IMG/VR virus record: IMGVR_UViG_3300037485_001103
Span: 1 to 27,463 of that record
Length of the DNA: 27,463 nucleotides
Origin: a virus
Direction: 5' to 3' (one strand)
Of this stretch, positions 1-27,463 are shown piece by piece. Numbering within the stretch: the first letter of the stretch is position 1; every line of letters starts with the position of its first letter. Under the pieces are notes generated by a model. It was not told where the DNA came from. It worked only from the letters and a program-made list of their open reading frames with translations, and ran no database searches. The position numbers were made by a program, and so were the translations under genes.

Positions 1-2
1 TT

Positions 3-818
3 CCTGATCCGCCAGCCGAGCCGATTTCCAAGCCAGGCGACCTGTACAACCTTGGCCGGCACCGCATCCTGTGCGGCGACTCCACCAAGCCGACCGACGT
101 CGCCCGCCTGCTTGCCGGCGCCAAGATGGATCTCCTGCTGACCGACCCACCCTACAACGTCAACTACGAGGGAGGCACGGGCATGAAGATCCAGAACGAC
201 TCCATGCCCGACGAGAAGTTCCGCACCTTCCTCAAGGACGCTCTCGCGCCCGCCTTCAAGGCCCTGAAGCCCGGAGCCGCGTGGTACGTCTGGCACGCCG
301 ACAGCGAGGGGTTCAACTTCCGAGCCGCCGCCCGCGACTGCGGCGAGCGCACCCGGCAGTGCCTGATCTGGGTGAAGAACAGCCTCGTGCTTGGCCGGCA
401 GGACTACCAGTGGCAGCACGAGCCATGCCTATACGGCGCCAAAGCACCCGAAGCCACCGAGCTCACCGAAACCGTTCAGCGCGAACACGAGACCGCCTTG
501 TACGGATGGACCGAGGGCGCCGCCCACACATGGAACAACGACCGGAAGCAGACCACGGTCCTGTACTTCGACCGCCCAGCAAAGAGCGAAGAGCACCCGA
601 CGATGAAGCCCGTAGCGCTCTTCGCCTACCTGATGCAGAACAGCACCAACCGAGAGGCCAACGTCTACGACCCATTCATGGGCAGCGGGACAACCCTCAT
701 GGCAGCCGAGCAGCTGGGAAGAACCGCCTACGGCATGGAGCTCGACCCGCGCTTTGTGGACGTGATCGTCAAGCGGTGGGAGACCATGACGGGCCGCAAG
801 GCCGAGAGGGCGGTGTAA
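3..818 (+). CDS. DNA methyltransferase (N4-cytosine/N6-adenine type), 5' truncated
   Basis: This is a DNA methyltransferase whose beginning lies off the left edge. The frame is open from base 3, and residues before the internal ATG at 126 are already family-like (a GDLYNLGRHRILCGDS stretch). That stretch commonly links an N-terminal ParB-like domain to the methylase domain in phage enzymes, so ATG 126 is probably not the true start. The catalytic motif DPPYNV is near base 147, and the AdoMet-binding motif FMGSGTT is near base 677, close to the C-terminus. This order, motif IV before motif I, is that of beta-class amino-methyltransferases. The likely role is modifying phage DNA to evade restriction or to influence packaging. 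Methylated base and target are not readable from sequence. The terminase genes follow directly (1 nt gap). Confidence 0.9.
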   Translation, partial: PDPPAEPISKPGDLYNLGRHRILCGDSTKPTDVARLLAGAKMDLLLTDPPYNVNYEGGTGMKIQNDSMPDEKFRTFLKDALAPAFKALKPGAAWYVWHADSEGFNFRAAARDCGERTRQCLIWVKNSLVLGRQDYQWQHEPCLYGAKAPEATELTETVQREHETALYGWTEGAAHTWNNDRKQTTVLYFDRPAKSEEHPTMKPVALFAYLMQNSTNREANVYDPFMGSGTTLMAAEQLGRTAYGMELDPRFVDVIVKRWETMTGRKAERAV

Positions 819-819
819 G

Positions 820-1242
820 ATGGCAGAGGACAAGGCGATGCAACGTCAACCCGACCCGGCGCGATGGGAGGGAGAGGGGAGGCCGCGCAACGACCTGCGC
901 CTCGTGATGGCCGCGATCCGCGCCGGCTGGACCATCGACCCCCTCGTGAAGCAGGCCATCATCGGCCGCGCCTCCCGCATCCTCGCCAACCCGGACGCCA
1001 AGCCCCGAGACGTCGCCCGGGCCTCGAGCACCCTCGTGGCCATCGAGCGCCTAAACCTCGACGCCGCCGTGCAGGAGGACCGCATGGCCCGCCTGGACGC
1101 CGGGGACGCCACCGACCGCGTCGAGCTTGCCCAAGTCGTGACCGACGCCCAGCTGGCCGCTGTGGCCCGCGTGCTGGCCGCCAGCGCCCTCCCTGCCCCA
1201 TGCCCCGAGCCAAGCCCCAAGCCCAAGCGCAAGCGCAAGTGA
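820..1242 (+). CDS. Probable terminase small subunit or terminase-associated protein
   Basis: A 140-residue protein beginning 1 nt after the methyltransferase stop. It is mostly alpha-helical in appearance (RLVMAAIRAGW, then PRDVARASSTLVAIERLNLD) and ends in a Pro/Lys/Arg tail, PSPKPKRKRK. Small proteins of this kind, with a short helical pattern and a basic tail, often lie just upstream of large terminases, where small subunits recognise the packaging site. I see no clear helix-turn-helix, so the assignment rests on position, size and charge. Its stop overlaps the large-terminase frame: the gene ends TGA at 1240-1242, while the terminase starts at ATG 1200 or at the overlapping GTG 1239. This implies translational coupling. 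Confidence 0.55.
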   Translation: MAEDKAMQRQPDPARWEGEGRPRNDLRLVMAAIRAGWTIDPLVKQAIIGRASRILANPDAKPRDVARASSTLVAIERLNLDAAVQEDRMARLDAGDATDRVELAQVVTDAQLAAVARVLAASALPAPCPEPSPKPKRKRK

Positions 1243-2675
1243 CCGCCGAGGCCGCGGTCGAGGCCGCCCGGGAGAACCCGGCCGCCTTCCTCGCCCTGTG
1301 CCTTGGCAGGCCCGTCAGCCGCCTCCAGCAGGAGATGCTGCACCATGCCGTGGCGAACACCTCGTGGTACGCAGAGATCCCCCGCGGTCACGCCAAGACC
1401 TCGACCTTCGCCTACCTCGTCGCGTGGTGGGTGGGCATCCGCCCGGACGCCCGGTTCAAGATCGTTACCCAGACCGATGACCACGCCATCGCCACCACCC
1501 GGTTCATCCGGGACATCATCCGCGGCCCCGTCTTCCGCGCCTGCTTCCCGACCGTGAAGCTGAAGCCCGGGGAGGAAACCGTAAGTGCTTGGAGCGTCAC
1601 GGCTCCCGGCGTCGGCCCCCGCCGCGACCCGACCGTGCAGGCCACGGGCATCTTCGGCCGCACGGGCGGCCGCGCCGACGTGCTGTGGTTTGACGACATC
1701 TGCGACCTGCGGAACAGCGTCCTCCAGCCCGCCCTCCGCGCCCAGGTCAAGGAAGCCTACGCAAACATCTGGCTGCCGATGCTCGACCCCAGCGCCGAGC
1801 ACGAGCCACGCCTGTGGCGCACCGCAACGCCCTTCCACACGGATGACCTGACCGCCGATTGGCGGCGGGAGGCCGAGCCAGCGGGCACCCTTCTTCGTCG
1901 GCCGTGCATGGGCCTGACTAGCCCGTGGCCCGAGGTCTTCACCGCCGACGTCCTCGAGGCGAACCGCAGCGCGATGGGGCCGATGGCCTACGCCCGCGCC
2001 TACGAGCTGGTCCCCCTGTCCAGCGACCTTCTCGTCTTCCGCCCGGAATGGGTGGGGCACTACAAGGTCGGCCAGCAGCCCGAGCTCTGCCGCACGGTCG
2101 CGGCCATCGACTGGGGGTACTCGCGCAAGGCGCAGGACCGGGACGATCCCGACTACTCGGTCTGCCTCATCGGGGAGATCGACGCCGAGCGCAATTGCCG
2201 CCTCACGGACATCCTGCGCGTTCGAGACGCCTTCCCCGTCTTCGCCCGTCAGGCGTCCGACCTCTGCCGCCGGCGCGGGGTCTCCGCCGTCCTCGCCGAG
2301 GCCAACGGCCCCCAGCGCGGCATCTTCGACCAGTTCGCCTCCATGACCAGCCAGCCCATGATCGCGGTGGAGCGCGTGGCCGACAAGCACTTGCGTGCCG
2401 CCGGGGCGCAGCCCTTCGTCCAGGGCGGCAAGCTGCTGTTCCCCACGGACGATGCCGGGAAGGTGCTGCCCGCCTTCCAGCCCGTGCTCGACGAGATGCT
2501 GGCGTTCCCTGCGGGATCGCACGATGACACGGTGGACTGCGTGGTAGACCTATGCGCGGAAGCCGTGCGCGGCACGCTCTCGGCAGCCGACAGGAAAGTA
2601 CCTCGTATCGCCAAGCCCGACGCGATCACCCGCATCTTCGGGCAGCGCGAAGTGAAGCGCCCCTTCTTCAAGTGA
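1200..2675 (+). CDS. Terminase large subunit (DNA packaging ATPase and nuclease)
   Basis: The packaging motor protein cuts concatemeric DNA and drives it into the prohead using ATP. With the ATG at 1200 it is 491 residues. The ATPase domain shows a Walker A-like RGHAKT at about residues 62-67 and a Walker B strand with acidic pair, VLWFDD, at about 161-166. The nuclease domain shows AIDWGYS with Asp304, an AEANG segment, and HDD at 441-443 supplying the distal acidic residues. This is the normal order and size for the family. Start choice is uncertain: ATG 1200 has no clear Shine-Dalgarno, and GTG 1239 overlaps the upstream stop (GTGA). The frame stays open back to base 864, but that part overlaps the upstream gene and is not terminase-like. 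Confidence 0.95.
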   Translation: MPRAKPQAQAQAQVTAEAAVEAARENPAAFLALCLGRPVSRLQQEMLHHAVANTSWYAEIPRGHAKTSTFAYLVAWWVGIRPDARFKIVTQTDDHAIATTRFIRDIIRGPVFRACFPTVKLKPGEETVSAWSVTAPGVGPRRDPTVQATGIFGRTGGRADVLWFDDICDLRNSVLQPALRAQVKEAYANIWLPMLDPSAEHEPRLWRTATPFHTDDLTADWRREAEPAGTLLRRPCMGLTSPWPEVFTADVLEANRSAMGPMAYARAYELVPLSSDLLVFRPEWVGHYKVGQQPELCRTVAAIDWGYSRKAQDRDDPDYSVCLIGEIDAERNCRLTDILRVRDAFPVFARQASDLCRRRGVSAVLAEANGPQRGIFDQFASMTSQPMIAVERVADKHLRAAGAQPFVQGGKLLFPTDDAGKVLPAFQPVLDEMLAFPAGSHDDTVDCVVDLCAEAVRGTLSAADRKVPRIAKPDAITRIFGQREVKRPFFK

Positions 2676-2685
2676 CGGAGCAAGC

Positions 2686-4260
2686 ATGTACGCAGACCCG
2701 ACCCTGATGGACCTCGCAGCCGCCTACGCGAAGCGAAGCAACGGACGAAAGACGAAGCACGCGGTCGCGTGCGACCGCCCTGGCGCGAAGGCGAAGTTTG
2801 TGAAGTGGTTCACTGACCGCACAAAGGAGCTTCTGCGAGAAGCGCCTTACGTCGTGGGAGAGACCAAGAAGATCGCAAAGCAGATCGCCGCTCAGTCTGC
2901 ACAGCTGGAAGCAAAGTTAAATGAGCTGAAGGCAATCAAAGATCCGTCTGCGATGGAGGTGCGCGACCGCATCATTGCGTTGCACAATTCCATGACGGCA
3001 GACATTTCGCAGCTTCAGCGGGCGCTGCCAAACCAGTTCTCCCGCCCCGGCGCGAAGGCGGAGTTTGAGATGTCGGCTAACGAGAAAGCGTCGCTTGCTG
3101 CGCATTTTCGTGCGGTCACGATTCTGTTGAACAAGGCACGCGAAGACCTGTTTGCCGCAGAGAAGTCTGGCGACAACGCCGCGCTTCGCAAGGCGCGAGA
3201 AGAAATCCAGCACTATTCCAAGCAGCGCGAGGATGCAATCGCAATGCTAAAGGCTGCTGGACTGATGTCCCGCCCCGGCGCGAAGGCGAAGATGGGGAGA
3301 ATGTTGCAACCGTATGAGGTAACTGAGTTGCGGGAGTTCCTGGAGTCGTATGGTGTTACAAAGCACGACATCATCAAGAGCATCGGGCAAGTCAAGGTTT
3401 CCAAGTCGCAGGTGGGAAAGGCATTAGATGCCATTGCGGCGCTGAATAGAGAGATTCAAAAGGAAGGCATTGGCGACAAAGTTGTGGTGGATGTTGTGCC
3501 GTTCTCTCGCCCCGGCGCGAAGGCGAAGATGGCTCTCGCCATGAAACTGACGCCCGAGCAGAAGAAGTTCTACTACGAACTCTGGAACTTCTGGACGCCC
3601 GAGCGACAGAAGAATCCGACTGAACACGAGGCAGAACTTCGCGCTCTTGTTCGTCGCGCAAAGTCGATGCCGGATTTTCGCGTGACTGCCGCAGGTCAGC
3701 GGATGCCGAATCTTCATGAACTTGCTGACGAGCAGGAAGATCGAGTGAAGTCTTATTCCTCTCGCACCGGCACAAAGGCGAAGTTTGCCCAGCCTCCCTT
3801 CAGCGCATCCGACCTGAACGCGCTCAAGCGCCTCGTCAAGCAGTACGAGCAGCAGGCGAAGGCGAACAAGGGCAAGCAGGGACCGAACGGTGAAAACCTC
3901 GAGTTCAAGGCCTTGAGCATCGCTGGCTGGATGCAGGAGATGATTAACTACGCGCAGGCAGGGCAGACGGGCCGTGCGTACTCGATTGTGCGGACGTCGA
4001 ATCCGGATTACCTTCGCTTCCTTCCTGCCTCGCTGGTCAAGGCAGCGCAGGACGTGACGAAGATGTCCCGCCCCGGCGCGAAGGCGAAGTCCACCCACGC
4101 CGCGCTCCCCCCGCAGACCCTCGAGGCCGAGCGCAAGCCCGGCGGCGGCTCGCACTCCGAGGCCGTGAGCCGCAAGATCGCCACCCTCATCAACGAGGGC
4201 AAGCCGCAGGACCAGGCAGTCGCCATCGCGCTCGACCTCGAGCGCCGCGGCGAGCTGTGA
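2686..4260 (+). CDS. Repeat-punctuated modular protein with six RPGAKAK motifs, function unknown
   Basis: I do not recognise this 524-residue protein. Six copies of a SRPGAKAKF-like motif sit at residues 31-37, 120-126 (RPGAKAE), 196-202, 275-281, 360-366 (RTGTKAK) and 462-468, spaced 76-102 residues apart. The segments between them are unrelated to each other. Most look helical and charged, the first two coiled-coil-like; the fourth is aromatic-rich around YYELWNFW. The C-terminal ~55 residues (HSEAVSRKIATL, QAVAIALDLERRGEL) resemble short helical domains found in other phage proteins. No signal peptide, membrane segment or catalytic motif is visible. Between the repeats GC is visibly lower than in neighbours: the line 3421-3480 counts about 47%, against about 75% at 7261-7320 in the portal. 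It lies between terminase and portal, outside the usual core set. It could be a virion cargo protein, a processed polyprotein or a recombination-built adaptor. Confidence 0.8.
   Translation: MYADPTLMDLAAAYAKRSNGRKTKHAVACDRPGAKAKFVKWFTDRTKELLREAPYVVGETKKIAKQIAAQSAQLEAKLNELKAIKDPSAMEVRDRIIALHNSMTADISQLQRALPNQFSRPGAKAEFEMSANEKASLAAHFRAVTILLNKAREDLFAAEKSGDNAALRKAREEIQHYSKQREDAIAMLKAAGLMSRPGAKAKMGRMLQPYEVTELREFLESYGVTKHDIIKSIGQVKVSKSQVGKALDAIAALNREIQKEGIGDKVVVDVVPFSRPGAKAKMALAMKLTPEQKKFYYELWNFWTPERQKNPTEHEAELRALVRRAKSMPDFRVTAAGQRMPNLHELADEQEDRVKSYSSRTGTKAKFAQPPFSASDLNALKRLVKQYEQQAKANKGKQGPNGENLEFKALSIAGWMQEMINYAQAGQTGRAYSIVRTSNPDYLRFLPASLVKAAQDVTKMSRPGAKAKSTHAALPPQTLEAERKPGGGSHSEAVSRKIATLINEGKPQDQAVAIALDLERRGEL
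2773..4092 (+). repeat. Six in-frame ~24-27 bp direct repeats encoding (S)RPGAKAK(F/M)
   Basis: Copies begin at 2773, 3040, 3268, 3505, 3760 and 4066. The core cggcgcgaaggcgaag is exact in copies 3, 4 and 6. Copies 1 and 2 differ from the 20-base consensus at one base each, and copy 5 at three. Start-to-start spacings of 267, 228, 237, 255 and 306 bases are all multiples of three, so the frame is kept. The repeats use GC-rich codons (cgc ccc ggc gcg aag) although the modules between them use many A/T-ending codons. I infer either DNA-level copying or recombination, or strong constraint on a basic peptide. Confidence 0.9.
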
Positions 4261-4276
4261 ACCACAGGAGACAGAC

Positions 4277-5527
4277 ATGAGCACCGCAGGACATACGCCC
4301 AACTTCATCGCCGAAGAGGCCATCTACCCGTTCCGCTGCGTGAAGGTCGGAACCCTCCCGTTCAAGGCGGTCCCCTCCACCGCGAACCCGGAGATCCTGC
4401 TCGGCGTGACCGACGGGTCCATCCAGACCTTCAACGGCACCTACCACGCGACTGCCGGCCAGACGATCAGCCTCCAGAACGGCGAGTTCGTCCAGCTGAC
4501 AGCCAGCGGCAGCATCACGGTCGGCGACACGCTGATCGCCACCACGGACGGCAAGGTCGAGGCGAGCGTCAGCGCGACGGAGTACGTCGCCCAGGCGGCG
4601 GAGAACGCGAACGACGGCGAGATCTTCTGGGCGAAGAAGATCGGCGCGTGGACGGTCAGCGGCGGCGGCCCCAGCCCCATCGGCGGCGGCTGGCCTGCGC
4701 CGGAGTCGAAGGCGCTGTGGTCGTGCGAGTTCACGGGCGCGATTCCCGTGTTCGATGCCACCCCCGTCGACCCGGCGTTTCTGCCCGGTCCCGACTTTTA
4801 CTTCCAGCGATCCGACGCAGGCCAAGCGGCGGTTGAGCAGAACTATTTTCCGGTTGCGAGACACTTTGGTGTTGTCGATGTAAGTGTCATTGGCAACGCT
4901 TTCGACCCGCAATGGATCATGGTGGGAAATGCTCCTCCGATTACACCAGCCGACTTTAACGCATCATCCATTGGAGGTCGGCCCGGTGTCGATCTGCGGT
5001 ACGACAACAACGAGTTCGTCGTAATTTGGAAGCCGTATTCGTATTTGAACACCGGATCGGGACTTGACTGGAGGGTCTACGCTGGATGTTTGTCCGCTAG
5101 TCTGTCGTATCCAGATCATCCCATTGATGGTGGTGTCGGCTTCTTCTTCCGCGCATCGCCAGCCAACGCAAACTGGATTTGCGTGGCGCGGTTTTACAAT
5201 GCCACGACATCTTCGTTCATCGAATACACACAGGACAGCGGTGTGCCGATCAACATCGTTTCCCCGGCGTGGAAGAACATGAAGGTCATCACGGTCGAAG
5301 GATCGACGCCGGGTTCGTATCCGACTGTTGAGTGGTACATCGACGGAACGCTGATTCACTCTTTGGATGTCAACACCATTGCCAGCAACATCCGCAGTTC
5401 ACTTGATGCGGAACCGATCTTTGCGATGGCGGGCGCATATGTTGTAAACGACGAAGATGTAAGCCAAGTCTTGGCGAACCAGTTGGACTACATGCACGCC
5501 CTGACCACCTTCACGAACCCGAGGTAA
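4277..5527 (+). CDS. Head-decoration domain fused to a jelly-roll/lectin-like domain
   Basis: A 416-residue protein preceded by a good ribosome site (aggaga). Residues 1-127 clearly match the stand-alone decoration protein encoded at 11191-11583: both share PN-IA...PFR, GVTDGS, GQ/TQISLQ, a -DGK- and a GEIF-A--IG ending. A Gly/Pro linker (GGGPSPIGGG, about residues 129-138) leads to a ~275-residue C-terminal domain. That part is beta-rich and aromatic, with segments such as VGFFFRASPANANWICVARF and TVEWYIDGTLIHSL that recall LamG/concanavalin-like sugar-binding sandwiches. This is a family-level impression, not a match. GC falls and codon use shifts within the gene from about base 4790. The probable role is a capsid surface protein displaying an adhesin. 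It sits before the portal, not beside its paralogue. Confidence 0.75.
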   Translation: MSTAGHTPNFIAEEAIYPFRCVKVGTLPFKAVPSTANPEILLGVTDGSIQTFNGTYHATAGQTISLQNGEFVQLTASGSITVGDTLIATTDGKVEASVSATEYVAQAAENANDGEIFWAKKIGAWTVSGGGPSPIGGGWPAPESKALWSCEFTGAIPVFDATPVDPAFLPGPDFYFQRSDAGQAAVEQNYFPVARHFGVVDVSVIGNAFDPQWIMVGNAPPITPADFNASSIGGRPGVDLRYDNNEFVVIWKPYSYLNTGSGLDWRVYAGCLSASLSYPDHPIDGGVGFFFRASPANANWICVARFYNATTSSFIEYTQDSGVPINIVSPAWKNMKVITVEGSTPGSYPTVEWYIDGTLIHSLDVNTIASNIRSSLDAEPIFAMAGAYVVNDEDVSQVLANQLDYMHALTTFTNPR

Positions 5528-5530
5528 CAC

Positions 5531-5926
5531 ATGGAAAGCGCACTCATCAACAACGGCAAGGTCATCGGCGTGCGGGAAGGCGATTGGTCCGGCAAGCCGG
5601 GATATGTCCTGCTCAACGCTGGGGAGAGAGTCATTCAGGGCATGGGCTTCGACGCGTCGAAGTCGCCCCGGTTCTTCCTCCAGCGACCGACGAAGCCCGC
5701 TCCCAAGTGGACGGCTTTCCAGTTCCTCCTGCGGTTCACCGAGGCCGAGCGTGCGGCATTCCAGGCAGAGGCCGCGACGGACACGAAGGTCGCCGACTTC
5801 ATGCTGCTGTGCTCGGCAGCTTCCCAGATTGAGGCAGACCACCCGGTCACGGTTGCCGGCATGGACTACCTTGTCTCCATCGACCTCATCACCCGCGACC
5901 GCGCCGACGAGATCCTCGGCAAGTAA
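5531..5926 (+). CDS. Small conserved phage protein, function unknown
   Basis: A 131-residue protein starting 3 nt after the preceding stop, with gaggt upstream. The N-terminal part (residues ~1-55) is a short beta-rich segment starting MESALINNGKVIGVR. The C-terminal part is helical (KWTAFQFLLRFTEAERAAF, VADFMLLCSAASQIEADHP, LVSIDLITRDRADEIL). The pattern F-xx-FT-x-AER followed by a hydrophobic helix and a final D/RADEIL is familiar from small phage proteins usually encoded near tail fiber or structural genes, but I know of no demonstrated function. Here it is inside the island between terminase and portal and may be co-expressed with the fusion protein just upstream. Confidence 0.7.
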   Translation: MESALINNGKVIGVREGDWSGKPGYVLLNAGERVIQGMGFDASKSPRFFLQRPTKPAPKWTAFQFLLRFTEAERAAFQAEAATDTKVADFMLLCSAASQIEADHPVTVAGMDYLVSIDLITRDRADEILGK

Positions 5927-5935
5927 GGCACCCCC

Positions 5936-6466
5936 ATGTCCAGCATCACCACCGACCAGAACATCGCAGGCAAGACCACCGTCGCCAGCGTCCCGAGCTC
6001 GTACGCGGCGCTGGACCCGGCCACCCTCCCAACCTCGGGCGTGCTCTACAACGGCTCCCCGAACCCGGGCGGGCGCAACCCCAGCCTGCTGCGCCTGACG
6101 CCGTTCGCCAGCGCGACGGGCGGCACGAGCGTCGGGATGCGGGTGGTCGGCTACACGCCCTACCTGAAGGCGGACGGATCTGGGACGGTCTACGTCCCGA
6201 CCGTGCTGGGCGACTTCACCCTGACCTTCAGCACGGGAACGGTGCCGACTTGGACGCTGGACGCGGCTGGTGATGCTCGTCCGTACGCGGGCATCGTTCA
6301 GGTTGCAGGCACCCCCACGGCGAATCTGTTCAGCCCGGGAACGGCAGCCGTCTCCAACGTGGAACCTGCCAGCCTGCTGATCGACCCGGTCGGCAACACC
6401 ATCGTCCAGGTCCAGTTCAAGTCAAGCGGCAGCCCCACGATGGGCGTCCTCTGGGCGACCCTCTGA
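5936..6466 (+). CDS. Hypothetical beta-rich structural protein
   Basis: A 176-residue protein preceded by a weak aagg site. Composition is rich in Gly, Ser, Thr, Pro and Val, with alternating hydrophobic strands (GMRVVGYTPYL, DFTLTFSTGTVPTWTL, TIVQVQFKSSG), typical of beta-sandwich virion proteins. There is no signal peptide, membrane helix or enzyme motif. Its stop overlaps the next start by one base (TGATG at 6464-6468), so the two are probably translated together. Location in the accessory island beside a decoration-domain fusion suggests a further capsid-surface or accessory virion protein. That is inference from context only. Confidence 0.65.
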   Translation: MSSITTDQNIAGKTTVASVPSSYAALDPATLPTSGVLYNGSPNPGGRNPSLLRLTPFASATGGTSVGMRVVGYTPYLKADGSGTVYVPTVLGDFTLTFSTGTVPTWTLDAAGDARPYAGIVQVAGTPTANLFSPGTAAVSNVEPASLLIDPVGNTIVQVQFKSSGSPTMGVLWATL

Positions 6467-6906
6467 TGCGGAGCTGGATCGGACGGATCTCGCGGCCTGC
6501 CCTGCGCCTCGGCGTGGCGGCGATCACGCGTGGCAACCGCAGTTTGGACATCGGCCCGTTTCCGATGGACTGGCCGAACATCAACAGCGAAGCACTGACG
6601 GCAACCACCGACAAGCTTCAGGTCACGTCGATCAACGTGCCCGTGACTTTCACGGCGAACGCACCGACCGGAATGACCGTGATTGCCGTGGTCAACGGCA
6701 GCACGTCCGACACGGGCGCCACGAGCACGCCGATGGGCGCAAGCCCTACACCGTTCACCGTGCCGCCGAACAGCTTCGTCTGGTTTGTCTGCTCGGCCGT
6801 GTCCGCAGCAGGTGGCACCATTACCGTCCGCAACAGCACGGCAGGCAGCGCGGTGGTGGACGCAATCGTGGTCAATCTCGGAGTCGGCCCGCCGCCGGAG
6901 GCATGA
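6466..6906 (+). CDS. Hypothetical small beta-sandwich protein
   Basis: A 146-residue protein coupled by TGATG to the gene before it. The first ~30 residues are basic and hydrophobic (MRSWIGRISRPALRLGVAAITRG). The rest is strand-rich: VPVTFTANAPTGMTVIAVVNG, PNSFVWFVCSAVSAAGG and TITVRNSTAGSAVVDAIVVN. This gives an Ig- or jelly-roll-like impression, with strands separated by Thr/Ser/Gly turns. No catalytic motif is visible. It is the last gene of the island before the portal, whose ATG follows 5 nt after this stop. It may be another displayed or capsid-associated protein; I cannot assign a family. Confidence 0.6.
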   Translation: MRSWIGRISRPALRLGVAAITRGNRSLDIGPFPMDWPNINSEALTATTDKLQVTSINVPVTFTANAPTGMTVIAVVNGSTSDTGATSTPMGASPTPFTVPPNSFVWFVCSAVSAAGGTITVRNSTAGSAVVDAIVVNLGVGPPPEA

Positions 6907-6910
6907 GGTA

Positions 6911-8461
6911 ATGGCGAAGCGTAAGACCACCGCACGGCGCACGGGCCGCAAGGTCACGGCGGGCATCCCCAAGCCCATCGTGAAGCAGCCCATCAGCACC
7001 AACAGCGCGATGAATGCGCTGACGCCGGCCGAGCGCCCCCGCGGCCCGCTGCCGCCTCCGATGGAGCGCGGCATGACCTTCCCGCTCGCCACGAGCGTGG
7101 AGGTCCAGCGGTCGTTCTTCACCACGGCCGACAAGCTGCTGAAGAACAGCAGCCTCGCCTATCGCCTCAACCCGCAGTACCAGATGATGATGCGGGCGGA
7201 CGCCGACATCGAGGGCGTCCTGCGGTCGCTCCAGGTCACGCTGGCCGGCCTCGAGTGGGCGGTCGTCGCCGAGGACGAGAAGGACCCCCGGGCGGTCGAG
7301 CTCGCCGAGCGCGTGGCCAAGGTCTTCGACCGCATGCCCCGCCGAGCCGACTTCGTCCGCTCCATGCACGAGGCGGTCTGGTACGGCAACAGCGCGGCCA
7401 ACATCGTCTACCGCCCGGACGCTTTGACGGGCGTCGCGGTCAAGGAGTGGTTCCCGTTCCACCCCGACACCCTCGCCTACGACCAGCGAGGCAACCTCGC
7501 CATGAAGGTCGGCGTCGAGTACATGAACAACCCCGAGAGCTCGACCAACATCGGCTTCGACGCCCGGGTGCACATCTTCAACGAGGTCGAGCGGGCGGCC
7601 GTGGTCCTGCACCGCGTCTTCGTGGCGGCCCCGGACTTCAACGACCCGAACAGCACCGAGAGCATCTACCGCGGCGTCGGCGCCCGGGACATCTGCTGGT
7701 TCATGTGGCTGGCGAAGCAGGAGATCCTCCAGGACGCCATCACCTACGCCGAGCGGTACGCGATGGGCATTCGCGTCGGCTACTACCCACTCGGCCAAGA
7801 TGCTGGGCAGCAGATGATGGAGCAGGTGCTGGCGAACCTGACGAACGACAACAGCGTCCTGCTGCCGCAGTCGGGCACCGAGAAGATCTACGACATCGAC
7901 ATCAAGGAGCCGAACAGCGGCCGGGCTGCGGTGTTCATGGACCTCGTGAACTGGTTCAGCGCCAAGCTTAAGGAGGCCATCGTCGGGCAGAGCCTGACGA
8001 GCGAGGCGCATGGCACGGGCCTCGGCTCGGGCGTTGCCGACCTGCACGCCGACACGCTGTCCCGGATCATCCGCTACCACGCCGACGCGCTGGCCGACAG
8101 CATGACGAACGACTTCGTCAAGGTCGTGGCCCGCATGATGGGCGCGACGGCCGAGGAGGCCGCCGGCATCCGCTTCGTCTTTGCGCCCGAGCGCCCGGAC
8201 CCGAAGGAGCGACTCGAGGCCATCGAGAAGTTCGTGGCGCTGGGCGGCAAGGTCGCCGAGCGCGAGGTCCGCGACCTGCTGGGCCTGTCCGAGCCGACCG
8301 AGGATGACAAGGTGCTTGGCGGCGAAACGGGCATGGCCGAGCCGGACGCCCTGTCCAGCCTGCTCAAGACGCCGATGCCACCCGAGGAGGGACAGCCGTC
8401 CGAAGGCACACCGCCCGCGGAGGGCGCCCCTCGGGCCTTCAGCCGCCGCTCGTGGTGGTAA
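6911..8461 (+). CDS. Portal protein, Mu gp29-like (DUF935 family)
   Basis: The portal forms the dodecameric ring at the head vertex through which DNA enters and leaves. The start at ATG 6911 has gagg just upstream; the frame is open to 6683 but that part overlaps another gene. The product is 516 residues, close to Mu gp29. Family-like features are the LEWAVVAED segment after DIEGVLRSL, the EILQDAITYAERYAMGIRVGYYP block, and AIVGQSLTSEAHGTGLGSG followed by a helical stretch with HADTLSRIIRYHADAL. This last is the QTLTS-type signature of DUF935 portals. The C-terminus is Pro/Glu-rich and ends RRSWW. GC is high, like the rest of the head block. The MuF gene follows after 3 nt. Confidence 0.92.
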   Translation: MAKRKTTARRTGRKVTAGIPKPIVKQPISTNSAMNALTPAERPRGPLPPPMERGMTFPLATSVEVQRSFFTTADKLLKNSSLAYRLNPQYQMMMRADADIEGVLRSLQVTLAGLEWAVVAEDEKDPRAVELAERVAKVFDRMPRRADFVRSMHEAVWYGNSAANIVYRPDALTGVAVKEWFPFHPDTLAYDQRGNLAMKVGVEYMNNPESSTNIGFDARVHIFNEVERAAVVLHRVFVAAPDFNDPNSTESIYRGVGARDICWFMWLAKQEILQDAITYAERYAMGIRVGYYPLGQDAGQQMMEQVLANLTNDNSVLLPQSGTEKIYDIDIKEPNSGRAAVFMDLVNWFSAKLKEAIVGQSLTSEAHGTGLGSGVADLHADTLSRIIRYHADALADSMTNDFVKVVARMMGATAEEAAGIRFVFAPERPDPKERLEAIEKFVALGGKVAEREVRDLLGLSEPTEDDKVLGGETGMAEPDALSSLLKTPMPPEEGQPSEGTPPAEGAPRAFSRRSWW

Positions 8462-8464
8462 GGC

Positions 8465-9538
8465 ATGGCAAAGGCGGCCGACATCCCCAGTTTGATGCAG
8501 GACGTGCTCCGTGACGGGGCCGACGCCTACCGGGCAGCCATTGCCGCCCAGATCGCCGGGCAGGACGCCAACAAGGCGTGGGACGCATGGGAGCAGGACA
8601 CGGCTGCCCTGCTGCTGGCGTCGTGGGTGGCGGGCGCCGCCGACAGCCTCAAGACCGCCGGCGTGCCATTGGCCGCCCCCAAGCCCGTCCAGTTCGCCGA
8701 GGATGACGCCCTGCTGGACTTCGAGCCAGGGGCCGCCCGGGAAATGATCCGCCGCTGGATGGCGACCGTGCCCCTGACCAAAGCCCGGTGGCAGGACCTG
8801 ATCCGCAAGGCGCTCGAGGCCGCCAATGAGCTGCGCCGGGACGAGCAGCAGACCGCCGTCCAGAAGATGGCCGACCGCAGCCCCCAGTTCCGGGCGCTGG
8901 TCTATCCCGATCAGATCCCTGCGGACGTCCAAGTGCGCCGCACCCCCGGGGTCGGCAAGGCGGCGCAGGAGGCGTTCTTCGTCTCGGGCATGACCCAACG
9001 ACAGACCGAGCAGCTCCGAGACCTCTTGGGAAAAGTAGTGCGCGGGCAGGAGACCCGCGACAAGGCCACCAAGAAGCTGCGGCAGATGGGTCTAGCTGAG
9101 TTCATTGAGCAGGCCGAGGAAGTGCTCAAGGTCGGCGATGACCTGACCGCCGCCCGGCTCGAGACCGTCTACCGGACTAATCTGAACCGGGCTGCCTCGC
9201 AGGGTCGATTGGACGTCTGCCGTGACCCGGTCGCCAAGAAGTTCGTCCCCCTGATGCAGTACCGGGCGACGAAGGACCGCCGAACCCGCGAAACGCACAA
9301 GGCGATGGACGGCTACGTGGCGACCACCGAGATGATCGACGCTATGGGGATCGCCACGCCGGCGGGCTTCCAGTGCCGATGCAGCTGGTCACCCGTGCCC
9401 ATCGCAACCGCCGTCAACCGTGGCTGGTGCGACCGCGACGGCAACCCGAACCTCGATCTGATCCAGCAGCACAACGCGCAGCGGCAGCGCCTCATCGACT
9501 CCGGACAGTTCCCCGACCCAGGCTTCATCGCCGGATGA
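8465..9538 (+). CDS. Minor head protein, Mu gpF / SPP1 gp7-like (MuF domain)
   Basis: A 357-residue head-morphogenesis protein. The N-terminal two thirds are helical with many Ala, Gln and Arg residues. The C-terminal MuF domain shows the usual succession: RLETVYRTNLNRAASQGR, then MQYRATKDRRTRETHKAMDG, then AGFQCRCSWSPVP, with the conserved Cys-x-Cys. In related phages this protein associates with the portal and is packaged in the head or aids prohead assembly. It starts 3 nt after the portal stop with aagg upstream. Its stop overlaps the ATG at 9535 (ATGA), giving the order portal, MuF, protease/scaffold seen in Mu-like and SPP1-like head modules. Confidence 0.9.
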   Translation: MAKAADIPSLMQDVLRDGADAYRAAIAAQIAGQDANKAWDAWEQDTAALLLASWVAGAADSLKTAGVPLAAPKPVQFAEDDALLDFEPGAAREMIRRWMATVPLTKARWQDLIRKALEAANELRRDEQQTAVQKMADRSPQFRALVYPDQIPADVQVRRTPGVGKAAQEAFFVSGMTQRQTEQLRDLLGKVVRGQETRDKATKKLRQMGLAEFIEQAEEVLKVGDDLTAARLETVYRTNLNRAASQGRLDVCRDPVAKKFVPLMQYRATKDRRTRETHKAMDGYVATTEMIDAMGIATPAGFQCRCSWSPVPIATAVNRGWCDRDGNPNLDLIQQHNAQRQRLIDSGQFPDPGFIAG

Positions 9539-11172
9539 TCCCGACGCCAAGCGCGGCATCCCTTCCGTCCCCACGCATCCCCCGTACCTTCAAACCGATG
9601 GCAGACATCGACCTCAAGCCCACGCAGGAGATGGCGGACAACGCCGCCCGCGGCCTTTCGCTCCGTGAGAAGCACGGACGAGGCGGCACCGAGGTCGGCG
9701 TCGCTCGCGCCCGCGACCTCAAGAACCGCACGAACCTGTCTCCCGAGACGGTGCGCCGGATGGACTCCTTCTTCGCCCGCCATGCGGTCGATAAGGAGGG
9801 CGAGGGATGGGGCAAGGACTCTGCCGGATGGATTGCGTTCCTTTTGTGGGGCGGCCAGGCTGGCAAGGATTGGGCAGCGCGAAAGGCGAAGGAGATTGAC
9901 CGCGCCGATGGCAAGGTCGAGAACAGCCGCGCCGAGCGCCCGTCCCATCGCGTGACCCCCGGCGACGGCTCGGTCACCATTCACGACCTCGAGGTCTTCT
10001 GCGCCTACGACCCGCGCATTGACGGCGACAGCGACGAGGAGCTGGCGACCTTCGACAATGAGCGCGTCCGTGGCATCGTGGAAGGCACGCTCAAGTACAT
10101 GGCGAAGGGGTCTATGCCCCGCCTCGTCGTGATGCACGAGCGCGACGGCCAGGAGCCGAAGAGCTCCGTTGGCCGATTCACCAAGCTCCGGTATGAGGAG
10201 CGCCAAGGCGTTGGGTACATCGTCGGGGATTGCGAGGTGGAGCGCAGCGTGTTCGACAAGCTGCTCGCCACCAACGCCTTCCCCCGGCGCAGCGCGGAGA
10301 TCTGGCCGGAGCAGAACCACCTGTCCGAGGTGGCCCTGCTGGGGCGCGAGACGCCCCGACGGCCCCTCCCGGATACGCACTTTGGCCGCGCCGGCGCTCC
10401 GGTGCGGTTTGCTCGTTCTCTCCGCTTCGACATGGGAACGGTCGGCGGCGGGCTTTCCACGTTCGTTCCCGGTACGAAGGACACCCACCAAATGGACGAC
10501 CTGCACAAGGAGGTCGCCTCCCTGAAGGCCGCGATGGACGAGATGAAGGACGCCATGAAGCGTGCCTTCGCCGCCGACGAGGCCGAGGACGGCGACAAGA
10601 AGGAAGAGATGGCGGCCGAGGACATGCTGACCCAGCAGTTCGCGGCCGAGGATGAGGACAAGATGGAGTGCGCCGAGGACGGCGTGCACATCGACATCGG
10701 CAGCCACCTCGGCGAGGATGATGAGGAAGGCGACGAGGAGGACGGCGCGGAGATGGCTATGGGCGGCGACAAGCGCCTGCTGGCCACCCGTCCCGGCAAG
10801 CCCGACGTCTTCGCGCTCCGTCGTGAGAACGCCAAGATGGCCCGCGAGCTTGGCGCGATCAAGGCCGAGCTGAAGAAGGCCGAGTTCACCCGCGAGATCG
10901 ACACGCTCGAGGCCGAGGGCTACCGCATCCCGGCCGCCCAGCGCCCGCGCCTGATCGCGGAGCTGATGACGAGCGGAAACCCCCAGGAGACCATCGACTG
11001 CTGGCGCGAGCTGTTCGCCCGCGACCCGATGGGCGTCCGCATCGACATGAGCCGCGCAGCCGCCCCCTCGGGCGACCTGGACGGCTCCGAGATCTCCGCG
11101 CTGGTCCGCGAGTTCGCGGGCAAGCCGGAGGAGTTCAAGAAGGCCATCAACACCCGCCTCAAGAAGCGGTAA
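9535..11172 (+). CDS. Capsid maturation protease and scaffold fusion protein
   Basis: With ATG 9535, coupled to the MuF stop by ATGA, the protein is 545 residues; ATG 9598 is an alternative (524 residues). Residues about 30-120 form a compact domain with KHGRGGTEVGVARARDLKN, RRMDSFFARH and GWGKDSAGWIAFLLWGG. I have seen this module in other phage proteins, without known function. Residues about 140-300 look like a Mu gpI-type protease region (HERDG, SSVGRF, FPRRSAEIWPE, EVALLGRETPRRP). The last ~230 residues are scaffold-like: a coiled coil (LHKEVASLKAAMDEMKDAMK), a long acidic tract rich in Asp/Glu, then a helical C-terminus. An internal ATG at 10432 (Met300) would give a scaffold-only product. 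Right after it, VGGGLSTFVP copies the capsid N-terminus. Catalytic residues cannot be assigned with confidence. Confidence 0.75.
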   Translation: MIPTPSAASLPSPRIPRTFKPMADIDLKPTQEMADNAARGLSLREKHGRGGTEVGVARARDLKNRTNLSPETVRRMDSFFARHAVDKEGEGWGKDSAGWIAFLLWGGQAGKDWAARKAKEIDRADGKVENSRAERPSHRVTPGDGSVTIHDLEVFCAYDPRIDGDSDEELATFDNERVRGIVEGTLKYMAKGSMPRLVVMHERDGQEPKSSVGRFTKLRYEERQGVGYIVGDCEVERSVFDKLLATNAFPRRSAEIWPEQNHLSEVALLGRETPRRPLPDTHFGRAGAPVRFARSLRFDMGTVGGGLSTFVPGTKDTHQMDDLHKEVASLKAAMDEMKDAMKRAFAADEAEDGDKKEEMAAEDMLTQQFAAEDEDKMECAEDGVHIDIGSHLGEDDEEGDEEDGAEMAMGGDKRLLATRPGKPDVFALRRENAKMARELGAIKAELKKAEFTREIDTLEAEGYRIPAAQRPRLIAELMTSGNPQETIDCWRELFARDPMGVRIDMSRAAAPSGDLDGSEISALVREFAGKPEEFKKAINTRLKKR

Positions 11173-11190
11173 TCAAGGAAGGACACTCAC

Positions 11191-11583
11191 ATGGCAGACT
11201 TCGGTTTCATCCCCAACCTCATCGCGGGCGGCAACATCAACCCGTTCCGCTTCGTTGAGATCTCGACCAGCGCGGCCTTCACGGGCACGCAGGCGAACGC
11301 CGCGTCCGACAACATCGTCGGCGTGACGGACGGCTCGGTCTACAAGTTCGACGCCAGCCTGAACGCCGTCGCCGGCACGCAGATCAGCCTCCAGCCGACC
11401 AACACCGTGCAGGTCGAGGCCGCGACTGGTGGCGTCACCATCGGTTGCTACCTGACGTCGGACGCTGACGGCAAGGCCCTCAAGACCACGACCTCTGGGC
11501 AGGTCGCTTACTACATCGCCCTCGAGGCGGCAAACGCGGGCGAGATCTTCCGCGCTTTCCGCATCGGCCCGCGCACCCTCTGA
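11191..11583 (+). CDS. Head decoration protein
   Basis: A 130-residue protein just upstream of the major capsid gene, preceded by aaggaaggac. It is beta-rich with Gly/Thr/Ala turns. Features are PNLIAGGNINPFRFVEI, GVTDGS, a TQISLQ strand, TIGCYLTSDADGK and an AGEIFRAFRIG ending. Size, fold impression and position between scaffold and capsid genes match phage capsid-stabilising decoration proteins (DUF2190-like). The same domain recurs at the N-terminus of the fusion encoded at 4277-5527, so the genome holds two paralogues, one plain and one with an added C-terminal domain. Confidence 0.75.
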   Translation: MADFGFIPNLIAGGNINPFRFVEISTSAAFTGTQANAASDNIVGVTDGSVYKFDASLNAVAGTQISLQPTNTVQVEAATGGVTIGCYLTSDADGKALKTTTSGQVAYYIALEAANAGEIFRAFRIGPRTL

Positions 11584-11610
11584 ACCTGACCCCAGAAAGG
11601 AGTCACACAC

Positions 11611-12666
11611 ATGGCTTTCTACGCAGTCGGCGGTGGTCTTTCGACCTACGTGCCGAGCACCAACGACCTCGCCACGGGCGCTCTCCAGGTGGAGTTCACC
11701 CGTACGGTCAACTCGTTCGCCCTCACGCGCTACGCGCAGCTCGTCCCGACCAGCAAGATGTCGGGCTACTACCTGCGCCAGGACGTGTCGGACAACGTCC
11801 GCATCACGGACGCCAACGAGTTCGTCTGGCCGCTGGGCAATGACCGCCCGACGGGCAAGCAGAACTCGTTCGAGTTCCTGCCCTACACCACGCAGCGCTT
11901 CACCTTCCCGTTCTACATCCCGCAGGAGACGTCGAACCAGGCGGCGTGGGATGTGGTGGCGCAGCACGCCCGCAGCAAGATGCAGCTGGCGATGACCCGG
12001 CGCACGCAGGCCGCGGCGACCACCCTCGCGGACAGCAACAGCTGGACCTCGAGCGGCAACTACGCGGCGTTCTGCAACAGCAGCCCGCTGTCCATCGGCG
12101 CTGGCTCGCAGTGGACCACGTCCACCACGAGCAACAACTACATCCAGAAGACGATCCGCGCCGTCCTCCAGCGCGTGTCGCAGACCTCGGGCGGCGCCGT
12201 CAGCCCGAACCAGCTGATCATGGTGATCAGCCCCGCGGTCGCCGTCGCCATCGCCGGCACCGAGGAAGTCCAGAGCTACGTGAAGAACTACGGCGCCGCG
12301 CTGTCGTTCCTCCAGGGCTCGGACACTTTCGCCCGCTGGGGCGTCCCGCCCACCCTGTTCGGCCTCGGCGACGTCGTGGTCGATGACTCGGTGGTCGTGA
12401 CCTCCAAGAAGGGCGGCACGCTGGCCACGTCGTGGGTGCTCGGCAACGGCGCCTACTTCGTGAGCCGTCCGGGCGGTCTGGTCGGCGTCGAGGGTTCGAC
12501 CTCGTTCGCCACCCTCCAGATCTTCGCCTACGAGGACATGACGGTCGAGAACTGGAACGACCCGTACAACCGCCGCATGGAGGGTCGCGTGATCGACAAC
12601 TCCACGCCGGCCGTGGTCGCGCCCGTCGGTGGCTTCGCCATCGGCAACGTCCTCGCCGCCTCGTAA
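11611..12666 (+). CDS. Major capsid protein (HK97-fold candidate)
   Basis: A 351-residue protein with the strongest ribosome site in the head block (agaaaggag, 11595-11603), fitting a highly expressed product. It follows protease/scaffold and decoration genes, where the capsid gene is expected. The sequence shows a flexible N-arm (residues 1-20, including VGGGLSTYVP), an E-loop-like region near PLGNDRPTGKQNSFEFLPY, a long helix region (QAAWDVVAQHARSKMQLAMTRR) and C-terminal beta segments (VVVDDSVVVTSKK, WVLGNGAYFVSRPGG). Length and order suit HK97-fold proteins. I identify it by context and architecture, not by a known family signature. A strong hairpin follows the stop. Confidence 0.85.
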   Translation: MAFYAVGGGLSTYVPSTNDLATGALQVEFTRTVNSFALTRYAQLVPTSKMSGYYLRQDVSDNVRITDANEFVWPLGNDRPTGKQNSFEFLPYTTQRFTFPFYIPQETSNQAAWDVVAQHARSKMQLAMTRRTQAAATTLADSNSWTSSGNYAAFCNSSPLSIGAGSQWTTSTTSNNYIQKTIRAVLQRVSQTSGGAVSPNQLIMVISPAVAVAIAGTEEVQSYVKNYGAALSFLQGSDTFARWGVPPTLFGLGDVVVDDSVVVTSKKGGTLATSWVLGNGAYFVSRPGGLVGVEGSTSFATLQIFAYEDMTVENWNDPYNRRMEGRVIDNSTPAVVAPVGGFAIGNVLAAS

Positions 12667-12693
12667 GTTCCCCCCCACCCATCGCCGCACGCT

Positions 12694-12717
12694 GGGGGAG
12701 GCCTTCGGGCCTCCCCC
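12694..12717 (+). terminator. Strong hairpin after the capsid gene (terminator or mRNA-stabilising stem)
   Basis: A perfect 10-bp GC-rich stem, gggggaggcc / ggcctccccc, closed by a TTCG tetraloop, begins 28 nt after the capsid stop codon. TTCG on a C-G closing pair is an exceptionally stable loop in RNA. There is no following T-run, so classical rho-independent termination is doubtful. It may attenuate transcription into the joining genes or protect capsid mRNA from 3' decay. Confidence 0.75.
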
Positions 12718-12740
12718 GGCGCACGGCGCGGAGGCTTCCG

Positions 12741-13232
12741 ATGGCCGTTGCATATGCCGACTATGCCGACCTCGAGGCCGCGCTCGACTCGGTCATCATC
12801 GCCCAGCTGTGCGGCGACGCGGGCACCCCGATGCCGGGGCCAAACCCGATGACGACGTCCGCCATCGAGCGTGCATCGTCCGTGGTCCGTTCGTACGTCC
12901 GGGTCGGAGAGATCTACACCGAGGTCGAGCTCGCGGTCTTGGCTGCTGCCAAGGACCCGCTGCTCGTCATGCTGACGGTGGACCTTGCCACCGAGTTCCT
13001 GTTCCAGCGCCGTGGCGCCAAGATCAGCCCGGCCATCGAGCAGCGGATCAAGCAAGCCTACACCTTCCTTGAAGGTCTGCGGGACGGCAAGATGCTGTTC
13101 GGCAGCGTGGCGTCAAACGCGCAGGCTGGCCTGCCCAACGTCGTGGCGGTGCCCCTGTCGAATCTGGCGTGGTACAACCAGGCCAGCAACTCCACCTTCT
13201 TCCCGCCTCGACGGGGCACGACATACCCGTGA
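12741..13232 (+). CDS. Head-tail adaptor, Mu gp36-like (DUF1320)
   Basis: A 163-residue protein starting at ATG 12741, with cggagg 7 nt upstream. It opens AVAYADYADLEAAL, the usual start of gp36/DUF1320 proteins, and continues with helices (SAIERASSVVRSYVR, LLVMLTVDLATEFLF). The family sits directly after the capsid gene in Mu-like phages and is thought to join head completion and tail. Its C-terminus is Asn/Pro-rich. The following gene begins at the GTG overlapping this stop (GTGA, 13229-13232), which suggests translational coupling. Confidence 0.75.
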   Translation: MAVAYADYADLEAALDSVIIAQLCGDAGTPMPGPNPMTTSAIERASSVVRSYVRVGEIYTEVELAVLAAAKDPLLVMLTVDLATEFLFQRRGAKISPAIEQRIKQAYTFLEGLRDGKMLFGSVASNAQAGLPNVVAVPLSNLAWYNQASNSTFFPPRRGTTYP

Positions 13233-13903
13233 GTGCGTGGTCCCGCCGAGTCGCCGCAGCCCTGAAGAACACGCGCATCCGCCAAGGGATCGCGCAGCTC
13301 GCGGTGGCGTGGATGGAACGGCACATCAACGACAACCGCGGCCAGCCCCGCAAGGGTGCGCTGGGCGCGACGGGCGGGGGTCCGGATGGCGTGGAGCACA
13401 AGCCGCTGAAGCCCATGTTCGGGCGGAAGTGGATGAAGAGCAAGCCGAAGACCGGATTCAAGCGAAGCCGAACGGTCAGCTACATCGACAAGAACGGCAA
13501 GACGCGCCGGCGAACCGAGTACCTGATCGAGACCCCCGGCTACCGCAACGGCGGCCAGCCCCTGCGCGACACGGGGCGCCTTGCCAACAGCGTCAACGCC
13601 CGAAGCGAGCGACAGACCAACGGCATCCGCCTCGTGCTGCGTGGCCTGAAGTACGGCCTGTTCCAGGACATGGGTTTCAGCACGTCCGGGCCGAACTACA
13701 TCCCGCTGACGAAGCGAGGATCACGGTACAACAGCAGCAAGAGCGCCCGCGACGCCGGAATGCGGCCCGGGCAAGACTTCACGGGCAGCAAGAGGGGCGT
13801 GACCGTCCCCGGACGCCCGTTCCTTCTCCCCACCCGCAACGACAAGCACGACATCGGCGTCAGCATCAAGCTGGGCCTCGAGTCAATCCTGAAAGGCAAG
13901 TGA
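13229..13903 (+). CDS. Virion morphogenesis / tail completion protein (Mu gpG-like, Phage_tail_S type)
   Basis: A 224-residue protein. I choose the GTG at 13229 because it overlaps the upstream stop and gives a natural start, VSAWSRRVAAALKN. The protein is basic. The diagnostic segment is GGQPLRDTGRLANSVNA, followed by a strand (GIRLVLRGLKYGLFQDMG) and PGRPFLLP. The LRDTGRL motif and the later RPF motif mark the phage virion-morphogenesis and HK97 gp10-like joining families. They complete the head or tail end before joining. The C-terminal half has an unusually Ser/Arg/Lys-rich loop. The gene ends 1 nt before the tail-tube candidate starts. Confidence 0.75.
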   Translation: MSAWSRRVAAALKNTRIRQGIAQLAVAWMERHINDNRGQPRKGALGATGGGPDGVEHKPLKPMFGRKWMKSKPKTGFKRSRTVSYIDKNGKTRRRTEYLIETPGYRNGGQPLRDTGRLANSVNARSERQTNGIRLVLRGLKYGLFQDMGFSTSGPNYIPLTKRGSRYNSSKSARDAGMRPGQDFTGSKRGVTVPGRPFLLPTRNDKHDIGVSIKLGLESILKGK

Positions 13904-13904
13904 C

Positions 13905-14372
13905 ATGGCTACCGCGATTTACGTCCCCGGACCCACGCAGATCCTGATCAACGGCGCCGTCCTCGGCTACTCGGACAACGACAACCTGCCCGCCGTCCAG
14001 TTCACCGACTTCCAGCACGAGGTCAAGACGGTCTTGAGCGGACAGGCGCCGGAAGAAGTCGTGCTCCAGGGCACGGTCGCCCGCATCTCCATCGCCCTCG
14101 TGAAGTGGGACCCGACCGTCTACAACACCCTGCTCGCCGCCCAGCGTGGCTCGTACAACGCCAGCCCGGTGGGGCGTCGCATCATCACCGACGGCGCCTC
14201 GGTGCAGCTTCAGATCGACAGCATCGCGGGCACGCAGAACTACACGTTCAACTACGCCTTCCTCCAGCCCGAGGGCACGGGCGACTCGCAGTGGGGCAAC
14301 CGCGAGCGCGTGCTGACGGTCAACTTCATGGCGATCCCGGGCAGCACGGGCTTCTATACATACACTGCCTGA
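13905..14372 (+). CDS. Tail tube protein candidate
   Basis: A 155-residue protein with aaagg upstream and a TGACATG junction with the previous gene. It is beta-rich: TQILINGAVLGYSDNDN, EEVVLQGTVARISIALVKWD, ASVQLQIDSIAGTQNYTFNY and ERVLTVNFMAIPG. Its position, after the head-joining proteins and just before the frameshifting chaperone genes, is that of the major tail tube protein in long-tailed phages. The size and the pattern of long strands around a central loop suit a tube-type fold, but no family signature is certain. A tail-terminator or a different virion protein remains possible. Confidence 0.6.
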   Translation: MATAIYVPGPTQILINGAVLGYSDNDNLPAVQFTDFQHEVKTVLSGQAPEEVVLQGTVARISIALVKWDPTVYNTLLAAQRGSYNASPVGRRIITDGASVQLQIDSIAGTQNYTFNYAFLQPEGTGDSQWGNRERVLTVNFMAIPGSTGFYTYTA

Positions 14373-14373
14373 C

Positions 14374-14637
14374 ATGATCAACCTCTCCGACGAAGATGAT
14401 CCCATGCTGTTCGCGCTGACCCTTCCCTGCGGCCAGCTCGTGGTCCAGTACATGGAAGTGCTGGCGCTTCTCCAAGCCAAGGTGCCAGCCGGCACCGATC
14501 CCACCCCTGCACAGATCGTGGAGGGCGTGCGAGATGCGTGCCGCACGCCGGAGGTCGCCAAGCAGGCGGCCGACCATGTCATCCTTGCCGCCTGGGCGAG
14601 GATGAGCGGCCGAGTGCAGGCCGCGGGAAACGTCTAA
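14374..14637 (+). CDS. Tail assembly chaperone, short product (gpG-like)
   Basis: An 87-residue protein just downstream of the tube candidate. It is helical: MEVLALLQAKVP, PAQIVEGVRDACRTPEVAKQAADHVILAAWARM. The frame ends at TAA 14635-14637, right after the heptamer GGGAAAC at 14625-14631. This is the gene G position of the lambda G/G-T arrangement, where the short product and a longer -1 frameshift product together chaperone tape-measure and tube assembly. Sequence of these chaperones is poorly conserved. The assignment rests on position, length and the slippery site, which is unusually well formed here. Confidence 0.8.
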   Translation: MINLSDEDDPMLFALTLPCGQLVVQYMEVLALLQAKVPAGTDPTPAQIVEGVRDACRTPEVAKQAADHVILAAWARMSGRVQAAGNV

Positions 14638-14891
14638 GGGCGACCGCGAGGTTCCTCGCAGCCTACGGTCGCCTTCCCACCGAGTTCGATCCCGAGACTG
14701 CTATGGGCCTCATGGCGAACATCACCGCAGTCGAGAGCGCCAAGGCCATGACCTTTGCGCAGGGCATTTTCATCGCTCTCGGGGATGGCCGAGCGCAGGC
14801 GCAGGCGGTGTACGACATCACGGGCAGCAGCCGACTTGCACAGAAGATCGAGGTGCAGGCGATGATGCAGAAGGGGATGCAGAATGGCTAG
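14374..14891 (+). CDS. Tail assembly chaperone, -1 frameshift fusion product (gpGT-like)
   Basis: The inferred fusion product reads 14374-14631 in the first frame, slips back one base on GGGAAAC, then continues in the -1 frame from 14631 to the stop at 14889-14891. It comprises about 172 residues. The added part begins RLRATARFLAAYGRLP and contains NITAVESAKAMTFAQG and SSRLAQKIEVQAMMQKGM. The downstream frame has no good independent ribosome site, and its ATGs (for example 14703) are internal. The upstream frame alone would give the short chaperone. In lambda and many long-tailed phages the longer product binds the tape measure; the same role is likely here. The tail of this frame overlaps the next ATG at 14884. 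Confidence 0.75.
14625..14673 (+). promoter_or_regulatory. Programmed -1 ribosomal frameshift signal (slippery heptamer plus hairpin)
   Basis: The heptamer GGGAAAC (14625-14631) fits the X XXY YYZ rule in the zero frame (G GGA AAC). Seven nucleotides downstream begins an 8-bp stem, ggcgaccg (14639-14646) with cggtcgcc (14666-14673). It encloses an inner hairpin cgag/ctcg (14647-14650, 14655-14658) with a gttc loop. The zero-frame stop TAA lies 3 nt after the heptamer. Spacing and structure are those expected for efficient -1 frameshifting. Confidence 0.85.
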
Positions 14892-15339
14892 CACGGCGGC
14901 GATCCTCTACGCGATGCGCGATGACCTCGCCGCCTGGATGCAGGAGCGTGGCTACGGCAATTGCGTCTACATCACCGAAGGTCCGATTGACGAGGTGGTC
15001 GGGCAGTACGCCCTCCAGATCATCGCTGGGCCTGACACGGCCGTCCACCCGAACAGCGGCGTCGGCATGATCCGCAGCGTGGTCGAAGTCGTCGTCTGGT
15101 GGCGCGGGATGCTGGACCCCATGCAGCGCGGCACGGAGCGAATCTCCGGGGACATCGGCGTGCAGCAGTTTGCCGACATGCTGCGCGAGTACCTCGTGCA
15201 GAGGTACTACTCCGGGATGCTCGTGCCGCTGGTGTTCCGCAACGGCGGGACAGTCGCTGCCGTGGACGGCATGGACGGCTGGCTGACGCTGCGCGACACG
15301 TACGACTACTGCTATGAGATGGATTGGACGGTGAAGTGA
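14884..15339 (+). CDS. Hypothetical tail protein, tail-terminator candidate
   Basis: A 151-residue protein whose ATG at 14884 overlaps the last 8 nt of the chaperone frame. It has mixed alpha/beta character: an N-terminal helix (AAILYAMRDDLAAWMQERGY), strands (SVVEVVVWWRGM), a helix (VQQFADMLREYLVQRYYSG), then a C-terminal strand YDYCYEMDWTV. The size and the pattern of helix, strand, helix and final strand with aromatic residues resemble tail-terminator or minor tail proteins that cap the tube. Its place after the chaperones, before the tape measure, is unusual for a terminator, so I hold the call loosely. It ends with TGATG, coupling it to the next gene. Confidence 0.5.
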   Translation: MASTAAILYAMRDDLAAWMQERGYGNCVYITEGPIDEVVGQYALQIIAGPDTAVHPNSGVGMIRSVVEVVVWWRGMLDPMQRGTERISGDIGVQQFADMLREYLVQRYYSGMLVPLVFRNGGTVAAVDGMDGWLTLRDTYDYCYEMDWTVK

Positions 15340-16379
15340 TGGAAGACCTCGGCCATATCGACATCAATATCCGCGACATCGGTGGCGCGGGCCGAGGAGG
15401 GGCTGCTGGATCGCCCGGAAGCGGCCCCGCACCGCAGGCCACGGCCGCCGCCGTGATGCAGCCCCTGACGTCAGCGCAGCAAGAGCTGGCGCAGAAGATC
15501 GCGCAGCTGCGGCAGAATATCTCGAGCTGGGCAACGGTCACGGCGCGAATCGGGACGTCTCGGATCGGCGTGGCTGGCGACTCCGCCGGCGAGCTGCGAG
15601 ACTTCTTCAGCCGTCCCACCATCGCAGGCTTTCGGTCTCTGACGAACAACGCCAGCGCGACCGGGTCAATGCTCGGCCGATTGGCGGCGGGAGCGCCGCG
15701 GCTCGCCCTGCTGGCAACCGGGCTGCTCGGTGCCGCTGGCGTGGTGACGACCTTCGTGCGGTCGATGAAGTCGGCCAACGAGGCCATCAAGGACCGCATC
15801 ACGGAGCTGACGAAGTACAGCAGCCTGCTGGCTTCGGGAGCGGCCCGGGAGCAGATCGCGCAGCTGGGCCGAGACCTTCGTGAGCTTCGACAGAACGGCA
15901 GGTTGTACGCGGCATCGCAGCGCCTAGACACCATCGCCGCCAACGAGTGGGCGAAGTCGATGGTCGGCATCAACAAGCTGCTGACGGTGTTCGGCGCTGG
16001 ATGGTCGCTGTTCAAGATTGGAGCGTCCGGTCTCATCCGTGCACAGATGTTCCAGATGACCATTCCGTCCAGGCTGTTGGGGATGTTCTCCACCCAGATC
16101 GGGGACGCATTCAAGTGGGCCGGCGGAAAGATGGGGGAGCTGATGAACTCAAGGTTCCGAAACCTCCTCGTGGCGATTCCGCTGCTGTTCGGGCAGGCCG
16201 CTGGAATCGGAACGATTCTCGGCATCAAGGCGGGGCGCGGCGACTTCGGGAAATGGCTGACCGACCTGCTCAAGAACCTCGAGGACATCAACGAGAACAC
16301 CCGCAAGGAAGACCTCGCCGGGGAAGTGAACGATTGGTTCCGCGCTGACGTCATGGCGATGACCGGGAGGAAGTACTGA
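15339..16379 (+). CDS. Short tape measure protein candidate
   Basis: A 346-residue protein. I prefer ATG 15339, in the TGATG junction, over a TTG at 15324. After a Gly/Pro/Ala-rich N-terminus there are helices (SAQQELAQKIAQLRQNI). Next come several hydrophobic segments (PRLALLATGLLGAAGVVTTF, LTVFGAGWSLFKIG, LLVAIPLLFGQAAGIGTILG) and an acidic helical C-terminus (WLTDLLKNLEDINENTRKEDL). Alternating helical and hydrophobic stretches directly after the chaperones are what a tape measure shows. At this length the tail would be short, about 50 nm by the usual 1.5 angstroms per residue rule. If wrong, it is another membrane-active tail protein. Confidence 0.6.
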   Translation: MEDLGHIDINIRDIGGAGRGGAAGSPGSGPAPQATAAAVMQPLTSAQQELAQKIAQLRQNISSWATVTARIGTSRIGVAGDSAGELRDFFSRPTIAGFRSLTNNASATGSMLGRLAAGAPRLALLATGLLGAAGVVTTFVRSMKSANEAIKDRITELTKYSSLLASGAAREQIAQLGRDLRELRQNGRLYAASQRLDTIAANEWAKSMVGINKLLTVFGAGWSLFKIGASGLIRAQMFQMTIPSRLLGMFSTQIGDAFKWAGGKMGELMNSRFRNLLVAIPLLFGQAAGIGTILGIKAGRGDFGKWLTDLLKNLEDINENTRKEDLAGEVNDWFRADVMAMTGRKY

Positions 16380-18235
16380 TGCCTTTCAACAGCAGCACAA
16401 ACCTGCGGATCACCGTTCGCCCGAACGTGCTGGTGGTCATCTACAACGTGTTCGTGGACGGATGGAACTCCACGCCGCTGATTGCCGACGACCAGCAGAC
16501 CCCGTACGGCCAAGAGATCGTGGCGCGTGGCACCGGCCTCATCGAGACCGGGACGACTTGGAACGACGCAGAAGCCGTGTTGGCGCTGGGCGGAAACCGA
16601 GCCTTGCAGGTGGAGCTCGAGGAGAATGCGACCGCCGCCGACGTGTTCAACTACTTGAGCGGTCAAGACGATCTCGGTGGTCCGTTCGTCAAGATCGAAA
16701 CCACGGAGATCATCGGCAACAAGGTGGCGCTCGTCCGCTGGGAAGTGACACGCCGGACGTCCTACGTCGGGGAACAGACGGTGGTGTCGCATACGTGGCA
16801 GCAGCGCATGTCGCTGGATGGCGCGGGGCAGACCACGCTGACCATCAACGGGATGCTTCGCGTTGCCCGAAGCACGTCCGGTTCGAGCCTGACCGTGGCC
16901 ACGCCTGCAAGCTGGACCGGGCGAGCCGCCTACGCGGACCTGTTCCGGCGGGCGATCATCCCCAACGTGATCGGCGAAGGATGGCGTCGGGAGAGCCAGG
17001 ACTTTGCGATGGACGCTTCGGGCACGATGCTGACGTACACCATCGTGGACAAGCGGTACGCGCTGGACCTTCCTGACGGCGTTCGCGTCGGCGACATGGA
17101 GTTCAGCTACGAGCGGCGGATGCCGGACATCGGATTCGCCAACGTGCACTTCTCCTGCGACCTTGAGGGCGACCTGTCGCTCAAGAGCATCACGGGCACT
17201 ACGGGCAACCGCCGCCTCGTCGAGGCTGCGGTCAATCTGTCGAAGGCCCGCATCAACCTGTCCTACCAGAAGATGATCATTCAGCGCCTCCGAGTGACGG
17301 AGCGCAACATCCTGTCCGGCTTCGCCATTCGGTTCGAGCTGGACGCCCAGGTCTTGCCGGCGCCCGACGATTCCAGCACGGGCATCGTTCCGCTGGCGTA
17401 CATGATCGGCAACAAGTTCAGCGTCACGAGGACGGTGAATCGGACGCTGGATGCGTACGGACCGCTGGCCCCTTCCGATGGCGTGGACGAGACCTACGGC
17501 ATGATCCCGCACTGGCTGGAGAATGCCATCAGCGGCATGGAGCCTGCGTCATCCGGCTACCAGATGCCGTACGCGACCGTGTTCACGATCACGGGCGCGA
17601 ATGCATACGGGTCGGTGAATGTGACCGTGGTGGCTGGAGCCGAAGGCACGACCGCCATGAACAGCCTGTTCAGCGGGCGATTCCAAAGCACACAAGAGCA
17701 GCCCGGTCTTGACGGTGACGGCTACCAGACGATGGTCGGGCACAACAACTCGACCAGCAACGCGAAGTACGACAGCGGGATCGTTCGCCTGTCGCCCATG
17801 TACGTGGACGCTGCCGACGTCACGATGCAGACCCGAAAGCCGTGCGTCTATGTCAGCGAGCGCACCGAGGTGGCCCGCATGAATCAGGCGCCGCCGAAGT
17901 CCATCCGCCCGCTGCCGACGAACGCATACCTGACCGATGACAACTGGCACGTCGCGTATGGCAAGTTCGACGCCCAGGGCAACCGGATGTTCACGGGCAT
18001 CTACGAGCGCACCTATGCCATGTACGACCCCGGTACGAGCGGCGCGGGCTTCGTGACGCAGACCGCGCCGAGCGGGGCGCAGCTCCGCGCATGGGGTGCG
18101 CCGAACGGAACGATCATCCCAACGCTGGCGCCCATCGGAACCTCGGCGTCGCAATCCACGGCATCGAGCGTATTCGCGCTCGCCACCACCAACGCGGCGC
18201 GATACACCGTGCCGACCGAGACGTTCGTCACATGA
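16379..18235 (+). CDS. Large tail protein, unassigned (distal tail / tail tip region)
   Basis: A 618-residue protein starting at the TGATG junction at 16377-16381. I do not recognise a family. It is beta-rich throughout with regularly placed aromatic residues, for example RITVRPNVLVVIYNVFVDGW, VALVRWEVTRRTSYVGEQTVVSHTWQQRM and FAIRFELDAQVLPAP. No coiled coil, signal peptide or enzymatic motif is seen. The C-terminal ~60 residues are Thr/Ser/Ala-rich. It lies after the tape-measure candidate, the place of distal tail and hub proteins in long-tailed phages. Its stop overlaps the next start (ATGA at 18232-18235), so these two large proteins are probably made in equal amounts. Confidence 0.6.
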   Translation: MPFNSSTNLRITVRPNVLVVIYNVFVDGWNSTPLIADDQQTPYGQEIVARGTGLIETGTTWNDAEAVLALGGNRALQVELEENATAADVFNYLSGQDDLGGPFVKIETTEIIGNKVALVRWEVTRRTSYVGEQTVVSHTWQQRMSLDGAGQTTLTINGMLRVARSTSGSSLTVATPASWTGRAAYADLFRRAIIPNVIGEGWRRESQDFAMDASGTMLTYTIVDKRYALDLPDGVRVGDMEFSYERRMPDIGFANVHFSCDLEGDLSLKSITGTTGNRRLVEAAVNLSKARINLSYQKMIIQRLRVTERNILSGFAIRFELDAQVLPAPDDSSTGIVPLAYMIGNKFSVTRTVNRTLDAYGPLAPSDGVDETYGMIPHWLENAISGMEPASSGYQMPYATVFTITGANAYGSVNVTVVAGAEGTTAMNSLFSGRFQSTQEQPGLDGDGYQTMVGHNNSTSNAKYDSGIVRLSPMYVDAADVTMQTRKPCVYVSERTEVARMNQAPPKSIRPLPTNAYLTDDNWHVAYGKFDAQGNRMFTGIYERTYAMYDPGTSGAGFVTQTAPSGAQLRAWGAPNGTIIPTLAPIGTSASQSTASSVFALATTNAARYTVPTETFVT

Positions 18236-20109
18236 TCTCGGCCTGGTTCACCACCTCGGAAGGGACCGTCATTCCTGCGCTGGTCCCGGAGCGCGAGATC
18301 CTCGAGATCGCGGGCATGGTTGGCTTGTCGGAGAGCGACCTGTTCTGCATCGAGATTCCCTCCGGGACCAGCCGGGAAGCCCGCGTCAAGGTGCTGGTCG
18401 ATCAGAGCAAGCTGGCGACGCTGTATGGGGGCACGAACGCCACGGCGACCTTCTGGTGGAAGGAGGCAACCAACGCCACCCCGTGCAGCATGGCCGTCTG
18501 GCTGCTGCCGCCGAAGCCCGTATGGATGGTGGCGGGCGGTGCCGGCGCGGCGATGGTCGAGGCGGTGGACGTCCGTTGGTGGTGGAGGCAGACGCAGATC
18601 AACAGCCTCAACCAGGCCGCCCTTGCCGCGCCTCTCTTCTCCTCGGACGGTCGATGGAACACGGGCGGCATCACACCGAACACGACGCCGCTGACGTTCG
18701 TCACTTCCATCCGAAGCCTGCTGGTCGGCATCGCCGGGACGTTCACCGTGCCAGCGGGGTACAACCCGAACGCCGCGCTGACCAGCCGTTTCGCCGACCA
18801 TGTCTTCACGCCCGAGTGCTCGCTGGCAATGGCGCTGGACTTCGTCCTTTCGGCCACGGGCTGGATGCTTCAGTACGACGTGCAGAACGGCATCTACACC
18901 CTGGTCGAAGTCAAGGATGACAGCACCGACCTGTCCACGTGGATGGCGAGCAACAAGCGGGCCTTCGGAGGCGGGGTCGAGGCGACGAGCGCGACCCCGG
19001 GCGGGACCGATCCGCTGATGACCCTCTGGCAGTCGGACGCGAACTACCAGAAGAACCGGATGCCCCAACAGGTGACGGTGTCGTTCCCGTACCGGAGCAT
19101 CGAGGGCAAGACCAAGTACGACAACACGACCGACTACGCGACCGGGGACGTGGAGTTCGTGACCGACCGAGAGTTCGGTTGGCAGAACACGCTGGCGACC
19201 GCCCGCACCCGGACCAACATCGGCGCTCGAGTGCTGAAGGAGCCGCGGTCGCTGGTGGCATCCCTGAACACCGCGCTGAACGCCGCCAGCCCGGGCACGA
19301 ACATCAACGGCACCTCCATGCCGAGCTGGGACTACAACACGTACGTGACCCAGGTCATGGCCCTGACCGTCAAGCGGTGCTCGGTCATCGTCGGGCAGAC
19401 GGCATGGGCGGGCTGGCCCCGCCTGCCGAACGGGTGCTACCGCAGCACCATGCTGCGCTACTCGGTCGGCGTGCGCGGCGGCGAGCTGGTGCCGTTCGCC
19501 CTGACCGTGGCCGAGCAGGACGATTGGGTCCTCGGGCCGAGCGGTCTGCCGACGAACGACCCGACGCAGCTGACATTCAGCAAGGGCTTGGCGCACGCTC
19601 GCCGGCTCGGCTCGGGGGCGATGCAGCTGGACGTGGCCCCGCCTAACACCCGGGTGTTCCCAGCGATCATCACGGGCGCCAGCGCCATCGGCGGCGAAAC
19701 GAATCCGTGGGTCTGGGAGTACACGTGGCAGGAGGTCGAGCCGAACCCGTGCCTTCAGGTGCCGCTGTCGGTTTCCCTTGCGGGCTGGGCGCGCACCGGA
19801 ACGCAGGCTCGGAACATGGTCGAGAACGGGAACGTGTATCTCGGGGTGGCAAACGTCGGAAACGTCGTAGCCCCGGGCGTGCGGCAGTCGGACTACACGA
19901 ACGCGACCATTTCTGCGCTGGCGATTTCGACGGGAACCATCGTCCACATGGTGGAGCAGTTCCCGACGGCCTACACGGGCTGCGACGATGACCCGCCGTA
20001 TGCGGCGCAGTACTGGTTCTCCATGCCGAATGCTGTCCTGTCGGAGTGCAACGAGAACGCATTCTCGAACCTGACGCTGAACGGCGGAACGTACATCGGA
20101 GGCAGCTGA
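18232..20109 (+). CDS. Large tail protein, unassigned (hub or tail-tip candidate)
   Basis: A 625-residue protein whose ATG overlaps the preceding stop. Visible segments include MISAWFTTSEGTVIPALVP, a Trp-rich stretch (VDVRWWWRQTQ), a helix-like LAMALDFVLSATGWMLQYDV followed by YTLVEVKDD, and TMLRYSVGVRGGELVPFALTVAE. The middle part, with a short mixed domain followed by strands, loosely resembles tail-hub proteins that join the tube to fibers, but I can name no motif. The C-terminus ends NGGTYIGGS. The next gene, a tail fiber, begins on the overlapping TGATG. Position between the tape-measure region and two fibers supports a baseplate or tip role. Confidence 0.55.
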   Translation: MISAWFTTSEGTVIPALVPEREILEIAGMVGLSESDLFCIEIPSGTSREARVKVLVDQSKLATLYGGTNATATFWWKEATNATPCSMAVWLLPPKPVWMVAGGAGAAMVEAVDVRWWWRQTQINSLNQAALAAPLFSSDGRWNTGGITPNTTPLTFVTSIRSLLVGIAGTFTVPAGYNPNAALTSRFADHVFTPECSLAMALDFVLSATGWMLQYDVQNGIYTLVEVKDDSTDLSTWMASNKRAFGGGVEATSATPGGTDPLMTLWQSDANYQKNRMPQQVTVSFPYRSIEGKTKYDNTTDYATGDVEFVTDREFGWQNTLATARTRTNIGARVLKEPRSLVASLNTALNAASPGTNINGTSMPSWDYNTYVTQVMALTVKRCSVIVGQTAWAGWPRLPNGCYRSTMLRYSVGVRGGELVPFALTVAEQDDWVLGPSGLPTNDPTQLTFSKGLAHARRLGSGAMQLDVAPPNTRVFPAIITGASAIGGETNPWVWEYTWQEVEPNPCLQVPLSVSLAGWARTGTQARNMVENGNVYLGVANVGNVVAPGVRQSDYTNATISALAISTGTIVHMVEQFPTAYTGCDDDPPYAAQYWFSMPNAVLSECNENAFSNLTLNGGTYIGGS

Positions 20110-21764
20110 TGACCGACACGATCATCACGAAGAACAACGGTACGAGCGGCGTCAGCCCGACGCTTGCGGAGATCACCTACGGAGAGCTTGCGGTCAACAT
20201 CGCCGACGGCATCATCTACTGCCGAACCCCGGGTGACCTGATCGTTCCCATCACGGTGGCAAACGGAGCCATCACGATGACGAAGATCAGCGCGACGGGC
20301 ACGCCGAGCGCGTCCACCTATCTGCGCGGCGACGGCACCTGGGCTACGGTCAGCGGAGGCAGCGGCACCGTTACAAGCATCACGGCCGGCACGGGCCTGA
20401 CGGGCGGAACGATCACGACCAGCGGTACGCTGGCGGTGTCTTACGGCACGACGGCTGGCACGGCTTGCGAAGGCAACGACGCTCGACTGTCGAATGCGCG
20501 CACGCCTACGGGCGCTGCTGGCGGAAGCCTTGCGGGAACCTACCCGAATCCCAGCATCGCGGCTGGAGCAATCGGCACGACGGAACTAGCGACTAATGCG
20601 GTGGCCTTTGCCAACATTGCCGCAGGTGCAGTGCAGACCGGAAGCGTTCAGGACGGCGCAATCAATTCCGACAAGCTGGCAACGAACGCCGTCACATCCG
20701 CAAAGATCGCCGCAGATGCCGTGGCGACCGTCAACATCATCGACGGTAATGTCACGGCCAACAAGCTGGCGACGAACTCCGTAACCGCCGCAAAGATTGC
20801 CGTGGACGCGGTTCAGACAGTCAACATCGCCAACAGCGCCGTGACGGTTGCCAAGATCAGCGCGACGGGAACGCCGAGCGCAACGACTTACCTGCGAGGT
20901 GATGGAGCGTGGTCTACTGTTTCAAGTGGCGGGTATACGCCAGTAATTGTTGATTTCAACGCAAGCGGGACTCATACGATTCCAAGCGGCGCAACGCTTC
21001 TGACCATTATTTGCATTGGCGGCGGCGGTGGTGGCGGTGGTGGAAACCGCAACACCACAACAACAGTCGCAAGGTTTGGCGGCGGCGGTGGCGGCGGCGG
21101 TACGTTTTCTCAAGTGACGCATTCTGTTGCGTCGCTTGGCGGATCCGGAACCGGACTGACTATTACAGTTGGTGCTGGAGGAACTTCGGGAGCCGGAGCG
21201 ATCACATCCGGTGGAAACGGCGGCGCGGGCGGATCGGGCGGTCAGACGCGAGTTGAAAAGACATCGGGAACGGTGCGGCTTTGCACCGCTGGTAACGGCA
21301 ATGGTGGAAACGGTGCAACATCGACATCAGGCGGATCGCCGGGTGGCAGTTCCTCATTCACCATGTTTACTGGCGGAACCGGAGGAACAGGCAGCAGCAG
21401 TCTTGGACAAACGGGTTCAGGAATCGTAGGACTCGGTGCGCCCGGTGGTGGTGGTGGTGGTGGCGTAACTGCATCGAACTCCGCGAATAACGGTGGAGGA
21501 GCATTCCCAAGTTCATATGGAGTGGTTGGCAGCGCAACAACATCGGGCGGCGGTATTTCTCCGGGTGGCAATGGCTCTACCGTTGGCGGTCTTGCCGGAG
21601 TCGCCGGAGGCGGCGGCGGTGGTGGTGCTGGCGGAACTGCTGCTGGTGGCAATGGCGGCAATGGAATCTATGGCGGCGGTGCTGGAGGCGGCGGCGGCGG
21701 AACTACTTCCGCTGGAAACGGTGGTGTTGGTGGGACCGGATTCGTGAGGTTGATTTTCACATGA
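20109..21764 (+). CDS. Tail fiber with glycine-rich C-terminal tip
   Basis: A 551-residue fiber. The N-terminus (IITKNNGTSGVSPTLAEITYGELAVNIADGIIY) is the common attachment-type start of phage fibers. It is followed by a module GTGLTGGTITTSG...SNARTPTGAAGG shared with the second fiber. A shaft of repeated ~20-residue units follows (NAVTSAKIAADAV, NSVTAAKIAVDAV, NSAVTVAKISATG). From about residue 300 there are ~250 residues rich in Gly with polyglycine runs of up to nine (IICIGGGGGGGGG). This follows the family pattern of glycine-rich tips that form parallel polyglycine-II sandwiches and carry host-recognition loops. GC and codon use shift downward in parts of the tip (about 20930 onward). The stop overlaps the ATG of the next small gene (ATGA). 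Confidence 0.9.
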   Translation: MTDTIITKNNGTSGVSPTLAEITYGELAVNIADGIIYCRTPGDLIVPITVANGAITMTKISATGTPSASTYLRGDGTWATVSGGSGTVTSITAGTGLTGGTITTSGTLAVSYGTTAGTACEGNDARLSNARTPTGAAGGSLAGTYPNPSIAAGAIGTTELATNAVAFANIAAGAVQTGSVQDGAINSDKLATNAVTSAKIAADAVATVNIIDGNVTANKLATNSVTAAKIAVDAVQTVNIANSAVTVAKISATGTPSATTYLRGDGAWSTVSSGGYTPVIVDFNASGTHTIPSGATLLTIICIGGGGGGGGGNRNTTTTVARFGGGGGGGGTFSQVTHSVASLGGSGTGLTITVGAGGTSGAGAITSGGNGGAGGSGGQTRVEKTSGTVRLCTAGNGNGGNGATSTSGGSPGGSSSFTMFTGGTGGTGSSSLGQTGSGIVGLGAPGGGGGGGVTASNSANNGGGAFPSSYGVVGSATTSGGGISPGGNGSTVGGLAGVAGGGGGGGAGGTAAGGNGGNGIYGGGAGGGGGGTTSAGNGGVGGTGFVRLIFT

Positions 21765-21940
21765 GATACGCAATCATTTCCAACGGCATTGTTGAGAACG
21801 TGGCTGTCTGGGACGGCATCGAACCGTGGGACCCCGGGCTTCCCATCGTTCAACTTGTGGACAACGAATGGTGCGAGATCGGGTGCCTTTACAACGAGTC
21901 TGCGGCACCTCGCTTCTATCCTGCTCCTGCCGAGGAATAA
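21761..21940 (+). CDS. Small fiber-associated protein
   Basis: A 59-residue protein coupled by ATGA to the fiber stop. The sequence MRYAIISNGIVENVAVWDG, then EPWDPGLPIVQLVDNEWCEIG and a Pro-rich end, has the layout of the small proteins often found just after fiber genes. These pair an N-terminal YAII-NG-V-NV-VWDG hairpin with a C-terminal Pro/Phe tail. They may act as fiber chaperones or tail-associated caps; I know of no direct proof for this exact type. GC is lower than in the core genes, like the preceding fiber tip, suggesting the two travel together. Confidence 0.7.
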   Translation: MRYAIISNGIVENVAVWDGIEPWDPGLPIVQLVDNEWCEIGCLYNESAAPRFYPAPAEE

Positions 21941-21944
21941 CAGC

Positions 21945-22286
21945 ATGGACCAGTGGAACGTCATCTTCAACAAGGGCGCGACCTACCAGACCACCATCAC
22001 CATGACGGGCGTGGCGGACATCGCCACGGCCACGGCGTGGCGCATGATCTTCGCGTTCCCTGACCAGGCTCCATTCCTGACGGCCAGCACGACGAACGGC
22101 CTGATCACGGCCGGCGCGACTTCGGCGCAGAAGATCGTCACGATCCCGGCCGCGACCACCGCGCTCTTTGACACGGGCAACGGGCGCTTCGACTTCGAGA
22201 TCGAATGGGCTGGCGGTCTCATCCGCCGATACGTCGCGGGCGGCAACATGCAGGTCAACCCGGCCACGGGCGAGGTGCTGCCGTGA
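21945..22286 (+). CDS. Small phage protein, BppU N-terminal-like beta domain
   Basis: A 113-residue protein starting at ATG 21945, 4 nt after the previous stop. It opens MDQWNVIFNKGATYQTTITMTG, has a central AWRMIFAFPDQAPFLTASTTNGLI segment and an ATTALFDTGNGRFDFEIEWAGGLIRRYVAGGNMQVNP ending. The order of an input strand, a W-x-M-x-F strand, an alanine-rich turn, a FDFEIEW strand and a G-x-V-P end recalls the small BppU-like domains that often precede fiber genes. It likely helps organise the adjacent receptor-binding fiber. The next gene begins at the GTG overlapping its stop (22283-22286). Confidence 0.6.
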   Translation: MDQWNVIFNKGATYQTTITMTGVADIATATAWRMIFAFPDQAPFLTASTTNGLITAGATSAQKIVTIPAATTALFDTGNGRFDFEIEWAGGLIRRYVAGGNMQVNPATGEVLP

Positions 22287-23809
22287 ACGACCCCGTCTAT
22301 ATCACGGTCACAAACTCCGGGGCCGACGTCAACATCTCGGTCAACCCTGGCATCCCTGCCGGTGGCACGACCAATCAGATCCTCCGCAAGACGGCCAACA
22401 CCGACTACGCGGTTGGCTGGACAACCCCGACAGGCGGAACGGTCACGAGCATCGTCGCTGGAACTGGCCTGACGGGGGGGACGATCACCTCGAGCGGCAC
22501 GGTTGCCGTGGACTTCGCTACCAGCGGCGGCGGGACGGCGAACCAGGCCGTCCGCGCCACGGACAGCCGCCTGTCTGATGCCCGCACGCCGACCGCGCAC
22601 GCCGCCAGCCACGAGGACGGCGGCAGCGACGAGCTGCTGCTGGCGCAGACGCAGGTCGTGAACCTGCCCACGGACCTAGCCGGAAAGGTGCCGACCACGC
22701 GCCTGATTACGGCTGGCGCGGGCCTCACGGGCGGAGGCGACCTCTCCGCGAACCGGACGCTGACGGTGGACTTCGGCACGACGGCAGGAACTGCGTGCCA
22801 GGGCAACGACGGCCGACTTTCAAACGCCCGAACCCCGACCGCGCACGGCGCGACCCACGGTAGTGCTGGCACCGACCCGATCCCGAATGGCGCACTGTCG
22901 CAGGCGCAGGTAGCGAACCTGACCACCGACCTCGCCGGCAAGGTTCCCACCACGCGAATCGTCGCAGCTGGAAGCGGCCTGACGGGCGGCGGGAACCTGT
23001 CAGCGGATCGGACGCTGACGGTGGACTTCGCACCCTCGGGTGCCGGCAGCTCCACGCAGGCGGTCATGGGGACCGACAGCCGATTGTCGAACGCCAGGAC
23101 GCCGACGACGCATGCCGCTACGCACGAGTTCGGAGGCAGCGACGAGGTGCAGCTGGAGGTTTCGCAGGTCACGAACCTGTCGCTCTACCTTGATGCCAAG
23201 GCAAACGAGACCATCGAGATCATCGCAGGCACGGGCCTGACGGGCGGCGGAACGCTCGAAGCCAACAGGACGCTGACCGTGGACTTCGCCACCAGCGGCG
23301 GCGGCACGAGCAACCAAGCGGTGCGAGCGACGGACACGCGCCTGACCAATTCCCGTACCCCGACCGGAGCGGCTGGCGGCGACCTGTCCGGCACCTACCC
23401 CAACCCGACGCTGGCAAACAGCTCGGTCACGGTGGGCAAGATCAGCGCGACGGGCACGCCCTCGGCAACGACCTTCCTGCGCGGCGACATGAGCTGGCAG
23501 ACCCCGGTGGCGACCCCGACCGGAGCGGCTGGCGGCGATCTCGCTGGCACCTACCCCAATCCGACGGTCGGCTTCAAGCCGATCAGCGGCACGGGCACGG
23601 CGCTCGGAACGTGGAAGAGCGTGACGTACGCGGCGAACACGGCGGTGGTTCTGCCGGCAGGTGGGGTCTGGGCGTACCTGAACATCCAGATCAAGAACAG
23701 CAACGACTCGTTCCAGAACATGACCGCGGACGTGGCCGCGGGAGGCAGCACGATCAGCGCAGCCTCCGCGGCGCACTATCACACGCTCCTCTGCTGGCGC
23801 ATCTCGTGA
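22283..23809 (+). CDS. Second tail fiber, tandem-module type
   Basis: A 508-residue fiber; I choose the GTG at 22283, which overlaps the previous stop (GTGA). Its body is made of four tandem modules of about 84-86 residues. Each contains GTGLTGGG-L-A-RTLTVDF, a short SGGGT-NQAVRATDSRLS-ARTPTAHAATHE block and LAGKVPTTR. They begin near 22460, 22712, 22964 and 23225. The last module turns into ARTPTGAAGGDLSGTYPNP, as in the first fiber. The C-terminal ~85 residues, from about FKPISGTGTALGTWKSV, form a separate domain ending AAHYHTLLCWRIS, possibly the receptor-binding tip. Shared modules with the fiber at 20109 mean the two could exchange sequence by recombination. It is followed by the membrane-protein block. 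Confidence 0.85.
   Translation: MNDPVYITVTNSGADVNISVNPGIPAGGTTNQILRKTANTDYAVGWTTPTGGTVTSIVAGTGLTGGTITSSGTVAVDFATSGGGTANQAVRATDSRLSDARTPTAHAASHEDGGSDELLLAQTQVVNLPTDLAGKVPTTRLITAGAGLTGGGDLSANRTLTVDFGTTAGTACQGNDGRLSNARTPTAHGATHGSAGTDPIPNGALSQAQVANLTTDLAGKVPTTRIVAAGSGLTGGGNLSADRTLTVDFAPSGAGSSTQAVMGTDSRLSNARTPTTHAATHEFGGSDEVQLEVSQVTNLSLYLDAKANETIEIIAGTGLTGGGTLEANRTLTVDFATSGGGTSNQAVRATDTRLTNSRTPTGAAGGDLSGTYPNPTLANSSVTVGKISATGTPSATTFLRGDMSWQTPVATPTGAAGGDLAGTYPNPTVGFKPISGTGTALGTWKSVTYAANTAVVLPAGGVWAYLNIQIKNSNDSFQNMTADVAAGGSTISAASAAHYHTLLCWRIS
22460..23420 (+). repeat. Tandem fiber module repeats (~252-258 bp period)
   Basis: Four copies of a module beginning at the GTGLTGG motif (near 22460, 22712, 22964 and 23225) encode the second fiber's shaft. 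One related copy lies in the first fiber near 20385. The sequence between a conserved ends-and-middle pattern varies. The period (252, 252, about 258) is a multiple of three. Short exact stretches such as gatcagcgcgacggg recur at 20285, 20855 and 23440, linking both fibers. Confidence 0.75.
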
Positions 23810-23817
23810 AGTGACCC

Positions 23818-24087
23818 ATGAACCCCGAGAAGACCTCCACCACCCGTCTGGCCCTCGAGAAGGTCCAGCTGTTCGTGACCAGCGTGACGCTGGTCGGGAT
23901 GATCGCATACGTCGGCAAGCAGCTGGCGGTCTCGGAGCAGCAGAGCAGGCTGCTCGAGGGGATCTCCACGGACATCACGGTGATCAAGGAGCGCAACGCG
24001 GACGCGAACGCGCAGATCAAGGTGCTGTCGGAGCGCGTTTCGCAGGTCGAGCGCAGGCTCGAGCGGATGGAGCAGGCGCGGCCATGA
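23818..24087 (+). CDS. Small membrane protein with coiled coil, holin-like candidate
   Basis: An 89-residue protein with one hydrophobic stretch at about residues 16-32 (VQLFVTSVTLVGMIAYVG), flanked by a basic-neutral N-terminus. A long amphipathic helix follows from about residue 36 to the end (QQSRLLEGISTDITVIKERN, IKVLSERVSQVERRLERME). One transmembrane segment plus a coiled coil suits small phage lysis or envelope proteins, including some holins and spanin-like factors, but the sequence is not diagnostic. It is the first gene after the fibers, where lysis genes often begin. The stop overlaps the next start (ATGA, 24084-24087). Confidence 0.6.
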   Translation: MNPEKTSTTRLALEKVQLFVTSVTLVGMIAYVGKQLAVSEQQSRLLEGISTDITVIKERNADANAQIKVLSERVSQVERRLERMEQARP

Positions 24088-24602
24088 TCCGGTGGCTTGC
24101 GACCGTCCTGCTCACGCTGGCGGCCGCAGGATGCAGCCCCTCGGCGGAGATCGCCATGCGGGCGAACCGCATCGCTGACCGCGCCCGGGAGGACGCGGCG
24201 GCCTGGACCCGTGCGGAGACGGCGCACCCGGACCTGCGCGGCGAGGCCGACGCCGGGCGCAAGCGGGCGGACGCCGACATCAAGGACGCCTTCGGAGTGA
24301 CGGTGGCCCTGACTGGGGTGGAGGACCAAGTGCCGTGGTGGGCAAGCCTGCTCGGCTGGCTCGCGGCGGCCGTCGGCGCCGTCTGCGTCGTGGTCATCCT
24401 GTGGCAGACCGGGCTTGGCACGGCGATCCGCGTGGCAATAGGGTGGCTGCCCCGGCGCAAGGTGCAGGAGGCCGACCTCGCGGTCGCCATGCTCGACGGG
24501 GACAAGGCCGAGGGACCGCGGGAGTTCGTGGCGGCAAAGCGGGCGGCCGACCCCGTGTTCGACGCCTGCTTCCGCAAGGCGCAGGAGAAGGGGAAGCCAT
24601 GA
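24084..24602 (+). CDS. Membrane lipoprotein with a second membrane segment, possible spanin-like protein
   Basis: A 172-residue protein. The N-terminus MIRWLATVLLTLAAAGC is a lipoprotein signal with lipobox LAAAGC, so Cys17 would be lipidated. Residues about 18-80 are charged and helical, Ala/Arg/Asp-rich. Residues 85-107 (WWASLLGWLAAAVGAVCVVVILW) form a clear membrane segment. The C-terminal ~60 residues are charged and probably cytoplasmic. A lipidated N-terminus together with an internal membrane helix is uncommon for ordinary phage lipoproteins. Proximity to the holin-like gene suggests a lysis role, for example a spanin-type function, but exclusion or other envelope roles are possible. 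It is coupled by ATGA to both neighbours. Confidence 0.65.
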   Translation: MIRWLATVLLTLAAAGCSPSAEIAMRANRIADRAREDAAAWTRAETAHPDLRGEADAGRKRADADIKDAFGVTVALTGVEDQVPWWASLLGWLAAAVGAVCVVVILWQTGLGTAIRVAIGWLPRRKVQEADLAVAMLDGDKAEGPREFVAAKRAADPVFDACFRKAQEKGKP

Positions 24603-25504
24603 AGAACTTCCGGGTGATTTCGCACGCCCGCAACGTGCATACGGTCGAGCTGCTGGGCGGCAGCAAAACCGACGAGTGGAGCTTCTTGCTTCGAGGGGAC
24701 GCTCACCATGACAACCCACACAGCCTGCACGATTTAGAGCGCAAGCACCTCGAGGAGTGCAGGGCCGCTGGCGGGGGCTGGATCGACGTGGGCGACCTCT
24801 TCTGCGCCATGCAGGGCAAGTACGACCCGCGCCGGGCGCGGCAGTCTGTGCGCGACGAGGACGCGATGGCGGCCGACTACCTTGACTCGCTGGTGCGGAA
24901 CGCGGCCACGTTCTACAACCCCTACGCCGAGAACTGCGTCCTGATTGGCCGCGGCAACCACGAAACGGCCATCTTGAAGAACTGCGAGACCGACCTGACC
25001 GAGCGGCTCTGCGAGCGCATGAGCCAAGCGACCGGACACAAAGTGCACTCGGGCGGCTACGGTGGCTGGATCAGGTTCGTCGCCAAGTGCCACCAGCAAC
25101 AGTACACCCTGCTGCTCAAGTACTTCCACGGCTCGGGCGGCGCGGCCCTGATGTCGTTCGACACCCTCAAGGTGCGCCGGGCGGCCGCCGTGACCCCTGA
25201 CGCCGACGTGGTCGTGAGCGGGCACGTGCACAAGCAGTGGGTGATGCCGCTGGCCCGGGAGCGCCTAATCCTGAACAAGGAAGGCGCCCGGGTGGTTTCC
25301 GACGTGCAGTGGCACGTCCGGACGGGGACCTACAAGGACGAGTTCGATGACGGCTTTGCAGGGTTCCACGTGGAACAGGGGCGCACCCCAGAGATGATGG
25401 GAGCGGTCTGGATGAAGCTGCACTTCCGGTCTAGGCGGGTGCAGAACGAGGGGCGAAAGAACAGTCTCTACGAGCTGGTGCCGGAGTTCCGGCTTGCACA
25501 CTAG
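24599..25504 (+). CDS. Calcineurin-like metallophosphoesterase
   Basis: A 301-residue enzyme starting at the ATGA overlap with the lipoprotein gene. It has the full set of metal-binding motifs of the family: GDAHHD (Asp34, His36), GD at about 65-66 (DVGDLF), GRGNHE at about 117-122 (Asn120, His121), His177 in KYFHG, and GHVH at about 208-211. Such enzymes coordinate two metal ions and cut phosphomono- or phosphodiester bonds. The substrate could be nucleic acid, nucleotide or a cell-wall phosphate; it cannot be read from sequence. The DLFCAMQGKYDPR and DLTERLCERM segments recall related phage-encoded enzymes. Its placement among membrane and possible lysis genes, not among replication genes, is unusual. 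Confidence 0.85.
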   Translation: MKNFRVISHARNVHTVELLGGSKTDEWSFLLRGDAHHDNPHSLHDLERKHLEECRAAGGGWIDVGDLFCAMQGKYDPRRARQSVRDEDAMAADYLDSLVRNAATFYNPYAENCVLIGRGNHETAILKNCETDLTERLCERMSQATGHKVHSGGYGGWIRFVAKCHQQQYTLLLKYFHGSGGAALMSFDTLKVRRAAAVTPDADVVVSGHVHKQWVMPLARERLILNKEGARVVSDVQWHVRTGTYKDEFDDGFAGFHVEQGRTPEMMGAVWMKLHFRSRRVQNEGRKNSLYELVPEFRLAH

Positions 25505-25513
25505 GAGGCGACC

Positions 25514-25819
25514 ATGCACGTCAAGATGGGCGGCGAGGAGTTCGAGGTCCGGCTGCCGGCGAACATGAAGGACTTCGGCTCCTGCGAGATCACCCGCTGC
25601 CGCAACGGCACGACGCGCCGGATCATCCGCCTGCGGGCCAAGCAGGGGGAGCGTGCTATGCTGGATACCGCTCTCCATGAAGGGCTGCACGCCTGCCATG
25701 AGGAGTGGCCGGAAGACCTTGTTCGGTCCACGGCAACAGACCTCGCTCGCCTCTTGTGGACGCTCGGCTACCGCCGCGTGGCGGACCCATGCTCCTCATC
25801 CCGTTCAGGTGGTACATGA
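25514..25819 (+). CDS. Mini-protein with HExxH zinc metallopeptidase-like motif
   Basis: A 101-residue protein with a strong ribosome site (aggagg). The N-terminal ~45 residues are strand-rich and basic. The motif LHEGLHACHEEW gives HExxH at residues 55-59 (H55-E56-G-L-H59). It is followed by EDLVRSTATDLARLLWTLGYR, a helix ending I also recall from small phage proteins with HE-x-LHA. This is the zinc-binding signature of gluzincin/SprT-like peptidases. A third ligand would have to come from the following helix (for example Glu63, Glu64 or Asp76); I cannot fix it. At this size it would be a minimal enzyme or a zinc-binding protein. Its C-terminus overlaps the next small gene. Confidence 0.6.
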   Translation: MHVKMGGEEFEVRLPANMKDFGSCEITRCRNGTTRRIIRLRAKQGERAMLDTALHEGLHACHEEWPEDLVRSTATDLARLLWTLGYRRVADPCSSSRSGGT

Positions 25820-25920
25820 TGGCTTCCTTCCTCGGCAACATCTGGTTCGCTGGTCTTGCGCTCGCAGTCGGTTTCGTCGGCGGCTGGTGGCTCTGCGCCA
25901 AGCGCGGCGGCAAGGTCTGA
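25816..25920 (+). CDS. Tiny single-pass membrane protein
   Basis: A 34-residue protein read from the ATG at 25816 (overlapping the previous stop as ATGA), or from the adjacent ATG at 25819. A Shine-Dalgarno-like aggtgg lies just upstream and fits 25819 better in spacing. An upstream ATG at 25789 is possible but overlaps the preceding gene more. The product is almost entirely one transmembrane helix (LGNIWFAGLALAVGFVGGWWL) followed by a basic end, CAKRGGKV. This predicts an N-out/C-in single-pass protein by the positive-inside rule. Small membrane proteins of this type occur in phage lysis blocks, but a function is not shown. Confidence 0.55.
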   Translation: MMASFLGNIWFAGLALAVGFVGGWWLCAKRGGKV

Positions 25921-25923
25921 CCC

Positions 25924-26991
25924 GTGCCAGGGGAGACGGCGACGAGCTGCTGCTGCGGCGGTGGGCCGACGCCCTCGCCCAACTGCCCGGATGATGGCAC
26001 GCCTCCGCCGACGCCTACGGTGACGATCAAACTCGACGCTTCGCCCATTGCCTGCTCGTGGGTGAAGTCGGCGAGCTGCGTGCCGATGACGTGCGGGTGT
26101 GACGGCGGGGCAGGACAGACCCAGATCAAGCCCTGCGGGCCGACCACACCATGCACCACGCTGGTTCCGGCGTTCTTCCCCTACGTGAACTTCGTGACTG
26201 GGCTCGGCGCCGCGAAGGCATTCGCCTGCTGGCCGACGTACAGCGACGAGACCTACCCCAGCGTGGGCACGTGCACCTCGACCATCGTGCCGTGCGGCAG
26301 CTTCGAGCAGTCGTATGACCCCTACAGCACGAACTGGTCGTTCCCGCTGACGTGCGGAGGCGACGGAAGCCTTGCCATCTGCGGCGGGATGGCTGGCGGC
26401 AACGTGCAGTACTACCCCTCGCAGGCGTCCTACGAGGCAGGCAACGGCGTCAAGGTCGAGGTCTCCGGTTACTGCTGCGAGACCTGCGCGTGCGTCAGCA
26501 ACCCGAAGTGCTCGGTCATCGCGGTCAACGTGCACGCGATCTGGACTATCTCGGCGCAGGTGCCGTGGGTGCGATTCATCCCGGGCGCCAACCTGTGCAT
26601 CTGCAACGACCCGTTCTTTGATGTCGGCGCGTGGATCTTGCAGGCAGCTCCATACGGCCCGCAGACGCTGGACTTCGTCCACCAGCAGTTCCTGACGATG
26701 GAGTTCGAGAACACGATCTACACGACGCAGACCGAGAAGCGTCTTGCGCCTGGCGCCTACGCACCTCGGTGCATTCAGGAAATGCAGAACCAGTGCGGCG
26801 CGGCGGCGGTCACGGGCTTCTACAGCTTCACCGGGAGCGTGGATGCCTGCAACGGCATCGCGCCGTACACGCCAGGCTTCATCGACGCCGGGATTGATTG
26901 CGGCGAGCCGTGCCTTGTGCAGGACCAGCAGTGCTCGGTGGCCGAGCTCGCCGCGCACGGCTGGGGGATCTCCGTGTCGGTGAGCGCATGA
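25924..26991 (+). CDS. Cysteine-rich protein, function unknown
   Basis: A 355-residue protein begun by GTG 25924. It contains 28 cysteines (about 8%), placed mostly in short clusters: SCCCGGG at the start, CVPMTCGC, YCCETCAC, LCICND and a C-terminal group CGEPCLVQDQQC. No signal peptide or membrane segment is visible, and the clusters do not follow an obvious single zinc-finger spacing. The remaining sequence is beta-rich with many Tyr, Pro and Gly (YPSQASYEAGNGVKVEV, WTISAQVPWVRFIPG). Either metal binding or, if the protein reaches an oxidising compartment or the virion exterior, disulfides could explain the cysteines. It lies in a dense run of genes after the small membrane protein and is coupled by ATGA to the last gene. 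Confidence 0.7.
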   Translation: MPGETATSCCCGGGPTPSPNCPDDGTPPPTPTVTIKLDASPIACSWVKSASCVPMTCGCDGGAGQTQIKPCGPTTPCTTLVPAFFPYVNFVTGLGAAKAFACWPTYSDETYPSVGTCTSTIVPCGSFEQSYDPYSTNWSFPLTCGGDGSLAICGGMAGGNVQYYPSQASYEAGNGVKVEVSGYCCETCACVSNPKCSVIAVNVHAIWTISAQVPWVRFIPGANLCICNDPFFDVGAWILQAAPYGPQTLDFVHQQFLTMEFENTIYTTQTEKRLAPGAYAPRCIQEMQNQCGAAAVTGFYSFTGSVDACNGIAPYTPGFIDAGIDCGEPCLVQDQQCSVAELAAHGWGISVSVSA

Positions 26992-27257
26992 CCCCGCAGA
27001 GCTCCGAGGACAGGCGAGCATGGCGGCCGGCGGGCTGGGGCGGTCCCCCGCCGGCGGCCCGTGCCCCCATGCGCGGCCTCGGCGACGTGGTCGCCGCCGT
27101 CACCACGGCGGTCGGGATCAAGCCCTGCGGCGGATGCAAGGAGCGCCAGGCGGCCCTGAACCGCCTTGTCCCGTTTGCCGGGTCGGAAACGCCCGCAGCG
27201 GCGTCCGAGGCTCCCGAGGCGGCCACGGCCCCTCCCGCGCCCACGGACGCGCCGTAG
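26988..27257 (+). CDS. Small Pro/Ala-rich protein with a CGGC motif
   Basis: An 89-residue protein starting at the ATG overlapping the previous stop. The centre, GLGDVVAAVTTAVGIKPCGGCKERQAALNRLVPF, follows a pattern I have seen in many phage proteins: a short helix, then CGGC-x-RR/ER, then LNRLVPF. The flanks are Pro/Ala-rich and probably disordered. CGGC resembles a metal or redox pair, but no activity is established for the family. It is the last + strand gene, followed by a possible terminator. Its conservation in phage lysis or tail-end regions suggests a structural or regulatory part. Confidence 0.65.
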   Translation: MTPQSSEDRRAWRPAGWGGPPPAARAPMRGLGDVVAAVTTAVGIKPCGGCKERQAALNRLVPFAGSETPAAASEAPEAATAPPAPTDAP

Positions 27258-27281
27258 GGCATTCCTGTCGCCCTAGCGGGC
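27255..27281 (+). terminator. Possible hairpins after the last plus-strand gene
   Basis: TAGGGC (27255-27260, including the stop codon) can pair with GCCCTA (27270-27275) around a 9-nt loop. GCCC/GGGC (27270-27273, 27278-27281) offers an alternative stem. No T-run follows on the + strand, so a true intrinsic terminator is uncertain. Confidence 0.35.
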
Positions 27282-27325
27282 AAAGTAAAACCCCCGCGGG
27301 GGCCGAGAGGCACGCGCCGCGGGGG
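27281..27325 (-). terminator. Rho-independent terminator for the minus-strand gene
   Basis: Read on the minus strand, an 8-bp stem CCCCGCGG/CCGCGGGG (+ strand positions 27317-27324 and 27292-27299) is followed by a T-rich tract (the + strand aaaa and caaag at 27281-27290). This is a stem followed by a T-run on the minus strand. It lies between the two converging genes, as expected where the right-hand gene ends. Confidence 0.6.
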
Positions 27326-27354
27326 CATCCGGGGGCTGGGGGGGGGGGTGGCGA

Positions 27355-27463
27355 TCAGTCGAGCTCGATGGGGTGGCCGTCCATCCACGCGGGCACGTCC
27401 CGGGCCTCGCGGGCGAGCACGGTGGTCATGGTAGCGGCTCGGTGGCAAGCCTGCGCGATGGCG
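27355..27463 (-). CDS. 3' end of a minus-strand gene entering from the right
   Basis: Read right to left, a frame runs from the window edge to TGA (complement of 27355-27357). The visible residues include AIAQACHRAATMTTVLARE, then VPAWMDGHPIELD at the end. The gene begins beyond the window, although an ATG within it (complement of about 27427-27429) could also serve. The short, clean C-terminus and a minus-strand terminator just downstream support a real gene. No family can be assigned from about 35 residues. Confidence 0.5.
   Translation of the reverse strand, partial: AIAQACHRAATMTTVLAREARDVPAWMDGHPIELD

Follow-up and report, generated by a model that had tools for sequence, protein, structure and literature searches.

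Structure of the cassette-array gene

The DNA analyzed here (the window, i.e., the whole stretch of 27,463 nucleotides of the IMG/VR record IMGVR_UViG_3300037485_001103) carries an open reading frame (ORF) for a protein of 524 amino acids at 2686..4260, on the + strand like its parts and the TerL, portal, and MuF genes located below, between the genes for the terminase large subunit (TerL) and a cement-like protein. Homologous arrays are present in many contigs. The gene begins with a constant leader of 29 amino acids (MYADPTLMDLAAAYAKRSNGRKTKHAVAC, 2686..2772), whose DNA is near-identical in the empty orthologue of locus L216, followed by six linker copies and five modules in alternation. Linker copy 1 (DRPGAKAK, 2773..2796) precedes module 1 (81 amino acids, 2797..3039), which has no homologue among the loci fetched. 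Copy 2 (SRPGAKAE, 3040..3063) and module 2 (68 amino acids, 3064..3267; L160 homologue, 43%) come next, followed by copy 3 (SRPGAKAK, 3268..3291) and module 3 of family F54 (71 amino acids, 3292..3504), which has homologues with differing neighbors in L072 (77%) and L168 (75%). Copy 4 (SRPGAKAK, 3505..3528) leads to module 4 of family F94 (77 amino acids, 3529..3759), copy 5 (SRTGTKAK, 3760..3783) to module 5 of family F55 (94 amino acids, 3784..4065; homologues in L088, L167, and L007, 62 to 65%), and copy 6 (SRPGAKAK, 4066..4089) to a constant C-terminal domain of 56 amino acids (...KIATLINEGKPQDQAVAIALDLERRGEL, 4090..4257). This domain matches the phrog_2423 profile with residues 488 to 521 (E = 9.5e-9) and has 67 members in the array set. 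The first-pass annotation had described six near-identical in-frame repeats that separate five dissimilar modules and a C-terminal domain, and this layout was confirmed.

The linker consensus in the window is the 24-mer TCCCGCCCCGGCGCGAAGGCGAAG, encoding SRPGAKAK and present as six in-frame direct copies, with 0.00 matches expected by chance in dinucleotide-preserving shuffles. Copies 3 and 6 carry the canonical 24-mer and are the same over all 24 nt, copy 4 deviates only at the wobble base of its serine codon (TCT), and copy 5 is the most diverged of the six. The GC content at third codon positions is 0.60 to 0.68 in modules 1 to 4, 0.82 in module 5, and 0.83 to 0.98 in the leader, the C-terminal domain, and the TerL and portal genes. 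Methionine precedes copies 3 and 6, as had been noted, and also follows copies 3 and 4. Internal translation starts at the linker ATGs, where AAGGCGAAG-ATG is weakly Shine-Dalgarno-like, are not supported, since modules starting with phenylalanine are nearly as many and both kinds of start occur in 13 of 45 families.

Gene neighborhood and the empty form of the array

The gene for TerL (864..2675; phrog_38, E = 7e-58; true start within the ORF) forms the upstream border of the slot that holds the array, and the gene for a Mu-type portal protein (6683..8461; PF06074, E = 6e-47) forms its downstream border. The portal gene is followed by a gene for a MuF-like head protein (8465..9538; PF04233, E = 5e-14). 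In all, the neighbors in the window comprise a methyltransferase, TerL, the cement-like protein, the Mu-type portal, MuF, a second phrog_673 protein, and the major head protein. Wherever the neighbors of an array gene were readable in related contigs, the gene belonged to the head cluster. It occupied the interval from TerL to portal or followed immediately downstream of MuF, and some genomes have arrays at both positions.

The closest relative of the window is L216 (portal 88%). Its array gene is empty: leader, single linker, and C-terminal domain together encode about 91 amino acids. At the DNA level, the leader region is ~94% and the C-terminal domain ~98% identical to the window, and in this comparison the five modules of the window sit exactly between the first and the last linker. 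Among 60 loci that were chosen by their portal and contain the whole TerL-portal interval, 49 carry an array, 5 the single-linker form (truly empty in three, L216, L253, and L255), and 6 a slot without an array, two of which (L100 and L286) harbor an array elsewhere. At the limits used, a search of 50,697 phage records yielded no cultured relatives of the array gene, its C-terminal domain, or the portal.

Several further features of the head clusters were observed. The two phrog_673/cement-like proteins of the window are encoded at 4277-5527 and 11191-11583, the first with a long additional C-terminal part, and in L216 a different gene comes after the array gene, at the place of 4277-5527. Arrays may be split over two adjacent or overlapping ORFs, as in L139 (2398 and 3028) and L171 (2841-3911 and 3901-4467), where a linker lies near the start of the second ORF. 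The contig L171 (OMJK01000020.1), listed under a Nitrospiraceae genome, is a fragment with phage head genes, and its link to this host is putative. Many array proteins have an N-terminal domain (GLELRxKHGRGGT...LLWGGD) that is also found at the start of the ORF in the scaffold/protease position; in cultured phages, it is located in head clusters. In L171, a portal protein (17-1795) has this N-terminal domain and, at its C terminus, a phrog_2423-like domain, which suggests that both domains may act in head assembly. The VGGGLST pair mentioned in the first-pass annotation exists at about 10444 (VGGGLSTFVPGT, in the ORF that occupies the scaffold/protease position) and 11629 (VGGGLSTYVPST, shortly after the start of the major head protein). 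Both genes have this peptide in common, as do the corresponding genes of L171 (VGGGLNTFIPSG and IGGGLNTFVPTF), and it may serve in capsid-scaffold interaction or in processing.

Conservation of the linker at the DNA level

The linker recurs in more than 100 viral contigs. An exact 18-mer scan of IMG/VR matched at least 120 stretches, the pattern TCN CGN CCN GGN GCN AAR GCN AAR, which covers 16,384 codings, matched 115 stretches in total, and the pattern TCCCGCYYCGGCAAGCCSGA matched 2 contigs only. The linker as an element of cellular genomes was rejected, as a genome collection contained only two exact 21-mer matches, one in the phage contig filed under Nitrospiraceae and one in an unrelated protease-like gene.

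Only 21 of the 16,384 codings are used by SRPGAKAK copies with distinct context in the fetched loci, and a single 24-mer accounts for 129 of these 161 copies. From module codon usage, the product of the eight codon frequencies predicts this dominant coding in ~0.1% of copies. One coding also prevails (43 of 56 SRPGAKAK copies) in the sample for which portal homology, rather than the repeat, guided the choice. Where homologous modules share less than 50% amino acid identity, the same codon is used at 45% of identical residues (40% for S, R, P, G, A, and K), whereas the linkers flanking them share 90% of their codons, hardly dependent on module divergence. For modules below 90% identity overall, codon identity ranges from 0.89 to 0.94 in linkers versus 0.40 to 0.59 for the same residues in modules. 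Synonymous sites are thus almost invariant, which bears out the earlier claim that linker DNA is more alike than the peptide requires.

An alternative is that the peptide itself does the work, be it as a cleavage site in a polyprotein cut by the head protease, as a docking tag, or as a basic nucleic-acid-binding motif, and that shuffling is a by-product. The strong conservation of the core residues R, P, G, and K and the proximity of the gene to the scaffold/protease gene would fit, but selection on the peptide leaves the near-invariant synonymous sites unexplained. Furthermore, related phages possess a second gene, which has a leader ending in FYFGKxGQPERF, SRPGQPERF as its linker, and a constant C-terminal domain different from the first, and 32 of its 62 modules have homologues in the SRPGAKAK pool, matching 18 families. 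The SRPGQPERF linker is near-invariant in its DNA, too (Q = CAG and E = GAG in 43 of 43), and the two linker classes have only their first 12 nt in common. L217 uses lineage-specific linkers (SRTGAKAA and similar) that are again alike at the DNA level. Relatives of the same modules are thus connected by a second linker class, which makes the AKAK peptide with its basic residues dispensable. By these sequence comparisons, the peptide is exchangeable and the DNA address class-specific, and no other observation speaks more strongly against a peptide tag. The synonymous invariance together with the QPERF class led us to reject a tag as the only cause; the proposal of a basic cleavage, docking, or nucleic-acid tag is weakened accordingly, and we consider it improbable.

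Exchange of modules between arrays

After collapsing identical genes (170 to 144), the 144 unique array genes contained 625 modules, which were clustered with two-sided coverage into 243 families. All 45 recurrent families (at least 3 internal members) have at least two different neighbor families on a side. High-identity DNA matches between genes end inside linkers in 61% of cases compared to 10% for random positions. Flanks (up to 1.5 kb) with an identity of 95% or more on both sides were seen in 94 cross-locus pairs. The internal order agrees in 6 of these pairs, and in 55 the two arrays have no internal module in common; the share of differing arrays is somewhat overstated because identical genes were collapsed and the pairs are non-independent. 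In one flank group, 11 genes represent 11 arrays with 22 internal families.

Single events are visible as well. The array genes of L081 and L118 are 100% identical over their shared part except for one unit of 294 nt, consisting of a module and a linker, and the breakpoints of this insertion lie within a linker. Module 4 of the window is 99.6% identical at the DNA level (230 of 231 nt) to a module of L168, where it lies upstream of the module 3 homologue, i.e., in the opposite order. The gain, swap, and loss of modules through the repeats that the first-pass annotation had proposed is therefore supported by near-identical phages with unlike arrays, the one-unit insertion, the empty orthologue, the reversed module pair, and the excess of match ends in repeats. 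The refuting case of orthologues with the same module order and wobble-diverged repeats was looked for, and the outcome was the opposite.

As all datasets consist of assembled contigs, unrelated pieces might have been fused at the repeats during metagenomic assembly. However, the same multi-module arrays were assembled from more than one metagenome (contigs L056 and L067), the modules remain in frame, and final-assembly k-mers are usually longer than a 24-nt repeat, so that we regard an artefact as highly improbable. Read from sequence, the array is a fixed leader, 0 to 9 interchangeable modules (mostly of 55 to 130 amino acids), and a fixed C-terminal domain, with linkers of ~24 nt in between, and the recombination reading is strongly supported. 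We are nearly certain that the sequences reflect unit-wise gain, loss, exchange, and reordering of modules with breakpoints in the linkers, near-invariant linker DNA, an empty form, and slots in the head cluster.

Mechanism of exchange

The best reading of these data is an intragenic cassette array that is diversified through short-homology annealing, and we assign this explanation as a whole a probability of roughly 0.7. ERF/RecT-type single-strand annealing would probably take place between linkers of co-infecting phages or of concatemers. Among 30 long, partial records, 19 encode ERF and 2 more RecT, and ERF was present in 14 of 19 portal-chosen records (partial), including that of L216. 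ERF was not found in the 27-kb window fragment. A possible DNA repair exonuclease is encoded at 24335-25504 (phrog_7339, E = 1e-9) and is a candidate partner for an annealase encoded beyond the fragment; YqaJ exonuclease was not detected over the cut-off in the records searched. The minimal pairing length is 23 to 27 bp for Red-beta and 31 to 34 for RecA (PMC3945230), which puts a linker of 24 nt near the lower limit for an annealase. An exact shared run of at least 23 nt exists in just 14% of linker pairs, diverged linkers counted, and many junctions may therefore be old or need mismatch tolerance. Overall, the annealase step is well supported.

The linker invariance could itself be explained by survivorship. 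A linker that has drifted below the pairing length would stop recombining, and the module behind it would stop spreading. Mobile modules would then be found with the canonical linker because drifted linkers no longer move.

A short near-invariant DNA element at each junction, together with fixed ends and variable cassettes, could also point to site-specific recombination, in which an integrase, resolvase, or similar enzyme, possibly one encoded by the host or of a novel type, recognizes the linker in the manner of integrons or shufflons. Against this, none of 29 array-group records contains a tyrosine recombinase/integrase (IntI type) over the cut-off, and serine recombinases/resolvases (PF00239) were absent over the cut-off from 30 records including the window. 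The only integrase over the cut-off belongs to L030, in which no array gene was found. The repeats are direct, and the two linker classes are alike in their first 12 nt only. We therefore judge a dedicated recombinase unlikely to drive the exchange. Reverse transcriptases as in diversity-generating retroelements were likewise not detected over the cut-off (0 of 30 records).

Putative role of the array product

Judged from gene context, the array product would probably associate with the head and act as a carrier for small accessory domains. Leader and C-terminal domain might target the protein into the prohead, with the modules as accessory or effector domains carried by the virion, a proposal to which we give slightly less than even odds. 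The modules would then probably be delivered together with the DNA, and their fast turnover would answer varying hosts. Delivery as effectors is plausible because of the head-cluster position, the constant ends around dispensable modules, and stand-alone relatives of modules, with the cargo step as a reasoned guess. The suggestion in the first-pass annotation that cargo proteins are involved agrees with the location in the head cluster, with carriage in the virion as a putative function.

The further idea that modules were once separate ORFs holds in part, for at least two families that stand alone in cultured phages: within runs of accessory genes, F14 is encoded as a small protein by itself in Agrobacterium phage Milano and in Rhizobium phages, and F8 likewise in Rhodobacter phage RcPutin. 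Pfam, PHROGs, and PADLOC assigned the modules to no convincing or informative family, and no toxin families were present among the modules scanned. Structural models of an F1 module (pLDDT 80) and an F14 module (pLDDT 87) gave no significant match and no match in the PDB, respectively, and the latter matched only uncharacterized phage proteins. A short domain, DACWxGYEAVGTKxKDGKxVPNCVP, was observed in module family F70 of L033, at many array C termini, and in hypothetical cyanophage proteins.

Alternatively, the product could belong to the head structure itself, as core, scaffold, or decoration, and the modules would not be effectors but neutral variation in its length or surface. The constant ends, the head-cluster position, and the domain in common with the ORF at the scaffold/protease position agree with this; on the other hand, the modules are mutually unrelated, number 0 to 9 per array, and are wholly dispensable, and two module families are free-standing in accessory regions of other phages. 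We consider a purely structural role unlikely, though less so than a peptide tag or a site-specific recombinase.

Comparison with known systems and significance

PeSLs, the mobile regulatory cassettes of T4-type phages, use short repeated DNA as a homology address for shuffling and are intergenic with promoters; the array linker is likewise a repeated shuffling address but coding and intragenic. In integron arrays, the ends are fixed and the cassettes vary, each cassette being a gene that carries the common recombination element. The arrays described here resemble them in their ends and cassettes, but no integrase was found and the cassettes are domains of one protein. Shufflon and invertase systems act on inverted repeats, whereas the array repeats are direct and PF00239 is missing over the cut-off (30 records). 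In MuF polymorphic toxins, the toxin domain is fused to MuF, which is a separate ORF in the array phages.

Mosaicism through annealases (Red-beta, RecT, and Erf) is alike in its relaxed short-homology exchange, and ERF or RecT is encoded in most long records here, with borders at short shared homology (PMC3945230, PMC2327257). There, however, borders fall wherever genomes happen to be similar, whereas the arrays have a dedicated in-frame, DNA-invariant coding linker that recurs within a single gene and delimits the units of exchange. A general survey of domain mosaicism (PMC10684548) similarly reports ongoing exchange of protein fragments between phages, yet without a dedicated exchange element; the terms "linker" and "direct repeat" are absent from its text. 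The T4 internal head proteins bear a capsid targeting sequence, and one of them, IPI, is ejected and counters restriction; in P1 DarB, the first 30 residues direct targeting (PMC9026906, PMC9024508). As in these T4 internal head proteins and P1 Dar proteins, where head-related genes encode a short N-terminal leader before variable small proteins, the array gene lies among head genes and specifies a short constant leader, with a putative place of the product in the virion. In contrast, its units are concatenated in one ORF with a constant C-terminal domain, and the likeness lies in gene layout.

In the open-access literature, we found no earlier account of cassettes that are arrayed in frame inside one gene and joined by an invariant coding linker. 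All ingredients have precedents, the swapping of genes and domains by phages being known, and as far as open-access papers show, their combination as an exchange address is apparently new. Tentatively, the arrays may be a dedicated viral diversification system, in which the head would carry a reprogrammable chain of effector domains that is delivered at infection and reshuffled between co-infecting phages. Annealing would occur at protein-coding DNA addresses, with SRPGAKAK, SRPGQPERF, and SRTGAKA as separate address classes that draw on one module pool. The array explains the conservation of a protein linker at the DNA level and offers a natural, countable case of protein evolution resembling exon shuffling without introns. 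Furthermore, it provides ~240 families of small phage domains with boundaries already delimited, some of which may be anti-defense or host-takeover proteins.

Follow-up and report, generated by a model that had tools for sequence, protein, structure and literature searches.

In phage lambda (C/Nu3), translation of the scaffold begins in frame within the protease gene, and the coat protein is not known to be trimmed. In phage P2, the gpO protease domain (residues 1-141) is reported both to cleave itself and to trim 31 residues from the N-terminus of the capsid protein gpN (PMC7552001). Herpesvirus UL26/UL26.5 is a nested in-frame scaffold gene arrangement with a common C-terminus and, where protease and scaffold join, a site for autoproteolytic release (PMC4498786). 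In Staphylococcus phage 80alpha, an N-terminal peptide common to capsid and scaffold is the site of the host Prp, which removes 13-14 residues (PMC5744158, PMC9405229); mutants remain viable whether the capsid site stays uncut or is supplied pre-cut (PMC5744158). The gp245 protease of SPN3US uses an A-x-E motif and cuts eight head proteins as well as its own C-terminus (PMC5694885). Protease sites common to several head proteins, and nested protease-scaffold genes, are already known. In this study, we report a candidate site in a large uncultured phage family that is new in being unusually long, in changing jointly in its two copies and in recurring at just two places, the joint of protease and scaffold and the N-terminus of the capsid.

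The window, i.e. the whole stretch of DNA that was analysed, is a virus record 27,463 bases long. The genes listed in Table 1 are preceded by terminase, portal and Mu-F-like genes, giving the head-gene order usual for tailed phages, and the protease-scaffold gene is located just upstream of the capsid gene, as maturation of the P2 gpO type would need. The capsid protein matched the PHROG 1005 major head protein (E=4e-6), which makes it a putative HK97-fold major capsid protein; no sequence relative of it was found in the PDB, no match was found among the annotated phage records searched at the sensitivity used, and no cultured relative was found. The conserved frame of the relatives begins near 9598, which suggests that the true start of the protease-scaffold gene is ATG 9598 (MADIDLKPT) rather than ATG 9535, so that residues numbered from 9535 may carry an excess of 21. 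Several relatives' protease-scaffold genes are without the accessory module (residues about 22-127), and in some other relatives the PHROG 2859 module is fused to the portal.

Table 1. Features of the protease-scaffold and capsid region of the window
Feature	Position	Strand	Remarks
Protease-linker-scaffold gene	9535..11172	+	545 aa counted from ATG 9535
N-terminal accessory module (PHROG 2859)	9598..9915	+	In some relatives only
Putative prohead-protease domain	9931..10383	+	His201 codon 10135-10137, Ser253 codon 10291-10293
Linker, variable and predicted disordered	10384..10440	+	From alignment; AlphaFold pLDDT under 50
Shared motif, scaffold copy VGGGLSTFVPGTKD	10441..10482	+	Residues 303-316
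Shine-Dalgarno-like AAGGA for internal start	10477..10481	+	
Scaffold domain	10492..11172	+	Probably also made as a separate product starting at ATG 10492
Decoration/cement-like protein, 130 aa	11191..11583	+	Between scaffold and capsid; without the motif
Major capsid protein, 351 aa	11611..12666	+	PHROG 1005
Shared motif, capsid copy VGGGLSTYVPSTND	11626..11667	+	Residues 6-19

The original prediction was that the scaffold protein carries a copy of the capsid N-terminus, and its coordinates and residues proved exact: VGGGLSTFVPGTKD of the scaffold protein and VGGGLSTYVPSTND of the capsid share 11 of 14 residues. When the two proteins were compared by BLASTP, this was the only significant segment (E=4e-4), and its local score of 60 exceeded every one of 1000 shuffled capsids (mean 34, s.d. 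4.2, maximum 53). A relaxed form of the motif matched the + strand of the 27 kb window exactly twice, in the scaffold and capsid genes, and a third copy sought in the other main proteins of the window was not found. Scanned with the same pattern, the loci of 20 relatives each gave exactly two matches, which invariably fell in the same two genes. In sharing a peptide the two proteins resemble the capsid and scaffold of 80alpha, with the scaffold copy here placed internally, at the protease joint. The prediction had also held that the match is kept at the protein level and is not a recent DNA duplication, and this was borne out. Different codons are used at 7 of the 11 identical residues of the window pair, and over 72 distinct pairs (522 matched residues) the identical-codon fraction was 0.44, against 0.50 expected from codon usage. 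Since codon agreement is at the background level, the match is kept by selection on the protein and not by DNA copying.

Relatives were gathered by scans of viral contigs (IMG/VR) and bacterial genome contigs, and fall into five clades; a scan of viral contigs with the L140 scaffold as query gave no match. Loss of the scaffold copy with retention of the capsid copy had been named beforehand as the outcome that would tell against the prediction. In clades 1-4 the motif was present in both proteins at all 150 loci with both regions readable, in 44 distinct motif combinations. Both proteins of clade 1, the window type, carry VGGGLST[FY]VP, the capsid with some variants, and those of clade 2 carry VGGGLNT[FY][VI]P. 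In clade 3 the scaffold copy reads GVGGG[LSA]NTF[VI]P and the capsid copy mostly GGG[LP]NTF[VI]P; in clade 4 they read PG[VA]GNVF[VI]P and GGGL[NS]TF[VI]P, respectively. In clade 5, whose capsids are ~37% identical to that of the window, P-x-x-x-N-[TV]-F-V occurs with variation, usually in both proteins of one genome. The clearest loss is at clade 5 locus L212, which has a degenerate protease copy (PGAMTVSPK) and encodes protease and scaffold in separate reading frames. Even pairs with capsids more than 45% diverged retain the motif. Its columns G304-G306, L307, T309 and P312 are invariant (alignment A1) amid a variable linker, and in the capsid it is followed by a strongly conserved N-arm (VEFTR).

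Simple drift of the two copies would give equal agreement for a genome's own pair and for re-paired genomes. Own-genome agreement was higher, at 6.25 of 9 positions as against 4.37 of 9 (51 pairs), so the copies are not merely drifting. The difference held among 26 representatives with capsid bodies >30% apart (5.85/9 as against 3.97/9; permutation P=2e-5) and among 18 pairs with capsid bodies >40% apart (5.94/9 as against 4.04/9; permutation P=2e-5). Within clade 5 alone the values were 5.4 and 3.9 (20 pairs, P=2e-5), where the place of some scaffold motifs was chosen as the segment most like the capsid copy, a procedure that could inflate agreement. Addition of L199, L212, L234 and L243, which were first left out, with their motifs read by position, left the joint-change result unchanged; five clade 5 loci without a scaffold frame in reach were left out. 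Joint change falls mainly on positions 2-4, 6 and 9. Examples are PGPTSVFV and PGPTSVYV in the two proteins of L180, PSATNVFV and PSATNTCV in those of L182, and NVAVP in both proteins of L234, with a Phe-to-Ala change in each. The joint change is coarse: among the tips of the tree, a genome's own scaffold copy, compared with that of the nearest differing relative, did better in 23 genomes, worse in 13 and equally well in 11, and the clade 4 copies have drifted apart (PGVGNVFVP in the scaffold, GGGLNTFVP in the capsid). Co-variation of the two segments among orthologues, proposed as a check in the original prediction, was therefore found in this coarse form.

The putative protease domain comprises residues about 133-283. 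His201 and Ser253 (numbering counted from ATG 9535) were invariant in 44 sequences 25-92% identical to that of the window, consistent with the catalytic Ser and His of an assemblin/gp21-type protease. AlphaFold, run with the 44 sequences on protease and linker, modelled the domain fairly well, leaving the whole stretch up to the coiled coil, motif included, disordered (linker pLDDT under 50); the full protease-scaffold, modelled from 17 sequences, came out poorly (pLDDT 55). In the VIA second-look structural comparison, T4 gp21 was the best match (Z 7.4, rmsd 3.1 over 117 residues), followed by herpesvirus assemblins at Z 5-6, and together these made up 16 of the top 17 rows. The best named match in the viral model library was the capsid maturation protease of Gordonia phage Jumbo (E=1.2e-7), besides several prohead proteases. 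Plain Foldseek against the PDB gave no significant match, other folds being ranked first (best E 5.5e-3, MCE-domain proteins); the assemblin relation emerged not there but in the VIA second look, and in the viral library. No Pfam family matched the domain, and comparison with curated families reached PHROG 3778, head maturation protease, at only E=0.68, for a relative. We assign the domain an assemblin/T4-gp21-type fold, as a putative protease, with moderate confidence only, because of a Z score below 8 and the lack of any Pfam match.

Within the predicted disordered linker after the protease domain, the motif stands out as a conserved island. Past it, at a distance of 6-11 residues, all 43 clade 1-4 representatives have an internal ATG with a Shine-Dalgarno sequence ahead of it, in nearly every case AAGGAG, AAGGA or something similar, though a few of these are weak. 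In most of clade 5 such a start occurs slightly further downstream. In the window it is ATG 10492, about 10 bases 3' of the motif. The mean duplex energy with the 16S tail was -7.9 kcal/mol at the internal ATG, against -3.6 at other Met codons in the same frames. The amino acids spelling the Shine-Dalgarno differ widely (TKDTH, KEEAS, KGKN, KRKN, KKESN). A synonymous-codon control for it showed no enrichment in most clades because the amino acids (KEE, KKE, KD) themselves spell it; codon choice favoured it in some clade 3 loci only. An internal ATG with its own Shine-Dalgarno points to a nested scaffold start of the lambda C/Nu3 or UL26/UL26.5 type, and the scaffold is probably also made alone from ATG 10492, without protease and motif.

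We consider it rather probable that the phage's own prohead protease recognises and cleaves the repeated peptide. The gene would make both the full-length protease-linker-scaffold protein and the scaffold from ATG 10492, and the full-length form would enter the prohead via its scaffold part. At maturation, the protease would cut the motif in its own linker, freeing itself from the scaffold, and would cut the same motif in the capsid N-terminus, removing a short propeptide (about 10-15 residues). The proteolytic activity and the two scaffold products are inferred, as is cutting at both sites, from the shared, jointly changing peptide. We propose that the two copies change together because a single active site must read both places. 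Of the options raised by the original prediction, a shared cleavage sequence is the one we favour, on account of the flexible-linker position, the joint change, and the processing of the same arrangement in P2 gpO and UL26. The L212 locus, as a natural control, points the same way, as one case only. Against a cut site it may be said that 9-10 residues is longer than known T4/phiKZ-type sites (x-x-E), that the joint change is coarse with drift in clade 4, and that the protease has a Z under 8 and no Pfam match. AlphaFold left the motif undocked from the active site, which at a linker pLDDT under 50 is uninformative, not contrary.

Alternatively, the linker motif could be a docking peptide that holds the place later taken by the capsid N-arm, or both copies could bind one partner, e.g. 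the capsid inner face or the portal, the few full-length proteases being anchored in the prohead until N-arms replace them. A conserved N-arm does follow the motif directly in the capsid, any common binding site would likewise yield joint change, and the N-terminal sequence of the 80alpha scaffold is required for assembly while its cutting is not (PMC5744158). The motif, however, lies exactly at the protease-scaffold joint and is degenerate where that joint is absent (L212), and the internal start would strip it from the probably abundant scaffold, confining any such role to the protease-bearing form. Because the short scaffold would be without the peptide, docking, and with it the mimicry of the capsid N-arm raised originally, is less likely, although we give it perhaps one chance in a handful or slightly better. 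A substrate-like tail, in which the motif half left on the cut protease acts as a product inhibitor displaced by capsid N-termini and thereby times maturation, draws on the same data as the cut-site reading, and from about 20-30 residues beyond the domain the motif could reach the active site; the AlphaFold model, with its linker pLDDT under 50, showed no docking, and we regard this as improbable. It is doubtful, if somewhat less so, that the linker copy, beyond being a cut site, is a tethered stand-in for the capsid N-arm, by which the protease would stay anchored or switched off until displaced by competing capsid N-termini. If that were true, maturation would be timed by the arrival of enough capsid subunits, with the jointly changing copies as its signature.

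A separately translated scaffold starting at ATG 10432, with the peptide as its N-terminus as in the capsid, had also been raised, and an in-frame ATG does stand three codons ahead of the motif. The placement of the motif at the protease/scaffold junction was correct, but this ATG is not a credible start. It has no Shine-Dalgarno (duplex energy +0.7 kcal/mol), its Met becomes Leu in the next clade (FDMGT to FDLAG) and other residues in other clades, and the conserved start with a Shine-Dalgarno sits after the motif; a separate scaffold translated from ATG 10432 is accordingly rejected as very unlikely. As little room is left for a functionless resemblance due to recent duplication, gene conversion or chance, which has nothing in its favour beyond the resemblance itself: codon identity at background speaks against the first two, and chance would have to beat all shuffles and persist between such diverged capsids. 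A chance origin was ruled out by the conservation at 150 of 150 loci and by own-genome agreement above that of re-paired genomes.

Prohead protease sites are usually too short and variable for detection from sequence, and a jointly changing peptide of 9-10 residues predicts where head proteins get processed. If the cut-site reading is right, the family would offer a natural collection of proteases paired with their own substrates, in which the evolution of specificity could be followed. It also suggests a general approach to maturation sites, i.e. seeking capsid N-terminal peptides that are repeated at the protease-scaffold joint.

Among the known systems, P2 is alike in having an N-terminal protease and a C-terminal scaffold in one protein, with the gene just upstream of the capsid gene. 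Residues gpO 141 and gpN 31 in the P2 record are both Phe, so that a Phe precedes each cut, and the motif described here mostly has Phe or Tyr. P2 differs in that gpO and gpN, run as a positive control, have no extended match (score 24, shuffle level), only the pre-cut Phe being common, and P2 is not known to use an internal scaffold start. The nested start and a similar protease fold are features in common with the herpesviruses, where the major capsid protein is not known to be cut and the second site lies at the scaffold C-terminus, whereas the second copy here is at the capsid N-terminus. We know of no capsid-like peptide at the lambda joint. The protease acting on 80alpha is the host's and its scaffold copy is N-terminal; here the putative protease is the phage's own and the copy lies in its own linker. 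T4 gp21, the closest solved structure to the domain, and the phiKZ-like and SPN3US proteases are alike in that one short motif recurs in several head proteins and the protease undergoes C-terminal auto-cleavage. Their motif is a tripeptide with Glu in last place and is spread over many head proteins, while the one reported here has 9-10 residues, is Gly/Pro-Gly-rich and occurs in two proteins only.

The peptide common to the capsid N-terminus and the linker of the protease-scaffold protein does not change jointly at every position, since in related loci L014, L015, L097, L107 and L117 its fourth residue was altered at the capsid N-terminus (GGGNSPYIP, GGGNNAFIP) and Leu was retained in the scaffold copy. 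In another relative, L212, the protease and scaffold are encoded by separate reading frames, an arrangement that differs from nearly all relatives, and the motif copy of the protease is degenerate.

Coordinates of features in the window and in L212
Feature	Location	Description
416-residue protein, upstream of portal	window 4277-5527	N-terminal cement-like domain, PHROG 673
N-terminal module, ~100 residues	window 9598-9915	PHROG 2859
Protease and scaffold, separate reading frames	L212 919-2253 and 2121-3497	

The cement-like domain of the 416-residue protein resembles the decoration protein encoded at 11191-11583, and the phage may therefore carry two decoration proteins. Elsewhere in the window, a region immediately upstream of the terminase (126-818) strongly matched a DNA methyltransferase (PHROG 498, E=7e-94), and one downstream of the tail genes (24335-25504) matched PHROG 7339, a family of DNA repair exonucleases, at E=1e-9.

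The N-terminal module of the protease-scaffold gene is mobile among the window clade and its relatives. In the window clade it is fused to the protease, in loci L009, L010 and L139 it is fused to the portal C-terminus, and the protease-scaffold gene of L014, L015, L022 and others lacks it. The module resembles a 'putative DNA-binding protein' of PaBG.
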